Below, one piece after another: positions 1 to 64,000 of a DNA stretch of 64,000 nt; positions within the stretch are counted from its first letter, which is position 1; every line of letters begins with the position of its first letter. The translations under genes were made by a program, and so were the position numbers. A model generated the notes under the pieces. It worked only from the letters and a program-made list of their open reading frames with translations. It was not told where the DNA came from and did not search any database. This DNA is from Mesorhizobium sp. (GTDB lineage Bacteria > Pseudomonadota > Alphaproteobacteria > Rhizobiales > Rhizobiaceae), in contig SAQE01000004.1 in assembly GCA_004020545.1 (NCBI GenBank), forward strand, positions 160,500 through 224,499, written 5' to 3'.

Positions 1-284
1 TCGCCGAGGCTGTTGAGCCGGCGCTGTTCCGCGAAGACGCGGAAAAGAGGCTGGTTTCCGCGGTGAATCAGGCTGAAAAGGAAGCCGGCCAAGCGATTCA
101 AAATGAAGATTTTTCCGCCGCCATGCTGGCGCTTAGCGTTTTGCGTGAACCCGTTGATTCATTCTTTGAAGGCGTTCTTGTGAATGATGAGGACCAGGCC
201 GTGCGCGCCAACCGGCTGGCGCTGCTTGCCCGCATCCGCGCCGCCACCGACCAGGTCGCGGATTTTTCAAAAATCGTCGGCTGA
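1..284 (+). CDS. glyS: Glycine--tRNA ligase beta subunit, C-terminal fragment
   Basis: The frame is open from base 3 at the window edge to the TGA at 282-284, so only the last ~93 residues are present. The reading LREPVDSFF...[19 protein letters not shown]...[10 protein letters not shown] is the typical end of bacterial GlyS, the beta subunit of the alpha2-beta2 glycyl-tRNA synthetase that charges tRNA-Gly in the cytoplasm. This part is the helical C-terminal, anticodon-binding-like region. The ATG at 63 is an internal methionine, not the start. The gene is cut by the window edge, not broken. Confidence 0.93.
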
Positions 285-305
285 TAGCTCGAAAACTGCG
301 CGTTC

Positions 306-342
306 GAAGCCGCCCGCATTCGCCAGGATGCGGGCAGGCTTC
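306..342. terminator. Strong hairpin after glyS, possible terminator
   Basis: GAAGCC-GCCCGCAT pairs with ATGCGGGC-A-GGCTTC over an 8-base loop, with one bulged A at 336. It begins about 20 bases after the glyS stop. No T-run follows, so it may be a 3'-end stabilising hairpin or a Rho-dependent end, not a classical intrinsic terminator. Confidence 0.45.
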
Positions 343-420
343 AACAAATTGGCGCCCGAAATTTAATGCGCCGGAGCCGGCTTACAGTCATATGACGATG
401 ACCTCCGCATGGGAGAACCA

Positions 421-519
421 ATGCATGTCGTCCAGAAGTGTTCAGTGGTTCTGGAACAACGACATGCATCGAACAAAGACTTGAAGCGCGTCGCCTGAAT
501 TCACTTCAGCGTGACGCGC
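421..519. repeat. Double palindromic intergenic element
   Basis: Two inverted repeats stand side by side between glyS and the acidic-protein gene. In the first, ATGCATGTCGT (421-431) matches ACGACATGCAT (459-469), with a nested TCCAGAA/TTCTGGA. In the second, GCGCGTC (486-492) matches GACGCGC (513-519), with nested CTGAA/TTCAG. I recognise similar ATGCATGTCGT...ACGACATGCAT palindromes as recurrent in rhizobial intergenic DNA; that family link is from memory. This family differs from the GCAATTCC...GGAATTGC repeats elsewhere in the window. Confidence 0.6.
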
Positions 520-551
520 CTTAAGATGTTCCCCAACCACGGAGGCATGCC

Positions 552-920
552 ATGAATTCCGTTCACGACATCGATTTGACTGAAGAAACCCCGGCCGCCG
601 CCGAGGGTATCGAGCCCGCTTCTGAAAGCCTCCTCGACCATGCCGCCGCCGCGGCGGTCGAAGCCGCCGATCCGTCTGAAGACGATGAGGACGAAGGCGA
701 CGAGGAAGAAGCCGGCGACGAAGACAGCGACGACGATGACGACGAAGACGAAGACGCCGATGAGGAAGCCACTGCCTCGAGCGAGGACGAGTCGGACGAC
801 GAAGACGGCGACGACGATGAGGACGCCGACGAAGAAGCCAAGGCCTCGGGTGATGACGAGGATGAAGACGGCGACGACGAAGACGAGTCCGACGAGGACG
901 ACAAGGAAGAAGCGGCCTGA
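552..920 (+). CDS. Highly acidic low-complexity protein
   Basis: The gene encodes 122 residues. The first ~40 are ordinary (MNSVHDIDLTEETPAA...), then from about residue 43 the chain is almost only Asp and Glu with Ser, Gly and Ala. The ATG at 552 follows GGAGG at 541-545, so the start is well supported. There is no signal peptide, membrane segment or recognisable domain. The composition would give a disordered, strongly negative cytoplasmic protein; metal, cation or basic-protein binding is possible but unproven. The complementary strand also has long open frames here (563-904, 501-932), but these are Ser- or Val-rich mirrors of the GAC/GAG repetition. A clear terminator follows at 946-976. 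Confidence 0.72.
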   Translation: MNSVHDIDLTEETPAAAEGIEPASESLLDHAAAAAVEAADPSEDDEDEGDEEEAGDEDSDDDDDEDEDADEEATASSEDESDDEDGDDDEDADEEAKASGDDEDEDGDDEDESDEDDKEEAA

Positions 921-945
921 GCCGTTTCTCATCGCTTGAACAACG

Positions 946-976
946 AAGGGCGGCGCGGTGAGCGTCGCCCTTTTTT
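946..976 (+). terminator. Intrinsic terminator
   Basis: AAGGGCGGCGC (946-956) pairs with GCGTCGCCCTT (962-972) with one G-T wobble and a 5-base loop, followed by a run of T from 971 to 976. It ends the acidic-protein transcript and lies between two convergent genes. Confidence 0.85.
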
Positions 977-992
977 CGTCAACCCTTGTCTA

Positions 993-1382
993 TCAGTCCT
1001 CCAGGATGCTGACGCGCACGCTGTCCGGATAGACGTCGACCTCGATCAGCGGCTCGCCATTGACGATGGCGCGCCGGGTCGCGCTGCTCATCGCGCCGCC
1101 GCGTTCCAGCATGCGCTCCAGTTGGGCGCGGTCATCATTGCCGCGGAACCATGGATCGCCCTGGTCGTCGGCGTCGCGCCGGCGGAACTTGTGCCAGTTG
1201 GCCCTGTCCTGCCGCACCATCTGTGCCGCGCTCCGCAGCGGGTAGCCGTCGCTGGCTTGATGGTCGCGTTCGGAAATGCGCGCAACATAGGACCCCAGCA
1301 TGTCCTGAGCCCGGGCAGCGCTCGCATTCAGCGCCAACGCAGCCAACAGCCCGGCGACAATCATTGCTTTCGAACCCGTCAT
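993..1382 (-). CDS. Exported protein of unknown function
   Basis: The gene encodes 129 residues. The N-terminus MTGSKAMIVAGLLAALALNASAARA is a typical Sec signal peptide with cleavage after ARA, leaving a small periplasmic protein of about 104 residues. The mature part is rich in Asp and Arg and has no cysteine. I do not recognise a domain. It is convergent with the acidic-protein gene and shares the terminator at 946-976. The next minus-strand gene upstream is also predicted exported, but with more than 100 bases between them there is no evidence of an operon. Confidence 0.75.
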   Translation of the reverse strand: MTGSKAMIVAGLLAALALNASAARAQDMLGSYVARISERDHQASDGYPLRSAAQMVRQDRANWHKFRRRDADDQGDPWFRGNDDRAQLERMLERGGAMSSATRRAIVNGEPLIEVDVYPDSVRVSILED

Positions 1383-1499
1383 GAAATCCCCCTCTGAAAC
1401 ATCACCCTGTTATGCCCGAACCGGTAACGGAAATCGGACAGCAACGAAAAGTTCACTTGGCTTGGCACCCGACGCAACCGGGCCGCCGCAAGGGCTGGT

Positions 1500-2075
1500 C
1501 TACATTGCCTTGCCGACCGGCTGCAATGTCGAGGCGTTTTGCGGTTTGGCTTGCGATTGGCCGCCCGATGCGTTGGCGGCCGCCTTGTTGTCGGCCGCTT
1601 TCGTCTGCCCGTTGTCGGCCGTCGTGGCGGTGCCGTTGGGAGGCGTGGCAGTAGCCGGCGCGGTGCCGTTTGCCGGTGTCGTGGCAGCCGGTGCCGTGGT
1701 CTTGGCAGCCGCGGTCGCCGCGGGCGTTGCGAAGGCGCCGCCGACGATGCCGCCGCGAATGATCATCGGCGTCTGCGCGCGGCCATGCCCGGATTTCTCC
1801 GGGATCGCGGCCACCTTCTCATCGGTGACGCTCGGCACCGGCTCGCCGAGCGCCACGACCGATGGTGTCGAGGCAGCGGAGATCGGGCCAGGCTCGATCG
1901 CGGCCAGCCTGACCACGGACGGCGTCGAGGTCGCAACGCCAAGCACGACGATGGACGAAGCCTGCGCCAAACCGGTCGTCGCCAAAAGGCCGATACCGAC
2001 CGCTCCTAGAGCAATTCCAGGAAAACCGCGTAACGGTTTTCCGTCCGGAATTGCGTCAAAACAAAGCTTACGCAT
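1500..2075 (-). CDS. Exported Ala/Thr/Pro-rich protein with a palindromic repeat in its signal region
   Basis: The gene encodes 191 residues from the ATG at 2075, which has GGGGAG about 10 bases upstream. The N-terminus MRKLCFDAIPDGKPLRGF...LGAVGIGLLATTGLAQA looks like an elongated signal peptide cleaved after AQA. The middle holds a soluble segment of about 90 residues without a recognised domain, and the last ~75 residues are Ala/Thr/Pro/Asn-rich low complexity. Codons for FDAIPDGKPLRGFPGIAL are the interspersed palindrome at 2011-2054, read in frame without a stop. The 5' end was therefore extended or interrupted by a mobile palindrome that remained translatable. A start inside or just after the repeat cannot be excluded. 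Confidence 0.65.
   Translation of the reverse strand: MRKLCFDAIPDGKPLRGFPGIALGAVGIGLLATTGLAQASSIVVLGVATSTPSVVRLAAIEPGPISAASTPSVVALGEPVPSVTDEKVAAIPEKSGHGRAQTPMIIRGGIVGGAFATPAATAAAKTTAPAATTPANGTAPATATPPNGTATTADNGQTKAADNKAAANASGGQSQAKPQNASTLQPVGKAM
2011..2054. repeat. RIME-like palindrome (copy 1), inside a coding region
   Basis: GCAATTCC (2011-2018) and GGAATTGC (2047-2054) are the outer arms; AAAACCG and CGGTTTT form an inner stem. It has the same architecture as copies at 4677, 4734/8051, 43423, 45505 and 60060. This copy lies within the 5' coding part of the minus-strand gene 1500-2075. Confidence 0.9.
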
Positions 2076-2241
2076 CACGATAACTCCCCGAGCCCAACAA
2101 CCGGAAATCCGCACCCTAGAGGCGTCGAATTGATGCCGGCTTGCGCGGAAACTTAACATTTTAGGGATTGATAAATCGCCAATGCCCGCCTTGCCCCGCC
2201 TTCCCTGCCGTATTACGGGACCGGCGTATCGATGATTGGTG

Positions 2242-3210
2242 ATGAATTTGGCTGAGATACTTGCCGTCGGCGAGGCGATGGAGCGGGCGCTGGCGCTGCT
2301 CGAAGGCGGCGATGTCGTCGCCATCCCGACCGAGACCGTCTACGGGCTGGCGGGCGATGCCACCAACGGCGTCGCCGTCGCACGCATCTTCGAGGCCAAG
2401 GGCCGTCCGCGCTTCAATCCGCTGATCGCCCATGTCGCCGATCTCGCCATGGCGGAACGCATCGCCACATTCGATCCGTTGTCGGCCAGGCTGGCGGAGG
2501 CCTTCTGGCCCGGTCCGCTGACGCTGGTTTTGCCGCAGCGCCCGGAAAGCGGCATCCATCCGCTGGTCACCGCGGGGCTGGGCACCATCGCGCTGCGCAT
2601 GCCGAGGGGTTTTGGCGGCGAGCTGATCGCGAGGCTCGGCCGGCCGCTCGCCGCCCCCAGCGCCAATTCCTCCGGCAGGATCAGCGCCACGACGGCACAA
2701 GCGGTCGCAGCCGATCTTGGCGGGAAGATCAAGCTGGTGGTCGATGGTGGCGCGACGCCGGTCGGCCTGGAATCGACCATCGTCAAGATCGAGGACGGCA
2801 AGCTGCGGCTGCTGAGGCCCGGCGGCATTGCTGCCGAGGATATCGAAGCGGTCGCCGGTGTGGAACTATTGCGAGGCGCTGCCGGCATCGAGGCGCCGGG
2901 CATGCTTGCGTCGCATTATGCACCGGGCGCGTCGATGCGGCTCAATGCCGGCAAGATTGCGAGCGGCGAAGCGCTGCTTGCCTTCGGCCCCAAGCGAGCC
3001 GAAGGCTGGCAGGATGCGGTGGCGGTGCGCAATCTTTCCGAGGCCGGCGATCTGCGCGAGGCCGCCGCCAATCTGTTCGCCTATATGCAGGCGCTCGACC
3101 GCAGCGGCGCCGCGACCATTGCCGTCGAGCCGATCCCGTCCGACGGCTTGGGCGAGGCGATCAACGACCGGCTCGCGCGCGCCGCCGCCCCGCGTGACAA
3201 GATCGACTGA
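2242..3210 (+). CDS. sua5: L-threonylcarbamoyladenylate synthase (Sua5 type)
   Basis: The protein makes threonylcarbamoyl-AMP from Thr, bicarbonate and ATP, the first step of the t6A37 modification of ANN-decoding tRNAs. It has 322 residues: an N-terminal YrdC domain (~15-200) with IPTETVYGLAGDA, KGRPRFNPL, FWPGPLTLVL and APSANSSGR, and a C-terminal Sua5 domain after a linker containing APGMLASHYAP. That makes it the long Sua5 form, not the short TsaC/YrdC form. I chose the ATG at 2242; in-frame TTG (2236) and GTG (2239) lie just upstream. The next gene starts 18 bases downstream, suggesting co-transcription with the dehydrogenase gene. Confidence 0.94.
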   Translation: MNLAEILAVGEAMERALALLEGGDVVAIPTETVYGLAGDATNGVAVARIFEAKGRPRFNPLIAHVADLAMAERIATFDPLSARLAEAFWPGPLTLVLPQRPESGIHPLVTAGLGTIALRMPRGFGGELIARLGRPLAAPSANSSGRISATTAQAVAADLGGKIKLVVDGGATPVGLESTIVKIEDGKLRLLRPGGIAAEDIEAVAGVELLRGAAGIEAPGMLASHYAPGASMRLNAGKIASGEALLAFGPKRAEGWQDAVAVRNLSEAGDLREAAANLFAYMQALDRSGAATIAVEPIPSDGLGEAINDRLARAAAPRDKID

Positions 3211-3228
3211 GCGCCATAGGTTGGGCTC

Positions 3229-4659
3229 ATGAACGATCAGCCCTTCGACCTCGATCCCGCCCTCATCGACCGTTTCGCGGCCATCGTCGGCGACAAATAC
3301 GCGCTGCGCGACCAGGCCGACATCGCGCCTTACATCACCGAAAGGCGTGGCCTCTGGCACGGCCGGACATCGCTGGTGCTGAGGCCTGGCAGCGTCGAGG
3401 AAGTGAGCCGCATCATGCGGCTGGCGACCGAGACCGGAACGCCGGTCGTGCCGCAGAGCGGCAACACCGGCCTGGTCGGCGCCCAGGTGCCGGACAAGTC
3501 CGGGCACGACATCGTGCTGTCGCTGTCGAGGCTGAACCGCATCCGCGAGATCGATGTGCTGTCGAACACGATCACCGCCGAGGCCGGCGTCATCCTGCAG
3601 ACGCTGCAGGAAGCGGCCGACGCCGCCGACCGGCTGTTTCCGCTGTCGCTCGCAGCGCAAGGCTCCTGCCAGATCGGCGGCAATCTTTCCTCCAATGCCG
3701 GCGGCACCGGCGTGCTTGCTTACGGCAATGCGCGCGAGCTCTGCCTCGGCGTCGAGGTGGTGCTGCCGACGGGAGAAGTGTTCGACGATCTGCGCAAGCT
3801 GAAGAAGGACAACACCGGCTACGATCTGAAGAACCTCTTCGTCGGCGCCGAGGGCACGCTCGGCGTCATCACCGCCGCGGTGCTGAAGCTGTTTCCCAAG
3901 CCGAAGGGCAGGGAGGTTGCCTTCGTCGGCCTGTCTTCGGCGAGAGACGCGCTGTCCCTGTTCACCCTGGCGATGGACCAGGCGGGTGCCGCGCTCACTG
4001 CCTTCGAGCTGATCGGCAAGCGGCCTTACGATTTCACGCTTCTGCATGCGCAGGGCGTGATGCGGCCGCTGGCCGACGACTGGCCATGGTATGTGCTGAT
4101 GCAGATTTCTTCCGGTCGCTCGGAAGAAGATGGCAGGGCGCTGATCGAGGAGGTGCTGGCGGCCGGCCTGGAGCGCGGCATCGTCGGCGACGCAGTGGTC
4201 GCGGCAAGCCTTGCCCAGGGCGACGCCTTCTGGAATTTCCGCGAGGTGCTGCCCGAGTGCCAGAAGCCGGAAGGCGCTTCGATCAAGCACGACATCTCGG
4301 TGCCGATCGCCTCGATTCCGGACTTCATCGAGACGGCCGCAGGCGCCGTCGCCTCTGTCAGGCCCGGCGCGCGCGTCGTCTGCTTCGGCCACATGGGCGA
4401 CGGCAATCTCCACTACAACATCTCGCGCCCCGAAGGCGGTGACGACGAAGCGTTCCTTGCTCTCTACCGCCCGATGAACAACGCCGTGCATGACGTCGTG
4501 CGCTCCTTCCACGGCTCGATCTCGGCCGAGCACGGCATCGGCCAGTTGAAGCGCGACGAACTGGCCGCCACGGCGCCGCCGATGGCGATCGACCTGATGC
4601 GCCGGGTAAAGGCGGCATTTGATCCGGCCGGCATCATGAATCCCGGTAAGGTTATCTGA
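3229..4659 (+). CDS. FAD-linked 2-hydroxyacid dehydrogenase (D-2-hydroxyglutarate/D-lactate type)
   Basis: The protein has 476 residues. The N-terminal FAD_binding_4 (PCMH-type) domain contains VVPQSGNTGLVGAQ, SSNAGGTGVLAYGNARE and FVGAEGTLGVIT. The C-terminal FAD-oxidase domain contains CFGHMGDGNLHYN and SISAEHGIGQLKR, whose histidines bind metal or substrate in this family. The closest known groups are D-2-hydroxyglutarate dehydrogenase and the D-lactate dehydrogenase/GlcD family, which pass electrons from an alpha-hydroxyacid via FAD to a carrier. Exact substrate cannot be told from sequence. It probably shares a transcript with sua5 (18-base gap). A palindromic repeat follows the stop by 18 bases. 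Confidence 0.88.
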   Translation: MNDQPFDLDPALIDRFAAIVGDKYALRDQADIAPYITERRGLWHGRTSLVLRPGSVEEVSRIMRLATETGTPVVPQSGNTGLVGAQVPDKSGHDIVLSLSRLNRIREIDVLSNTITAEAGVILQTLQEAADAADRLFPLSLAAQGSCQIGGNLSSNAGGTGVLAYGNARELCLGVEVVLPTGEVFDDLRKLKKDNTGYDLKNLFVGAEGTLGVITAAVLKLFPKPKGREVAFVGLSSARDALSLFTLAMDQAGAALTAFELIGKRPYDFTLLHAQGVMRPLADDWPWYVLMQISSGRSEEDGRALIEEVLAAGLERGIVGDAVVAASLAQGDAFWNFREVLPECQKPEGASIKHDISVPIASIPDFIETAAGAVASVRPGARVVCFGHMGDGNLHYNISRPEGGDDEAFLALYRPMNNAVHDVVRSFHGSISAEHGIGQLKRDELAATAPPMAIDLMRRVKAAFDPAGIMNPGKVI

Positions 4660-4676
4660 TCCTTCCAACATCCAAA

Positions 4677-4720
4677 GCAATTCCAGGAAAAGTGCGCAGC
4701 GGGTTTCCGTTCGGAATTGC
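4677..4720. repeat. RIME-like palindrome (copy 2)
   Basis: GCAATTCC...GGAATTGC arms enclose GGAAAAGTGCGCAGCGGGTT-type inner sequence. It is intact and stands 14 bases before copy 3 in tandem, which the transposon split. Confidence 0.9.
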
Positions 4721-4733
4721 GTCAAGATAAAGA

Positions 4734-4751
4734 GCAATTCCAGGAAAAGTG
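4734..4751. repeat. RIME-like palindrome (copy 3), left half, interrupted by a transposon
   Basis: GCAATTCCAGGAAAAGTG is the left half of the palindrome. Its last 8 bases, GAAAAGTG (4744-4751), are repeated at 8051-8058 on the other side of the insertion. Joining 4751 to 8059 restores an element matching copy 2. Confidence 0.92.
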
Positions 4752-4778
4752 CGCTATTCGGTAGCAACCGCCACCAGA
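4752..4778 (+). repeat. Left terminal inverted repeat of the transposon
   Basis: 27 bases identical to the reverse complement of 8024-8050. Homology stops sharply on both sides (4751/8051 and 4779/8023 do not pair). Confidence 0.95.
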
Positions 4779-4802
4779 TCAAGCTTGTCGCGTTGACCGC
4801 TG

Positions 4803-6032
4803 TCAGCGGAACGATAGGGGTCTCGGATCGGGTATAGTCAATTCGGCATCGGTGAACAGATTCGGGAAGAGCCTCTCGCGATAGTCCAGCGGGAAAGCAA
4901 TGCGGACAGGAGCTTTGGGCGTTTCGGACTTTAGGAAGCCTTGTCTAACCATTGCTGACATCGTGTTCCGTGCCGTTCTTTCCGATGTCTTGAGAACGAG
5001 ATGAACATCACCGCGCTCGAGTGATCCGTGTTTGAGGACTGCCGCTAAGAGATCGGGCGCGCGTTTGTCTTCGCTTATGTCCTTGACGAGTAAGCGGTAC
5101 CGATCTTCCAGGCGACCAAGGTCGAAAATCGCTGTGGAGAAGCGTATTTGATCGAGTGCCACGGTAAGGAACCACTCGCAAAAGTCCTTGAGAGCTGCTT
5201 CCGAGAGATTGCCTCGGCCATCGAGATCCCCGCGACGAGGGCTGTCTGCGTGGTCCATCATCCGTTTGTATTCGCCTCGATCCTTGAGACCGCGGGCCAG
5301 GCCTCTTGAAATCGACCACAAGCCATGTCCCCCGATGCCTGCTTTCAGCGCCATCGCGTGTGACATCAACCGGGACACACGGCCGTTGCCGTCAGGGAAC
5401 GGGTGGATGTAGTTGAAACGGTGGTGAGCGGAAGCGATGGCAATGATACGGGTGCTCGCCCATTTTTCCGCTACTCCAAAACGCTTCGAGAAGTGCGCCA
5501 TGAAGGTCTCGACCCAATCTGAAGAGGGGGGCTGATGTCTTCCGACAACCACGTCGTCGCTCGCAGTCTTTCTGAACTCACCGGGAACGATCTCGACCTT
5601 CGATCCATCTGGTCGTTCCATGAACCTGAACTCTGCGGGCATCTCGTGATAGAACATGCGGTGAACCCAAGCGATGAACTCAACCGATGTCGGGCTCGGC
5701 AAATCTCCTTGGGAGTACATCTCATCGATTTTGCGCTGAACGATAACGTGCGCCTTGGCCTCGAGCGCTAGGGCTCGCCGTTCAGGTTCGACCTCCGCAC
5801 CGGCGAGTGCCTTTTCGATGTCCTTGGGACGCGTGTTGTGACCCTCGATGAGGTTCGAGTAGTAGCAATTCATCATCCGAACCAAGTCGGCGAGTTCCGC
5901 AGCCGATTCTGAATGGAGGCCGCGCCCCAAATTGTCTGCCTCCCTCTGCAGTTCTACCGTGAGGTCTGCTAAGACGGACGGGATGGTGTCCTGGAAAAAG
6001 CAGGGCTCGATACGAGCAGGCGTTTCAAGCAT
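4803..6032 (-). CDS. Fic-domain protein (class II, N-terminal inhibitory helix)
   Basis: The protein has 409 residues. The Fic motif HPFPDGNGR is complete, with the catalytic His and the DGNGR phosphate-binding loop, so it should transfer a nucleotide monophosphate (usually AMP from ATP) to a protein hydroxyl. Upstream, SNLIEG fits the (S/T)xxxE(G/N) inhibitory-helix motif that makes class II Fic proteins autoinhibited. The C-terminal ~100 residues resemble a winged helix (TARNTMSAMVRQGFLKSE). It is the passenger nearest the left end of the transposon. It is visibly less GC-rich than the transposase, suggesting separate origin. No partner antitoxin gene is next to it. Target and role (regulator, defence, toxin) are unknown. 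Confidence 0.9.
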   Translation of the reverse strand: MLETPARIEPCFFQDTIPSVLADLTVELQREADNLGRGLHSESAAELADLVRMMNCYYSNLIEGHNTRPKDIEKALAGAEVEPERRALALEAKAHVIVQRKIDEMYSQGDLPSPTSVEFIAWVHRMFYHEMPAEFRFMERPDGSKVEIVPGEFRKTASDDVVVGRHQPPSSDWVETFMAHFSKRFGVAEKWASTRIIAIASAHHRFNYIHPFPDGNGRVSRLMSHAMALKAGIGGHGLWSISRGLARGLKDRGEYKRMMDHADSPRRGDLDGRGNLSEAALKDFCEWFLTVALDQIRFSTAIFDLGRLEDRYRLLVKDISEDKRAPDLLAAVLKHGSLERGDVHLVLKTSERTARNTMSAMVRQGFLKSETPKAPVRIAFPLDYRERLFPNLFTDAELTIPDPRPLSFR

Positions 6033-6478
6033 TTTTTGCCGATCCTAAAAGATGCCAATTTCCTTTTATATAAGTCACTTACGTCAGCAATAGGCAACGG
6101 GTTGCCGATTATTGTTGCCGATCTTCGTTGCCGCATCGCAGTGTACGCCGCAGGAGTGGGGCGAGGCCTAAGCGATGCCCTGCGATCTCGATACGGTAAA
6201 TCGTTCCCCAGTTATCTAAATTACAAGAATCCGATCGACTCCTGAAACGAGATCCGCTAAGGGCCCGCCTCATGTTCAGGCGGACACGCATACGGCGCTG
6301 ATTTCGACGGCCTTCCGAGGCCGCAGCATCGCCACGCGTATCGACGACTGCCAGCCCTGGAGCCTGAACATGAACACTCGCGCCTCTAATTCCCCCACGC
6401 CCCGCCTGACTCCGAGGATTCTGGAGCGTCCGTGGTTGGATAATATCCACCACGATCCCGACAACCGCACGCGGGGGT
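6033..6478. other. Divergent regulatory region inside the transposon
   Basis: This 446-base stretch separates the fic start from the transposase start and holds no convincing gene. The part next to fic (6040-6130) is AT-rich and carries three 13-base-spaced repeats (6101-6139). Around 6265-6283 CCGCCT...AGGCGG forms a small hairpin. Promoters for both directions should lie here, but I could not place -35/-10 boxes with confidence. Confidence 0.6.
6101..6139. repeat. Three iteron-like direct repeats upstream of fic
   Basis: GTTGCCG starts at 6101, 6114 and 6127, an exact 13-base period; the first two units share GTTGCCGAT. They lie 69-107 bases upstream of the fic start codon, a position suited to a regulator-binding array. 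The Fic winged-helix part or the small HTH-like gene at 7519-7974 are possible binders (inference). Confidence 0.6.
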
Positions 6479-7515
6479 GTGAAATACCAGGACGGCCAGC
6501 ACTTCCTGATGTCCCCGGAATGCCGGGACATGCCGATCCAGCACCTCGTCCAGATCGGCGAAGAGGAAGCCTACGCGACCTTCTGCCAGTTCCGCTGGCC
6601 TAAGACCCAGGGCGAGCCCGTCTGCCCGTATTGCGGCGTTCTCGACTGCTACGCGCTCCGCAGGCGCGCGTTCAAGTGCTCCGGCTGCCGCCGCGAGTTC
6701 TCCGTCACCTGCGGCACTGTGTTCGCCTTCCACAAGCTCAGCTTCTGGAAGATGCTGGCGCGATCTGGATGTCGGTGAACGCCGTCAAGGGCAAGGCCGC
6801 GCTGCATCTCTCCCGCGAGCTCGGCGTGCAGTACAAGACTGCCTGGGTCCCGTCGCTGAAGATCAAGGAAGCCCTGGCTGCGCCGCGTCGGCATGAAGCT
6901 CGAGGGCCAAGTCCAGATGGACGGCAAGTACGCGGGCGGCCACATCAAGCCGGAGAACAAGGCCGCGGAGCGGATCGATCGCCGCCTGAAGAAGTACCAG
7001 AACATGAAGCGGCTCTGCGTGCTCGCGCTGCGCGAGAAGAACGGCAGCGGCTTCGATCGCACCTTCACGCGCATCGTCCGCGAGGAGCAGGGCGAGGCCG
7101 CCTGGGCGACAGTCCGCGACCATGTCAGCCGGTACGCGACCGTCGTCACCGACGAGCACCCCAGCTATGCCGACCTGGCCGGCCTCAACGAGCACAGGCA
7201 GGTGAACCACTCGGAGGCCTACCAAACGGAGGACGGCTCGAACACGAACCACGTCGAGAGCGCTTCTTCTCGCGCATCCAGCGGGCCTATGTCGGCATCC
7301 ACCACCGCTTCTCGCTGAAGTACTTCGACTATTACGTCGCCGACCTCGCCTGGCGCGAGGACAATCGCCGGAAGAGCAACGGGCAGCTGACTGCGCTGGT
7401 CCTGTTCGCCGCGATGCTGAACCCAACCTCGAGGAACTTCTGCGGCTACTGGCAGGGGAACAGCCCGCCCGATCCCGACTTCGAGGACTTCGACAGGCCG
7501 TTCGCGCCCGACTGA
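6479..7515 (+). pseudogene. IS1595-family (ISXO2-like) transposase, frameshifted
   Basis: The transposase is spread over alternating frames. From GTG 6479 one frame gives the N-terminal zinc ribbon (CPYCG...FKCSGCRREFSVTCGT). It shifts near 6760 (apparently one base lost), back near 6885, and again near 7258. The middle frame has the ISXO2 DDE core (VQMDGKYAGG, VTDEHPSY, NHSEAYQTEDGSNTNHVE). The last gives FFSRIQRAYVGIHHRFSLKY...LVLFAAMLNPTS. Reassembled length is about 340 residues, normal for the family. Three shifts mean it is inactive, or else the assembly has indels here. Confidence 0.9.
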
Positions 7516-7518
7516 GCG

Positions 7519-7974
7519 TCAGGCCGCGATCTCCCACTGACGGCTATGGCCGTCCAGCATCCCGGCGTGGCGGACGCGCCCGGCCTTCTGGAGAGCATCG
7601 AGGATCGACGACAGGCGGTTGCCGATGAGGGCGACCCGGGGGTCATCTCCGGAAAGGCCGTGCCTTGTCGCGAATTCCTGCGCGCATTCGGCGGTCGACA
7701 GCGGCCGCCTGGCGGTCCGCAGGATCTCGATCGTCATCTGTCGCTTGTTCGTCCCGCCGATAAGCTTGTCGAGCTCCTTCGCGCTCATGGCCATCGGCGG
7801 ACGGCCGCGGCGCTTTTTCGGCTGCTCGTCCGGCTTCCATTCCGGTTCGTAGATCGAGGTCACCTTGTCGACGGCCGCGATCTGCGCCTGCAGCTCGGCA
7901 AGCGCCGCCGCCAGCTCGCGGGCACGCCCTGCCAGCTCGCATCGCTTGGCCTTCAGTTCCTCTGGTACACCCAT
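7519..7974 (-). CDS. Small coiled-coil/winged-helix protein, transposon passenger
   Basis: The gene encodes 151 residues. Residues ~1-40 are an Ala/Glu-rich predicted coiled coil. Residues ~50-62 are basic with RRGRPP, an AT-hook-like core. Residues ~75-150 look like a winged helix (KRQMTIEILRTARRPLSTAECAQEFATRHG...RLSSILDALQKAGRVRHAG). It is convergent with the transposase, with 3 bases between the stops, and ends about 50 bases inside the right inverted repeat. It is probably a DNA-binding accessory or regulator of the element. I know no named family; function is inferred from shape and position only. Confidence 0.72.
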   Translation of the reverse strand: MGVPEELKAKRCELAGRARELAAALAELQAQIAAVDKVTSIYEPEWKPDEQPKKRRGRPPMAMSAKELDKLIGGTNKRQMTIEILRTARRPLSTAECAQEFATRHGLSGDDPRVALIGNRLSSILDALQKAGRVRHAGMLDGHSRQWEIAA

Positions 7975-8023
7975 CTCGCCCCTGAAATCCTGCTTTCAGA
8001 GGTACCAGATCAAGGATTAAACT

Positions 8024-8050
8024 TCTGGTGGCGGTTGCTACCGAATAGCG
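8024..8050 (-). repeat. Right terminal inverted repeat of the transposon
   Basis: 27 bases that are the exact reverse complement of 4752-4778, followed directly by the second copy of the target duplication GAAAAGTG. Confidence 0.95.
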
Positions 8051-8135
8051 GAAAAGTGCGCAGCGGTTTTTCGTCCGGAATTGCGCAAAACAATACTGAG
8101 CGGTTCAGCAATTCTATCAAAAGGGTGAACCGCTC
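8051..8135. repeat. RIME-like palindrome (copy 3), right half plus second stem
   Basis: This continues the element begun at 4734: the right arm GGAATTGC is at 8077-8084. A second stem follows: GAGCGGTTCA (8098-8107) pairs with TGAACCGCTC (8126-8135). This shows the repeat is a two-hairpin unit, as in copy 4 at 43423-43513. Confidence 0.85.
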
Positions 8136-8306
8136 TCGCGGCTGGTTGCATTCCGATAACCATCCCTCAGATCAGCAAAATTTAACCGACTTTCTTAAGC
8201 GCGGCGGTAAGAAGCGAGCGCTAATGTTTCTCCCCATAACGAGGCCGGAAAAACCGGCCCGGAGAGAACCGGAAAACGGCCCTCAGGAGAAACAGGAAGG
8301 CTTTCG

Positions 8307-8873
8307 ATGAACACTGGACTGAAGCCAGTCTGGGCGGGACGCAACATGCGTCTCGACCCATTTCGCCTGCCGCAAATGGTGAGCTATGCCACGCGCGACG
8401 ACTATGGTGATGTTACCTTCACCATCGATCAGCGTGGCGCCATCATCCGGCGCATGCTGGAGATGAGCGGCCTGCCGGCGATCATCGCGCTGCCCGCCAA
8501 TGCGTTCCGCGGCGTCGCCGCCCGCGCCATGGAAGATCCGGACGGCAACGTCACCGTGACGCTGGAGCTTCTGCACAATGATGCGATGTTGTCGGTGCCG
8601 CTCTTGGTCGCCGACGATCTCGACGACATCGCCGCCGACTGGCGCGCCTGGGCCGACGCCTATCGCCTGCCGATGCTTCTGATCGAGGCCGACGGCATTG
8701 CCCGCACGCTGGAAGAATCGCTCGGCGCCGCCATCAAGGCGCTGCCGCCGCAGGAACGGCGCAAGGGCCGTGTGTCCAACATGCGCCGCCCGCGCTTCCT
8801 GGCCCGCCGCAGGACCGGCGATCTTGGCCTGAGGCTCGTCATCGGCGGCGAGGAGATTATTGCGCGGGAGTAG
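8307..8873 (+). CDS. Conserved rhizobial protein, DUF6101-like
   Basis: The gene encodes 188 residues with AGGAAGG 7-13 bases before the ATG. It is a soluble protein without signal peptide, with a conserved opening (RLDPFRLPQMVSYATRDDYGDVTFTIDQRGAIIRR), an acidic middle and a basic stretch near 155-172 (ERRKGRVSNMRRPRFLARRR). I recognise it as a Rhizobiales family usually annotated DUF6101; no function is known. The leader (8230-8300) can form GGCCGG/CCGGCC hairpins. It is convergent with ubiA and separated from it by a hairpin. Confidence 0.8.
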   Translation: MNTGLKPVWAGRNMRLDPFRLPQMVSYATRDDYGDVTFTIDQRGAIIRRMLEMSGLPAIIALPANAFRGVAARAMEDPDGNVTVTLELLHNDAMLSVPLLVADDLDDIAADWRAWADAYRLPMLLIEADGIARTLEESLGAAIKALPPQERRKGRVSNMRRPRFLARRRTGDLGLRLVIGGEEIIARE

Positions 8874-8918
8874 TCTGCTTGTCGCGCTGGCGATTGGCGA
8901 AACCGCCGATGACAGCCA

Positions 8919-8947
8919 CCTTCTCCCCGTAAAGAGACGGGAGAAGG
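8919..8947. terminator. Hairpin between convergent genes
   Basis: CCTTCTCCC pairs with GGGAGAAGG, continuing with GT/AC past one bulge, over a 6-base loop. It lies between the stops of the DUF6101-like gene (8873) and ubiA (8958), so it can end either transcript. This CCTTCTCC type of hairpin is common in rhizobia (from memory). Confidence 0.6.
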
Positions 8948-8957
8948 GAGACTTCCG

Positions 8958-9941
8958 CTACACCAGCGGCTTCAACGCCACCCACAGCGCGCCGCCGATC
9001 AGCCCCAGAAAGATCAGCCAGCCGACCTGATTGTTCGACTTGAACAGCTTCAAGCATTGGTCCGGATTGTCGATGTCGAGCTGGATGATCTGGCGCGCCA
9101 TATGCGCGCCGGCGGCGATCAGCCCGGCCAGCGCCGGCATCGGCACCTGCGCCGAGGCGAAGGCGATGGCGAAACAGACGAGCGTGCCGCCATAGAGCCC
9201 GACCAGCCAGGTCTTGGTGTTGTCACCGAAGAGCCGCGCCGTCGAGCGTACGCCGACGAGGGCGTCGTCCTCCTTGTCCTGATGCGCGTAGATCGTGTCG
9301 TAACCGATCACCCAAAGGATCGAGCCGATATAGAGCATGATAGCCGGTCCATCGAGGTCGCCGAACTCGGCCGCCCAGCCCATCAGCGCGCCCCAGGAGA
9401 AGGCCAGGCCAAGCACGAATTGCGGCCAGTTGGTAATGCGCTTCATGAACGGATAGACGGCGACGATCGCAAGCGAGGCGATGCCGAGCGGAATGGCGAA
9501 GCTGTTGAATTGAAGCAGCACCGCGAGCCCGACCAGCGCCTGGATGAACAGGAACGCCCAGGCCTGGCGCCGTGTCACCTTCCCGGCCGGCAGCGGACGC
9601 GAGCGCGTGCGCTCGACCTGGTTGTCGATGTCCTCGTCGGCGAGGTCGTTGTAGGTGCAGCCGGCGCCGCGCATGGCTACGGCGCCGACGAAGAACAGCA
9701 ACAGGTACCAGGGCGCCGGCAGCAGCGTCAGCAGCGGGTCGGTCGGACGCGGATAGGCGCTTGCCGCAAGGGCCGCCGACCACCAGCAGGGCCACAAAAG
9801 CAGTTGCCAGCCGATCGGCCGGTCCCAGCGCGCGAGCTGCGCGTAGGGCCACAGCCAGCGCGGCAGCACCCTGTAGACCCAATGGCCGCTCGGCGCGTCA
9901 GCGACACGGCCCTGGGCCGCTTTCGACTGGATGGTTTCCAT
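8958..9941 (-). CDS. ubiA: 4-hydroxybenzoate octaprenyltransferase
   Basis: This integral membrane enzyme joins a polyprenyl chain to 4-hydroxybenzoate in ubiquinone synthesis. The two Asp-rich metal/diphosphate motifs are present: NDLADEDIDNQVERTRSRPL and GYDTIYAHQDKEDD. About eight to nine hydrophobic helices follow a short polar N-terminus (METIQSKAAQGRVADAPSG). The chosen ATG (9941) gives 327 residues; an in-frame ATG at 10010 would add 23 residues and cannot be excluded, since neither has a strong ribosome site. It is divergent from purD. Confidence 0.93.
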   Translation of the reverse strand: METIQSKAAQGRVADAPSGHWVYRVLPRWLWPYAQLARWDRPIGWQLLLWPCWWSAALAASAYPRPTDPLLTLLPAPWYLLLFFVGAVAMRGAGCTYNDLADEDIDNQVERTRSRPLPAGKVTRRQAWAFLFIQALVGLAVLLQFNSFAIPLGIASLAIVAVYPFMKRITNWPQFVLGLAFSWGALMGWAAEFGDLDGPAIMLYIGSILWVIGYDTIYAHQDKEDDALVGVRSTARLFGDNTKTWLVGLYGGTLVCFAIAFASAQVPMPALAGLIAAGAHMARQIIQLDIDNPDQCLKLFKSNNQVGWLIFLGLIGGALWVALKPLV

Positions 9942-10162
9942 GGATGCTGGAGTGGCAGCACGGATAGGCGTCGTCAAGCGGCCGCGTTGTCGCTCAAGCG
10001 GTGAAAACATCGTGAGGCGGCAATGCCATTTCCGTCTGGACGAAAGCCGGCGCGCTCTTGTTCCCGTGTGCAACTGCCGCCAAATTGCCAAGACGCCTTG
10101 ACCCGTCGCCCGCGGACCAATAGCGGGTTCAGGACAGAGACGATCGTCAGCAAGAGGTGGCC

Positions 10163-11443
10163 ATGAACGTTCTTCTTCTCGGTTCGGGTGGCCGCGAACA
10201 CGCGCTTGCCTGGAAGATCGCCGCCTCGCCGCTGCTGACCAGGCTCTATGCTTCGCCCGGCAATCCCGGCATCGGCCGCGTTGCCGAACTGGTCAAGCTG
10301 GACATCGCCGACCATTCCTCCGTTGCCGCCTTCTGCCAGGAGAAGAAGATCGAGCTCGTCGTGGTCGGTCCGGAGGGTCCGCTCGTCGCCGGCATTGCCG
10401 ATGATTTGCGCGCTTGGGGCATCCGCGTCTTCGGCCCGTCCAAGGCGGCAGCGCGGCTCGAGGGCTCGAAAGGCTTCACCAAGGATCTTTGCGCCAAATT
10501 TAACATCCCGACCGCCGCTTATGGCCGCTTCAGTGATCTCGCCTCGGCCAAGGCCTATGTCGAGAGGACGGGCGCGCCGATCGTCATCAAGGCCGACGGG
10601 CTCGCCGCCGGCAAGGGCGTCACCATCGCCATGACGCTGGAGGAGGCGCTGGCCGCGCTCGAGGCCTGTTTCGAAGGCGCTTTTGGCGCCGCCGGCGCCG
10701 AGGTCGTTGTCGAGGAATATCTGACCGGCGAGGAGGCCAGCTTCTTCTGCCTTTGCGATGGCGCGACCGCGCTCCCCTTCGGCACCGCGCAGGACCACAA
10801 GCGCGTCGGCGATGGCGATACCGGCCCGAACACCGGCGGCATGGGCGCCTATTCGCCGGCGCCTGTGATGACGCCTGAGATGACCGAGCGCACCATGCGC
10901 GAGATCATCGAGCCGACCATGCGCGGCATGGCCAATCTCGGCGCGCCGTTCGCCGGCATCCTCTTCGCCGGTCTGATGATCACCGACCAGGGGCCGAAGC
11001 TGATTGAATACAACACCCGCTTCGGCGATCCCGAATGCCAGGTGCTGATGATGCGGTTGAAGGACGATCTGCTGGTCTTGCTCAACGCCGCCGTCGACGG
11101 GCAGCTCGCGCATATGTCGGCGCGCTGGAGCGACGAGGCGGCGCTGACCGTGGTGATGGCGGCGAGGGGCTATCCCGGCACGCCGGAAAAGGGCTCGGTC
11201 ATCCGCGGCTTGGAGCAGGCGGAAGGCGAGGGCGTGGAGGTCTTCCACGCCGGCACCGCCATCAATGGCGGCGCGCTGGTTGCCAATGGCGGCCGCGTGC
11301 TCAACGTCACCGCGCTCGGCGCCAGCGTCGGCGAGGCGCAGAAGAAGGCCTACGCGGCGATCGACCGTATCGACTGGCCGCAGGGTTTCTTCCGCCATGA
11401 TATTGGCTGGCGCGCCGTCGAGCGCGAGAAGGCCGGCGCCTGA
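10163..11443 (+). CDS. purD: Phosphoribosylamine--glycine ligase (GARS)
   Basis: The enzyme converts phosphoribosylamine, glycine and ATP to GAR, step 2 of de novo purine synthesis. It has 426 residues with [18 protein letters not shown] at the start, an ATP-grasp core ([23 protein letters not shown]) and the GARS signature RFGDPECQ. The ATG at 10163 follows AAGAGG; an in-frame GTG lies 6 bases upstream. It ends 18 bases before the convergent melA stop. It stands alone, as is common in rhizobia, where pur genes are scattered. Confidence 0.96.
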
Positions 11444-11461
11444 TTCTGCCAGCCTTTGAGA

Positions 11462-12832
11462 TCAAGCGGCCCGGGTTTTGCGACCGCTACGCGCCCAGGC
11501 CGGCAGCCAGTCGCCATGCGCGGCGAGAAGGTCGTCGACAAGCGACCAGATCTGGTCGAGGTCGAGCTCGGCCGCGGTGTGCGGGTCCATCATCGCCGCA
11601 TGGTAGATATGCTCGCGGTTCTCGCTCATCAGCGCCCGCACCGTCAGCTCCTGCACATTGATGTTGGTGCGGATCAGCGCCGTGAGCTGCGGCGGCAGCT
11701 CGCCGATATAGGTCGGCTGGATGCCGGAGGCATCGACCAGGCAAGGCACCTCGGCCGCGCAATCGAATGGCAGCGACGTGATGCAGCCATTGTTGCGGAC
11801 ATTGCCGTAGATCACCGACGGCTCACCGGTCCACACCGAGTTCATGATCTCCGAGGCATATTCCTTCGACTGCGCCACCTCGATCCGGTCGGCGGACCGG
11901 TAGGCTTCCGCCTGTCTCTTCCAGCCTTCGATCTGTTCGATGCAGCGTTTCGGATATTCGTCGAGCGGGATGCCGTATTTCTCGATCAGGTCGGGGCGGC
12001 CGTCCTTGATGAAATAGGGCGTGTACTCGGCGAAATGCTCCGAGCTTTCGGTGACGAAGTAGCCGAGCCGGGTCAGCATCTCGTAGCGCACCTTGTTCGG
12101 GCAGCGCGGGTTCCAGCCCGGCTTCGGCGCGCGGCCTTCGCGATAGGCGCGCACGAGGTCGGGATAGAGGTCGCGGTAGGAGCCGTCCGGCTGGCGATGC
12201 TCGAACTTCAGGTAGAAGGCCATGTGGTTGATGCCGGCCGAGCGGTAGCGGATTTCCTCGTAAGGGATGTCGAGGTCGTGCGCCAGTTCCATCGCCGTGC
12301 CCTGCACCGAATGGCAGAGCCCGACCTGCTTGATTTGGGGGTATCTCTCCGCGATCGCCCAGGTGTTGATCGCCATCGGGTTGACATATTGCAGCATGAT
12401 CGCCTCGGGACAGACGGCGAGCATGTCCTCGCAGATCTTCCACAGATGCGGCACGGTTCTGAGGCCGCGCATGATGCCGCCGACGCCGAGCGTGTCGGCG
12501 ATCGTCTGGCGCAGGCCGTATTTCTTCGGCACCTCGAAGTCGGTGACGGTGCACGGTTCAAAGCCGCCGATCTGGAAGGCGACGACGACGAAGTCGGCGC
12601 CGGCGAGCGCCTTGCGCTGGTCGGAATAGGTTTCGGCCTTCGCCTTCACGCCGAGCGTGGCGATCAGCTTGTTGACGACGATGGCGCTTTCTTCCAGCCG
12701 CTGCGGGTTGATGTCCATCAGCGCGATCGTCGCGCCCGACAGCGCCGGCCGCTGCAGCACGTCGCCGACGATGTTCTTCATGAACACCGTCGAGCCGGCG
12801 CCGATGAAGGTGATCTTGGGATTTCTAGCCAC
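11462..12832 (-). CDS. melA: Alpha-galactosidase, glycoside hydrolase family 4
   Basis: This NAD+ and Mn2+ dependent hydrolase acts on alpha-galactosides such as melibiose. It has 456 residues: an N-terminal Rossmann motif (ITFIGAGSTVFMKN) and the GH4 metal/active-site motif GLCHSVQG. CHSV is the version found in E. coli MelA-type alpha-galactosidases, and similarity to E. coli MelA runs along the whole length (TVTDFEVPKKYG, GYFVTESSEHFAEYTP, MNSVWTGEPSVIYGN). It is the last gene of the agp-type operon, 20 bases after the ATPase gene, the same order as agpA...melA in Sinorhizobium meliloti. Confidence 0.94.
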   Translation of the reverse strand: MARNPKITFIGAGSTVFMKNIVGDVLQRPALSGATIALMDINPQRLEESAIVVNKLIATLGVKAKAETYSDQRKALAGADFVVVAFQIGGFEPCTVTDFEVPKKYGLRQTIADTLGVGGIMRGLRTVPHLWKICEDMLAVCPEAIMLQYVNPMAINTWAIAERYPQIKQVGLCHSVQGTAMELAHDLDIPYEEIRYRSAGINHMAFYLKFEHRQPDGSYRDLYPDLVRAYREGRAPKPGWNPRCPNKVRYEMLTRLGYFVTESSEHFAEYTPYFIKDGRPDLIEKYGIPLDEYPKRCIEQIEGWKRQAEAYRSADRIEVAQSKEYASEIMNSVWTGEPSVIYGNVRNNGCITSLPFDCAAEVPCLVDASGIQPTYIGELPPQLTALIRTNINVQELTVRALMSENREHIYHAAMMDPHTAAELDLDQIWSLVDDLLAAHGDWLPAWARSGRKTRAA

Positions 12833-12852
12833 TATGAACCTCCGGTATATGC

Positions 12853-14523
12853 TCAGGCCACGTCGAAAGCGGCCCTGACGAGCCGTTCGGTGTAGGCGGT
12901 CTTGGGATGGGCGAGGACCTCGTCGACGGGGCCCTGTTCGACGATCTTGCCCTGCTGCATGACGATGACGCGGTGGCAGAGCGCGCGCACTACCTTGAGG
13001 TCGTGCGAGATGAAGAGGTAGCTCAAGCCGCGCTCGTCCTGCAACTTGCGCAACAGGTCGATGATCTGCGCCTGGACGGAAAGGTCCAGCGCCGATGTCG
13101 GCTCGTCGAGCAGGATGAATTCGGGTTCCAGCGCGATGGCGCGCGCGATCGCGATGCGCTGCCGCTGGCCGCCGGAAAATTCATGCGGGAACCGCGACAG
13201 GATATCGCCCGGCATGCCGGCGCTGACCAGCGCCTCGCGCACCCGCTCGATGCGCTCGCGCCGCGTCGCGCCTAGCCTGTTGATGACCAGCCCTTCCTCG
13301 ATGATCTGGCCGATCGTCATGCGCGGGTTGAGCGAGGAGAACGGATCCTGGAAGACGATCTGCATGCGCGAGCGCAGTGGCCGCATCTCGGCGCGCGACA
13401 GGCCCTCTATCGGCCCGCCGTCGAAACGGATCTTGCCGCGCTTGGTCTCCTGCAGCCTGAGCAGCGCCAGGCCGAAGGTGGTCTTGCCGGAACCGGATTC
13501 GCCGACCAACCCAAGCGTCTCGTGGCGGCAAAGCTTCAGGTCGAGGTCGTCGACCGCGACCAGCTCGCGCCAGTCCGGCTTCAAGAACGTGCCATGGCGC
13601 AGCGTGAAGCAGACGCGCACGCCGTTCGCCTCGAGGATTGCGCCGGACTTATCGGGCAGCGGCTTCGGCCGTCCGTGCGGCTCTGATGCGAGCAGACGCC
13701 GCGTGTAGGGATGCTGCGGATCGGCGAAGAGCCGCTCCGTGACATTGTGCTCGCGCATCTCGCCATGCTGCATGACATAGACGTAGTCGGAGAACTTGCG
13801 CACCACGGTGAGGTCGTGGGTGATCAGGATCACCGCCATCCTGAGCTCTTTCTGCAGGTTGCGGATCAGGTTCAGGATCTGCGCCTGCACCGTGACGTCG
13901 AGCGCGGTGGTCGGCTCGTCGGCAATCAGCACGTCGGGATCGTTGGCCAAAGCCATGGCGATCATGACGCGTGGCCGCTGGCCGCCGGAGAGCTGGTGCG
14001 GATATTGCTTGAGCCGCGCTTCCGGCTCGGGAATCTGGACGTGCCGCAAAAGCTCGAGCGCCCGCGCCCAAGCCTCCTTGCGGCTCACCTTGCGATGCAC
14101 CCTGATCGCTTCGACGATCTGGCTGCCAACCGTGTAGATCGGGTTGAGCGAGCTCATCGGCTCTTGGAAGATCATCGAAATGCGGCTGCCGCGCAGCTTG
14201 CGCCGGGCGCGTTCCGGGAATTTCAGGATGTTTTGCCCGAGATATTCGACGCTCGACCTCGGCGACACCGTCGCCCGCCGCGACAGCAGCCCCATCACGG
14301 TGCGCGCCGTCACCGATTTGCCGGAGCCGGATTCGCCGACGATCGCGATCGTCTCACCGCGATAGAGCTGGAACGAGACGTCCTTCACCGCCTCGACGAT
14401 GCCGTGCTCGACCTTGAAGGCGACCTCGATGTTGCGGGCGTCGATAACCGGCTGGTCATGGCGTCCGTCATGGTCAAGGCGGACGGCTGGTGCGAAGGAT
14501 TCGGCAAGCGCGATCGTCGTCAT
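12853..14523 (-). CDS. Fused double ATPase of the alpha-galactoside ABC importer
   Basis: A single 556-residue protein carries two complete ABC domains of the oligopeptide type: Walker A GESGSGKSVTA and GESGSGKTTFG, each followed by a Walker B and H-loop (ITHDL, ISHDL). S. meliloti encodes these as separate agpD and agpF. The signature of the first domain reads LSGGQRPRV where LSGGQRQRV is usual; the second is canonical (FSGGQRQRI). The ATG at 14523 is chosen because MTTIALAESFAP begins just after the upstream permease stop; an upstream ATG at 14586 would overlap that gene. It powers the AgpB/AgpC-like permeases. Confidence 0.92.
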   Translation of the reverse strand: MTTIALAESFAPAVRLDHDGRHDQPVIDARNIEVAFKVEHGIVEAVKDVSFQLYRGETIAIVGESGSGKSVTARTVMGLLSRRATVSPRSSVEYLGQNILKFPERARRKLRGSRISMIFQEPMSSLNPIYTVGSQIVEAIRVHRKVSRKEAWARALELLRHVQIPEPEARLKQYPHQLSGGQRPRVMIAMALANDPDVLIADEPTTALDVTVQAQILNLIRNLQKELRMAVILITHDLTVVRKFSDYVYVMQHGEMREHNVTERLFADPQHPYTRRLLASEPHGRPKPLPDKSGAILEANGVRVCFTLRHGTFLKPDWRELVAVDDLDLKLCRHETLGLVGESGSGKTTFGLALLRLQETKRGKIRFDGGPIEGLSRAEMRPLRSRMQIVFQDPFSSLNPRMTIGQIIEEGLVINRLGATRRERIERVREALVSAGMPGDILSRFPHEFSGGQRQRIAIARAIALEPEFILLDEPTSALDLSVQAQIIDLLRKLQDERGLSYLFISHDLKVVRALCHRVIVMQQGKIVEQGPVDEVLAHPKTAYTERLVRAAFDVA

Positions 14524-14533
14524 CTCTGCCACC

Positions 14534-15667
14534 TCAATAGGGATCGACGGCATCGCGCAGGCCATCGCCCAGCGCGTTGAAAGCAAAGACGGTGATCAGC
14601 ACGAAGCCGACCGGCGACAGGATCCACGGATAGGTGCCGATGACCGAATAGGTCGCGGTATCCTGCAGCATCAGGCCCCACGAGATCAGCGGCGGCTTCA
14701 CCGCGAAGCCGAGGAAGCCGAGGAAGGATTCGAGCAGCACCACCGTCGGGATCGCCAGCGTCACGGCGACGATCACATGGCTCATCACATTGGGGAAAAT
14801 ATGCTGCATGATGATGCGCCGGTCGGTGGCGCCGACCGCCATGGCGGCGCGCACATAGTCGACCCGCGCCAGCGCCAGGGTCTTGCCGCGCACCTCGCGC
14901 GACATCTGCGCCCAGCCCAGCGCCGACATCACGATGATGACGAAGGCGAGGAAGACATTGGTCGGCGCGGTGACCGGGATCAGCGTCGTCAGCGCGAGAT
15001 AAAGCGGCAATTGCGGGAAGGCGAGCACAAGCTCGACGAAGCGCTGCATCCAGACGTCGAACCTGCCGCCGAAATAGCCCGAGGCCATGCCGACGGTGGT
15101 GCCGATGACGGTGATGATGAAGACCACTGTCAGCGCGATCATCAGCGAGACGCGCGAGCCGTGGATGGCGCGCGACAGCACGTCGCGGCCGAACTTGTCG
15201 GTGCCGAGGAAATGCACCGGCTGGCCATCCATGGAACCAAAGAAATGGCGGTTCGCCGGGATGAGCCCCAGCAGCTTGTACGGCGCGCCTTCGACGAAGA
15301 AGCCGAGCAGCCGCGGGTGGTCGTAGTCGGGGCCGACGATGGGCTGGAAGGTGACCGGGTCGAGGTCGGCCGACTCGGCCAGCGCGTAGATCCTGGGCCG
15401 CGCGACGAAATTGCCGTCCTTGTCATGCAAGCTCGCCACCTGCGGCGGCGCGAAGGCAATATCGGTGGCCTTTGGATCCAATGGTGCCAGAAATTCCGCG
15501 AACAGGGCCATCGCCAGCAAGAGCACGACCAGGCATAGTCCGGCCATGCCGGTCCAGGAACGCTTCAGCCGGCGCCAGACGAGCGCGATGTAGCTTTCGT
15601 TGCCATGCGCGGGCTGGCTCACGGCGCCTTCGGCCGGCGGCGGGGGCGATGGATCACGCGCCAGCAT
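14534..15667 (-). CDS. agpC: ABC importer permease, DppC/OppC type (AgpC-like)
   Basis: This inner-membrane permease has 377 residues: a cytoplasmic N-terminus, one membrane helix near 38-60, a large periplasmic loop, then five helices of the BPD_transp_1 domain. The EAA loop that contacts the ATPases reads YVRAAMAVGATDRRIIMQHIFPN. It ends 11 bases before the ATPase start and begins directly after the preceding permease stop. The symbol is by synteny and similarity with the S. meliloti alpha-galactoside (agp) locus; its substrate is inferred from context. Confidence 0.87.
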   Translation of the reverse strand: MLARDPSPPPPAEGAVSQPAHGNESYIALVWRRLKRSWTGMAGLCLVVLLLAMALFAEFLAPLDPKATDIAFAPPQVASLHDKDGNFVARPRIYALAESADLDPVTFQPIVGPDYDHPRLLGFFVEGAPYKLLGLIPANRHFFGSMDGQPVHFLGTDKFGRDVLSRAIHGSRVSLMIALTVVFIITVIGTTVGMASGYFGGRFDVWMQRFVELVLAFPQLPLYLALTTLIPVTAPTNVFLAFVIIVMSALGWAQMSREVRGKTLALARVDYVRAAMAVGATDRRIIMQHIFPNVMSHVIVAVTLAIPTVVLLESFLGFLGFAVKPPLISWGLMLQDTATYSVIGTYPWILSPVGFVLITVFAFNALGDGLRDAVDPY

Positions 15668-16675
15668 CTAGTGCTCTCCGAACTGGCGCACGCGCGGGTC
15701 GAGCAGGGCGAGCAACATGTCGGCGATGATATTGCCGACGATCAACGTCGCCGACAGCACCATCATGAAGGTGGCCGTCACATAGACATCGCCCACCGCC
15801 ATCGAGCCGACGATCGCCGGGCCGACGGTCGGCAGCGCGAAGATGATTGCCGTCTCGATCTCGCCGGTCAGCATGTATGGCAGCACCACGCCCTGATACA
15901 TGACCAAAGGATGCAGCGCGTTGGGCACGGCATGGCGCATGACGACGGCGCCGCCGGTCAATCCCTTGGCCTTGGCCGTCTCGACATATTGGGCATTGAG
16001 CGTGTCGAGCAGATTGCCGCGCATGACGCGCATGTTGTACGCAAGTCCGCCGAAGGTCGCGATCGCCACCACCGGCCAGACATGCTTGATGAGGTCGACG
16101 AACTTCGCCCACGACCATGGCGCGCCGCCATATTGCGGCGAGAAGAACGAGCCGATCTCCGACACGTTGAACTGGAAGACCAAGAGATAGACGATGATCA
16201 GCGCCATCAGGAAGCGCGGCACCGTCATGCCGAGGAAGGAGATGGCCGAGAGCATCGAATCGATCCAGGAATACTGCCGGGTCGCCGCCCATATGCCGAA
16301 GGTTATGCCGAGCACCGAGGCGAGCAGATGGCAGATCAGCGCCAGAAGCAGCGTGCGCGGCAGGCGCTCGCCCACCACATCGGCCACCGGCTTGTTGTAA
16401 TAGAGGCTGTAGCCGAAATCGCCGCGGGTGACGATGCCGCCGATCCAGTTGAGATACTGGACGGGCAGCGGCTTATCGAGCCCATGTTCTTTCCGATAGG
16501 CCTGGGCCTGCGCATCGGCCTCGGCATAGGAGGCGCCGCCCTGGTTGATGAGCTGCGATTTGATGTAGTCGGCATAGTCGCCAGGTGGCGCCTGGATGAT
16601 GGCGAAGGTGACGAGGCTCAAAATGGCGAGCACGGGAAGCGCCGACGCTATGCGCATGAGCAGGAATCGCAACAT
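15668..16675 (-). CDS. agpB: ABC importer permease, DppB/OppB type (AgpB-like)
   Basis: This 335-residue membrane protein has an N-terminal helix (LRFLLMRIASALPVLAILSLVTFAI) of the usual DppB form, a periplasmic loop with the conserved PVQYLNWIGGIVTRGDFGYSL, and five further helices. The EAA-type segment is YVETAKAKGLTGGAVVMRHAVPN. Stop and next start abut (15668/15667), so translation is coupled. It pairs with the DppC-type partner. A strong hairpin lies between it and the binding-protein gene upstream. Confidence 0.88.
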   Translation of the reverse strand: MLRFLLMRIASALPVLAILSLVTFAIIQAPPGDYADYIKSQLINQGGASYAEADAQAQAYRKEHGLDKPLPVQYLNWIGGIVTRGDFGYSLYYNKPVADVVGERLPRTLLLALICHLLASVLGITFGIWAATRQYSWIDSMLSAISFLGMTVPRFLMALIIVYLLVFQFNVSEIGSFFSPQYGGAPWSWAKFVDLIKHVWPVVAIATFGGLAYNMRVMRGNLLDTLNAQYVETAKAKGLTGGAVVMRHAVPNALHPLVMYQGVVLPYMLTGEIETAIIFALPTVGPAIVGSMAVGDVYVTATFMMVLSATLIVGNIIADMLLALLDPRVRQFGEH

Positions 16676-16735
16676 GGACGGTCTGCTTCCTTTCTCGCCG
16701 GTTTACGCGTTCGCCGCGTTTGGAGGTTCTGCTTT

Positions 16736-16763
16736 GTCCGGCCGCGCCGCAACGCGGCCGGAC
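16736..16763 (-). terminator. Stable intercistronic hairpin between agpA and agpB
   Basis: GTCCGGCCGCG (16736-16746) pairs perfectly with CGCGGCCGGAC (16753-16763) over a 6-base loop. No T-run follows, so it more likely protects the upstream binding-protein mRNA or partially attenuates than ends transcription fully. This would give more binding protein than permease, as is common for ABC importers. Confidence 0.65.
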
Positions 16764-16803
16764 ATCTCTTCGTCAGGGAGGTAAAGCTTAGTCCATCGGG
16801 CCC

Positions 16804-18885
16804 CTAGTCCATTGGACCCTTGTCGCCAGGCTTCCCGGGAAGTTCCTGGGGAAAGAGTTCATACTTGGCCTGTTTGTCCGCCTTGACGAAGACGCGTTCG
16901 CGGACGATCGAATCCTCGGCCCAGTTGAACATGAAAATCGGCGTGCCCTGCGGAATGTTCGAGAAGCGCTTGTTGACGATGAGCGCGCCCGGATATTCCG
17001 TCAGGCCGACATTGTAGACGTTTCCCGTCGAGATCTCCTGGAACTTCTTCATCAGGCTGGCGCGCTCGTCGTTGTCCTGCGTCGACACGAACTTGTTGAC
17101 GATGTCGACCAGGTCCTTCTCGAACGGCATCAGGTCGACTTCGCCGCTTTCCGGCGCGCGATGGTTCCAGCTGGTCTTCGGACCGACGGGAGCGAGCTGC
17201 TCGGTATTCTGCACCACGGATGTCAGCTCGGTGTCGTTACGCCGGATCAGCCAGTCGAAGCGGCCGGAATATTCGGCGGCGTCGCGCTGCGTGCCGTTGA
17301 CCCCGTTGATGACGATCCTCAGCCCAAGCTTCTCCATCTGGGCGACGACGCCTTCGGCAAGGCTCTTATCGGTCGTGTAGTCGTTGTTGACCAGCATCAC
17401 GATCTCGACATTCTTGCCGCCGGCGGTACTGGCCGGGAAGTTCACGAAGCCGTCGCCGTCGATGTCCTTGAGGCCGGCCTTGGCGAGCTCGGCCTTGGCG
17501 CCTTCGAGATCGAAAGGATAGTAGACGGTCGACTTGCGGTCATAGAAGCTCGTGCCCGAGGAGAAGCCGCCGGGATAGATGGCGGTGAACGGCCCCTTGA
17601 CCAGCGAGTCGCCCAGCGCCTTGCGGTTGAGCGCCATGGTGACGGCCTTGCGGAAGTCCTCGTTGCGGTTCAGCTCGCGCAGCGCCTGGCCGCGCTCGTC
17701 CGGATTGCCCCAGCCGTTGGCGGAAAAGTTGAAGCGCAGGTTGTAGCCGATGAGCCGCGGACCGAAGGCAAGCCGTGCCGGCGCGTTCTTCTCAGCCGCG
17801 CGCTTCAGCGAGGCGACGAAATTCTCCGGCTGCTCGAGGTTGGAGAAGTCGCCCGAGCCGGCCACTGCCTGCACGTCGCGGTCGGCCCAAGTCGAGAGCT
17901 TGTACTGCAACTCATTGAGATAAGGCAGCTGGTTGCCCTTCTCGTCGACCTTCCAATAATAGGGGTTGCGGCGCATGACGATGATGTCGTCTGGCCGGTA
18001 TTCGACCGGCACCCAGGCGCCCATCACCGGCATGTTCATGAACTCTGGCGGGAAGGCGTTCTTGAACTGGTCGTAGGTATTCTTCGAATATTTCGGATGC
18101 TTCGGCTTCAAGATATGCGAGGGGCCGGGGCAGAAGGTGCCGTAGGCCATCGCATAGAGATATTGCTTCGGGAACGCCTCCTTGAACGTCCATTCGACGG
18201 TGTAGTCGTCGATCTTCTTCAGAGTCGTGCCGACGCCGAAGGTTTCCTGCGTTGCGCCGTTGAGCGGCGAGACATTGGGATCGAGGACCTCGTCCTCCCA
18301 GTAGAACATCACGTCGTCGGCGTTGAAGGGCACGCCGTCCGACCATTTTGCGCCTTCGATGAGATGCATCGTCAGCTTGTGGCCGTCGCTCGACCAGTCC
18401 CAACCCTTGGCGAGGTTCGGCAGCGGCTCGGTGTCCTTTGCATCGACCTGAAACAGCGGCGCGGTGCGCGTCAGGCATTCGGAAAGCGCGATGTCGATGC
18501 CGCCCCAGCCTTGCGTCTGGCCGGCGCCGTAGTTCCAGCCTTCCGGCCTGCCGCCGATGACATGGCGCATCGTATCGCCATAGACGCCGGTGCCGTCCGG
18601 CATATTGGCCGTCTTGAAGACCAGCGGCTCCTTCGGCAGCCTGTCCTTGACCGGCGGCAGCTTGCCGGCCTTGACGTATTTTTCGGTGACCCAGTCAGGC
18701 TCGTGATAGTCGGGCAGCGCCTTGAACTCCAGGATGGAGTCGCGCGCCACATAGTGGATCTTGCCCTCGGCCGGGAACGTCGCCGGCTCCGGCGGGACCG
18801 TCGGTTCGGAAGCGAAGGCGTGTGCCGGAATGGCAACGCTCAGCGCCAGTCCGGCGGCAAAACCAATTCTGCGTAAGGTCCTCAT
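16804..18885 (-). CDS. agpA: Periplasmic solute-binding protein of the alpha-galactoside importer (AgpA-like)
   Basis: The gene encodes 693 residues, long for the SBP_bac_5 (peptide/nickel) family but usual for AgpA. The signal peptide ends near AHAFA (residue ~25). Family features include LAKGWDWSSDGHKLTMHLIEGAKWSDGVPFNADDV and YNLRFNFSAN...RKAVTMALNR. In S. meliloti the homologue AgpA is needed for melibiose and raffinose use, although the family mostly binds peptides. Here it sits between two GH4 glycosidase genes, with its permeases and ATPase downstream, which supports a sugar substrate. The start has a GGGAGGAG-type site upstream. Confidence 0.9.
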   Translation of the reverse strand: MRTLRRIGFAAGLALSVAIPAHAFASEPTVPPEPATFPAEGKIHYVARDSILEFKALPDYHEPDWVTEKYVKAGKLPPVKDRLPKEPLVFKTANMPDGTGVYGDTMRHVIGGRPEGWNYGAGQTQGWGGIDIALSECLTRTAPLFQVDAKDTEPLPNLAKGWDWSSDGHKLTMHLIEGAKWSDGVPFNADDVMFYWEDEVLDPNVSPLNGATQETFGVGTTLKKIDDYTVEWTFKEAFPKQYLYAMAYGTFCPGPSHILKPKHPKYSKNTYDQFKNAFPPEFMNMPVMGAWVPVEYRPDDIIVMRRNPYYWKVDEKGNQLPYLNELQYKLSTWADRDVQAVAGSGDFSNLEQPENFVASLKRAAEKNAPARLAFGPRLIGYNLRFNFSANGWGNPDERGQALRELNRNEDFRKAVTMALNRKALGDSLVKGPFTAIYPGGFSSGTSFYDRKSTVYYPFDLEGAKAELAKAGLKDIDGDGFVNFPASTAGGKNVEIVMLVNNDYTTDKSLAEGVVAQMEKLGLRIVINGVNGTQRDAAEYSGRFDWLIRRNDTELTSVVQNTEQLAPVGPKTSWNHRAPESGEVDLMPFEKDLVDIVNKFVSTQDNDERASLMKKFQEISTGNVYNVGLTEYPGALIVNKRFSNIPQGTPIFMFNWAEDSIVRERVFVKADKQAKYELFPQELPGKPGDKGPMD

Positions 18886-18986
18886 CGTCTCCTCCCAGTT
18901 GTTTGGACGTCTGCTGCTGCCCGCCTCTTGTTCAGGACGGCTGATTTTGACGGACGTGCCTCCTGCATGTCCGCTCGGCTATGGTC

Positions 18987-20453
18987 TCAGCCGGCTTGTT
19001 TCAATGCCGCCTTTTCGGCGCGCAATTCCTCGATCGAGCGTACGCTTCGCCGCGCCGCGCCCGCCCATTCGCGGGTCTTAACCCTGGACTTCGATAGCCG
19101 CTCTTTCGCGGCCGGAACGGCGTGCGCATATTGCGGCAGCCATTGCGCCTGGGCGACGACCATCTCGTCCACCATCTGCCAGACTTCCTCCGGCGTTGAA
19201 ACCGCGCCGACCAGCGGGTCGTGCAGCACGGCGAGCTTCAGGAGGTCGATATCGCCGGCGATCGCTGCATGCACCGACATGCGCTGCACGTTGATCGAGG
19301 CCATGCAGGTGGCCGCACATGCCTCCGGCAGTGTGATGCCCGCCGCCATGTTGATGCCGAAGCGGTCGACGAAACCGGGCGATTCGATGATGGCGTCCTG
19401 CGGCAGGTTGGTTATCACGCCGTCATTCTTGACGTTGAAGTGGCCGCGATAGACGCGGTTCGTCTCCAGCGCTTCCAATATGTGGCTGGCATGCTCGTTG
19501 GAGCGCTTCGCGGGATCGAGCGGATTCGACGCCGCTTCGAGGAACTGGGGATATTCGGTCTCGAACCAGTTGCGGGTTTCGGTCGAGTAGCGCAGGTAGC
19601 CGCCGGTCTCGCCATGGATCCAGTCGGACATGTCGATCCAGCGCGTGATCTCGTCGGGGCGCTTGCGGTACCAGGGCAGATATTCCGACAGATGCCCGTT
19701 GCTCTCGGTCGAATAGACGCCGAAGCGCTTCAGCACGTCGATGCGCAGCTTCTCCTGCTTCGAATAGACTGGATGCGCTTCGAAGGCGGCGATCAATTCG
19801 TCCTTGCCGATCGGCCGGCCGTTCAGCCGCAGCTCGATGAACCAGGTCTGATGGTTGATGCCGGAACAGATATAGTCGAGTTCCTTCGACGATTTCGCGC
19901 CGAGCACTTGGGCGATCTGCGCGGCACCGTGTTGAACGCCGTGGCAGAGGCCGACCGTGTCTACGTTGCCGTATTCGATCGCGGCCCAGGTGTTCATCGC
20001 CATTGGATTGGCGTAGTTCAAGAATTTGGCGCCGGTCTCGGCGACCGCGCGGATGTCCTTGCAGAAATCGAGGATCACCGGAATGTTGCGCTGGCCATAG
20101 AGAATGCCGCCGGCGCAGATCGTATCGCCGACGCACTGGTCGATGCCGTATTTCAGCGGAATGCGGATGTCGTCGGCATAGGCTTCGAGGCCGCCGACGC
20201 GCACACAGCTGATGATGTAGCGCGCGCCCTCCAGCGCCTTGCGGCGGTCGGTCGTCGCCGTCACTTTTGTCGGAAGTTTATTCGCCTCGACGATCCTATC
20301 GAGGATCGCCTTGATCATCCCGAGATTGTGCTCGCTGATATCGGTCAGCGCGAATTCGATGTCCTTGAATTCCGGAACGCACAGAATGTCGGTGAATAGC
20401 TTCTTGGTGAATCCGACACTGCCGGCGCCGATAATAGCGATTTTGAAGCTCAT
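18987..20453 (-). CDS. Second glycoside hydrolase family 4 enzyme
   Basis: The protein has 488 residues; the ATG at 20453 follows GAAGGTG. The Rossmann motif is KIAIIGAGSVGFTKK. The catalytic-site motif is GLCHGVQH, that is CHG in place of the CHS of the MelA-like gene at 11462. In GH4 this motif separates activity groups; CHG forms are known in alpha-glucuronidase/galacturonidase-like members, so the substrate may be a uronide or another alpha-galactoside. The C-terminal ~40 residues (SRVKTREWAGAARRSVRSIEELRAEKAALKQAG) are an extra charged tail. It is first in the operon, divergent from the AraC gene. Confidence 0.87.
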   Translation of the reverse strand: MSFKIAIIGAGSVGFTKKLFTDILCVPEFKDIEFALTDISEHNLGMIKAILDRIVEANKLPTKVTATTDRRKALEGARYIISCVRVGGLEAYADDIRIPLKYGIDQCVGDTICAGGILYGQRNIPVILDFCKDIRAVAETGAKFLNYANPMAMNTWAAIEYGNVDTVGLCHGVQHGAAQIAQVLGAKSSKELDYICSGINHQTWFIELRLNGRPIGKDELIAAFEAHPVYSKQEKLRIDVLKRFGVYSTESNGHLSEYLPWYRKRPDEITRWIDMSDWIHGETGGYLRYSTETRNWFETEYPQFLEAASNPLDPAKRSNEHASHILEALETNRVYRGHFNVKNDGVITNLPQDAIIESPGFVDRFGINMAAGITLPEACAATCMASINVQRMSVHAAIAGDIDLLKLAVLHDPLVGAVSTPEEVWQMVDEMVVAQAQWLPQYAHAVPAAKERLSKSRVKTREWAGAARRSVRSIEELRAEKAALKQAG

Positions 20454-20670
20454 CACCTTCACCTCGATCCAATCGAATGCTAGGCAAGGAGCAGCAAGGG
20501 AGGATTTGGCCACACGCTGATGCGCGCGCATGCCAGCCAAAGCCGGAAATCCGGCCTTTTCTCCTCCCGCCCGCTCCTCGACCGCGGGTTCTTCCCGTTC
20601 TTGAGGAGCCGGATTATGCGCTTATTCGAAGGCGCGGCCAGAGAAGGATTATGCTTTCGAGGGTAATTTT

Positions 20671-21546
20671 GTGCTGCGAGACCTGATCGCCAACGGAAAG
20701 CTGATGCGGACGATCTCGCTGCCGCGCGGCCGCCAGCGCCTGCATGCCATGCCGACGAGCACGGGTTACGAGCTGCGCGAGGACGAGACCTACGACTGGG
20801 ACGGGCGCAAGCGCGGCCAGACCCCGTTCACGGTTCTCCAGCATACGATCAGCGGCACCGGCCAGTTGCGCTATGAGAGCCGCAATTACCGCCTGCAGGC
20901 GAACGACACGCTGCTCGTGCTGGTGCCGCACAACCATCGCTACTGGCTGGCCAAGGGCGACCGCTGGGAATATTTCTGGATCTCGATGAACGGCGAGGAG
21001 GCGCTGCGCATCCACAAGTCGATCCTCAGCGTCTCGGGTCCCGTGTTCCGGCTGCAGCCGGCGACCGTCGATCACCTTGCCGATTGCAGCCTGCGCCTCA
21101 TCAAGGGCGCCGCTTCGCCCGGCGCCGCTTCGGCGATCGCCTATGAAGCGGCGATGGCGCTCTATGACGATATCTTCGGCTCGCATGCCTTCACCGAAAA
21201 GCAGAGCGCCATGCAGCCTGTCATCGACCACATCAACGCCAATCTCGACAAGCCGCTGCCGGTGGCGGATCTGGTCGAAATCAGCGGCCTCAGCCGTGCC
21301 CATTTCTCGCGCTGCTTTGCCGAAAGCGAAGGATTGCCACCGGCCGAATTCGTGCTGCAGCAACGGCTGCAACGTGCGGCGAAGCTGCTCACCAAAGCGG
21401 ATTTCCTGCCGGTCAAGGAGGTTGCGGTCCTCTGCGGCTTCGAAGACGCGAACTACTTCTCCAAGGTCTTTCGCCGCTGCTACGGCATCAACCCGACGCA
21501 GTTTCGCACCACCGGCATGTATGCCAGTCTCGGCAACCATCGCTGA
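20671..21546 (+). CDS. AraC-family regulator of the alpha-galactoside locus (AgpT-like)
   Basis: The protein has 291 residues starting from GTG at 20671. An N-terminal cupin-like sensor (~20-130; YRLQANDTLLVLVPHNHRYWLAKGD) is followed by a double helix-turn-helix (~185-285) with LPVADLVEISGLSRAHFSRCFAESEG and VKEVAVLCGFEDANYFSKVFRRCYG. It is divergent from the GH4/agp genes over a 217-base region (20454-20670) that should hold its operators and both promoters. In S. meliloti an AraC-type activator, AgpT, is required to induce agp and melA; this gene is the positional and functional counterpart. Confidence 0.88.
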   Translation: MLRDLIANGKLMRTISLPRGRQRLHAMPTSTGYELREDETYDWDGRKRGQTPFTVLQHTISGTGQLRYESRNYRLQANDTLLVLVPHNHRYWLAKGDRWEYFWISMNGEEALRIHKSILSVSGPVFRLQPATVDHLADCSLRLIKGAASPGAASAIAYEAAMALYDDIFGSHAFTEKQSAMQPVIDHINANLDKPLPVADLVEISGLSRAHFSRCFAESEGLPPAEFVLQQRLQRAAKLLTKADFLPVKEVAVLCGFEDANYFSKVFRRCYGINPTQFRTTGMYASLGNHR

Positions 21547-21567
21547 ACGGCAGTTGATCTGAAATGG

Positions 21568-22728
21568 TCAATGGCGGGGTCGATCGAGGGTCGTCGATGC
21601 GGTGCTGACCGGGTCGGCTGCCGCGAAGGCTGCGTCGATCTGTTCGGGCGTTCGCTGCCCGGCTCGCTTCCACGCAACATACTGGACGATGCCGAAGCTC
21701 GGGCGCTGCGGCACGGTCTTCACCACCGGCATGCGGAATCCGTCGCGGAATTTCTCCCAGCGCGCGCCGAGCACCGCCACCATCTCCTCGAAAGTCGGTG
21801 GCGTCGCGACGTCGGCGTAGGTGATGGTGACCTTGCCGGCCAGCGCCGCTGCGCGCGAGACCGGCACCGGTATCGAGGCGAGGTAATCCGCCGGCACGTC
21901 GATCAGCCCGCCGAAGGCCCATTGCTGGCGCAATTCGTCGGCTTTCATCGGCGCGACGCTGACGTCGATGTCGTTGGGCGTGCCCGGTACGCGATAGGGG
22001 CAACTGAAGCGGCCGCAATTCGCCTTCGCGGAAAACTGCCACAGCGCGTAGCCTTGCCAGTTGCCCATCGGGAAATGCACGTTGATGTCCGGTTTGTAGC
22101 GCGCGTACCAGAGCGGCAACCGCGACAAGAGCCGATAGGTGTAGCGGTTGTCGGCGATGTACTGGGCGGTCTTGCCGTTCGAGTAGAGCACCGGGAAGCG
22201 GCCGAGGCGGCGGTGCACCTGGCGCACGAATTCTTCCGCGTCCTCGAGCGACATCCATTGCGTCGGATCGATGCCCTCGATGTCGAGGGCGATCAGATCG
22301 TCCGGCGCGGGCTCGGCGAAATCGACGAAATTGTTGGCCTGCTCGATCGGGTTGCCGGGGCGGGCAAGGTGATAGGCGCCCCATTTCAAGCCGAGTGCCT
22401 TGGCCACCACCTTGCGCGTCTGGAAGAGCTCGCGTGTCACCGCATAGCGCTTCCACAGCGCCTTGCAGAGCTTGACGTCGGTTTCGCTGCCCAAGCAGAA
22501 ATAGGGCGGCGGCAGGCCGTCGGAGGCCTTGTTGATGAAGCCGACGATGCGCTTGTCGGTGGCAAGCTCAGCCCAATCGATGGAGTTGTATTCGTAGGCG
22601 TCGATCACCAGCGCGCGGTCGGCATTCTTCCAGGGCTCGGAGAAATCCGAGGCCTTTGCCGCCGTGCCAAGCGCAACCGCCGCCGCGAGAAGCGCCAGGC
22701 GGCGAAGAGGGCGCGCCGGCTTTTTCAA
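21568..22728 (-). CDS. Exported GH25 (lysozyme-type muramidase) protein
   Basis: The protein has 386 residues with a signal peptide ending near AAKA (residue ~25). The GH25 barrel (~35-245) shows VIDAYEYNSIDW (first catalytic Asp region), FINKASDG, WGAYHLA, LIALDIEG (Asp/Glu pair), FPVLYSNG and GYALWQFS. It likely cleaves peptidoglycan in the periplasm or outside. About 130 residues after the barrel have no domain I recognise. No phage genes surround it, so it is a cellular muramidase, not a prophage remnant. It is convergent with the AraC gene. Confidence 0.83.
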   Translation of the reverse strand: MKKPARPLRRLALLAAAVALGTAAKASDFSEPWKNADRALVIDAYEYNSIDWAELATDKRIVGFINKASDGLPPPYFCLGSETDVKLCKALWKRYAVTRELFQTRKVVAKALGLKWGAYHLARPGNPIEQANNFVDFAEPAPDDLIALDIEGIDPTQWMSLEDAEEFVRQVHRRLGRFPVLYSNGKTAQYIADNRYTYRLLSRLPLWYARYKPDINVHFPMGNWQGYALWQFSAKANCGRFSCPYRVPGTPNDIDVSVAPMKADELRQQWAFGGLIDVPADYLASIPVPVSRAAALAGKVTITYADVATPPTFEEMVAVLGARWEKFRDGFRMPVVKTVPQRPSFGIVQYVAWKRAGQRTPEQIDAAFAAADPVSTASTTLDRPRH

Positions 22729-22773
22729 TCAGGGTGTCCCCACTGACCAGGGGTCGATCCTGAACCGCTATGG

Positions 22774-23289
22774 TTAAGGAAGTGCTTCGGGGCCGAAGAG
22801 CTTCAGAGCTGTCGCTACCGGCAAGAAGAGCGAGAGAGCACGGCTTTTGAGCGGAACGAAGCCGTGCCTGCGACAAAAAGCGGCCGCTTGCTCATCCTTG
22901 GCGTCGACGACCAGCGCGAATGACGCAGGGGCGGCCTGCACGCTTCGCCGTAGCGCATCTATGATTAGCGCCGATCCGATTCCTTTTGCTTGGAATCGGG
23001 CATCGACTGCAAGCCGACCGATCAATGTCACAGGCAGGATCGGATAGCGCGGCAGGCGTTTCGTCTGGTCCTCAGGCAAGGATGCGATGGGCACACTGGA
23101 TGCCGCGAGAGTGTAGTATCCGGCAATGGCGCCGTCGCGATTTACAGCAGCAAAGCAATTGCTGACCCGACGTTTGACATCTTGGCTTGCTTGCTCGCGA
23201 AAGTAACGGTCGAGCGCCGGGACGCCGCAGCCAAATGCACTGCGATTGTGGGATGCTTGGAGTGTCTCAATGATCAGATCGGGCTTCAC
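22774..23289 (-). CDS. tacT: GNAT-family toxin of a TacA-TacT pair
   Basis: The protein has 171 residues. TacT-type toxins acetylate the amino group of charged tRNAs and stop translation. The family opening (HNRSAFGCGVPALDRYFREQASQD) and the acetyl-CoA loop (RLAVDARFQAKGIGSAL) are clear. The motif that normally reads FYRRHGF has Cys instead of Tyr (FCRRHGF, Cys139; codon TGT). That Tyr is the general acid in studied TacT proteins, so activity is doubtful. The start overlaps the antitoxin stop by 4 bases, giving coupled expression. Family assignment is firm; the effect of the change is inference. Confidence 0.9.
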   Translation of the reverse strand: MKPDLIIETLQASHNRSAFGCGVPALDRYFREQASQDVKRRVSNCFAAVNRDGAIAGYYTLAASSVPIASLPEDQTKRLPRYPILPVTLIGRLAVDARFQAKGIGSALIIDALRRSVQAAPASFALVVDAKDEQAAAFCRRHGFVPLKSRALSLFLPVATALKLFGPEALP

Positions 23290-23573
23290 TGGGATTCGAT
23301 GACCAGCCGTTTATAGGCGTCGGCGGCTTTGCGGAGCGCTTCATTGGGCTCTGGTGGATTCAGAATAGCTTCCATCAGGGCGCGCTGATCTTCCATGGAC
23401 AGGCGGATGATGGCGGTCTCCTCGATGGTGCGCTGCGCTGCTTCTTGCGCTGCGGTGACCACGAAGTCACTGACGCTGCGGCCTTGGATCTCGGCGGCGC
23501 GCTTCACCATGCTCAGCGCATCCGGCGAGATGCGGGCTTCAAGACGGGCGGAACGGGACGGTTGGCTAGGCAT
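23286..23573 (-). CDS. tacA: DUF1778 antitoxin of a TacA-TacT pair
   Basis: The protein has 95 residues. The N-terminal half is a ribbon-helix-helix DNA-binding domain (SARLEARISPDALSMVKRAAEIQGRSVSDFVVTAA); the C-terminal half wraps the toxin (ILNPPEPNEALRKAADAYK). The ATG at 23573 is preferred because GAGGTG stands 7-12 bases before it; an in-frame GTG at 23582 is the alternative. An operator-like palindrome lies 22 bases upstream, fitting autoregulation by the antitoxin or its complex. Confidence 0.9.
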   Translation of the reverse strand: MPSQPSRSARLEARISPDALSMVKRAAEIQGRSVSDFVVTAAQEAAQRTIEETAIIRLSMEDQRALMEAILNPPEPNEALRKAADAYKRLVIESQ

Positions 23574-23594
23574 AGCAATCACCTCGATTCTCTC

Positions 23595-23617
23595 ATGTAC
23601 GGGGTAAAACCGTACAT
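23595..23617 (-). promoter_or_regulatory. Operator palindrome of the tacAT operon
   Basis: ATGTACGG (23595-23602) and CCGTACAT (23610-23617) form a perfect 8-base inverted repeat with a 7-base spacer, directly upstream of the antitoxin start. Ribbon-helix-helix antitoxins bind such sites to repress their own promoter. Confidence 0.75.
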
Positions 23618-23637
23618 ATCAAGCGATTGTTTTGCGC

Positions 23638-23874
23638 TCAGCGCCGAAACAGCGACTGGACCGCGAACGGATCGGGTGCAGGTTCCTGCGAGAGCGTGCC
23701 TTCGGCCACGCGCTTCTTGTGATGTGCCAGCGAGCATTGCGGCGAGCACAATATGCCGCGATCCGACCAGTAGGCAGGCCCATGCTCGATCTTGCCCTCA
23801 TGATACCAGAAGCCCGTGGCCCGATAGGGGAGGCCGCATTCGATACAGCGATAGGCGTCGGGTCTGGCAAGCAT
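23638..23874 (-). CDS. Small four-cysteine protein, probable zinc-binding
   Basis: The gene encodes 78 residues with CIEC near residue 10-13 and CSPQC near 43-47, a C-x2-C ... C-x3-C arrangement fitting one structural zinc. It has conserved-looking segments (GFWYHEGKIEHGPAYWSDRGILCSPQC) and no signal peptide. The ribosome site is weak. It is upstream of tacA on the same strand with the tacAT operator between, so it is likely a separate unit. I do not recognise a named family. Confidence 0.65.
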   Translation of the reverse strand: MLARPDAYRCIECGLPYRATGFWYHEGKIEHGPAYWSDRGILCSPQCSLAHHKKRVAEGTLSQEPAPDPFAVQSLFRR

Positions 23875-23964
23875 GGATTCGATCCGGTCTCAAGCCGGAC
23901 CTCAACGGTCGGCTGTTTCGAATTTAGTGTGCTTGGAAGACTTTGCAAAATCCGCGTGACAAAG

Positions 23965-23981
23965 TTTGACGTTTACGTAAA
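23965..23981 (+). promoter_or_regulatory. Candidate MerR/LiuR-type operator upstream of the acyl-CoA dehydrogenase gene
   Basis: TTTGACGTTTACGTAAA is a near-palindrome 84 bases before the acyl-CoA dehydrogenase start. It resembles the ACGT-half-site operators of MerR-family regulators of branched-chain and fatty acid breakdown (LiuR type), recalled from memory. No MerR gene is present in this window. Confidence 0.4.
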
Positions 23982-24064
23982 AAGAAGATGGGAGCCGGCC
24001 CAAAGGTGGATGGCCTCGCTTCGGCAACGCGACTACGGTTGGCCGAAACGGAGGAGGAGCAGTC

Positions 24065-25831
24065 ATGTATCGCGCACCGGTCGAGGACATAGCCTTCACG
24101 CTGAAACATGTGGCTGGGCTGAAGCCGGCGCTGGATGCCGGCACCTTCGGCGATCTCGGCGAGGACCTCGTCGACGCGATCCTGGCCGAAGCCGGCCGCT
24201 TTGCCAGCGAGGAGGTGGCGCCGCTCTACAAGATCGGCGACGAGCACGGCGCGGTGCTGAAAGATGCGGCCGTCACCACGCCGCCCGGCTGGAAGGAGCT
24301 TTACCGGCGCTGGATCGAAGGCGGCTGGAATGCGCTGTCGGGGCCGGAGGAATTCGGCGGCCAGGGCCTGCCCACCATGCTCGCCGTCGCCGCGCTCGAA
24401 ATGTGGAATTCCGCCGCCATGGCCTTCGGCATCGGCCCGACGCTCACCATGGGGGCGGTGGAAGCGCTCGACAAGCACGCGTCGGAGGCGCTCAAGGCGA
24501 AGTATCTCGCCAGGCTCGTCTCCGGCGAGTGGATGGGCACGATGAACCTGACCGAGCCGCAGGCTGGTTCGGACCTGGCGGCCCTGCGCGCCCGTGCCGA
24601 GCCCGCCGGTGACGGCACCTACCGCATCTTCGGCCAGAAGATTTTCATCACCTATGGCGAGCACGATTTCACCGACAACATCGTGCACCTGGTGCTGGCG
24701 CGGCTTCCCGACGCGCCGGCCGGCACGCGCGGAATCTCGCTGTTCCTGGTGCCGAAATTCCTGGTCAATGACGACGGCTCGCTGGGTGCGCGCAACGACG
24801 TCTTCTGTTCCGGCCTCGAGCGCAAGCTCGGCATCCACGCCTCGCCGACCTGCACGATGATCTATGGCGACGGTTTTGAGGGCATGACGCCTGGCGCCAT
24901 CGGCTGGCTGATCGGCGAAGAGAACAAGGGGCTGGCCTGCATGTTCACGATGATGAACAACGCCCGCCTTGCCGTCGGCATGCAGGGCGTGGCGGTGGCC
25001 GAGACAGCTACGCAAAAAGCGATCGCCTATGCCAACGAGCGCCGCCAGGGCAAGGCCTCGGACTATGCCGGGTCCGGCATGGCGCCGATCGTTCATCACC
25101 CGGACGTGCAGCGCAATCTTTTGACGATGAAAGCGCTGACCCAGATCGCGCGGGCTATCAGCTATTCCTGCGCACATGCCATCGACCGCGCCCGCGTTGC
25201 CGAGGGCGAGGCCGCCGCCACCTGGCGCGACCGCGCCAATCTGCTGACGCCGCTTGCCAAAGCCTTTTCCACCGATGTCGGCGTCGAGGTCGCTTCGCTC
25301 GGCGTCCAGGTGCATGGCGGCATGGGTTTCATCGAGGAGACGGGCGCGGCTGCGCTCTATCGCGATGCACGCATCGCGCCGATCTATGAAGGCACCAACG
25401 GCATCCAGGCGATCGACCTCGTCTCGCGAAAACTGCCGCTCGGCGGCGGCGAGCATGTGCATCGCTATATCGGCGAACTGAAGGCGGTCGCCGATGGGGT
25501 GCGCACCTCAAACATCGAAGGCTTCGGCCGCACCGCCGACAACCTTGATCGGGCGCTCGCCGATCTCGACGAAGCAACGCGTTTCCTGCAGAGGCTGATG
25601 GCCGACGGCAAGGCCGATGCCGCAATGGCCGGCGCCACGCCCTACCTTCGGCTGATGTCACTTGCCGCCGGCGGCGCCTATCTGGCGCAGGGCGGCCTTG
25701 CCGACCGTGGCCGAGTTCCGCTTTGCCGCTTCTTTGCCGAAAACCTGCTTGGCGAGACGCGCGCTCTGAAGGAACGCGTCATCGGCGGCGCCGACAGCCT
25801 CGCCGCCGCCGGCAAGGCGCTGATCGCCTGA
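24065..25831 (+). CDS. Acyl-CoA dehydrogenase, long (DmdC-like) type
   Basis: This FAD enzyme oxidises an acyl-CoA to the 2-enoyl-CoA. At 588 residues it belongs to the longer subfamily with an extra C-terminal domain. Motifs are MNLTEPQAGSDLA (FAD binding), FITYGEHD and VHGGMGFIEETGAAALYRDARIAPIYEGTNGIQ around the catalytic Glu region. GGAGGAG precedes the ATG by 6 bases. It is followed 27 bases later by an enoyl-CoA hydratase gene, so the pair does two consecutive beta-oxidation steps. The family also includes 3-methylmercaptopropionyl-CoA dehydrogenase; the substrate is not decidable here. Confidence 0.92.
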   Translation: MYRAPVEDIAFTLKHVAGLKPALDAGTFGDLGEDLVDAILAEAGRFASEEVAPLYKIGDEHGAVLKDAAVTTPPGWKELYRRWIEGGWNALSGPEEFGGQGLPTMLAVAALEMWNSAAMAFGIGPTLTMGAVEALDKHASEALKAKYLARLVSGEWMGTMNLTEPQAGSDLAALRARAEPAGDGTYRIFGQKIFITYGEHDFTDNIVHLVLARLPDAPAGTRGISLFLVPKFLVNDDGSLGARNDVFCSGLERKLGIHASPTCTMIYGDGFEGMTPGAIGWLIGEENKGLACMFTMMNNARLAVGMQGVAVAETATQKAIAYANERRQGKASDYAGSGMAPIVHHPDVQRNLLTMKALTQIARAISYSCAHAIDRARVAEGEAAATWRDRANLLTPLAKAFSTDVGVEVASLGVQVHGGMGFIEETGAAALYRDARIAPIYEGTNGIQAIDLVSRKLPLGGGEHVHRYIGELKAVADGVRTSNIEGFGRTADNLDRALADLDEATRFLQRLMADGKADAAMAGATPYLRLMSLAAGGAYLAQGGLADRGRVPLCRFFAENLLGETRALKERVIGGADSLAAAGKALIA

Positions 25832-25858
25832 ACAGCCTAACATTCGAAGGAACCGACC

Positions 25859-26614
25859 GTGACCGACCATATCCTCATCGAGCGCCAGGGCGCAGTGCAG
25901 ATCATCCGCATGAACCGGCCGGACAAGAAGAACGCGCTGACGCGCGCCATGTACGCCAAGATGTCGGCCGCCCTTGTCGAGGGGGACGCCGATCCGGCGG
26001 TTCGCGTCCATGTCTTCCTCGGCGTTCCGGGTGCCTTTTCCGCCGGCAACGACCTTGCCGACTTCCTCGTCGTCGCTACCGGCGGCGAGGGTGGCAACGA
26101 GGTCTGGGATTTCCTGATGGCGCTGGCCAAGGCTGAAAAGCCGATGGTGTCGGGTGTCGACGGCATCGCGGTCGGCATCGGCACCACGCTCAACCTGCAT
26201 TGCGACCTGACCTTCGCCACGCCGCGCACGCTCTTCCGCACGCCCTTCGTCGACCTCGGCCTCGTGCCGGAGGCCGGCTCGAGCCTGCTGGCGCCGCAGA
26301 TCCTCGGCCGGCAGGGCGCCTTCGCGCTGCTGGGCCTCGGCGAAGGTTTCTCCGCCGAGCGCGCCAAGTCCGCCGGACTGATCTATGAGGTGGTCGCGGG
26401 AGACGCGCTGGAAGGTGCGGTGCTCGCCGCTGCCGATGAGATCGCCGCCAAGCCGCCGCAGGCGCTGAAGATCGCCCGCGACCTGATGCGCGGCTCGCGT
26501 GAAGATCTCATCGCTCGCATCAAGGTGGAAAGCGAACATTTCCACGAGCGGTTGAAGTCCGACGAGGCACGCGCCGCGCTCACCGCTTTCATGACGCGCA
26601 AGAAGGCGAGCTGA
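25859..26614 (+). CDS. Enoyl-CoA hydratase/isomerase family protein
   Basis: The protein has 251 residues from the GTG at 25859, with AAGGA 6-10 bases upstream. Crotonase-fold signs: RMNRPDKKNALTRAMYAKM, GAFSAGNDLADFL (first oxyanion-hole region) and VGIGTTLNLHCDLTFA followed by PFVDLGLVPEAGSSLLAPQILG (Glu of the active site). It should hydrate the product of the preceding dehydrogenase. Operon with 24065-25831; the pattern indicates fatty-acid or branched-acid catabolism. Confidence 0.9.
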   Translation: MTDHILIERQGAVQIIRMNRPDKKNALTRAMYAKMSAALVEGDADPAVRVHVFLGVPGAFSAGNDLADFLVVATGGEGGNEVWDFLMALAKAEKPMVSGVDGIAVGIGTTLNLHCDLTFATPRTLFRTPFVDLGLVPEAGSSLLAPQILGRQGAFALLGLGEGFSAERAKSAGLIYEVVAGDALEGAVLAAADEIAAKPPQALKIARDLMRGSREDLIARIKVESEHFHERLKSDEARAALTAFMTRKKAS

Positions 26615-26821
26615 TTTCGGCACGGGCAGGTTGTGCCTTGTCCAGGGGAAACTCGCGTCTGGCGCGACTTTTGTCTGTACACGAGGGTCTTCACGCCCTA
26701 TCTGACAAATCCTGCGGGCGGGGGCCTGGTCGGTGGAGAGGACATGGCCCGCAACGTTGCCGTCGATTTGCAAGCTTTGAAGACGATCAGGGGCTTGCAT
26801 TGACGCATTGAACGCTCCGAC

Positions 26822-28147
26822 ATGCTTGCCGATGCCGCAAAGCCGCTGGTGCTGACATTCAGGCTCTGGTGGCGCTTCTGGCCGCAACTGGTCGCCATGG
26901 TGCTGTTGGGTATCGTGTTCGGCGATCTCTTCATGCAGCTTGCAGCGCGTACCGCCTTGCTCAACCACATGGCGGGCCTGGCTCTGCTGACGCTGGTTGC
27001 CCTGACGCAGCTCATCGTCACCGTCGCCATGTTTCAGATGCTGCTGCCTGCCTTGCCGGCAACACGTGCCGCGCAGCAGGCGGCCCAAGGCGAAAGCGAA
27101 GCCGAACCGCGAACCGGCAGCGCGCGGCTGGCGCGCATGATCACGGTCGCGCTGCTGCCCTTTTTCGCCTACTACGCCGCCTGGGGCTTTCTCGGCGACA
27201 CGGTGCGGCAATACTCCCGCGTCGCGCTCGACATGGCGCCTTTCGGCGGAGGGACGGGCAACGTTCTCGATGTGCTCGATTCGCGCTGGCTGGTCTTTTC
27301 GGTCGTCATCTCCTGGCTGATCCGGCGCTTCGCCACCGGCATGCAGACGCGCGGCCGATCGCGCTCCTTCTGGCAGATCGTCGTGGTCATCTGCGAGACC
27401 AACTGGATCTTCATCGGTCTCTACGTGATCTCGCGCTGGAAGGACGAGGTCGTCGGCTGGATCATGAGCCGCAATTTGTTTTCGGCACTGCAGGCCGCCG
27501 CTGAAGGGATCGCCAATCCCATAGCAAGCGCCTTCGCCGATCCGATGGTTCCGGTCGAGGTCACCTCCCTCGACACGACCACCAGGCTGGTCAACCTGTT
27601 CTTCTTTATGCTCCTGCCGGTGATCTGGTTGGTGCTCGCGGCACTGATCTATGGCTACGACGTGCGCGACGACAAGGAGCTGATGCGCGTGCACCGGCGC
27701 GTCGAGCATTTCGGCGAGCGCTACCGCGCCATTCCGAGATTCCTGCGCGACTTCGTCGAGCACTTCATATCCGGCTACCGCTCGCGCTATTTGCCGATCG
27801 CCAACGGCGTGCGCATCACGCTGAGCTCGGGCGTGGTGCTCGTCGTCACGCTGATCGTCGGCTATCGCCTGATCGACTGGCTGGCGGCCTGGGCCTGGCT
27901 CGGCATGACACGGCTAATCGGCCCGCATGAACTCGATACCTGGCAGGTGCTTTCCGACGGCGTCTCGCTGCTCTTCGGCAGCCCGTTCCAGGACTCATCG
28001 ACCGGCATTCTTGTCGAACCGCTCAGGATCTGCTTCCTCGCCGCGATCCTCGAGACGGCATTCGCGCTGCCGAAGCGCCGGACACGTGAAGACGCTCGAC
28101 TGGTTGGCTCCCCGGACGGCGCGGAAGTCGGTGCCCAGAATGCTTGA
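26822..28147 (+). CDS. Polytopic membrane protein, first gene of an unknown envelope operon
   Basis: The gene encodes 441 residues with about seven to eight hydrophobic segments (around 18-40, 47-70, 105-125, 150-165, 182-200, 255-277, 338-362 and one near the end) and a polar loop with many Arg/His near 285-330 (VHRRVEHFGERYRAIPRFLRDFVEHF). There is no ATPase, transporter or enzyme motif I recognise. It overlaps the next gene by 8 bases, so the four genes to 29888 form one coupled unit. A membrane platform for the three anchored proteins encoded behind it is a reasonable inference. Confidence 0.8.
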   Translation: MLADAAKPLVLTFRLWWRFWPQLVAMVLLGIVFGDLFMQLAARTALLNHMAGLALLTLVALTQLIVTVAMFQMLLPALPATRAAQQAAQGESEAEPRTGSARLARMITVALLPFFAYYAAWGFLGDTVRQYSRVALDMAPFGGGTGNVLDVLDSRWLVFSVVISWLIRRFATGMQTRGRSRSFWQIVVVICETNWIFIGLYVISRWKDEVVGWIMSRNLFSALQAAAEGIANPIASAFADPMVPVEVTSLDTTTRLVNLFFFMLLPVIWLVLAALIYGYDVRDDKELMRVHRRVEHFGERYRAIPRFLRDFVEHFISGYRSRYLPIANGVRITLSSGVVLVVTLIVGYRLIDWLAAWAWLGMTRLIGPHELDTWQVLSDGVSLLFGSPFQDSSTGILVEPLRICFLAAILETAFALPKRRTREDARLVGSPDGAEVGAQNA

Positions 28148-28733
28148 AGACGCCCGCTCTCGCCTGAAAGCCTTGTTGGTCGCGGGCATCGGCACCGCGG
28201 CAGCGATTGCGGTCGCCGGTGTCATGGGCGCCTTCGGCGCAAGGCACGAGCCTCTTTCCGTTCTGGCGCCCGCCAGCCCGATCGAAACGGGTCAATGGCT
28301 GCTGAGGCCGCTCAAGGCTTATGCCGCCGAAGGCGAGAATCTCTACGGCGTACCGCTCAAGCCTGGCGCGAAGGCGCTGGTCCTCGAGCTCGAAATGACC
28401 AACCGGACGGCCAAATCGACAAAGGACTATTTCGATGTCCTGCAGGCGAACCGGGCAACGGTCGATCCGGCGACGAAACCGTTCATCGTGCTGACGCGTG
28501 ATTCCACGCTGTCGCCGGAACTGCACCCCGGCATGCCGGAGCGCATGGCCTATATCTGGCAGTTGCCTGACGGAGCGGCTCCGCCGGCGAGCCTAGAGGT
28601 GACGGTCATCCGCGAGACCTACAAGCAGCGCGACAATCTCCACGGCCTGCCCGGCTGGTTCAATCCGACGCCGATCGGGACGCTGAAGCTGCCCATTGGA
28701 AGCGGGCCCGACATCGCGGATATCCGGCCATGA
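28140..28733 (+). CDS. Single-pass extracytoplasmic protein, unknown (envelope operon 2)
   Basis: The gene encodes 197 residues: one N-terminal membrane helix (~8-30; ALLVAGIGTAAAIAVAGVMG) without clear cleavage, then a soluble domain of ~165 residues with alternating hydrophobic strands (GAKALVLELEMTNRTAKSTKDYF...), reminiscent of the immunoglobulin-like DUF4352 fold. The ATG at 28140 lies inside the end of the previous gene. Its stop overlaps the next start (28730-28733). No catalytic motif is seen. Fold impression only; function unknown. Confidence 0.78.
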   Translation: MLEDARSRLKALLVAGIGTAAAIAVAGVMGAFGARHEPLSVLAPASPIETGQWLLRPLKAYAAEGENLYGVPLKPGAKALVLELEMTNRTAKSTKDYFDVLQANRATVDPATKPFIVLTRDSTLSPELHPGMPERMAYIWQLPDGAAPPASLEVTVIRETYKQRDNLHGLPGWFNPTPIGTLKLPIGSGPDIADIRP

Positions 28734-29308
28734 TGCGTAAGCTTGCCAACGTCGTCCTGCTGCTCGCCGCAGTGTCGCTCTGCTACGGCCTGCAGGTGTC
28801 GAAGCCGCATTATGGCGACCTGATCGGGCCGATTCCCGCGCGCGGCGAACTCGGCGACACGGTCGTCGGGCGAAGCTTCGAGGTCCGCGCCGAAAAGGTG
28901 GAATTCGCCCGCAAGCTGAAAGCGGACAGGTTTGGCGACAGCAAGGTTCTGACCACCGGCGGCATCTGGGCCGTGGTCACGGTGGAGTTCGCGGCACGGG
29001 CGCAATCGGCGACGGTGGCGGTCGCATCGTGGCGCGGAACGACAGGCCTCACCTATGACCAGACCGAGCGGCTGTCCTTCACCGATGGACTGCTTCCCGT
29101 GGCCATCGACCCCGGCCTGCCGAAGAAGGCGAGGCTGATCTTCGAGCTGCGGCCGGATGAGGTCAGCGATGCCACTTTGCTGATTTCGGAAAAGCTGATG
29201 TCCGCGCTCGACTCCCAGGCCGAGATATCGCTCGGGCCGGTCGCCATCGGGCCCGACGGCTTGCCGCCCGGCACTGTCGATACGCTGGATATGACGCAGC
29301 CGATCTGA
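28730..29308 (+). CDS. Single-pass extracytoplasmic protein, unknown (envelope operon 3)
   Basis: The gene encodes 192 residues beginning with a signal anchor (RKLANVVLLLAAVSLCYGLQVS). The remainder looks like a beta-sandwich (GDTVVGRSFEVRAEKVEFARKL...GGIWAVVTVEFAARAQ), the same broad pattern as its neighbours: an early RxFxVxxxxVEF strand and a long VxVEF strand. The start ATGATG overlaps the upstream stop by 4 bases. I know no named family. Confidence 0.78.
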   Translation: MMRKLANVVLLLAAVSLCYGLQVSKPHYGDLIGPIPARGELGDTVVGRSFEVRAEKVEFARKLKADRFGDSKVLTTGGIWAVVTVEFAARAQSATVAVASWRGTTGLTYDQTERLSFTDGLLPVAIDPGLPKKARLIFELRPDEVSDATLLISEKLMSALDSQAEISLGPVAIGPDGLPPGTVDTLDMTQPI

Positions 29309-29318
29309 GGGGTATCGA

Positions 29319-29888
29319 ATGACGGCACAGGGTCTGGATCGCGAGAACGGGACGAGCGAACGGAGATGGCGCCGGCGCAGCCTCTGGTCGCTTGTTCTGC
29401 TCGTCCCGCTGAGCCTGGCCATTGGCTCCTATGACAGCGTCAAGGCGCTGCTTGGCGGCAACGACCTCTTCCCGCGCCGCGTCGCCTGGGGCGAAAGCGC
29501 CCGTTTCGGCGGCAGCGACTGGAAATTGACCGATCTGCGCGGCGCCTTCGGCATGTCGAACCTGGCGCCGGATACCGTGCCGGTGCTGGCCGACTTCTCG
29601 GTGAAGATCGGCGATCCCGATCTGCAGAACCGATGGCTCGGCTGCAAGGTGATGCTCATCGACAAGGACGGCCGGCGCTGGTCGCCGACATCCATCGCGT
29701 CGCTGAAAACCACGGACAATGTACAGACCTGCATTTCGGCGATCTTCTCGGGCGCCAGGAGCGGCGACACGCTCAATCTGCGCGAGACGTTCCTGGTGCC
29801 GAAGGAGGCGACCAAATCAATACGCCCGGCCGTCGGTGTCGCCAGCGAGCGGCCGCATTTCCTGCTGTTCCAACTGGAGAAGGACTGA
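29319..29888 (+). CDS. Single-pass extracytoplasmic protein, unknown (envelope operon 4)
   Basis: The gene encodes 189 residues. A positively charged N-terminus (ERRWRRRSLWS) precedes one membrane helix (LVLLVPLSLAIGSY), giving an N-in, C-out protein. The outer domain (ARFGGSDWKLTDLRGAF...VPVLADFSVKIGD...CKVMLIDKDGRRW) again has the strand pattern of genes 2 and 3. It has two cysteines (WLGCKV, VQTCIS) that could form a disulfide. GAGGGG stands 10-15 bases upstream. It is the last gene of the operon and convergent with pdxH. Confidence 0.78.
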   Translation: MTAQGLDRENGTSERRWRRRSLWSLVLLVPLSLAIGSYDSVKALLGGNDLFPRRVAWGESARFGGSDWKLTDLRGAFGMSNLAPDTVPVLADFSVKIGDPDLQNRWLGCKVMLIDKDGRRWSPTSIASLKTTDNVQTCISAIFSGARSGDTLNLRETFLVPKEATKSIRPAVGVASERPHFLLFQLEKD

Positions 29889-29909
29889 TTTCCAGCAGGC
29901 ATTCGAAGG

Positions 29910-30527
29910 TTAAGGGTAAAGTCGCGTCTTGTCCCAGCCACCCTTGGCGTTGCGAGAGAAGACGATGCGGTCGTGCAGCCGGAACGGACGGTCGTGCCAG
30001 AACTCGATCGTCTGCGGCAGGATGCGAAAGCCCGACCAGTGCTTCGGCCGCGGGATTTCGCCGATCGCGTAGCGTGCCGTGTACTCGGCCACCGCCTTTT
30101 CCAGCGCGAAGCGGCTTTCCAGCGGTCGCGACTGTTTCGAGGCCCATGCGCCGATGCGGCTGCCGCGCGGCCGCGTCGCATAATAGGCGTCGGCCTCGGC
30201 GTCGCTGACGATCTCCACCGGCCCGCGCACGCGCACCTGGCGGCGCAGCGATTTCCAGTGGAAGCACATCGCCGCCTTCATGCTGCCAAGAATCTCGCGG
30301 CCCTTGGCGCTCTCGAAATTCGTGTAGAAGACAAACCCCTTTTCATCGAACCCCTTGAGCAGCACCATCCGCACGTCCGGCATGCCGTCGGCATCCACGG
30401 TTGCCAGCGCCACGCCGTTGGGGTCGTTGGGCTCGCTCTTGCTGGCGTCCTCCAGCCATGCGGCAAAAAGCCGGAACGGCTCCGCCGCCTCGGTGAAGTC
30501 ACTGCTTGTTAACTCGGTTTCGTTCAT
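29910..30527 (-). CDS. pdxH: Pyridoxamine 5'-phosphate oxidase
   Basis: This FMN enzyme oxidises pyridoxine/pyridoxamine 5'-phosphate to pyridoxal 5'-phosphate, the active B6 cofactor. It has 205 residues with [27 protein letters not shown] (FMN site), [10 protein letters not shown] and the C-terminal signature [18 protein letters not shown]...RLHDRIVF. The ATG at 30527 is chosen because the family starts here; the frame stays open far upstream by chance. Its 5' end is divergent, 40 bases from the lipoprotein gene. Confidence 0.95.
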
Positions 30528-30567
30528 AGTTTTCCAAATTTTTAACGTTGCGGGAGGAGTTCGCCGA

Positions 30568-31032
30568 TTGTCGCGTATTGCGCAAGCTTTTGACAGCGGG
30601 CAATGGAGCGTTATCGCTTCGGCCAGCGCCAAGGCTGCGCTGCTGACGTTGGCGCTCCCCCTTGCAGGCTGCGGCGCCGGCGGCTTCAGCCTGGAGAAAG
30701 CGGAGGTCGACCGCTCGATCGTCACTTCCAGCACGCCTTCCTCTTCCGCCCAGCCGGCAAGCAGCGACACCGATTCGGACCAGACCACCATCGGCAACGC
30801 GGTCTCGTCGGCCGATATCCAAGAGCTCGGCGGCCAGGCCGTGCCATGGGCCAATGCCGGCACCGGCTCGCGCGGCGCGATCACCGAACTGATGGAGCTC
30901 AAGGATGGCGGCCTCAACTGCCGCAGCTTCACCGCCACGCGCGAGAGCTTCGACGGCGTCGCTCTCTACAAGGGCGAGCTCTGCATGGCCGGCGCCGGCG
31001 GCTGGCGCATGCAGGAGTTCAAGGCGCTCTAA
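30568..31032 (+). CDS. Outer-membrane-type lipoprotein, RT0821/Lpp0805-like surface protein
   Basis: The gene encodes 154 residues from a TTG at 30568, chosen because GGAGGAG lies 9 bases upstream and earlier in-frame codons run into the divergent pdxH. The lipobox LPLAGC marks lipidation at about Cys35. After a Ser/Thr-rich linker, the C-terminal domain ([18 protein letters not shown]...[34 protein letters not shown]) resembles the small surface-antigen family named RT0821/Lpp0805. Role unknown; probably envelope structure. Confidence 0.75.
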
Positions 31033-31132
31033 TCTCACTCTCCGTTTGGCGCCTTGCACCACTGGAATTTCTTCCTATGCGAGCGCATATAGAGGGCGAC
31101 TGTGGACCCATTCTCTCTTTCAGGCAGGAAGC

Positions 31133-32062
31133 ATGCGCGACCCCTATGAGGTGCTGGGCGTTGCCAAGAACGCATCAGCCAAGGAAATAAAATCGGCGTA
31201 CCGCAAGCTCGCCAAGAAGCATCATCCGGACCAGAATCCGAATGACCCCAAGGCGAAGGACCGTTTTGCCGCCGCCAACCAGGCCTATGAGATCGTCGGC
31301 GATGAGAAGTCGCGCGCCGCATACGATCGCGGCGAGATCGACGCCGACGGCAAGCCGCGATTCCAGGGCTTCGAGGGTGCGGCCGGCGGTGGCGATCCGT
31401 TTGCCGGGTTCCGCCGTCAGCAGGGCCCCGGCGGCGCGCATTTCGAATTCCGCACCGGTCGCCCGGGCGGCGATCCGTTCGACGGCAACAGCGATATCTT
31501 CAGCCAGATCTTCGGCGATGCCTTCTCGGGCGCCCGCGGCGCAGGCCGCGGCGACCGTCGCCAGCCGGTCCAGGCGGCGGACCTCAACGTCACGCTGGAC
31601 ATCACGGTCGAAGAAGCGGCCACCGCCGAAAAGGTGACGGCGATGTTCCCCGACGGCCGCAAGATGGCGGTCAAGCTTCCGGCCTATGTCGAGGACGGCC
31701 AGACCATCCGTCTCAAGGGCCAGGGCGAGCAGGGGCCTGGCCAGCCGGGCGACGCGCTGGTCAAGATCCACATCCGCCGCCACCCGCGCTACCGCATCGA
31801 GGGCCGCGACCTGCATGTCGACCTGCCCGTCGACCTGGCCGACGCGGTGCTCGGCGCCAAGGTGGCGGTCGAGACGCCGACCGGCAAGCTCGCGGTCAAC
31901 GTCCCGGCATGGTCGAGCTCGGACAAGGTGCTGCGCCTGAAGGGCAGGGGTTTGCCGGAAAAGGCGGGCGGCCACGGCGACCTCTACGCGCATGTGCGGC
32001 TGATGCTGCCGGAGGGCGGAGACGCCGATCTCGAAGCCCTGATTCGCCGCCGAAAAGGCTGA
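31133..32062 (+). CDS. DnaJ-class cochaperone, CbpA type
   Basis: The protein has 309 residues. The J domain (1-70) has the HPD motif ([11 protein letters not shown]) that stimulates DnaK ATPase. A Gly/Phe-rich linker with GDPFAGF and [13 protein letters not shown] follows, then the two-part DnaJ C-terminal substrate-binding domain ([18 protein letters not shown]...LRLKGRGLP). There is no CxxCxGxG zinc domain, so it is a type II, CbpA-like protein, not DnaJ proper. The start ATG at 31133 has AGGAAG just upstream. Confidence 0.9.
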
Positions 32063-32170
32063 TCGAGGCAATTTTCTCCTCAAGCCAGTCTGTTTTCGAC
32101 GCTTGAAGGGGCTCTGTGCCTGTGCGATAGGGCTCCACACAAAGCAGACACTCTTGCGGAGAATGCGCAC

Positions 32171-32989
32171 ATGGCGGGTGGACAGGGCCTGATGGCCGGT
32201 AAGCGGGGCCTCATTCTCGGCGTCGCGAACAATCGGTCGATCGCTTTCGGCATCGCCAAGGCCTGCGTCGATCACGGCGCCGAAATCGCGCTGACCTATC
32301 AGGGCGAGGCGTTCAAGAAGCGCGTCGAGCCGCTGGCGGCCGAACTCAACGCGCATGTCGCCGGCCATTGCGACGTCACCGATCCGGAAAGTCTCGACGC
32401 CGTGTTTGCCGATATCGCCAAGCACTGGGGCAAGCTCGACTTCCTCGTCCATGCCATCGCTTTTTCCGACAAGGACGAGCTCACCGGCCGCTATGTCGAG
32501 ACATCGCGCGACAATTTCCTGCGCACCATGGACATTTCGGTGTACTCCTTCACCACCATCGCCAAACGCGCCGAGCCGCTGATGAGCGAAGGCGGTTCGC
32601 TTTTGACGCTGACCTATTACGGTGCGGAAAAGGTGATGCCGCACTACAACGTCATGGGCGTCGCCAAAGCGGCGCTTGAAGCCAGTGTGCGCTATCTCGC
32701 CGTCGACCTTGGCGCCAAGAAGATCCGCGTCAACGCGATTTCGGCCGGCCCGATCAAGACGCTCGCCGCCTCCGGAATCGGCGACTTCCGCTATATCCTG
32801 AAGTGGAACGAGTACAACGCGCCGCTGAAGCAGACGGTGACGCAGGAAGAAGTCGGCGATTCTGGCGTCTATTTCCTGTCGGACCTGTCGCGCGGCGTGA
32901 CCGGCGAGGTTCACCATGTCGATTCCGGCTACCACGTCGTCGGCATGAAGGCGGTCGACGCGCCGGATATCTCGACCGTCAAGGATTAG
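32171..32989 (+). CDS. fabI: Enoyl-[acyl-carrier-protein] reductase (NADH)
   Basis: The enzyme reduces enoyl-ACP in the last step of each fatty-acid elongation cycle. It is a 272-residue short-chain dehydrogenase of the FabI type: GVANNRSIAFGIAKA (cofactor loop), AIAFSDKDEL, and the catalytic Tyr-x6-Lys in YNVMGVAKAAL. The C-terminus after GVTGEVHHVDSGYHVVGM is typical. It could start at 32171 (ATG, chosen) or at an ATG ten codons later (LMAGKRGLI). It lies between the DnaJ-type gene and a phosphatase gene on the same strand, with gaps of 108 and 51 bases. Confidence 0.94.
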   Translation: MAGGQGLMAGKRGLILGVANNRSIAFGIAKACVDHGAEIALTYQGEAFKKRVEPLAAELNAHVAGHCDVTDPESLDAVFADIAKHWGKLDFLVHAIAFSDKDELTGRYVETSRDNFLRTMDISVYSFTTIAKRAEPLMSEGGSLLTLTYYGAEKVMPHYNVMGVAKAALEASVRYLAVDLGAKKIRVNAISAGPIKTLAASGIGDFRYILKWNEYNAPLKQTVTQEEVGDSGVYFLSDLSRGVTGEVHHVDSGYHVVGMKAVDAPDISTVKD

Positions 32990-33040
32990 ATCTCTCCGCC
33001 TACCTTCCACCAGGCCCTGGCCCGACCTCCGGATGACTTG

Positions 33041-33628
33041 ATGTATCCGCTCGTCTACATCGCACGCCACGGCCAGACGCAGTGGAATGCCGAGGGTCGG
33101 CTGCAGGGGCAGGCGGACACCGACATCAACGCGTTCGGCCGCGCGCAGGCGACCCGAAACGGTCGCCGGCTGGCTGAATTCGTAGCCAATCCCGCGGAGT
33201 TCGACTTCGTCGCCAGCCCGATGCGCCGCACGCGTGAGACGATGGAGCTGATGCGCGCGGCGATGGGGCTCGACCCGCTCGCTTATCGGACGGAACCGCG
33301 TCTGGTGGAATTGAGTTTCGGCGACTGGCAGGGCTTTACTTTCGCCGAGCTCGAGGCCCGGCATCCCGGATCAACGCAAGGCCGCCGCGCCGCCAAATGG
33401 GATTTCCAGCCGCCCGGCGAGGGCGCGGAAAGCTACGAGATGCTGCTCGAACGGGTGAAGCCGTGGTTCGACGCGCTTGAGCGGCAGACGGTCTGCGTCA
33501 CCCATGGCGGCGTCATGCGCTGCCTGTTCCGCTTCGTCGAAGGCATGTCCAAGAGGGATGCGGCCAGCCTCGAAATCCCGCAGGACCGCCTGCTCCGGCT
33601 GGAGGGCCGAAGTTTGGAGTGGTTATAG
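33041..33628 (+). CDS. Histidine phosphatase family protein (phosphoglycerate-mutase-like)
   Basis: The protein has 195 residues with ARHGQTQWNAEGRLQGQAD, whose His becomes phosphorylated, and the second catalytic His in VTHGGVMRCLFRF. Other family marks are SPMRRTRETMELMR and ELSFGDWQGF. Likely a broad phosphatase (GpmB/CobC-like), not a glycolytic mutase. The ATG at 33041 directly follows an in-frame TTG. It may be co-transcribed with fabI. Confidence 0.88.
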   Translation: MYPLVYIARHGQTQWNAEGRLQGQADTDINAFGRAQATRNGRRLAEFVANPAEFDFVASPMRRTRETMELMRAAMGLDPLAYRTEPRLVELSFGDWQGFTFAELEARHPGSTQGRRAAKWDFQPPGEGAESYEMLLERVKPWFDALERQTVCVTHGGVMRCLFRFVEGMSKRDAASLEIPQDRLLRLEGRSLEWL

Positions 33629-33643
33629 GGGCTGCGCCTCAGC

Positions 33644-33705
33644 GTCGTCATCCTAGGGTCTCCGCGACGGAGCTTCGCTCCTGCTTCGCCCTAGAATGGC
33701 GAAGC
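33644..33705 (+). repeat. 62-base dispersed repeat, copy A
   Basis: This repeat has an imperfect palindromic form with the core CTCCGCGACGGAGCTTCGCT. A second copy lies in opposite orientation at 36638-36699; both occupy gene ends (after the phosphatase gene here, after ribB(A) there). It looks like a second family of rhizobial interspersed repeats. Confidence 0.75.
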
Positions 33706-33780
33706 TTTCGGCTTTCCGGCCAATGCCTAAGGTGGTCGCTCTACTGGCGCACCGCGTTGGCCAAGACCTCGCGGCGTAGG

Positions 33781-34044
33781 TTAATTCTGGTCGCCGTCCG
33801 GCAACTGCATATCGGTCACGACATTCTCGCCATTGGTCACGTCAAAGGCGATGACGATGTCCATGCCGGGCTTGAGCGCATCGAGATCGGTCTCGGCGTT
33901 GAGCTTGTAGGACTTTCCGTCGTCGAGCGTCAGCGTCAGCGTGTCCTTGTCGACCTTCTTGATCAGGCCTTCGGTCTGTCCGGCGAACGCGGCGGTGGAA
34001 ATCAGCAACGCGGCGGCAACAGCGCCAATCAGGGTACGCATCAT
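33781..34044 (-). CDS. Exported DUF1344 protein
   Basis: The gene encodes 87 residues. The signal peptide MMRTLIGAVAAALLISTAAFA is followed by a 66-residue OB-like domain (GLIKKVDKDTLTLTLDDGKSYKLNAETDLDALKPGMDIVIAFDV) that I recognise as DUF1344, common in Rhizobiales. AAAGAGGA precedes the start. Function unknown; periplasmic. It stands alone between the phosphatase gene and aroC. Confidence 0.85.
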   Translation of the reverse strand: MMRTLIGAVAAALLISTAAFAGQTEGLIKKVDKDTLTLTLDDGKSYKLNAETDLDALKPGMDIVIAFDVTNGENVVTDMQLPDGDQN

Positions 34045-34250
34045 CGTCCTCTTTGGTCATTGCGCCGGCTGGTCAGCGGCGGGTCCTCAACGGCGGATGG
34101 AAGAGAGCAGAAACCAACCGAATGTGTCAAAACTAAATCGGCCGGATCACAGATTGATGCACCGGATCACGTTTGACCGCTGTTGAAAACGCCAATAGAA
34201 GGCACACTTTAACCGGCGAACCGGCTCCGCCGCCGGGTAGGGCGTTTTCC

Positions 34251-35360
34251 ATGTCTCACAACACATTCGGCCATCTCTTCCGCGTCACCACCTGGGGTGA
34301 AAGCCATGGGCCCGCGCTCGGCTGCGTTGTCGACGGCTGCCCGCCCGGCATCCGTTTCAAGCGCGAGGATATCCAGGCCGAGCTCGACCGCCGTCGCCCC
34401 GGCCAGTCGCGCTTCGTCACCCAGCGCCGCGAGCCGGATGAAGTGAAGATACTCTCCGGCTTCATCCCCGACGAGGACGGCGAGACGATGATCACCACCG
34501 GCACGCCGGTGTCGATGCTGATCGAGAATGTCGACCAGCGCTCCAAGGATTACGGCGAGATCGCCCGCCAGTACCGGCCGGGCCATGCAGACTATACCTA
34601 TGAGGTCAAATACGGATTGCGCGACCATCGCGGCGGCGGCCGTTCCTCGGCGCGTGAGACCGCTGCCCGGGTAGCTGCGGGCGCGCTCGCCCGCAAGGTG
34701 GTGCCGGGCATGGTAGTGCGCGGTGCGCTGGTCTCGATGGGCGAGAAGTCCATCGATCGCGCCAACTGGAACTGGAATTTCGTCGGCGACGCCGAAAACC
34801 CGTTCTTCACCCCCGATCCGGCGTCCGTCCCGGTCTTCGCCGCCTATCTCGACGGCATCCGCAAGGCCGGCTCCTCGGTCGGCGCGGTGATTGAAATCGT
34901 CGCCGAAGGCGTGCCTGCTGGCCTCGGCGCGCCGATCTACGCTAAGCTCGACCAGGACATCGCATCCGGCCTGATGTCGATCAACGCCGTCAAGGGCGTC
35001 GAGATCGGCAACGGCTTCGAGGCCGCCCGCATCACCGGCGAGCAGAACGCCGACGAGATGCGCATGGGCAATGACGGCAAGCCGGTGTTTCTCTCCAACA
35101 ATGCCGGCGGCATCCTGGGCGGCATCTCGACCGGGCAGGCGATCGTCGCCCGCTTCGCCGTCAAGCCGACTTCCTCGATCCTGACGCCGCGGAAGTCGAT
35201 CGACAAGGACGGCAAGGACGTCGAGGTGATGACGAAGGGCCGTCACGATCCATGCGTCGGCATCCGCGCCGTGCCGATCGGCGAGGCCATGGTTGCCTGC
35301 GCGATCGCCGACCACTATCTGCGGCACAGAGGACAGACGGGAAAGGGAGTAGGGGAGTAA
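34251..35360 (+). CDS. aroC: Chorismate synthase
   Basis: The enzyme makes chorismate from EPSP using reduced FMN, the last shikimate step. It has 369 residues with family signatures [37 protein letters not shown] (read as [12 protein letters not shown]) and [18 protein letters not shown]. The ATG at 34251 is chosen because the family begins MSHNTFG; the frame is open upstream by chance. The last residues (TGKGVGE) are coded by the left arm of the long inverted repeat at 35344-35448, so the natural end was probably altered by that repeat. Confidence 0.96.
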
Positions 35361-35448
35361 GGCAGTAGGGGAGTATGTTACGTCGCTTTTAGCGACGCCA
35401 AACTTTTTCCTTTTCCCTACTCCCTTACTGCCCTATTCCCTACTCCCT
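35344..35448. repeat. Long imperfect inverted repeat overlapping the end of aroC
   Basis: AGGGAGTAGGGGAGTAAGGC... (35344-35375) is complementary, with few mismatches, to 35417-35448 (...TACTCCCT). A separate perfect hairpin CGTCGCT/AGCGACG sits in the loop (35381-35397). The GGAGTA-type units repeat within each arm. The left arm supplies the aroC stop codon. The structure would make a very strong RNA hairpin between aroC and ribB(A). Confidence 0.85.
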
Positions 35449-35463
35449 GCGAGCGGAGCGAGC

Positions 35464-36564
35464 ATGCCATACGACCAAAAGAAGATCGTCGAAGCGATCC
35501 GTGCCTTCGAGCGCGGCGAGATCGTCGTCGTCATGGACGATGACGGGCGCGAGAACGAGGGCGACCTGATCGTCGCCGCCCTCCATTGCACGCCGGAAAA
35601 GATGGCCTTCATCGTTCGCAACACCTCCGGCATCGTCTGCACCCCGATGCCGCGCGAGGAGGCGAGGCGGCTCAACCTCGCGCCGATGGTGGCCGACAAT
35701 GATTCGGCCCACACCACGGCATTCACAGTCAGTGTCGACTTCAAGCACGGCACCACGACCGGCATTTCGGCCGACGACCGCACGCTCACCGTGCGCAACC
35801 TCGCCAACGGCAATGTCGGCGCTTCCGACTTTGTGCGCCCCGGTCATATCTTTCCGCTGATCGCGCGAGAGGGCGGCGTCTTGATGCGCTCGGGCCATAC
35901 CGAAGCCGCTGTCGATCTCTGCAAGCTCGCCGGCCTGCCGCCGGTCGGTGTCATCTCCGAGCTGGTCAATGACGACGGTACCGTCAAGCGCGGGCCTGAG
36001 GTTCAGGCTTTCGCCAAAGAACATGGCCTGAAGCAGGTTTCGGTCGCCGATCTCATCGCCTACCGCCAGCGCAAGGAAACGCTGGTCGAGCGCGTTGCCT
36101 GCTCCGACATCGACACGCCCGGCGGCAAGGCGCAGGTCTTCACCTACACGCTGCCTTGGGATTCCATGCATCACGTCGCAATCGTCTTCGGCGACATCCG
36201 CGACGGCGAGGAGGTGCCGGTGCGCCTGCATTCGGAGGACGTCGTCACCGACGTCTTCGGCACCAGCCATCGTCTGGACGGTATCATGAAGGCGATGGGC
36301 GCGCGCAGGCGCGGCGTCATCGTTTATCTGCGCGAAGGCTCGGTCGGCGTCGCCCACCAGGAGCGCAAGCGGCCGCAGAGCGGCGACCGCGAGGATCACG
36401 AGGAAGCCCGTCGTCGCGAGAACGAGTGGCGCGAGATCGGCCTCGGCGCTCAGATCCTGAAGGATCTCGGCATCTCCTCGATCAACCTGATCGCCTCCCG
36501 CGAGCGCCACTATATCGGCCTCGAAGGTTTTGGCATCCATATCGCCAAGACGGAAATCCTTTAG
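35464..36564 (+). CDS. ribB: 3,4-dihydroxy-2-butanone-4-phosphate synthase with degenerate GTP cyclohydrolase II domain
   Basis: The protein has 366 residues. The RibB domain (1-200) is complete: DDDGRENEGDLIVAA, TPMPREEARRLNLAPM, GISADDRTLT and RSGHTEAAVDLCKLAG. The C-terminal RibA-like domain (~210-366) has lost the zinc ligands: the usual SECLTGD...RCDCG reads SEDVVTDVFGTSHRLDG. The second half is therefore unlikely to be an active GTP cyclohydrolase II. A RibBA protein with this loss is known in rhizobia. It supplies the four-carbon unit for riboflavin. Confidence 0.92.
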   Translation: MPYDQKKIVEAIRAFERGEIVVVMDDDGRENEGDLIVAALHCTPEKMAFIVRNTSGIVCTPMPREEARRLNLAPMVADNDSAHTTAFTVSVDFKHGTTTGISADDRTLTVRNLANGNVGASDFVRPGHIFPLIAREGGVLMRSGHTEAAVDLCKLAGLPPVGVISELVNDDGTVKRGPEVQAFAKEHGLKQVSVADLIAYRQRKETLVERVACSDIDTPGGKAQVFTYTLPWDSMHHVAIVFGDIRDGEEVPVRLHSEDVVTDVFGTSHRLDGIMKAMGARRRGVIVYLREGSVGVAHQERKRPQSGDREDHEEARRRENEWREIGLGAQILKDLGISSINLIASRERHYIGLEGFGIHIAKTEIL

Positions 36565-36637
36565 GCTGTCGGGGGACGCGCCGGAAGTTCCTCCAGGCAG
36601 ATCGCACGCTTACGCGATTGGCCGAAGCGCCCGCGAC

Positions 36638-36699
36638 GTCGTCATCCACGGGCGGAGCAAGGAGCGAAGCTCCGTCGCGGAGACCCTGGAATGACGAAG
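36638..36699 (-). repeat. 62-base dispersed repeat, copy B
   Basis: Reverse-complement counterpart of 33644-33705, sharing the core CTCCGCGACGGAGCTTCGCT and the GTCATCC/GGATGAC-type ends. It lies between ribB and the convergent MFS gene and may act as a bidirectional hairpin. Confidence 0.75.
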
Positions 36700-36770
36700 T
36701 TCGAAGGGCGTCGGCTAATTTCGAACGTTTGCGATGGGTTCGCCGAAACGAACGACCGGGCGGTCTTGCG

Positions 36771-37991
36771 TCACTCAGCCGGAACAGCCGCTTCGTCTCC
36801 ATCCAGATCGCAATCCTTCGTCGCCAGCCGGCATTGACCGGCAAGCACGGTGGCCAGCGCGATCGCGCCCGCCACGACGGACACCCAGAACCCGCTTTGC
36901 GCTCCAAACGTGTCGACCATCCAGCCGGCGGCAAAGGAGCCCAGCGCCATGCCGATGCCGATCCCGGTCGTCACCCAGGTGACGCCTTCGGTGAGCATTG
37001 CCGCCGGCACGTGCCGCTCGATCAGCCCGAAGGCGGTGATGAAGGTCGGCGAGATCGCAACGCCGCTGACGAAGACCGCAAGCGCCAGCGTCGGCACGGT
37101 GCCGGCAAAGAGCAGCGGCAGCGTGGTGAGCGCGATGACGGCGACCGCGACTGCCAATTGCCGCCGCAGCGGCGCCTTGAGGTTGAGCGCCCCGACGATG
37201 ACGCCGAGCACGAAGGACCCGAGCGCGTAGACGCCGATGACGAGGCTCGCCGCTTCAGGTTGGTCGAGCGCTTTGGTGATCGCCACCGTGGTGACTTCCG
37301 TGGTCGCGAAGGTTGCGCCGACGAAGATTAGGGCAACGGTGATGATCTGGACTGGCCGTAGCCGGATCGCCGAACTGTTCGCCCCGTGCTCTGCGGGACG
37401 GATGGGTGGTTCCGTAGAGCGCTGAAGAAGAAATGCCGCCGAGCCGAGAGCAAGCAGCAACGTGCTGACGACCATGCCCGCTTCCGGGAACAGCGCTGCG
37501 CTTAAGCCCACCGACAGCGAGGCGCCGGCGACGTAGACCAGCTCGTCCGCCGCCGATTCGAAGGCGAAAGCGGTGTTTAGCTCGGGCCGGTTGCGGAAAA
37601 TCTCGGTCCAGCGCGCCCGTACCAGCGCCGGAATGCTGGGCATCGAGGCGGCAAGCAGCGAGGACAGGAACAGGGTCCATACCGGCCAGTGCTGGTTCGC
37701 CGCCGCGATCAAGGCCGCGAAGGAAAGCGCCGAAACGAGCGTCGTTGGCACGGCAACCCGGCTCTGGCCGAGCCTGTCGACCAGCCGCGAGACCTGCGGC
37801 GACAGGACGGCGTTGACCAGGGCGTAGGTCGCCGAAACCGCACCGGCCAGCCAATACTCGCCATGCGTCTGCGACAGCATCGCCACGATGCCGATCGGCG
37901 CCATCGCGATCGGCAGCCGCGCTATGAAGGCGGCCGCGGCGAAGCCTTTCGTGCCGGGAGCCCGAAAGATGTCCGAATAGGGGTTTCGCAT
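36771..37991 (-). CDS. MFS transporter
   Basis: The protein has 406 residues and about twelve hydrophobic helices, with a start at MRNPYSDIFRAPGTKGFAAAAFIARLP. The loop between helices 2 and 3 has SRLVDRLGQSRV, a variant of the MFS motif A. It is divergent from a TetR gene with three operator palindromes in the 121-base gap, so it is likely an exporter induced by its own substrate via that repressor. The substrate is unknown. An in-frame ATG at 38024 is possible but would overlap the first operator region. Confidence 0.87.
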   Translation of the reverse strand: MRNPYSDIFRAPGTKGFAAAAFIARLPIAMAPIGIVAMLSQTHGEYWLAGAVSATYALVNAVLSPQVSRLVDRLGQSRVAVPTTLVSALSFAALIAAANQHWPVWTLFLSSLLAASMPSIPALVRARWTEIFRNRPELNTAFAFESAADELVYVAGASLSVGLSAALFPEAGMVVSTLLLALGSAAFLLQRSTEPPIRPAEHGANSSAIRLRPVQIITVALIFVGATFATTEVTTVAITKALDQPEAASLVIGVYALGSFVLGVIVGALNLKAPLRRQLAVAVAVIALTTLPLLFAGTVPTLALAVFVSGVAISPTFITAFGLIERHVPAAMLTEGVTWVTTGIGIGMALGSFAAGWMVDTFGAQSGFWVSVVAGAIALATVLAGQCRLATKDCDLDGDEAAVPAE

Positions 37992-38027
37992 GGTCCTGCT
38001 CCTCGACAAGGAAGGGCGCCGCAATTA

Positions 38028-38094
38028 CATACGCAGCGTATGAATGTCAGGTAGTTCATACGCTTCGTATGTCAATTGGCATACGAAGCGTATG
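38028..38094. promoter_or_regulatory. Three TetR-type operator palindromes
   Basis: CATACGCAGCGTATG (38028-38042), CATACGCTTCGTATG (38057-38071) and CATACGAAGCGTATG (38080-38094) share CATACG...CGTATG arms. Centres are 29 and 23 bases apart. They fill the gap between the MFS and TetR starts, so one repressor can control both directions. Confidence 0.9.
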
Positions 38095-38112
38095 TGAATA
38101 GGGCCAGATGCC

Positions 38113-38706
38113 ATGCACAGACCTCGCAAGGAGATGATCGCCGAGACGCGCGCGAAGCTGATCGCGGCTGCGCGCCATGCCTTCGGCACGATCGGCTATG
38201 CCGAGGCCTCGATGGACGATTTCACCGCTTCGGCGGGTCTGACGCGCGGCGCGCTCTACCACCATTTCGGCGACAAGAAGGGGTTGCTGCAGGCGGTGAT
38301 CGCCGAGATCGACGGCGAGATGGCTGTCCGGGTGAACGAGGTGGCCTCGCGGGCGCCGACCCGCTGGCAGTGCTTCGTCGATGAATGCACCACCTACATC
38401 GAGATGGCGCTGGAGCCGGAGATCCAGCGCATCATGTTCCGCGACGGGCCGGCGGTGCTCGGCGATCCGGCGCAGTGGCAGAACGCCAATGCCTGTGTCG
38501 CGTCAATGACCGGCCACCTGACCGCGTTGCAGGAAGAGGGCATTGTCGTTCGCGATCTCGATCCCGAGACCGCGGCGCGGCTGATCAACGGCGCCAGCAG
38601 CCAGGCCTCGCAGCGCATCGCCAATTCAAAAGATCCCGAGGCGACGTCGAAGAAGGCGATAGCAGCCTTCAAGCAGCTGCTCGAAGGCCTGCGCAAGAAG
38701 TCCTGA
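38113..38706 (+). CDS. TetR-family repressor of the divergent MFS gene
   Basis: The protein has 197 residues. The N-terminal helix-turn-helix (residues ~12-58) reads TRAKLIAAARHAFGTIGYAEASMDDFTASAGLTRGALYHHFGDKKGLL, a textbook TetR domain. The C-terminal ligand domain is family-typical but not diagnostic of a ligand. The start is 18 bases after the last of three operator palindromes, supporting autorepression. GATGCC precedes the ATG, so the ribosome site is weak. Confidence 0.92.
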   Translation: MHRPRKEMIAETRAKLIAAARHAFGTIGYAEASMDDFTASAGLTRGALYHHFGDKKGLLQAVIAEIDGEMAVRVNEVASRAPTRWQCFVDECTTYIEMALEPEIQRIMFRDGPAVLGDPAQWQNANACVASMTGHLTALQEEGIVVRDLDPETAARLINGASSQASQRIANSKDPEATSKKAIAAFKQLLEGLRKKS

Positions 38707-38836
38707 CCGCACCGTCAAGTCACCCCTGCCATGGGGTTGTGCACCGGATTTGAGACCGGAACGACGTGGCCGCAATTGACAATCGTAGGCTGGAGCGCAT
38801 CCTCTCTGCCGATCTCTGAGGCGGAGAGTCGGGGCC

Positions 38837-39811
38837 ATGTGGGACTTCAGCATCGGCCGGTCGGTGTCCATCATGATGCGGACATGGCCGTTCATCGTTT
38901 TTCGCATGATCGTCTATTTCGGCATCACGCTGGCCTACATCATGGCGACCGGCACCGGCGCCAGCGTCGGCTACGGCGTCGGCCACATCTCGACCGATCC
39001 TGACGGGCCGATGTCGTTTGCCTTGTGGGGCGGGGTTGTTGGCTTCGGCGTCGTCTCGATCGCCGTCTACTGGATTCGCGAATATATCCTCTATGTGCTC
39101 AAGGCCGGTCACATCGCCGTCATGGTCCACCTGATCGATGGCCACGACGTCCCCGACGGCCAGCGCCAGATCGCTTATGCGAAGGAAGTGGTGACCCAGC
39201 GGTTCGCCGAGGCCAATATTCTTTTCGTCGTCGACCAATTGGTGAAGGGCGCCATCCGCGCCATCACCGGCCTGATCGGCGGCATCGCGGCGTTCCTGCC
39301 CATTCCGGGCTTGAGCGGACTGGTCAGCTTCATCAACACCGTCATCCGCCTGTCGCTGACCTATGTCGACGAGATCATCCTCGGCTACAATATCCGCATC
39401 AATTCGAACTCGCCCTTCGAAACCGCCAGGCAAGGCGTCGTGCTCTACGCGCAGAACGGCAGGCACATGGTCAAGAACGCCGTCTGGCTGGCGGTGATCA
39501 TGTGGGGCGTGTCCTTCGTCATCTTCCTTTTGATGCTGGCGCCGGCAGGCGCGATCCTCTGGGTGATGCCGGGCCAGCTCGCCGGCTGGGCCTTCGTGCT
39601 GGCCATCGTCTTTGCCTGGGCCTTCAAGGCGGCCTTCATCGAACCCTTCGCCATCGCCTCGCTGATGCAGGTCTATTTCGCCGCCATCGAGGGCCAGGTC
39701 CCCAATCCTGAATGGGACCGGCGCCTGGCCGAAGCCTCGTCCAAGTTCAGGGAGCTCCGCGACAAGGCGTTCGGCTCCGGCTCGCGCTGGGATACGCCCC
39801 GGGCTGCTTGA
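38837..39811 (+). CDS. Membrane protein of unknown function
   Basis: The gene encodes 324 residues with hydrophobic segments near 18-40, 60-80, 128-150, 160-175, 210-232 and 240-265. A conserved-looking region VKGAIRAITGLIGGIAAFLPIPGLSGLVSFINTVIRLSLTYVDEIILGYNIR forms an amphipathic/hydrophobic middle. The C-terminal ~50 residues are soluble and charged (WDRRLAEASSKFRELRDKAFG). No transporter or enzyme motif was recognised. It is monocistronic by position. Confidence 0.78.
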   Translation: MWDFSIGRSVSIMMRTWPFIVFRMIVYFGITLAYIMATGTGASVGYGVGHISTDPDGPMSFALWGGVVGFGVVSIAVYWIREYILYVLKAGHIAVMVHLIDGHDVPDGQRQIAYAKEVVTQRFAEANILFVVDQLVKGAIRAITGLIGGIAAFLPIPGLSGLVSFINTVIRLSLTYVDEIILGYNIRINSNSPFETARQGVVLYAQNGRHMVKNAVWLAVIMWGVSFVIFLLMLAPAGAILWVMPGQLAGWAFVLAIVFAWAFKAAFIEPFAIASLMQVYFAAIEGQVPNPEWDRRLAEASSKFRELRDKAFGSGSRWDTPRAA

Positions 39812-39843
39812 TCAGCAGCCCCCTGACCGCGAAGGCCGCCCGA

Positions 39844-40581
39844 TCACGGCTTCGGCAGATCAACGCCACGAAGCTTTGCAATCGCCGATTTGAGCGGCGC
39901 CTCGCCGGCGCCGCAAAAGGTCTCGCTCATCACCAGTTCGGGCAGCGGCAGGCGCTTGCCCCAGCCATGCGCTTCGAGATCGGGCCTCGGCGCGAATTCC
40001 GAGACGCGGCCGACGCAGAGATAGGCGATCGGCGTGACATGCTCGGGGATCGACAAAAGCCGCTTCAGCGCCTCGGTCTCGATAATGCTCACCCAGCCGA
40101 CGCCGACGCCTTCGGCGCGCGCCGCCAGCCAGAAATTCTGCACCGCGCAGACGGTGCTGTAGAGGTCCATCTCCGGATTGTGCCAGCGTCCGAGCGGCGA
40201 ATCCTTCGAGCGCTGCCGGTCGCAGGTGATGCAGAGGTTGAGCGCGCTTTCGCAGATGCCCTCAAGCTTCAGCTTGCGGTAGAGCGCCTGCCGCTCCGCC
40301 TCGATCGCGGGCAGCTCCTGCTCGCGCGCGGCGAGGAAAAGGTCGCGCACCTGCTGACGCCTTGCCGAGTCGCGGATGACGATGAAGTTCCACGGCTGCA
40401 TATAACCGACCGACGGCGCGTGGTGGGCGGCGTTGAGCAGCCGCGCCAGAACGGCATTGTCGAGGTCGTCCGAGACGAAATGGCTGCGCACGTCGCGCCG
40501 GGTTAACATCGCCCGGTAGACGGCGTCGCGCGCCAATTGGTCAAAGTCATCGCCGCCCATGGCGGCCGTTCGTGCCAGCAT
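39844..40581 (-). CDS. bluB: 5,6-dimethylbenzimidazole synthase
   Basis: BluB breaks down reduced FMN with oxygen to make 5,6-dimethylbenzimidazole, the lower ligand of vitamin B12. The protein has 245 residues with the characteristic HHAPSVGYMQPWNFIVIRD, KLEGICESALNLCITCDR and HNPEMDLYSTVCAVQNFWLAARAEGVGVGWVS. The ATG at 40581 is chosen for its AAGGGGA ribosome site; the longer frame to 40632 would run into the riboswitch. Placement behind a cobalamin riboswitch makes feedback control by B12 near certain. Confidence 0.95.
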   Translation of the reverse strand: MLARTAAMGGDDFDQLARDAVYRAMLTRRDVRSHFVSDDLDNAVLARLLNAAHHAPSVGYMQPWNFIVIRDSARRQQVRDLFLAAREQELPAIEAERQALYRKLKLEGICESALNLCITCDRQRSKDSPLGRWHNPEMDLYSTVCAVQNFWLAARAEGVGVGWVSIIETEALKRLLSIPEHVTPIAYLCVGRVSEFAPRPDLEAHGWGKRLPLPELVMSETFCGAGEAPLKSAIAKLRGVDLPKP

Positions 40582-40635
40582 CGCTTGTCCCCTTGCGACA
40601 GCAGCCCGCCGCCTGACCAAGCGGAAGACCAAGTC

Positions 40636-40800
40636 TGCCAGGCCGGTCTTCTGGCTCGGGATCGTCCCGCGTCGGCGCCTTCCCGTCCAGGACAGTGGCT
40701 TTTTGCCGGCGCGGTCCCCCTCACAGCGTTGGGCACGCCACGGAGTTCAACCGTGTTCCCGATTCTCCCGCGTTGCGGGCACCAGGCAGTGCCGCGACCT
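40636..40800 (-). promoter_or_regulatory. Cobalamin riboswitch controlling bluB
   Basis: Read on the minus strand, all core blocks appear in order: GGGAACACGGTTGAACTCCG (40760-40741), GCCACTG then CGGGAAGGC (about 40710-40683 and below), and the B12 box AGCCAGAAGACCGGCC (40656-40641). The element ends about 55 bases before the bluB start, leaving room for an expression platform with GC-rich hairpins. When adenosylcobalamin binds, bluB expression should fall. Confidence 0.95.
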
Positions 40801-40916
40801 TATCGCGAAGCGAAGGCCGCGCCAATGCCGTCAGCGACACGTGAGGGCGCGATTTTCCCCAGCCATTCGGCACTGAAACATGGTCATTCGGGCCACGCGT
40901 GCCTAGATTAGGCGCC

Positions 40917-41843
<927 letters not shown>

Positions 41844-42098
41844 ATGATGGCTGATGAAGCTAACCAAGACGTCAAGGCGATGAGCTTCGAACAGGCGCTC
41901 GACGCGCTGGAGAAGATCGTCGATGATCTGGAGCGCGGCGACGTCCCGCTCGACCAGTCGATCAAGATCTACGAGCGCGGCGAGGCGCTGAAGGCCCATT
42001 GCGACCGGCTGCTGAAGGCGGCCGAGGACAAGGTCGAGAAGATCAGGCTGTCGCGCGACGGGAAGCCGGTGGGCACGGAACCGCTCGACGCCGAGTAG
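41844..42098 (+). CDS. xseB: Exodeoxyribonuclease VII small subunit
   Basis: The protein has 84 residues with the family core [54 protein letters not shown]. It binds XseA to form the nuclease that degrades single-stranded DNA. The usual start is ATG 41844 or the next codon. xseA is not in this window. Coupled directly to the preceding deacetylase gene, an arrangement common in rhizobia. Confidence 0.95.
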
Positions 42099-42142
42099 CT
42101 TGAAGACGGGTGGGGCAGAGAAAGCAGGTTAGGAGTTCAAGC

Positions 42143-42409
42143 ATGTGCCGAAACATCAAGACCCTGTTCAACTTCGAACCGCCGGCGACCGACGACGAGG
42201 TCCATGATGCGGCCCTGCAGTTCGTGCGCAAGCTGAGCGGCTCGACCAAGCCCTCCAAGCGCAACGAGCACGCCTTCCACTATGCCGTCGAGGCGATTGC
42301 CGCCGCGGCGCGCGAACTGCTCGATTCGATGGAGACCACCCAGCATCCGCGCAATCGCGAGGAAGAGGCGGCCAAGGCGAAAGCCAGGTCCGCGCTCCGC
42401 TTCGCTTAA
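42143..42409 (+). CDS. DUF2277 protein
   Basis: The gene encodes 88 residues with AGGAG at 42131-42135 before the ATG. It begins MCRNIKTLFNFEPPATDDEVHDAALQFVRKLSGSTKPS, which I recognise as DUF2277, a small soluble family. The family description suggests a helix pair at the start and a conserved Cys-Arg-Asn opening; function unknown. It is 9 bases upstream of the pirin gene, so probably co-transcribed. Confidence 0.88.
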   Translation: MCRNIKTLFNFEPPATDDEVHDAALQFVRKLSGSTKPSKRNEHAFHYAVEAIAAAARELLDSMETTQHPRNREEEAAKAKARSALRFA

Positions 42410-42418
42410 GGTCTTTAG

Positions 42419-43339
42419 ATGAGCTTCTTTCCGGGCAACGATCCTGAGGCCGGCGATGCCTTCGCCTGCGACCAGATCGAATTGATGGTCATTCCCAACG
42501 CCAAGGATATCGGCGGCTTCGAGGTTCGCCGCGCCTTGCCGACCGCCAAGCGCCGGCTGGTCGGGCCGTTCATCTTCTTCGACCGCATGGGGCCGGCCAT
42601 CCTGCGCGCCGGCCATGCGATCGACGTGCGCCCGCATCCGCATATCGGGCTTTCCACCGTCACTTACCTGTTCGACGGCAAGATCAGGCATCGCGACTCG
42701 CTCGGCACCGAAATGGTGATCGCGCCCGGCGACGTGAACCTGATGACCGCCGGCCGCGGCATCGTTCATTCCGAACGCACGCCGGAGGAGCTGCGCGGCG
42801 CGCCGATGTCGATCTCCGGTCTGCAGACCTGGCTGGCCTTGCCCGACGAAAAGGAAGAGGTCGCCCCGGTATTCGCCAACACATCGGTGATCAGCCTGCC
42901 CGAGATCGACGCCGAAGGCGTCAGCGGCCGCGTCGTCATCGGCGAATTTTCCGGGCTGCGCTCGCCGGTCGCGACCGCCTCGGAAACGCTTTATGCCGAT
43001 CTGCGGCTGCAGGCGGGCGCCAGCGTGAAAATCCCCGCCGATGCCGAGGAACGCGCCATCTATACGCTGGAAGGCGAGGTTTCGATTGCCGGCGATCGTT
43101 TTCCGGCCGAGCGGCTTCTGGTGTTCAAACCGGGCGCGGAGATCGTCGTTTCGTCCGAGCGCGGCGCGCATTTCATGCTGTTCGGTGGAGCATCGCTGGG
43201 CTCAAAGCGTTATATCTGGTGGAATTTCGTTTCGTCCTCGAAAGAACGCATCGAGCAGGCCAAGGAAGAATGGAAGACAGGCCGCTTCGATATCGTTCCT
43301 GGCGATGAGGAAGAATTCATCCCGTTGCCGGAAAGCTGA
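42419..43339 (+). CDS. Pirin-family protein
   Basis: The protein has 306 residues. The N-terminal cupin has the metal-binding histidines (RPHPHIGLSTVTYLFDG ... GRGIVHSERTPEE), followed by a second cupin (KIPADAEERAIYTLEGEVSIAG). Bacterial pirins of this type act as quercetinases or redox-linked regulators; which applies is not visible. It ends 84 bases before a two-hairpin repeat. Confidence 0.9.
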   Translation: MSFFPGNDPEAGDAFACDQIELMVIPNAKDIGGFEVRRALPTAKRRLVGPFIFFDRMGPAILRAGHAIDVRPHPHIGLSTVTYLFDGKIRHRDSLGTEMVIAPGDVNLMTAGRGIVHSERTPEELRGAPMSISGLQTWLALPDEKEEVAPVFANTSVISLPEIDAEGVSGRVVIGEFSGLRSPVATASETLYADLRLQAGASVKIPADAEERAIYTLEGEVSIAGDRFPAERLLVFKPGAEIVVSSERGAHFMLFGGASLGSKRYIWWNFVSSSKERIEQAKEEWKTGRFDIVPGDEEEFIPLPES

Positions 43340-43422
43340 GCCGCGTCACTGGCACGCATTTACATTCGCTCGCCGGCGGCATATTTCGCGCATGATCAAG
43401 GCGCATATTTGTGAAGGTTGGA

Positions 43423-43513
43423 GCAATCCCAGGAAAAGTGTGAAACGGTTTTCCGTCCGGGATTGCGTGAAACAGAAAAGACAGAGCGGTCCCGTGAAAC
43501 GGTTAACCGCTCT
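43423..43513. repeat. RIME-like two-hairpin repeat (copy 4)
   Basis: First palindrome 43423-43466 with arms GCAATCCC/GGGATTGC, a variant with paired changes in both arms (C for T and G for A), so base pairing is conserved. Second stem AGAGCGGT (43483-43490) with ACCGCTCT (43506-43513). It lies 36 bases upstream of the dxs start. Confidence 0.88.
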
Positions 43514-43548
43514 GATGCAAGGTTAAGATCTCAGCAGGCCGCCAAAGA

Positions 43549-45462
43549 GTGAACCCGAAGCCCGATACGCCACTTCTCGATAAGGTCCGCATTCCCGCGG
43601 ATTTGCGGGCGCTCGACGAAAGCGAACTGCCGCAACTGGCGACCGAGCTGCGCGCCGAACTGATCGACGCCGTTTCGCACACCGGCGGCCATCTCGGCGC
43701 TGGCCTCGGCGTGGTCGAGCTGACGGTTGCGCTGCACTATGTCTTCAACACGCCGGAAGACAGGTTGATCTGGGACGTCGGCCACCAGGCCTATCCGCAC
43801 AAGATCCTGACCGGCCGTCGCGACCGCATCCGTACGCTGCGCCAGGAGGGTGGCCTCTCCGGCTTTACGCGGCGAGCCGAGAGCGAATACGACCCCTTCG
43901 GCGCCGCGCACTCCTCGACCTCGATTTCCGCCGGTCTCGGCATGGCCATGGGCCGCGACCTTTCCGGTGGCCGCAACAATGTCATCGCCGTCATCGGCGA
44001 CGGTGCGATGTCGGCCGGCATGGCCTATGAGGCGATGAACAACGCCGGCGCGCTCGACGCCCGTCTGATCGTCATCCTCAACGACAACGACATGTCGATC
44101 GCCCCGCCGACCGGCGCGATGAGCGCCTATCTGGCGAGGCTCGCCTCCGGCAAGACCTATCTCGGCCTGCGCGATTTCGGCAAGAAGCTGACCTCCTATT
44201 TCGGCAAGCGCGCCGACCGCGCCATCACGCGCGCCGTCGAGCACGCGCGCGGCTACGTCACCGGCGGAACGCTGTTCGAGGAGATGGGCTTCTACCACAT
44301 CGGCCCGATCGACGGACACAATCTCGAGCACCTGATCCCGGTGCTGAAGAACGTCCGCGACAATGCCGACGGCCCGGTGCTGATCCATGTCGTGACCCAG
44401 AAGGGCAAGGGCTACGCTCCGGCGGAAGCCGCCGCCGACAAATATCACGGCGTCAACAAGTTCGACGTCATCACCGGCGCGCAGGCCAAGGCCCCGGCCA
44501 ATGCGCCGAGCTACACCAAGGTATTCGCCGAAAGCCTGATCCAGGAGGCCCGCGAGGACGATCGCATCGTGGCGATCACCGCCGCCATGCCGAGCGGCAC
44601 CGGCCTCGATCTCTTCGGCGAGGTGTTCCCGGCCAGGACCTTCGATGTCGGCATCGCCGAGCAGCACGCGGTGACCTTCGCCGCCGGCCTCGCCACCGAA
44701 GGCTACAAGCCGTTCGCAGCCATCTATTCGACCTTCCTGCAGCGCGCCTACGACCAGGTCGTGCATGACGTGGCGATCCAGAAGCTGCCGGTGCGCTTCC
44801 CGATCGACCGCGCCGGCTTCGTCGGCGCCGATGGTGCCACCCATTGCGGCGCCTTCGACACGACCTTCCTCGCCTCGCTGCCCGGCTTCGTCGTCATGGC
44901 CGCCGCCGACGAGGCGGAGCTCCGCCACATGGTGCGCACCGCCGCCCAATATGACGGCGGCCCGATCGCTTTCCGCTATCCGCGCGGCAACGGCGTCGGC
45001 GTCGACATGCCGGAGCGCGGTTCGATGCTCGAAATCGGCAAGGGACGCATCCTGAAGGAAGGCACCAAGGTCGCGCTTCTCTCCTTCGGCACGCGGCTGC
45101 AGGATTGCCTGCTGGCGGCGGAAGAGCTCGGCGCGGCCGGCCTCTCCACCACCGTTGCCGATGCCCGCTTCGCCAAGCCGCTGGACGAGGATCTGATCCG
45201 CCGCCTCGCGCGCTCGCATGAGGTTCTTGTGACGGTGGAGGAGGGCGCGGTCGGCGGCTTCGCCAGCCATGTGCTGCATTTCCTCGCCCATGAAGGCCTG
45301 CTGGAAAACGGCCTCAAGGTCCGCCCGCTGGTCTTGCCCGACGAATTCACCGATCACGCCAAGCCGGAAAAAATGTATGCCGACGCAGGCCTCGACGCGG
45401 CCGGCATCGTGGGCACGGTCTTTGCCGCGCTCGGCCATGGCGTTCAGGCGCAGCGCGCCTGA
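43549..45462 (+). CDS. dxs: 1-deoxy-D-xylulose-5-phosphate synthase
   Basis: This thiamine-diphosphate enzyme joins pyruvate and glyceraldehyde-3-phosphate, the entry to the MEP isoprenoid pathway whose last enzyme, IspH, is encoded at 61439. It has 637 residues with [32 protein letters not shown] (ThDP-binding motif) and [18 protein letters not shown]. The start is GTG at 43549, consistent with the family N-terminus ([16 protein letters not shown]). The usual downstream partner tlyA follows after two small inserts. Confidence 0.96.
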
Positions 45463-45504
45463 ATCCAATTCTCAAATCGCTGAATCTGTTTGCCGGCTTT
45501 GGAA

Positions 45505-45548
45505 GCAATTCCAGCAAAAGTGCACGGTGGTTTTGCGTCCGGAATTGC
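45505..45548. repeat. RIME-like palindrome (copy 5)
   Basis: GCAATTCC...GGAATTGC arms with inner GCAAAAGTGCACGGTGGTTTTGC-like sequence, 43 bases after the dxs stop. I see no second stem nearby. Confidence 0.88.
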
Positions 45549-45670
45549 GTTAAACCGGAAATCGTAACTCATTGTTAACGCTTCCGTTTGGCGGTTCGGT
45601 TACCCTGTCTTTTGGCCGATTTTCAACGGCGCCCTGCTAAGACCTTGGTCCTTAGGCGGGGATAAGAACA

Positions 45671-45955
45671 ATGAAATCGTTCCTGAGTGGCATGGCCCTT
45701 GCGATGGCCATGACCGCGCCGGCGGCAGCCGAAACACGTTACGACCGCAACCTCGAGAAGGCGGTGGTCGAGATCGTCGCCGGCAAGATGGGCGATATCC
45801 GTGGCGGTTTCTCCTACAAGCAGGTCCCTCAACTGGTTGTGCTGCCGGAAGCGGCGCCGGCCGCGCCCGCTACGGTCGAGCCGCGCAAGCAGGCGTCCAA
45901 CAATGACGGCCTGATGCCGGCCGTCGAGCGCCCGGTCTCGCGGACGGTCTTCTAA
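45671..45955 (+). CDS. Small exported protein of unknown function
   Basis: The gene encodes 94 residues. The signal peptide MKSFLSGMALAMAMTAPAAA precedes a mature chain of ~74 residues starting ETRYDRNLEKAVVEIVAGKMGDIRGGF, then a Pro/Ala-rich linker and tail. It overlaps the convergent GFA gene by 4 bases at the stops. I do not recognise a family, but the start region (GGGGATAAGAACA ATG) and signal peptide support a real gene. Confidence 0.72.
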   Translation: MKSFLSGMALAMAMTAPAAAETRYDRNLEKAVVEIVAGKMGDIRGGFSYKQVPQLVVLPEAAPAAPATVEPRKQASNNDGLMPAVERPVSRTVF

Positions 45956-46353
45956 AACCACATATCGCGCACGCAGCGGCCGTCGCGCGGCAGGTCGTCG
46001 AAGCTGTTGAGACCGTCGAAATGGTCGATCGGCAGGTCGGCGACGGCCTCCGGCGGTGCCAGCCTGACATTGACGGCGATGCGCGTACGGCCGCTCGAAC
46101 TGGACCGCAGGCCGCGCCAGGCGAGCACGCAGGCGCAGGTCGGGCAGAACAATATCTCGAGCGCGGGTTCTGCCACTTCGGCGCGCGTATAGGAACGCAT
46201 TGGTCCCGCGATGCGGATGCGCTCGTCGGCATAGTCGTAGGCCCAGAGCGTGCCGTAGCGGCGGCAAAGCGTGCAGTTGCAGGCCGTGATCGGCCCCGGA
46301 TCGCCTTCCAGGGTCCAGTGCGCGGCGCCGCAATGGCAGGTTCCCTTCAGCAT
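45952..46353 (-). CDS. GFA-family protein (CENP-V/GFA zinc fold)
   Basis: The protein has 133 residues. The zinc-binding pattern of glutathione-dependent formaldehyde-activating-type proteins is visible: GTCHCGAAHW, CNCTLCRRYG and FCPTCACVLAW. The family binds two zinc ions; for most bacterial members the substrate is not established, so the name does not prove formaldehyde metabolism. The start is fixed by MLKGTCHCG at 46353. It lies on the opposite strand between dxs and tlyA. Confidence 0.88.
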   Translation of the reverse strand: MLKGTCHCGAAHWTLEGDPGPITACNCTLCRRYGTLWAYDYADERIRIAGPMRSYTRAEVAEPALEILFCPTCACVLAWRGLRSSSSGRTRIAVNVRLAPPEAVADLPIDHFDGLNSFDDLPRDGRCVRDMWF

Positions 46354-46461
46354 TGCCTCTTCCTCCGGCCGGGGTGAAATCGCCCAGCATTCTGCCGCGC
46401 TTCGCGCTATATTCAACAGGCTCCCATTGCCTTCGCGCCCGGCTTTCGCCAATGAAGGCCG

Positions 46462-47235
46462 ATGAGTTCCCCTGTGCCAGCCAGCGCGCGCCTCAGGCTC
46501 GACGAACTGCTCGTCGAGCGGGGCCTGTTTGCCAGCCGCTCGCGCGCCCGCGACGCGATCGAGCGCGGCACGGTCGCGGTCAACGGCGCGGTCGCCCGCA
46601 AGCCTGGCCAAGCCGTCGCACCGGACTGCCGTGTCGCCATTGACGATCCGGCGCAGGCTTACGTCTCGCGCGCGGCGCTCAAGCTGATCGCCGGCCTCGA
46701 CCGTTTCGGCCTCGATCCCTCGGGCAGCGAAGCGCTCGATATCGGCGCTTCGACCGGCGGCTTCACCCAGGTGCTGCTCGAACGCGGCGCCGCCCATGTC
46801 ACGGCGATCGATGTCGGCCATGGCCAGATCCATCCCGATATTGCCGGCGATCCGCGGGTGACGGTGATCGAGGGGCTGAACGCCCGCGATTTGACGACCA
46901 CCGATCTCGGCGGCCGTATCCCGGATTTCCTGGTCTGCGATGTCAGCTTCATTTCTCTGAAACTGGCGCTGCCGCCGGCGCTTGCGTTGGCGGACGAGGG
47001 CGCCAGCGCGCTGCTGCTCGTCAAGCCGCAGTTCGAAGCCGGCCGCGAAGCGATCGGCAAGGGCGGGCTGCTCAGGGATCCGAGCGCGGCCGAGCGTATC
47101 GCAGTCGATCTGCGCGACTGGCTTGCCGGCATTTCCGGCTGGCGTGTGCTCGGGCTGCACCCTTCGCCGATCGAAGGCGGCGACGGCAATCGCGAGTTCC
47201 TGCTCGGCGCGGTCAAGGACGCGGGATCGAAATGA
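46462..47235 (+). CDS. tlyA: TlyA-family rRNA 2'-O-methyltransferase
   Basis: The protein has 257 residues. An S4 RNA-binding domain (~9-70; RLDELLVERGLFASRSRARDAIERGTVAVNG) is fused to an FtsJ-type methyltransferase with LDIGASTGGFTQVLLERGA (SAM site), CDVSFISL and VKPQFEAGRE. Known TlyA proteins methylate 16S/23S rRNA riboses; the old name hemolysin is misleading. Its stop overlaps the next start by 4 bases. Its neighbourhood with dxs is conserved in many bacteria. Confidence 0.93.
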   Translation: MSSPVPASARLRLDELLVERGLFASRSRARDAIERGTVAVNGAVARKPGQAVAPDCRVAIDDPAQAYVSRAALKLIAGLDRFGLDPSGSEALDIGASTGGFTQVLLERGAAHVTAIDVGHGQIHPDIAGDPRVTVIEGLNARDLTTTDLGGRIPDFLVCDVSFISLKLALPPALALADEGASALLLVKPQFEAGREAIGKGGLLRDPSAAERIAVDLRDWLAGISGWRVLGLHPSPIEGGDGNREFLLGAVKDAGSK

Positions 47236-48473
47236 GCGCGCGCTTCACCATCGCCAGGCTCGGTTCGCAAGGCGACGGCATCGCCGGCACCGAAGGCGGC
47301 GAGGTCTTCATCCCGTTCACGCTGCCGGGCGAAACCGTCACCGCCGCGCGCCAGAAGGACCGCGCGACGCTGGTGTCGGTGCTGGAGGCGTCACCGCTCA
47401 GGATCGATCCGGCCTGCCGCCATTTCACCGAATGCGGCGGCTGCGCCCTGCAGCATTTCGAGGCCGAAGCCTATCGGCAGTGGAAGCGCGAGCGGGTCGC
47501 GCAGGCGCTGAAGGGCAAGGGCATCGCTTGCGAGGTCGACGCGCTGGTGCCTTGCGCGCCGCACACGCGCCGCCGCGTCGTCTTCAGCGCTCGGCGCACC
47601 GAAGGAGGCATGGTGCTTGGCTTCGTGCGCGCGCTCTCCTCCGAGATCATCCCGATCGAGGAATGCCCGATCTCGCTGCCGTCGATCGTTGCGTCCCTCG
47701 ATCGCTTGCGCAGGCTTGCCGATCTGGTTTGCGCCACGCCGAAGGCCTTCCACATGACGGTGACCGTCACGGCGTCCGGCCTCGATGTCGCCGTCCAGGA
47801 CGCCGGCAGGCTTGGCGAAAACCAGCGCCGCATCGCCTCCAATTTCGTGATGGCCGAAGGCTTGGCGAGGCTTTCCGTCGACGGCGAGGTCATCGTCGAG
47901 CCCAAGAAGCCGGTGGTGCAGTTCGGTTCGGTCGCCGTCGCCGTGCCGCCCGGCGCCTTCCTGCAGGCGACGGAGGCGGCCGAGCAGACGATGGCCGGTC
48001 TCGTCGGCCGGCATCTGTCGCGCGCCAGAAAGGTCGCCGACCTCTTCGCCGGCTGCGGCAGCTTCGCGCTCAGGCTCGCGGCGAAGTCGGAGGTCCATGC
48101 CGTCGAAGGTGACGCACCGGCGCTTGCCGCGCTCGACCGCGCCTTCCGTTTTGCCAGCGGCCTCAAGCGGGTGACCGGCGAACGCCGCGACCTCTTCCGG
48201 CGGCCGCTGACCTTCAAGGAATTGAACGGCTTCGATGGCCTCGTCTTCGACCCGCCGCGCGCCGGCGCGGAGGACCAGTCGAAGCAGATCGCCCGCTCCG
48301 AAGTGCCGCTGGTCGCGGCCGTGTCCTGCAATCCGGTGACGCTGGCGCGGGACCTGCGCATCCTTCTCGACGGCGGCTATCAACTGAAGAGCGTGACGCC
48401 GATCGACCAGTTCCTGTGGTCGCCGCATGTCGAGGCCGTCGCGCTGCTGGAGAAGCCGAAGCGGCGGCGGTAG
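47232..48473 (+). CDS. Iron-sulfur RNA (uracil-C5) methyltransferase, TrmA/RlmD family
   Basis: The protein has 413 residues. A short TRAM-like N-terminus is followed by the iron-sulfur cysteines (CRHFTECGGCALQH, with a further CP near residue 138), the SAM site (VADLFAGCGSFALRLA) and the catalytic Cys in VSCNPVTLARDL. The enzyme methylates a uridine of 23S rRNA or tRNA; which position cannot be told. The ATGA overlap with tlyA means the two RNA methyltransferases are made together. Confidence 0.92.
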   Translation: MSARFTIARLGSQGDGIAGTEGGEVFIPFTLPGETVTAARQKDRATLVSVLEASPLRIDPACRHFTECGGCALQHFEAEAYRQWKRERVAQALKGKGIACEVDALVPCAPHTRRRVVFSARRTEGGMVLGFVRALSSEIIPIEECPISLPSIVASLDRLRRLADLVCATPKAFHMTVTVTASGLDVAVQDAGRLGENQRRIASNFVMAEGLARLSVDGEVIVEPKKPVVQFGSVAVAVPPGAFLQATEAAEQTMAGLVGRHLSRARKVADLFAGCGSFALRLAAKSEVHAVEGDAPALAALDRAFRFASGLKRVTGERRDLFRRPLTFKELNGFDGLVFDPPRAGAEDQSKQIARSEVPLVAAVSCNPVTLARDLRILLDGGYQLKSVTPIDQFLWSPHVEAVALLEKPKRRR

Positions 48474-48643
48474 TTCACGACCGCCGCTTCGCAAGAAGTT
48501 TTCTGAAGCCTCTGTTCTTTCGACGAAATTGCGCCCTAAAGCCGCCTTTATGCGGGCTCTTAATTTTGCGCTGTTAGGGAAACATTCCTGCCTCTCCGGC
48601 GTTAATGTTCTGGAGGGATGCCGGATAGGGATAGCGGATTGCC

Positions 48644-51406
48644 ATGCAGACGCTTCAGAAATTCCTCGGCCTCGTCGTCATTCTCATCTTTTTCGCGGTC
48701 AGCGCCGCAACCGGGGCGCTGGCGCAAGGTGAAAAGCGTCTAGCCTTCGTCATCGGCAATGGCTCTTACAAGACCGGCGAACTCGCGACGGCCGCCAATG
48801 ACGCCGGCCTGATCGCACAGACATTGCAGGCCGCCGGGTTCGATGTGGTCGGCGCGCGTGACGTAGACCAGGACTCGCTGCGCGGCGCATTCCGCGATTT
48901 CATGGGCAAGGTGTCGGCCGCCGGTCCTGACGCCGTCGTTTTCATCTATCTCGCTGGGCATGGTGTGCAGTTCGAGGGCGAGAACTACTTCCTTCCGATC
49001 GATGCTCAGATCGCCAATCCGGCCGATGTCCCGCTTCAGGCGATGCGGATCTCCGACGTCACCAGGTCGCTGTCCGGGCTGCCGACAAAGGTCAATATCG
49101 TCGTGCTCGACGCGGCGCGGCCAAATCCGTTCCCGCAGTTGAAAGAGCCGCTGGCCGGTGGCCTTGCATTGGTCGATCCCGATCCGAACATGCTGATTGC
49201 CTTCAACGCCGCTCCCGGAACCGTAGCGCCGGAGGGCAAAGGCCCCTACGGAGCCTACGCCCAAGCGCTGGCCGAGATGATGCGCGAAGGCGGCCTGTCG
49301 CTGCAGGACGTGTTCGACCGCACGCGGCTGCGTGTCAGCGAAGTCACGCAAGGCGGGGAACTGCCATGGAGCGCTTCGAAGATCACCGTGCCTTTCGTTT
49401 TCTTCGAACGCAGCGCGGAAGCTCCCCCGCCCAAGGTTTCGGCCGCGGAGACCCGCGCGATGCGGACCAGGCCGATTCGCGATTTCGGCGCCCATGAGGC
49501 CTATTTTGCGGCCCTCGAGCGCGACACGATGCGCGGCTACGAGGATTTCCTCGACGTCTATCCGCACGATCCGATGGCCAAGCGTGTGCGCGCCATCCTG
49601 GCGGCCCGGCGTGAGGCGATCACCTGGCGTGAGACCTGGATGACAGACACGCCTGAAGCCTACTGGTCCTATCTGGAGCGCTATCCGCACGGCCCGCATG
49701 CCTGGGACGCGCGCCGCCGGCTGGAGCATTTCGATGCCGAGCTGGAGCCGCCGGCGAGCTTCACCGTCATCGTCTATGACGTGTCGCCGCCGCCGGAGGA
49801 GGAAATCATCTATATCGCCCGGCCGGTGCTCTATTTCGACGACCCCGATTTCGATTTCGAGCCGCCGCCGCCGATCACTGTGATCTTCCTGTCGCCGCCG
49901 CCGCCGGATTTTGTCGTGCTTGAGCCACCGCCGCCGCCGGTTGACGTCTTCGTCCTGCCGACGCCGGTGTTCGTGCCGATACCCGTGTTCGTCAACCCGC
50001 CGCGCCACATCGTGCCGCCGCCGAACGACATCATCTTCAACAACATCCACAACACGACCGTCATCAACAACATCAACACGACGATCAGAAACGAGACCAT
50101 CAATCAGGCCGCGCAGCCGAGCGGCAATACTCAGGTTGGCGTCACCACAGGCCAGAAGACGCTCGGAGGCGCCGTTGGTGCCCGCGCGGATGCGCTGGCG
50201 GCCAAGGTTGCGCTGCCGCCGCTGCTGAAGAAGAGGGCGGCGGTATCCGGTCAGGCCCAGTCCAGGCAACAGGTCGGCTTGCCACCGAAGCCCGGCCAGC
50301 GTGTTATCCAGGGTCAGCAGCCAGGCGCCGCGACTCCGCAGCCGGAGACCCAGTCCGCGACCGGCAAGCTGTCGCGCGACCACGCCCTGCCCGGAGCTGA
50401 CGGCAAAAAGCTGCCGCTCGTCAACGGCAAGCCGGCGCTCAACGGCCAGAATTTGTCAGGCAACAGGTTCAGGAAGCAGCTCGGAAAGCAAGGCATCGCG
50501 GGCGGCAACCAAGAGGCGACGGGAAATGCCGGTGCCACCGTGACCGGAGAGCAGGGCACGGATCAGCGGAAGGGCAAGAAGTTCCGCAAGCTGCCGACCG
50601 TCAACGGTGCGCCGGCCGACAACGAGCTGAGCGCGCAGGAGAGGTTCAGGAAGAACAATCCCAATGCGTTCTCCGACCAGAACACCGGCAAACCGAAAAA
50701 GCTGAAGCGCAAGGATTTGTCCGCCGGCCAGTCCGTGGTCGAACCGAGCGATCAGGGCCCGGTCAGCGGAAACGAGAAGGGCAGGAAGTTCCGCAAGTTG
50801 CCGACAGTCAACGGTGCGCCGGCCGAAAATCGCCCGAGCGTGCGGGAACGGCTGAGGAAGAACAATCCGGATGAGCTCTCCGAGCAGAACATCGGCAGAC
50901 CGAGAAAGCTGCTGCGCAGGGATTTGTCGGGCGGCGAGTCCTTTGTCGAACCGGATCAGGGCTCGGCCAACAGGGTCGACAGGGGCAGGAAGTTCCGCAG
51001 ACTGCCGACCGTCAGCGGTGAGCCGACCGACAACGAACCGAGCGTGCAGAAGCGGCTCAGGAGGAACAATCCGTCAGTGTTCTCCAATGAGGGCTCGGCC
51101 GGCGGGAACGAGGGGGGCAGGAAGTTCCGCAGGCTGCAGAGCGAAGAAGGGTCCGGCGGCCCGGAGGTCAACGTCCAGCGCAACTTCAAGGTCAACAGGC
51201 CGAACGAGAATGCGCAGCGCCAGTTCAGGCAGGAAAGGCCGAGCGAGCAGATGCTCCGGCCGCGGAGATCGGAGCCGAAGCCGGAATTCCGTGCTGAGCC
51301 GAGACCGCAGATGCAAGAGCGGCGTGTCCCGCAGGAGCAGCCGCAGCCGCAGTTCAAGAAGAAGCGGTCTTGCGGACAGCCGGACGAACCGGCTTGCCAG
51401 CAATAG
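48644..51406 (+). CDS. Exported caspase-fold protein lacking its catalytic cysteine, with tandem repeats
   Basis: The gene encodes 920 residues. A signal peptide (1-28, ...GALA) precedes a caspase/C14 p20-like domain (~30-255): KRLAFVIGNGSYK, then the catalytic His106 in YLAGHGVQ. The expected DACR reads DAAR (Ala158, codon GCG), so no peptidase activity is expected. Then come a helical SEL1-like or TPR-like stretch (AYFAALERDTMRGYEDFLDVYPHDP), a Pro-rich section (380-450), a basic Gln/Asn-rich part and about 3.5 tandem repeats of ~68 residues (645-830). The tail is highly charged. Probably periplasmic or secreted scaffold. The gene stands alone. Confidence 0.85.
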   Translation: MQTLQKFLGLVVILIFFAVSAATGALAQGEKRLAFVIGNGSYKTGELATAANDAGLIAQTLQAAGFDVVGARDVDQDSLRGAFRDFMGKVSAAGPDAVVFIYLAGHGVQFEGENYFLPIDAQIANPADVPLQAMRISDVTRSLSGLPTKVNIVVLDAARPNPFPQLKEPLAGGLALVDPDPNMLIAFNAAPGTVAPEGKGPYGAYAQALAEMMREGGLSLQDVFDRTRLRVSEVTQGGELPWSASKITVPFVFFERSAEAPPPKVSAAETRAMRTRPIRDFGAHEAYFAALERDTMRGYEDFLDVYPHDPMAKRVRAILAARREAITWRETWMTDTPEAYWSYLERYPHGPHAWDARRRLEHFDAELEPPASFTVIVYDVSPPPEEEIIYIARPVLYFDDPDFDFEPPPPITVIFLSPPPPDFVVLEPPPPPVDVFVLPTPVFVPIPVFVNPPRHIVPPPNDIIFNNIHNTTVINNINTTIRNETINQAAQPSGNTQVGVTTGQKTLGGAVGARADALAAKVALPPLLKKRAAVSGQAQSRQQVGLPPKPGQRVIQGQQPGAATPQPETQSATGKLSRDHALPGADGKKLPLVNGKPALNGQNLSGNRFRKQLGKQGIAGGNQEATGNAGATVTGEQGTDQRKGKKFRKLPTVNGAPADNELSAQERFRKNNPNAFSDQNTGKPKKLKRKDLSAGQSVVEPSDQGPVSGNEKGRKFRKLPTVNGAPAENRPSVRERLRKNNPDELSEQNIGRPRKLLRRDLSGGESFVEPDQGSANRVDRGRKFRRLPTVSGEPTDNEPSVQKRLRRNNPSVFSNEGSAGGNEGGRKFRRLQSEEGSGGPEVNVQRNFKVNRPNENAQRQFRQERPSEQMLRPRRSEPKPEFRAEPRPQMQERRVPQEQPQPQFKKKRSCGQPDEPACQQ
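50576..51130 (+). repeat. Tandem ~205-base coding repeats in the caspase-like gene
   Basis: Units begin at KKFRKLPTVNG (residue 645), RKFRKLPTVNG (714), RKFRRLPTVSG (782) and a last partial RKFRRL (826): spacings of 69, 68 and 44 codons. Each unit continues with RxRxNNP and a RKLxRxDLS segment. The copies have drifted, so they are not recent. Confidence 0.88.
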
Positions 51407-51542
51407 GCCGTCGAGCAGCTATTCATGGGCCGGACTTCCGGCCCATGAATTGGTAAGGCAGGGGTATCTGTGGACAGACCCGTAAAGGCTGGTCCGCTCC
51501 AGGCTATGCGGGCCGCTCAGTCTACGAGCCAGGCGGCATTCG

Positions 51543-52232
51543 TCAGGTTTTCGGCGTGCCGCCGCGCTGGTTGATCGACACCCAGATGTTCGGGTTCTGC
51601 TGCGACTGACGCTTCAGGAAATAATAGCCGGTCGCGTTCCAGGGCCTGACCTCGTCGACCAGATTGTCGAGGACGAGATCGCCCTTGTCGGTCTTCACCG
51701 TCAGGATGGTGTGCCCCTCATTGTTCAGGTCGCGCACCACCGTCATCAGCAGCGCTTGCCTCGGAAACCCCGCTTCCATGAGCAGCTTGCGCTTGTAGAG
51801 CGCGTAGATCTTGCAGTCGCCCTTGCCGTCCACCGGATAGTCCCAGTGGTCCATCATCGTGCCCCAGTGATCGTAATTGCTGACGGGCTTGATGGCGCGG
51901 TTCGCCTTCTGATTTACGCGCTTGAGGGTGCGCATGTTCTGCGCGGTCAACTTGACGTTCGTGGCCTGCAGGGCAGGCACTTTGCACTCTTTTGGCCGGC
52001 GATGGCAGAAATCGAGCCAGCCGTAAGGGACGCTGGTGCGTCCTCCAACTGTGGCGGAGTGCAGGTCGACTGTGATTGGCTTCATCGTCGGCGGACTCGA
52101 TGGCCGCTTGAACAATGTCGACTGCGCCGCCGCCGGGCCGACAGACAGCGCCGTGGCGCCGATCAACGAGAAAAGGCCAAGCAGGAAAGAAGAGGTCAGG
52201 ACGCCAGACGAACGCTGCACTGCCAACACCAC
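51543..52232 (-). CDS. Transglutaminase-like cysteine peptidase (BTLCP/DUF920)
   Basis: The protein has 229 residues with an N-terminal signal region ending near GPAAAQ (residue ~37). The transglutaminase-like triad is visible: Cys in GKGDCKIYALYKRKLL, His in NNEGHTILTV and Asp in GDLVLDNLVDEV. The family is the bacterial transglutaminase-like cysteine proteinase group, periplasmic, including LapG; here there is no LapD partner nearby, so a LapG role is unproven. The start at 52232 (ATG) is the longest; a later one would cut the signal. Confidence 0.87.
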   Translation of the reverse strand: MVLAVQRSSGVLTSSFLLGLFSLIGATALSVGPAAAQSTLFKRPSSPPTMKPITVDLHSATVGGRTSVPYGWLDFCHRRPKECKVPALQATNVKLTAQNMRTLKRVNQKANRAIKPVSNYDHWGTMMDHWDYPVDGKGDCKIYALYKRKLLMEAGFPRQALLMTVVRDLNNEGHTILTVKTDKGDLVLDNLVDEVRPWNATGYYFLKRQSQQNPNIWVSINQRGGTPKT

Positions 52233-52346
52233 CGCAACGAGAAGACTGGCGACGAGTTAATGCGGAAACGCCGGCCAACGCAATTGAACAATTAATAATC
52301 TGCTAACACGATCGTGTTCGCTGCTGGCGCTGTCCGTCCCTATGTC

Positions 52347-53759
52347 TCAAACCCTGGTGCCGCCCACCGTCATCTGGTTCATCCTCAGGTGCGGCTGGCC
52401 GACGCCGACCGGCACGCCCTGTCCTGCCTTGCCGCACATGCCGATACCGTTGTCGAGCTTCATGTCGTTGCCGACCATGCTGACGCGGTGCATGGCGTCG
52501 GGGCCGTTGCCGATCAGCATCGCGCCCTTGATCGGCTGCGTCACCTTGCCGTTCTCGATCATGTAGGCCTCGGTGCAGCCGAACACGAATTTGCCCGAAG
52601 TGATGTCGACTTGGCCGCCGCCGAAGGAGACGGCATAGATGCCGTTCTTGACCGACGCGATGATCTCCTCCGGGTTCGTGTCGCCCGAGGTCATGTAGGT
52701 GTTGGTCATGCGCGGCATCGGCTGATGCGCATAACCCTCGCGCCGGCCGTTGCCGGTTGCCTTCATGCCCATCAGGCGCGCGTTCTGGCGGTCCTGCATG
52801 TAGCCGACCAGCTTGCCGTCTTCGATCAGCACGTTGCGCGCCGAAGGCGTGCCTTCGTCGTCGACGGTGAGCGAGCCGCGCCGCTCGGCGATCGTGCCGT
52901 CATCGACCACGGTGACACCCTTTGCCGCAACCTGCTGGCCCATCAGCCCGGCAAAGGCCGACGTCTTCTTGCGGTTGAAGTCGCCTTCCAGCCCGTGGCC
53001 GACCGCCTCGTGCAGCATCACGCCCGGCCAGCCGCTGGAAAGCACGATGTCGAAGGTGCCGGCGGGCGCCGGTACCGCCTCGAGATTGACCAGCGCCTGC
53101 CTGAGCGCCTCGCTTGCGGCATGCTTCCAGCTTTCCTCGGTCAGGAACTCGCCAAAGCTCTTGCGACCGCCCATGCCGTAGGAGCCGCTCTCCTGGCGAT
53201 CGCCATCGCCGACCACCACCGAGACGTTGACCCTGACCAGCGGGCGGATGTCGCGCACCATCTGGCCGTCGCCGCGCACGATCTCGACATGCTGCCAGGA
53301 GGCGGCGAGCGAGGCCGTCACCTGGCGCACGCGAGGATCGGCGGCGCGCAGCCAGGCGTCGATCTCCTGCAAAAGTTTCGCCTTGGCCTCGAAGGAAGGC
53401 GAGGGGATGGGGTTCTCGTCGGCATAAAGGTGGCGGTTGGTGCGGGCGGGCGCGGCGGCGAGTGTTCCGGAATAGCCGCCCTTGACCGCCGAGACGGCGT
53501 CGGCCGCGCGCAGCAGCGAGGCTTCGGAAAGATCGCTTGAATGGGCATAGCCGCTGGCCTCGCCTGCGACGGCGCGTAAGCCGAAACCCTGGTCGGTGTT
53601 GAAATTGGCCGTCTTCAGTCGGCCGTTGTCGAACATCAGCGCTTCGCTCTCGCTGTATTCGAGGAAAAGCTCGCCGTCGTCGGCGCCTTTGATTGTGTCG
53701 GCGACGATCTTTTTGACGCGATCGTCGGAAATGTCGAATTGGCCGATCAGGCTGTTCAT
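52347..53759 (-). CDS. tldD: Metalloprotease TldD
   Basis: The protein has 470 residues. With TldE/PmbA it forms a zinc protease that trims unfolded or modified peptides. The active-site motif HEAVGHGLEGD is present (HExxxH). Conserved C-terminal blocks are FVFGCTEAYMIENGKVTQPIKGAMLIGNGP and GMCGKAGQGVPVGVGQPHLRMNQMTVGGT. The start at 53759 (MNSLIGQFDISDD) fits the family; ATGs at 53789 and 53819 are possible. The partner tldE is not in this window. Confidence 0.95.
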   Translation of the reverse strand: MNSLIGQFDISDDRVKKIVADTIKGADDGELFLEYSESEALMFDNGRLKTANFNTDQGFGLRAVAGEASGYAHSSDLSEASLLRAADAVSAVKGGYSGTLAAAPARTNRHLYADENPIPSPSFEAKAKLLQEIDAWLRAADPRVRQVTASLAASWQHVEIVRGDGQMVRDIRPLVRVNVSVVVGDGDRQESGSYGMGGRKSFGEFLTEESWKHAASEALRQALVNLEAVPAPAGTFDIVLSSGWPGVMLHEAVGHGLEGDFNRKKTSAFAGLMGQQVAAKGVTVVDDGTIAERRGSLTVDDEGTPSARNVLIEDGKLVGYMQDRQNARLMGMKATGNGRREGYAHQPMPRMTNTYMTSGDTNPEEIIASVKNGIYAVSFGGGQVDITSGKFVFGCTEAYMIENGKVTQPIKGAMLIGNGPDAMHRVSMVGNDMKLDNGIGMCGKAGQGVPVGVGQPHLRMNQMTVGGTRV

Positions 53760-53888
53760 GGCAGGGCTGTCCGCTGGCGGTTTCGTCATCTCCCCGATGT
53801 AGGGGCGAAGACAGGTCAAGACAATCGGCTGCGCATGCGCTCACACGGGATCGTCATCGCCGCGGGCCCCGGCAACCGCCGCCGGGGC

Positions 53889-54431
53889 TCAGGGCAGGGC
53901 GGCGAAGCCTTCGGCGAACCCCTTGAGATCGACCGGAATGCCGATGCCTTCCTCGGGCGTCTGGAAGACGATGAAGGTGGCCGACGTGCCGCTCTTCAGC
54001 GTGTCGAGCAACGGCTTCTCCAGGATCACCTCTGCATAGCAGCCGTCCTGGAAGCAGCGCACGAAATAGGCGCGGCCGATATCCTTGCCGTCGACATTGA
54101 GGCCAAGCCCGTTAGGCAACAGCACGCCGAGTGGCGCCAGCACCCGCAGAATCTCGGCCTTGTTGTCCGCTGTGCGCAGCACGACCACCGAAAGCCCCAT
54201 TTCCGGACGGTCCTCGGCGACGACGTTCTGCATCATCACACACTGCTCGGAGGTCGCGCCGGCCGGCGTGTCGCAAATGATCGACCACGCGCCATGCGTC
54301 GACTTGACCGTGCCGCTGGGCGGCGCGGCGGTCTGAGGTGCCGCCGCGTTGGCCGCGCCGGTCAGGCTGGCGCCAAGCAAGGCGGCAAGGAAGACGACCT
54401 TCGTCAGGGGTCTCGAAAGCCAGGAAGTCAT
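53889..54431 (-). CDS. Invasion-associated locus B (IalB) family protein
   Basis: The protein has 180 residues. The signal peptide MTSWLSRPLTKVVFLAALLGASLTGAANA is followed by the IalB domain: GAWSIICDT...EQCVMMQ, LGVLLPNGLGLNVDGKD and RAYFVRCFQDGCYAEVILE, with paired cysteines expected to form disulfides in the periplasm. In Bartonella IalB aids red-cell invasion, but homologues are universal in Rhizobiales, so this is no sign of virulence. Start at MTSW (54431); an upstream ATG at 54452 adds seven residues. Confidence 0.9.
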   Translation of the reverse strand: MTSWLSRPLTKVVFLAALLGASLTGAANAAAPQTAAPPSGTVKSTHGAWSIICDTPAGATSEQCVMMQNVVAEDRPEMGLSVVVLRTADNKAEILRVLAPLGVLLPNGLGLNVDGKDIGRAYFVRCFQDGCYAEVILEKPLLDTLKSGTSATFIVFQTPEEGIGIPVDLKGFAEGFAALP

Positions 54432-54758
54432 GACGGCTCCATTGCGAATCACGGCACTTTAAGCCGCGCCAAGGCCAAGTAAAGGACGAGACCGTCGCCG
54501 GCCCGTCCCGATACCGGCAATTAGGCGCTTTTCCAGAGCAAATTCGCCCGAATTGCGACCGTCCGACGCGTGGCGCGGCGATGGTCGAGGATGCCCTTCG
54601 GGTTGCGCGCAAAAATGCCGCACGGTTTCGCCCGCTCCTTCCTTGCGGAGGGAAATAGAGTATGGTTTGAACCACCTTAGGGACAGACCGGGATTCCCAT
54701 CCCGGCGTCGTTCGTTATTGGTGCGATCCGATCGCAGGAAGTGGGAGACGAGAGGGCG
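54432..54758. other. Divergent intergenic region between ialB and coxB
   Basis: These 327 bases hold no convincing gene. CCGGGAT (54688-54694) and ATCCCGG (54699-54705) form a 7-bp stem 54 bases before coxB, within the likely leader of the cox operon. Promoters for both ialB and the cox operon should lie here; I could not assign boxes. Confidence 0.5.
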
Positions 54759-55643
54759 ATGAGAAAATTCATGGCAGGCGCCAGGTTTCTGGCAGGTGCT
54801 GCGGCCGCGGGCGCGCTCCTCTCCGGCGCATCCGCCCACGCGGATCAGCCCAAGCCATGGGAGGCCAGCTTCCAGGCGCCCGCGACCGATATGATGCGGC
54901 AGATCGAATGGTTCGGGAACTACACCTTCGCCTTCATCGTGGTGATCACCCTTCTGGTGCTGTTTCTGCTGGCCTACTGCATCCTGCGGTTCCGCGCGAG
55001 CGCCAACCCTGTGCCTTCGAGGACCAGCCACAACACGCTGATCGAGGTGATCTGGACTGTCGGACCGGTCGTCGTGCTGTTGCTCATCGCCATTCCCTCG
55101 TTCCAGTTGCTCACCGCGCAGTACACGCCGCCGGAAGAAGCCAAGCTCACCGTCAAGGCGACCGGCAACCAGTGGAACTGGGATTATGAATACCAGATCG
55201 ACAAGAGCTTCTCCTTCAACTCGGCGGTTCTTCAGGACGCTGACCGCGCCAAGGCCGGCAAGGAAGACCGCAACCTCTATCCGCGCCTGCTTGCCGTCGA
55301 CAACGAACTGGTGGTGCCGGTCAACACCCTGACCCGCGTGCTGATCACGGCCACCGACGTCATCCACTCCTTCGCCGTGCCGTCCTTCGGCATCAAGATG
55401 GACGCCGTGCCCGGCCGCACCAACGAGACTTGGTTCAAGGCGGAGAAGGAGGGCCTCTATTACGGCCAGTGCTCGCAGCTCTGCGGCAAGGACCACGCCT
55501 TCATGCCGATCGCGATTCGCGTCGTGTCCGACGCGCAGTTCAAGACCTGGCTGGAGACGGCCAAGACCGATGTGCCTGCCGCCAACAAGGCGCTGATGGC
55601 AAAGATCGATGGTACCAACAAGGTAGCGGCCGCCGGCAACTGA
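54759..55643 (+). CDS. coxB: Cytochrome c oxidase subunit II
   Basis: The protein has 294 residues. A signal peptide (…SGASAHA) and two membrane helices (~50-75 and ~95-115) precede the periplasmic cupredoxin domain with the binuclear CuA site: CSQLCGKDHAFMP (two Cys, His, Met) and the earlier His in DVIHSFAVPSFG. It takes electrons from cytochrome c and passes them to subunit I. GAGAGG lies 6 bases before the ATG. First gene of the aa3 oxidase operon. Confidence 0.96.
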   Translation: MRKFMAGARFLAGAAAAGALLSGASAHADQPKPWEASFQAPATDMMRQIEWFGNYTFAFIVVITLLVLFLLAYCILRFRASANPVPSRTSHNTLIEVIWTVGPVVVLLLIAIPSFQLLTAQYTPPEEAKLTVKATGNQWNWDYEYQIDKSFSFNSAVLQDADRAKAGKEDRNLYPRLLAVDNELVVPVNTLTRVLITATDVIHSFAVPSFGIKMDAVPGRTNETWFKAEKEGLYYGQCSQLCGKDHAFMPIAIRVVSDAQFKTWLETAKTDVPAANKALMAKIDGTNKVAAAGN

Positions 55644-55666
55644 CGCCGCGGGTTAGCAAGAATTAG

Positions 55667-57331
<1,665 letters not shown>

Positions 57332-57407
57332 AGGCAGCTTCCCGATGCATGCGAGGCCGCCGGTGAGCCGGCGGTCTGGCCAACGGAATGATGGACTTTA
57401 GGTACGC

Positions 57408-58352
57408 ATGGCCCTTGCCAACCACAAATTGATGGAGGAAGCGGGCTTTCGCATGTCGGAAGCGACCGCGGGCGATTTCTTCGCCCTGCTGAAGCCGCGC
57501 GTCATGTCGCTGGTCGTCTTCACGGCCTTTGTCGGCATGGTCGCGGCGCCCGTGGCCATCAATCCGCTGCTGGCGGTGATCGCCATCCTGGCGATCGCCA
57601 TCGGCGCCGGCGCCTCGGGCGCGCTCAATATGTGGTACGACGCCGATATCGACGCGGTGATGACCAGGACCGCCGGCCGCCCGGTGCCAGCCGGCCGCGT
57701 CACGCCCGGCGAGGCGCTGAGCTTCGGCCTCGTGCTCTCCGTGCTGTCGGTGATGACGCTGGGCGTGCTGGTCAACTGGCTGTCGGCGGCGCTGCTCGCC
57801 TTCACCATATTCTTCTATGCCGTCATCTATACGATGTGGCTGAAGCGCTGGACGCCGCAGAACATCGTCATCGGCGGCGCGGCCGGCGCCATCCCGCCGG
57901 TGATCGGCTGGGCTGCTGTGACCGGATCGGTCAGCCTCGAAAGCCTGATCCTGTTCCTGATCATCTTCCTCTGGACGCCACCGCATTTCTGGGCGCTGGC
58001 GCTGTTCAAGTCGGACGACTATGCCCGCGCGGGCATCCCGATGATGCCGAACGTCGCCGGCCATGCCTCGACCCGCCGCCAGATCTTCGCCTATGCGCTG
58101 ATCCTGGCGCCGGTCGGCGTACTGCCTTGGGGACTCGGCTACACCACCGTCGCTTATGGCGCGGTTTCCATCCTGCTCGGCTTGGGCTTCGTCTGGTATG
58201 CCTGGAAGGTGCTGGGCATGAGCGACGATGACCGCGCGATGAAGCCGGCCAAGGCGCTGTTCGGCTATTCGCTGCTCTATCTGTTCGCCATCTTCGCTGC
58301 CTATCTCGTCGACAGCGTGGTCGGGCGTGCCCTCGTCTTGGGGGGAGCATGA
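57408..58352 (+). CDS. ctaB: Protoheme IX farnesyltransferase (heme O synthase)
   Basis: The protein has 314 residues and is a UbiA-superfamily membrane enzyme that adds a farnesyl chain to heme B, giving heme O, the precursor of heme A for the oxidase. Motifs: [23 protein letters not shown] (first Asp motif) and [18 protein letters not shown] (second). The stop overlaps the start of coxF (ATGA). A heme A synthase gene is not in the window. Confidence 0.95.
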
Positions 58353-58531
58353 TCGTGGCCGACAAGAACCTCGAACTGGTCGCCTTGACCGAGCGTCAGC
58401 GGAAGGCGCGGCGCAACCGTTCCGTCGCCATCGGCGTGGCGCTGGCCGCGCTCGTCGTCATCTTCTACGTCGCCACCATCGTGAAGTTCGGCCACCATGC
58501 TGCTGGCCTGATGTCGACGAACTTGATGTGA
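58349..58531 (+). CDS. coxF: CoxF-like small membrane protein
   Basis: The gene encodes 60 residues. A short basic N-terminus ([13 protein letters not shown]) is followed by one membrane helix ([23 protein letters not shown]). Small proteins of this shape sit between ctaB and ctaG in many alphaproteobacteria and are called CoxF; the function is unknown, assembly or stability being supposed. Overlaps ctaB by 4 bases and precedes ctaG by 7. Confidence 0.85.
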
Positions 58532-58538
58532 GGCGGCG

Positions 58539-59171
58539 ATGAGTGGCGAGATCATCACCAGACCCGGCAGGAAGAACAGCAACCGCATCGTCGTGGCGGT
58601 CTGCCTTGCCTTCTTCACCGGCATGGTCGGCATGGCCTATGCGGCAGTGCCGCTTTACAAGATGTTCTGCCAGGCCACCGGCTATGGCGGCACCACGCAG
58701 CGCGCCGAGAAGCAATATGCCGGCCGCGTGCTCGACCGCGACGTCACCATCCGCTTCGACGCCAACACCAACGGCATTCCGTGGCAGTTCGAGCCCGTCG
58801 CCCGCTCGGTGACGATCAAGATCGGCGAGACCACGCAGGCGCACTACAGCGCGACCAACAGGTTCGATCGCCCCATCACCGGCCGCGCCTCCTTCAACGT
58901 GCAGCCGGAAATGGCCGGCGCCTATTTCAACAAGGTGGAGTGCTTCTGCTTCACCGACACGACGCTGAAGCCCGGCGAGACGCTTGACATGCCGGTCGTG
59001 TTCTATGTCGATCCAGACATCGTCAATGTGCCGGAGCTGAAGGACTTGAAGACCATCACCTTGTCCTACACGATGTTCCCGGTCGAAAAGAAACAGCCGG
59101 TCGCGTCGTCAGCGCCGGCCGCTGGCAGCAGCAACAAAGTTCCAGATTCCGAAGCAAGCCTCGGGGGTTGA
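58539..59171 (+). CDS. ctaG: Cytochrome c oxidase assembly protein CtaG (Cox11 family)
   Basis: The protein has 210 residues. One membrane helix (~19-40) holds a periplasmic domain that delivers copper to CuB of subunit I. The copper ligands are visible in [14 protein letters not shown] (CFCF motif), and the family start [20 protein letters not shown] is intact with a third Cys. The last ~25 residues are a Ser/Ala tail. It is followed directly by coxC, one base between stop and start. Confidence 0.96.
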
Positions 59172-59172
59172 T

Positions 59173-60054
59173 ATGGCAGACGCGCACGCAAAACCGAACC
59201 ACGACTACCATCTCGTCAATCCGAGCCCCTGGCCTTTCCTGGGCTCGATCGGCGCGCTGGTGACCGCCGTCGGCGGTGTCTGCCTGATGCGGTATCTCAA
59301 GGCCGACACCTTCCCGGTCTTCGGCCACAACATCGCCAATCCGTGGCTGTTCTTCATCGGCCTCATCATCGTGCTCTACACGATGTTCGCCTGGTGGTCG
59401 GACACGATCAAGGAGGCGCATGAGGGCTACCACACGCGCGTCGTGTCGCTGCACTTGCGCTACGGCATGATCATGTTCATCGCCTCCGAGGTGATGTTCT
59501 TCGTTGCCTGGTTCTGGGCCTTCTTCGATGCCAGCCTGTTCCCCGGCGAGGCGGCGCAATATGCCCGCACCACCTTCACTGGTGGGGTGTGGCCGCCGAA
59601 GGGCCTGGAGGTTCTCGATCCCTTCCACCTGCCGCTCTACAACACCATCATCCTGCTTACGTCGGGCACGACGGTGACCTGGGCGCACCACGCGCTGCTG
59701 CACGGCGATCGCAAGGGTCTGATCAACGGCCTGGCGTTGACTGTCGGCCTCGGCATGCTGTTCACCATGGTGCAGGCCTACGAGTACATGCACGCGCCCT
59801 TCGCGTTCAAGGATTCGATCTACGGTGCCACCTTCTTCATGGCGACGGGCTTCCACGGCTTTCACGTCATCATCGGCACCATCTTCCTGCTCGTCTGCCT
59901 GGTGCGCGCGATGCGGGGCGACTTCACCCCGAAGCAGCATTTCGGCTTCGAGGCGGCCGCCTGGTACTGGCACTTCGTCGACGTGGTCTGGCTGTTCCTG
60001 TTTAGCTGCATCTATGTCTGGGCCTCGAACGGCGCCTTGATCGAACCCCATTGA
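59173..60054 (+). CDS. coxC: Cytochrome c oxidase subunit III
   Basis: The protein has 293 residues with seven membrane helices. Typical blocks: [14 protein letters not shown] near the start, [38 protein letters not shown], and [20 protein letters not shown]. It binds subunit I and stabilises proton delivery. A palindromic repeat begins 6 bases after the stop, so readthrough into the DUF983 gene must cross it. Confidence 0.97.
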
Positions 60055-60059
60055 TCCGG

Positions 60060-60103
60060 GCAATTCCAGGAAAAGCGCATAGCGGTTTTCCGTTCGGAAT
60101 TGC
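60060..60103. repeat. RIME-like palindrome (copy 6)
   Basis: GCAATTCC (60060-60067) and GGAATTGC (60096-60103) with inner GAAAAGCGCATAGCGGTTTTC-type stem. It lies between coxC and the DUF983 gene. Confidence 0.9.
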
Positions 60104-60193
60104 TTCAAGCAACAAGGTTTCATAGATTGCGACAGGCGGCTGCGGCGACGTGGCCGCCTTATCTTTTTGAGGGAAAGGGTCTACGGTGCGGAT

Positions 60194-60610
60194 ATGAGCG
60201 AAGACAAGGCGATCGAAGACAGGGCGATCGAAGACAGGGCGATCTGGCCACCCATCGACCCGGTTTCGGCCGGCCTGCATGGTCGCTGCCCGCGCTGCGG
60301 CGAGGGCAAGCTGTTCTCCGGGTTCCTCACCGTCGGCAAGCGCTGCCACAATTGCGGCCTCGACTATTCCTTCGCCGATGCCGGCGACGGTCCGGCTGTG
60401 TTCGTCATCCTGATCATCGGCTTCATCGTCGTCGGCCTGGCGCTGTGGATGGAGGTGACGCTCAGCCCGCCGCTCTGGCTGCATTTCATATTGTGGATCC
60501 CGCTGGCGCTGGTGCTTTGCCTGACGGCGCTGCGCCTGATCAAGGGCGTGCTGATCACCATGCAATACAGCAAAAAGGCTTCCGAAGGCAGGCTGGACGC
60601 CGGTCAATGA
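60194..60610 (+). CDS. DUF983 membrane protein
   Basis: The protein has 138 residues. A zinc-ribbon-like pair of motifs (CPRCGEGKLF and CHNCGLDYSF) is followed by two membrane helices (~65-85 and ~95-115). DUF983 genes typically follow coxC in alphaproteobacteria, so an oxidase-assembly role is likely but unproven. The N-terminus contains AIEDR repeated, from a 15-base tandem repeat. The stop overlaps the surf1 start by 4 bases. Confidence 0.9.
   Translation: MSEDKAIEDRAIEDRAIWPPIDPVSAGLHGRCPRCGEGKLFSGFLTVGKRCHNCGLDYSFADAGDGPAVFVILIIGFIVVGLALWMEVTLSPPLWLHFILWIPLALVLCLTALRLIKGVLITMQYSKKASEGRLDAGQ
60209..60246 (+). repeat. 15-base tandem repeat in the DUF983 gene
   Basis: GCGATCGAAGACAGG occurs at 60209-60223 and 60224-60238 exactly, followed by GCGATC. 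It is in frame (15 = 5 codons), adding AIEDR units to a variable N-terminus. Confidence 0.95.
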
Positions 60611-61362
60611 GCGGCACAATCGGCTCGACTGCCGGCCGTCCGCGGCCGCGCAAGGCGTTGCTGCTTGGGCTCGGCCTTGTCCTGTTCGCCATTCTCGTGG
60701 GGCTCGGCACCTGGCAGGTCCAGCGCCTGCACTGGAAGGAAGGGCTGCTCGAGACCATCGACAGGCGCATCCATGCAGCACCCCTGCCGCTGGCGGATGT
60801 CGAAAAGGAATTCGCCGCCACCCGTGATGTCGACTACACCCCGGTGACGGTGAGCGGCACCTTCCTGCACCAGGGCGAGCGGCATTTCTTCTCCACCTGG
60901 GAAGGTGACACCGGCTTCAACGTCTACACGCCCTTGCGGCTCGACGACGGCCGCTTCGTGCTCGTCAATCGCGGCTTCGTCCCTTACGACCTCAAGGATC
61001 CGGCCAAGCGCCGGCAGGGCGAGGTCGCCGGCACGGTGACCGTGACCGGGCTTGCCCGCAATCCGCTGCCGGAAAAACCCTCGATGATGCTGCCCGACAA
61101 CGATGTCGCCAAGAACATCTTCTACTGGAAGGACCGCGACGTCATGGCCGCCAGCGCCGGCCTTCCGGCGGGCGCCGTGCTGGTACCGTTCTTTATCGAT
61201 GCCGACAAGGCGCCGAATCCCGGCGGCCTGCCGGTTGGCGGCGTCACCATCATCGATCTGCCGAACAATCATTTGCAGTATGCCGTCACCTGGTATGGCC
61301 TGGCGGCCACCCTTGCGGCCGTGCTGATCCTCAGACTTCGCCGCCCGCCGAAACAAGGGTGA
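60607..61362 (+). CDS. Surf1 family protein, heme a insertion factor
   Basis: The protein has 251 residues. Membrane helices at both ends (~18-38 and ~225-243) enclose a periplasmic domain, the Surf1 layout. Family motifs: LGTWQVQRLHWKEGL, VYTPLRLDDGRFVLVNRGFVP and PNNHLQYAVTWYGLAATL. Surf1 aids heme a insertion into subunit I. The ATG at 60607 is set by the overlap with the DUF983 stop. Last gene of the oxidase block. Confidence 0.94.
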   Translation: MSGTIGSTAGRPRPRKALLLGLGLVLFAILVGLGTWQVQRLHWKEGLLETIDRRIHAAPLPLADVEKEFAATRDVDYTPVTVSGTFLHQGERHFFSTWEGDTGFNVYTPLRLDDGRFVLVNRGFVPYDLKDPAKRRQGEVAGTVTVTGLARNPLPEKPSMMLPDNDVAKNIFYWKDRDVMAASAGLPAGAVLVPFFIDADKAPNPGGLPVGGVTIIDLPNNHLQYAVTWYGLAATLAAVLILRLRRPPKQG

Positions 61363-61438
61363 ACGCCGCCGCTCTTGACAGGGCAGGGGTGCACGCCTCA
61401 TTTCGCCTCAAGCTTTCCGACTGAACCGGCCCGTTTTG

Positions 61439-62443
61439 ATGATTGAGAAAAAGCCACCGCTGACGATCAGGCTCTGCCAGCCGCGCGGCTTTTGCGCCGG
61501 CGTCGACCGCGCCATCCAGATCGTCGTGCTGGCGCTGAAGAAATACGGCGCGCCGGTCTATGTCCGCCACGAAATCGTGCACAACCGCTATGTCGTCGAG
61601 GGGCTGCAAAGCCTGGGCGCGGTGTTTATCGAGGAACTGTCCGAGATCCCGCCCGAGCATCGGAAGTCGCCCGTCGTCTTTTCCGCGCATGGCGTGCCGA
61701 AATCGGTGCCGGCCGACGCCGAGGCGCGCGACCTCTTCTATCTCGACGCCACCTGTCCGCTGGTGTCCAAGGTGCACAAGCAGGCGATGCGCCACCAGCG
61801 GCTCGGCCGCCACGTGCTCTTGATCGGTCACGCCGGCCACCCCGAAGTAATCGGCACGATGGGCCAGTTGCCGGACGGCGCGGTCACCTTGATCGAGACC
61901 GAGGCGGATGCAGCAACCTTCGTGCCGGCGGACCCGGCGGCGCTTGGCTTCGTCACCCAGACCACGCTGTCGGTCGAGGATACGGCCGGCATCATCCGGG
62001 CGCTTGAGCAGCGGTTTCCCGAATTGCATGCTCCTGCTGCCGAATCGATCTGCTACGCCACCACCAACCGCCAGGAGGCGGTGAAGGAAACGGCCGCTGG
62101 TGCCGACCTTTTCCTTGTCGTCGGCGCCCCCAACTCATCCAACTCGCGGCGCCTTGTCGAAGTGGCGGAGCGGGCCGGCGCCCGCATGTCGCTTCTCGTG
62201 CAGCGGGCTTCCGAAATTCCGTGGGATGAGATCGGCGGGATTTCGACGCTCGGCCTGTCGGCCGGCGCCTCGGCGCCGGAAATCATCGTCGACGAGATCA
62301 TCGACGCGTTCCGGCACCGCTTCGACGTCACCATCGATCTGGCCATCACGGCCACGGAAACGGAGGATTTCCCGGTGATGCGGGTGTTGCGCGATGTCGA
62401 ACTGACGGCGGCCGACATGGCCTTCGTCAACGGAGCCGCGTGA
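61439..62443 (+). CDS. ispH: 4-hydroxy-3-methylbut-2-enyl diphosphate reductase
   Basis: This [4Fe-4S] enzyme makes IPP and DMAPP, the last step of the MEP pathway started by Dxs (43549). It has 334 residues. Cluster cysteines: [23 protein letters not shown] and [11 protein letters not shown]; active-site [10 protein letters not shown] and TQTTLSVED are present. The ATG at 61439 is chosen over a TTG just before it. It is followed by thrB after 6 bases. Confidence 0.96.
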
Positions 62444-62449
62444 ACCCAA

Positions 62450-63412
62450 ATGGCTGTCTACACCGACGTCAACGAAAACGAGCTCAGCGCGTTCCTGAAA
62501 GCCTATCCGGTGGGTGAGCTCCTGTCCTACAAGGGCATCGCCGAGGGTACCGAGAACTCGAACTTTCTCGTCCATGCCTCCACCGGCTCTTACATCCTGA
62601 CGCTCTACGAGAAGCGCGTCGACAAGGCCGATCTGCCGTTCTTCCTCGGCCTGATGGGCCATCTCGCGCGGAAAGGCATTTCCTGCCCGCTGCCGGTCAC
62701 CGCGCATGACGGCGCCGTCATCGGCACGCTCGCCGGCCGGCCGGCGGTCATCATTACCTTCCTCGAAGGCCTGTCGCTCAGGCGGCCGACGGCGGCCCAT
62801 TGCGGCGAGGTCGGCAAGGCGCTGGCCGCGCTCCATCTCGCCGGCCGGGATTTTCCGATGAAGCGGCCGAACGCGCTTGCCATCGACGGCTGGCGCAAGC
62901 TCTGGGCCGCGTCGCGCGCCCGCGCCGACGAGGTCGAGCCGGGGCTGGCGGCCGAGGTCGACGCCGACTTCGTCGATTTCGAGCGCAACTGGCCGCAAGG
63001 CCTGCCGCAAGGCATCATCCATGCCGATCTGTTCCCGGACAATGTCTTCTTCCTGGGTGAGAAGCTTTCGGGCCTGATCGACTTCTATTTTGCCTGCGAC
63101 GACCTCTACGCCTATGACGTCGCCACCTGTCTCAACGCCTGGTGCTTCGAGAAGGATTTTTCCTTCAACCTCACCAAGGGCACCGCACTTCTTGCCGGCT
63201 ACCAGTCGGTGCGGCCGCTTGAAGTGGAGGAAAAAGCGGCGCTGCCGATGCTGGCGCGCGGCTCGGCGCTGCGCTTCATGCTGACCAGGCTCTATGACTG
63301 GCTGACCGTTCCCGATGGCGGCCTGGTGATGAAACGCGATCCGACCGAATATATCCGCCGCATGCGCTTCCACCGCGCGATCAAGTCTCCATCCGAATAC
63401 GGACTGACATGA
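62450..63412 (+). CDS. thrB: Homoserine kinase
   Basis: The enzyme phosphorylates homoserine for threonine synthesis. This is the APH-fold form (ThrB of the choline-kinase type), with 320 residues: [24 protein letters not shown] near the nucleotide site, [13 protein letters not shown] (catalytic loop) and [18 protein letters not shown] (metal-binding Asp). The stop overlaps the rnhA start (ATGA). Confidence 0.95.
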
Positions 63413-63939
63413 ACAAGCAGGTCGAAATCTTCACCGACGGCGCCTGTTCCGGCAATCCCGGGCCTGGCGGCTGGGGCGCCGTGCTGCGCTACAACGGTGC
63501 CACCAAGGAGCTGTCTGGCGGCGAGGCCGAGACCACCAACAACCGCATGGAACTGCTTGCCGCCATCACCGCGCTCAACGCGCTGAAGGAGCCCTGCGCG
63601 GTCGACCTCTACACCGACAGCAAATATGTCATGGACGGCATTTCCAAATGGATCCATGGCTGGAAGAAGAACGGCTGGAAGACCGGCGACAAGAAGCCGG
63701 TCAAGAATGGCGAGCTCTGGCAGGCGCTCGACGAGGCCAACAGGCGCCACAAGGTCACCTGGCACTGGGTGAAGGGCCATGCCGGCCATCTGGAAAACGA
63801 GCGCGCCGACGAACTGGCGAGGCAAGGCATGGCGCCGTTCAAGAAAGGGCCGGTCAAACCTGTTGCTGCCTCGCAGCCAACATCGCGGCCAAAACAGCCG
63901 TTGGTCGCGAAGGCGCGGCGCTCGACCCAGAGCTATTGA
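63409..63939 (+). CDS. rnhA: Ribonuclease HI
   Basis: The enzyme cleaves RNA in RNA-DNA hybrids. It has 176 residues with the four carboxylates: Asp in [16 protein letters not shown], Glu in NRMELLAAI, Asp in YTDSKYV and Asp in [11 protein letters not shown], plus the handle region [12 protein letters not shown]. After residue ~148 a Pro/Lys-rich tail ([21 protein letters not shown]) extends past the usual ~155 residues. It is co-translated with thrB through a 4-base overlap. Confidence 0.97.
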
Positions 63940-63945
63940 TCTCCG

Positions 63946-64000
63946 CTAGATGTGAGCTTTCAGGAGGTTGTCCATTCGGCCCGGGCCGGGAAAGCTGAGG
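63946..64000 (-). CDS. Possible C-terminal end of a minus-strand gene
   Basis: Read on the minus strand from the window edge, one frame is open for 17 codons and ends LSFPGPGRMDNLLKAHI then TAG at 63948-63946. It would be convergent with rnhA. The piece is too short to identify, and open frames of this length occur by chance. Confidence 0.25.
   Translation of the reverse strand, partial: LSFPGPGRMDNLLKAHI

What the first reader, a model, noticed from the sequence alone, without database searches (positions are those of the whole stretch)
4744..8058. Fic-carrying IS1595-type transposon in a reconstructable target
Perfect 27-bp inverted repeats, an 8-bp duplication GAAAAGTG and restoration of an intact palindrome when 4751 is joined to 8059 define the element to the base. 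Inside are a Fic protein, a small DNA-binding-like protein and a transposase. Passenger genes are known in IS1595 elements, but I know of no described one that moves a class II Fic protein. A mobile, self-inhibited AMP-transferase could act as an addiction or defence module.
Basis: partly seen in the sequence, partly recalled or inferred. Interest (0 to 1): 0.85.

Follow-up and report, generated by a model that had tools for sequence, protein, structure and literature searches.

The report
Dead jumping gene carrying Fic toxin
A worn-out jumping gene in a Mesorhizobium genome still carries an intact, apparently self-restrained Fic toxin-like gene, and its relatives carry other toxin-antitoxin or defence genes, so this small transposon type looks like a carrier for addiction and defence genes.

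Summary
The element is real: perfect 27-bp ends (4752-4778, 8024-8050), an 8-bp duplication, and nothing inserted in 7 of 7 related loci. One correction: its IS1595-family transposase is broken by three small indels, so it cannot now move by itself. The 409-aa Fic protein is intact, has active-site and N-terminal self-inhibition motifs, and shows purifying selection (dN/dS 0.06-0.15). Fic at least 95% identical lies with such ends at four other sites, and a remnant at a fifth; of 59 fic loci from a genome scan, 52 show no such end. On plasmids fic lies by repABC in 7 of 13 neighbourhoods read. The 151-aa protein belongs to a family present in 46 of 51 related elements. In the window's branch, cargo starts at a fixed border upstream of the transposase and is exchangeable. 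Across the wider set, relatives carry other Fic/Doc proteins, HipBA, Panacea antitoxins, ParE, methylases or an anti-phage dCTP deaminase: toxin-antitoxin- or defence-type genes in 20 of 51 elements. IS1595 passengers are known; this cargo pattern was not seen in the papers searched. Addiction or defence is inferred, not shown.

The parts
4744..4751 (.). target-site duplication, left copy (8 bp)
   Evidence: identical to 8051-8058
4752..4778 (+). terminal inverted repeat, distal (cargo) end
   Evidence: 27/27 complementary to 8024-8050; a copy with 0-7 mismatches follows fic in L036, L037, L038, L056, L070, L093
4779..6214 (.). cargo slot: filled by fic here, by unrelated genes in related cores
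   Evidence: DNA similarity with L232, L167, L171 and L178 ends at element positions 1826-1836 counted from the partner end, that is window 6215-6225
4803..6032 (-). fic passenger, 409 aa, intact; HPFPDGNGR active-site motif and N-terminal SNLIEG inhibitory motif
   Evidence: PF02661, 46.9 bits, cut-off 24; SNLIEG invariant in 21 of 21 aligned sequences; GNGR changed in one, L039; dN/dS 0.057-0.151
6232..6244 (-). conserved block CAGGAGTCGATCG (on the minus strand) just inside the core/cargo border
   Evidence: at most one mismatch about 200-280 bp upstream of the transposase in L233, L236, L237, L239, L241, L309
6479..7515 (+). IS1595-family transposase, pseudogene (zinc ribbon and DDE domain, pieces in two frames)
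   Evidence: PF12760 and PF12762 above cut-off on the pieces; NF033547 below its cut-off; three small indels against intact L231
7519..7974 (-). 151-aa partner protein (coiled-coil-like start, winged-helix-like end, judged by eye), convergent with the transposase
   Evidence: 22 of 394 family genomes; transposase in 15 of 20 loci fetched; family in 46 of 51 elements
8024..8050 (-). terminal inverted repeat, partner end
8051..8058 (.). target-site duplication, right copy
4679..4720 (+). unbroken sibling of the palindromic repeat that was the target

Best explanation
This is a degenerate transposon of the IS1595 family (a 'transporter IS') that jumped into a palindromic intergenic repeat in this Mesorhizobium lineage carrying fic as its only evident passenger, and lost its transposase to small indels. 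It belongs to a branch, found widely in its order, whose core is end - partner gene - transposase. In the part of the branch nearest the window the cargo slot begins at a fixed border upstream of the transposase; in the more distant part cargo also lies between transposase and partner. Cargo is often of toxin-antitoxin or defence type. The Fic comes from a lineage that on some alphaproteobacterial plasmids sits beside repABC. It most likely acts as a one-gene toxin-antitoxin: an AMP-transferase held off by its own N-terminal inhibitory helix, so that carriers of the element persist (addiction) or stop growing under attack (defence). Shown: ends, duplication, broken transposase, intact fic with both motifs, purifying selection, five unrelated sites plus one with a remnant, exchangeable cargo, border, repABC neighbours of some relatives. 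Inferred: AMP transfer, toxicity, self-inhibition, and the addiction benefit (about 0.4; defence about 0.2).
For: Ends and duplication; element absent at 7 of 7 related loci. Fic at least 95% identical in 7 of 146 genus genomes. The copies lie at sites with no flank similarity to one another, except L036, L037 and L070, which share one site (one flank only for L056/L166 and L093/L157). Transposase pseudogene while fic is intact, dN/dS 0.057-0.151 in 14 of 15 pairs, the fifteenth pair being identical. Motifs. Partner family in 46 of 51 elements. Cores 85-91% identical with unrelated cargo in L236, L239, L240, L241 and L242. Toxin-antitoxin- or defence-type cargo in 20 of 51 elements (L276 by eye). 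Fic beside or one gene from repABC in 7 of 13 plasmid neighbourhoods.
Against: Six of 13 plasmid fic genes are not beside repABC, the 13 were picked by me, and several of the seven share the same neighbours and are probably related replicons. Most of the 51 elements (31) have no cargo that I could class as toxin-antitoxin or defence (LysR regulator, ATPase, inositol phosphatase, unknowns). The flank controls are partial or biased. The dN/dS includes time spent in active elements, so it does not prove selection after the transposase died. One copy (L039) has a changed active-site motif and one (L093/L157) a broken fic, so retention is not universal.
Confidence: 0.72

Rival explanations
1. Neutral hitch-hiker: fic was caught between the ends by chance, is an ordinary chromosomal or plasmid gene, and gives the element nothing.
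For: Cargo of the branch is diverse and often has no link to addiction; one copy has a mutated motif (L039) and one a broken fic (L157).
Against: Fic stays open with low dN/dS while the transposase decays; two further Fic/Doc types (L235, L282) lie inside such elements and a 70% relative of the L235 type lies beside an end in L180.
Confidence: 0.25
2. Regulatory Fic: the protein AMPylates a cellular target in normal physiology and the transposon merely spread it.
For: The layout (N-terminal inhibitory motif, Fic core, winged-helix-like C-terminal region by eye) resembles widespread Fic regulators; weak matches to the SoFic model and to FICD structures.
Against: Patchy distribution (34 of 394 family genomes at E 1e-20) and plasmid/repABC context of some relatives fit a mobile maintenance module better.
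Confidence: 0.2
3. Anti-phage defence cargo: fic acts by abortive infection.
For: Other elements of the branch carry defence-type genes: an anti-phage dCTP deaminase model at E 1.5e-128 (deaminase domain in L294), a methylase and a protein with PADLOC candidate-defence hits (L286, L280).
Against: The fic itself was not scanned against PADLOC, and repABC adjacency of relatives points to replicon maintenance.
Confidence: 0.2

Closest known systems
IS1595 family of insertion sequences, including 'transporter IS' members (Siguier et al. 2009, recalled and seen only as a citation; ISNha5 with a transcription-regulator passenger, passage in PMC11891212)
   Same: Zinc ribbon plus ISXO2-like DDE transposase, terminal inverted repeats, 8-bp duplication, passenger genes allowed
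   Different: Passenger is a class II-type Fic; a convergent partner gene whose family is in 46 of 51 elements; a fixed cargo border in the nearest branch; toxin-antitoxin- or defence-type cargo in 20 of 51. Whether ISfinder already holds such members could not be checked
Toxin-antitoxin-bearing Tn3-family transposons (PMC7157771, passages read)
   Same: Transposons that repeatedly acquired different toxin-antitoxin modules (ParE, PIN, HEPN and others)
   Different: Unrelated transposase; in Tn3 the pair lies close to the resolution site, here beyond a border upstream of the transposase or between transposase and partner gene
Tn7-like transposons with defence cargo (PMC8649781, search listing only)
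   Same: Transposons that collect defence genes
   Different: Unrelated transposition machinery (recalled); here elements of 1.3-7.6 kb
Class II Fic proteins (SoFic model NF046030, FICD structures such as 4u04 and 9yz5)
   Same: Fic core motif and N-terminal inhibitory motif
   Different: Match far below the SoFic equivalog cut-off (24.6 bits against 550); a distinct, mainly alphaproteobacterial lineage in the searches made here

Membership tests
IS1595 family | transposase zinc ribbon (PF12760) and ISXO2-like DDE domain (PF12762) | tested here: met
   on the separate pieces, above the Pfam cut-offs; NF033547 matched below its cut-off
IS1595 family | 8-bp target duplication and terminal inverted repeats | tested here: met
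   in 50 of 51 relatives the duplication is 8/8, though the search itself required at least 7/8
IS1595 family | uninterrupted transposase | tested here: not met
   frameshifts, so a decayed member; 42 of 49 relatives with a transposase have an ORF of 300 aa or more
IS1595 family | ISfinder subgroup | not testable with these tools
   ISfinder is not available
class II Fic protein | HxFx(D/E)GNGRxxR core motif (motif recalled) | tested here: met
class II Fic protein | (S/T)xxxE(G/N) inhibitory motif N-terminal to the core (motif recalled) | tested here: met
   S59-G64, invariant in 21 of 21
class II Fic protein | AMP transfer held off by the inhibitory helix | not testable with these tools
   needs a bench assay; structure prediction switched off
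toxin-antitoxin / plasmid maintenance module | toxicity and neutralisation | not testable with these tools
   no assay
toxin-antitoxin / plasmid maintenance module | position beside replication or partition genes in relatives | tested here: inconclusive
   7 of 13 plasmid neighbourhoods; 13 of 208 records read, picked by me, some of them related replicons
Tn3-family toxin-antitoxin transposon | Tn3 transposase | tested here: not met
   Pfam on five ORFs of the element found IS1595 domains and no Tn3 family

The most novel reading that the evidence does not exclude
A whole branch of IS1595-type transposons, widespread in this bacterial order, works as small swap-in carriers of addiction and defence modules: a conserved core (end, partner gene, transposase) plus exchangeable cargo, in the nearest branch with a fixed border block and inverted pair that may serve as the exchange point, so that the same kind of ends move Fic, Doc, HipBA, AbiEii, nucleotidyltransferase/HEPN-like, Panacea, ParE or anti-phage genes, and leave transposase-free toxin-antitoxin cassettes behind.
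Probability: 0.5. Interest if true: 0.75.

Novelty: new variant of a known kind. Interest (0 to 1): 0.62.

Why it matters
It would show that toxin-antitoxin and defence genes are shuffled by transposons of only 1-8 kb, parallel to what is reported for Tn3 and Tn7. The precise ends, duplications and cargo border give a ready test bed for how insertion sequences gain and exchange passengers, and for whether a toxin-like cargo helps a dying transposon persist. The Fic lineage found beside repABC is a testable candidate for a single-gene plasmid maintenance module.

Tried and rejected
Intact mobile element: rejected, the transposase is frameshifted. Fic as a fixed part of this IS: rejected, related cores carry other cargo or none evident. 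All close fic genes in IS1595 elements: rejected, 52 of 59 genome-contig loci show no such end beside fic (some loci are cut by contig ends), and transposase or partner matches were found only in L036-L039 and L070, besides a 26%-identity match in L062. Border block shared by the whole set: rejected; with at most one mismatch it lies at the expected place in the window and in 6 of the 15 other elements of its branch (three more, L234, L242 and L308, with two mismatches), and a one-mismatch copy in L268 lies at another place. Fold comparison: not possible, tool switched off.

Controls for cargo enrichment. From 181 cargo ORFs of at least 100 aa I removed 44 by hand, chosen as partner genes, leaving 137; the flank set is 137 of a random 181 of 418. 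Flank ORFs gave no toxin-antitoxin Pfam family among the 25 shown of 157, but rarer ones may be hidden. PADLOC matched 156 families in cargo and 63 in flanks, 25 shown each; the flank ones include reverse-transcriptase and other defence-like models, so flanks are not free of defence genes. A phmmer count with 12 toxin-antitoxin queries found 0 of 2293 flank ORFs, but 11 queries came from the elements themselves and the twelfth is the window Fic, so this is biased. Enrichment is indicated, not proven. In the count of 20, L276 is by eye (one search counts one C5 methylase without naming the member), L281 is below and L263 at the Pfam cut-off, L174 rests on similarity to L263, and L267 and L283 rest on M78 proteins alone. 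L304 as a Panacea carrier is inferred and left out.

Dropped rows: of 44 loci, 9 gave no acceptable end pair (L277, L278, L279, L284, L285, L290, L296, L300, L307). Of 49 loci, the window and 16 others were kept; L036, L038, L039 and L070 failed because their ends are eroded or lost. Not fetched: two partner hits (G108, G341) and two transposase hits (G396, G516).
Full report
Observation. The element spans 4752-8050 with perfect 27-bp inverted repeats and an 8-bp duplication, GAAAAGTG, on both sides. Joining 4751 to 8059 restores an imperfect palindromic repeat of which an unbroken sibling lies 57 bp to the left. Of 12 genomes searched with the right-hand flanking gene, 8 matched, one of them the window's own; in the 7 others the flanking genes follow each other closely, with no element, no fic and no palindromic repeat between them. 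These loci show the place without the element, not the exact target.

Contents. The Fic protein (4803-6032, minus strand) is intact, 409 aa, PF02661. The transposase carries PF12760 and PF12762, but only on separate pieces in two frames, with three small indels against an intact relative, L231, at 92.7% DNA identity. The 151-aa protein has no Pfam or NCBIfam match.

Does fic travel with these ends? Of 146 genus genomes, 34 have a fic match (E 1e-10 or better) and 7 have one at least 95% identical. In genome contigs, 59 loci encode relatives. Seven show such an end: in L036, L037, L038, L056, L070 and L093 it follows fic or its remnant by about 24-28 nt, with 0-7 mismatches; in L039 that end is lost and only the partner end remains. 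Comparison of 1.5-kb flanks shows one shared site for L036, L037 and L070, and no similarity among the window, that site, L038, L039, L056/L166 and L093/L157, the last two with only one flank to compare. L093/L157 holds a diverged, broken fic, so there are five unrelated sites with fic at least 95% identical and one with a remnant. L038 shows an 8-bp duplication if one base of its end is counted as deleted (read by eye). The transposase is broken or largely deleted in L036, L037, L070, L038 and L039. Fic dN/dS between copies is 0.057-0.151 in 14 of 15 pairs; the fifteenth pair is identical. Against this, L039 has a changed active-site motif and L157 a broken fic.

The branch. Relatives of the 151-aa protein occur in 22 of 394 family genomes; of 20 loci fetched, 15 hold an IS1595 transposase. 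A script that sought ends with at least 7 of 8 duplicated bases gave 16 elements besides the window and, from a transposase search of 367 order genomes (32 with a match at E 1e-60), seven genus loci and four plasmid loci, 35 more. Of these 51 elements, 1.26-7.61 kb long, 50 have identical 8-bp duplications, 46 carry a partner-family gene, 28 carry a DUF6471-type gene, and 42 of the 49 with a transposase have an ORF of at least 300 aa.

Exchangeable cargo. L236, L239, L240, L241 and L242 have cores 85-91% identical over about 1.8 kb (in L241 in pieces, around extra DNA), then unrelated cargo; in 4 of the 10 pairs the last 45-125 bp are similar again. The window's similarity to L232, L167, L171 and L178 ends at element positions 1826-1836 (window 6215-6225); L231 runs to the end of its contig. 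Near that border stand an inverted pair (ATGTTCAGG and its complement, roughly 100 bp apart, in most of 11 aligned sequences) and the block CAGGAGTCGATCG, at 6232-6244 in the window. With at most one mismatch and about 200-280 bp from the transposase the block occurs in the window, L233, L236, L237, L239, L241 and L309 (6 of the 15 other elements of that branch), and with two mismatches in L234, L242 and L308; in the more distant branch only L268 has a one-mismatch copy, at another place.

Cargo types. Pfam or phmmer evidence gives: another Fic in L235 and HipBA in L237; Panacea antitoxins in L257 and L258, L268 and L293, L274 and L297; a nucleotidyltransferase at the Pfam cut-off plus a HEPN-like partner (by eye) in L263, with similar genes in L174; M78 proteins in L267, L283 and L293, counted as antitoxin-type because NCBIfam matched three members to a repressor/antitoxin family; Doc in L282, ParE in L301, a HigA-like HTH protein in L302 and a weak RelE in L281. 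Defence-type genes are a C5 methylase in L276 (by eye; one search counts one), a protein with PADLOC candidate-defence hits in L280, a methylase in L286 and a deaminase in L294, matching the anti-phage dCTP deaminase model that one cargo member hit. That makes 20 of 51; the other 31 carry cargo I could not class so (LysR regulator, ATPase, inositol phosphatase, unknowns) or none evident. Outside the 51: AbiEii beside an end in L171 and a ParD between two ends without duplication in L177; a 70% relative of the L235 Fic beside an end in L180; and in the window's own genome a 1258-bp cassette with eroded ends and no transposase holding a nucleotidyltransferase/HEPN-like pair, with the same 12-base flanks, by eye, in L174 and L185.

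Controls. Among 137 cargo ORFs, the ten Pfam families hit by two or more members include Panacea (6), M78 (3), KilA-N (2) and Fic (2); among 137 flank ORFs none of the 18 families hit by two or more is of this kind (25 families shown of 58 and of 157). PADLOC matched 156 families in cargo and 63 in flanks, so flanks also hold defence-like genes. The phmmer count (0 of 2293 flank ORFs) is biased by its queries. Enrichment is indicated, not proven.

Function. The Fic core motif and the inhibitory motif SNLIEG are present, the latter in 21 of 21 aligned sequences (motif definitions recalled), which fits a class II, self-inhibited AMP-transferase. On plasmids, 208 of 72,556 records hold a relative at E 1e-50. 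Of 13 neighbourhoods that I picked (48-78% identical), fic lies next to or one gene from repABC, or its repC at the record's edge, in 7 (L323, L324, L325, L327, L328, L330, L332), all of them among the nine with at least 71.6% identity; several share the same neighbours and are probably related replicons. In L331, L334 and L335 a VapBC, AbiE or ParDE pair lies nearby; L326, L329 and L333 show neither. This is where a maintenance module would sit, and I infer that the transposon picked up such a module. Toxicity, AMP transfer and benefit are untested.

Literature. Searches for IS1595 with passenger genes, Fic, toxin-antitoxin, subgroup names, cargo and defence, and for Fic with repABC listed no title or abstract start on toxin-antitoxin or Fic cargo in IS1595 elements; three lists were capped (25 of 141, 15 of 249, 12 of 1116), and the five papers holding both Fic and IS1595 were not opened. 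Read as passages: PMC7371123, PMC11092175, PMC7986276 (transporter IS), PMC11891212 (ISNha5 carries a regulator) and PMC7157771 (toxin-antitoxin pairs in Tn3). PMC8649781 was seen as a listing only. Siguier et al. 2009 was seen only as a citation and ISfinder was not available, so novelty is limited to what was searched.

Noticed in passing
L186 7171-8428 (window's own genome, C11 from 71170); similar in L174 and L185: Transposase-free 1.26-kb cassette with IS1595-type, partly eroded ends holding a nucleotidyltransferase and HEPN-like pair, apparently at one site in three Mesorhizobium genomes.
   Followed up: partly
L294 3954-5657: A deaminase, probably the cargo member that matched the anti-phage dCTP deaminase model, inside an IS1595-type element with 8-bp duplication.
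   Followed up: partly
28 of 51 elements, e.g. L268 5759-5986: A small DUF6471-type gene sits upstream of the transposase in the second branch, in some followed by a roughly 290-aa protein.
   Followed up: no
L305 7149-8009, L299 4594-5448, L291 8351-9208, L275 4963-5796: One uncharacterised cargo protein of about 285 aa recurs in four elements.
   Followed up: no
L280, L289, L301: Three elements in different genomes share the same 8-bp duplication sequence, hinting at target preference.
   Followed up: no
plasmid loci L323, L324, L325, L327, L328, L330, L332: The fic lineage lies next to or one gene from repABC (or repC), a candidate single-gene plasmid maintenance module.
   Followed up: partly
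L039 6001-7224: A 95% identical fic copy with a changed GNGR active-site motif and a lost distal end.
   Followed up: no
window 43432: A further copy of the palindromic repeat that was the transposon's target.
   Followed up: no
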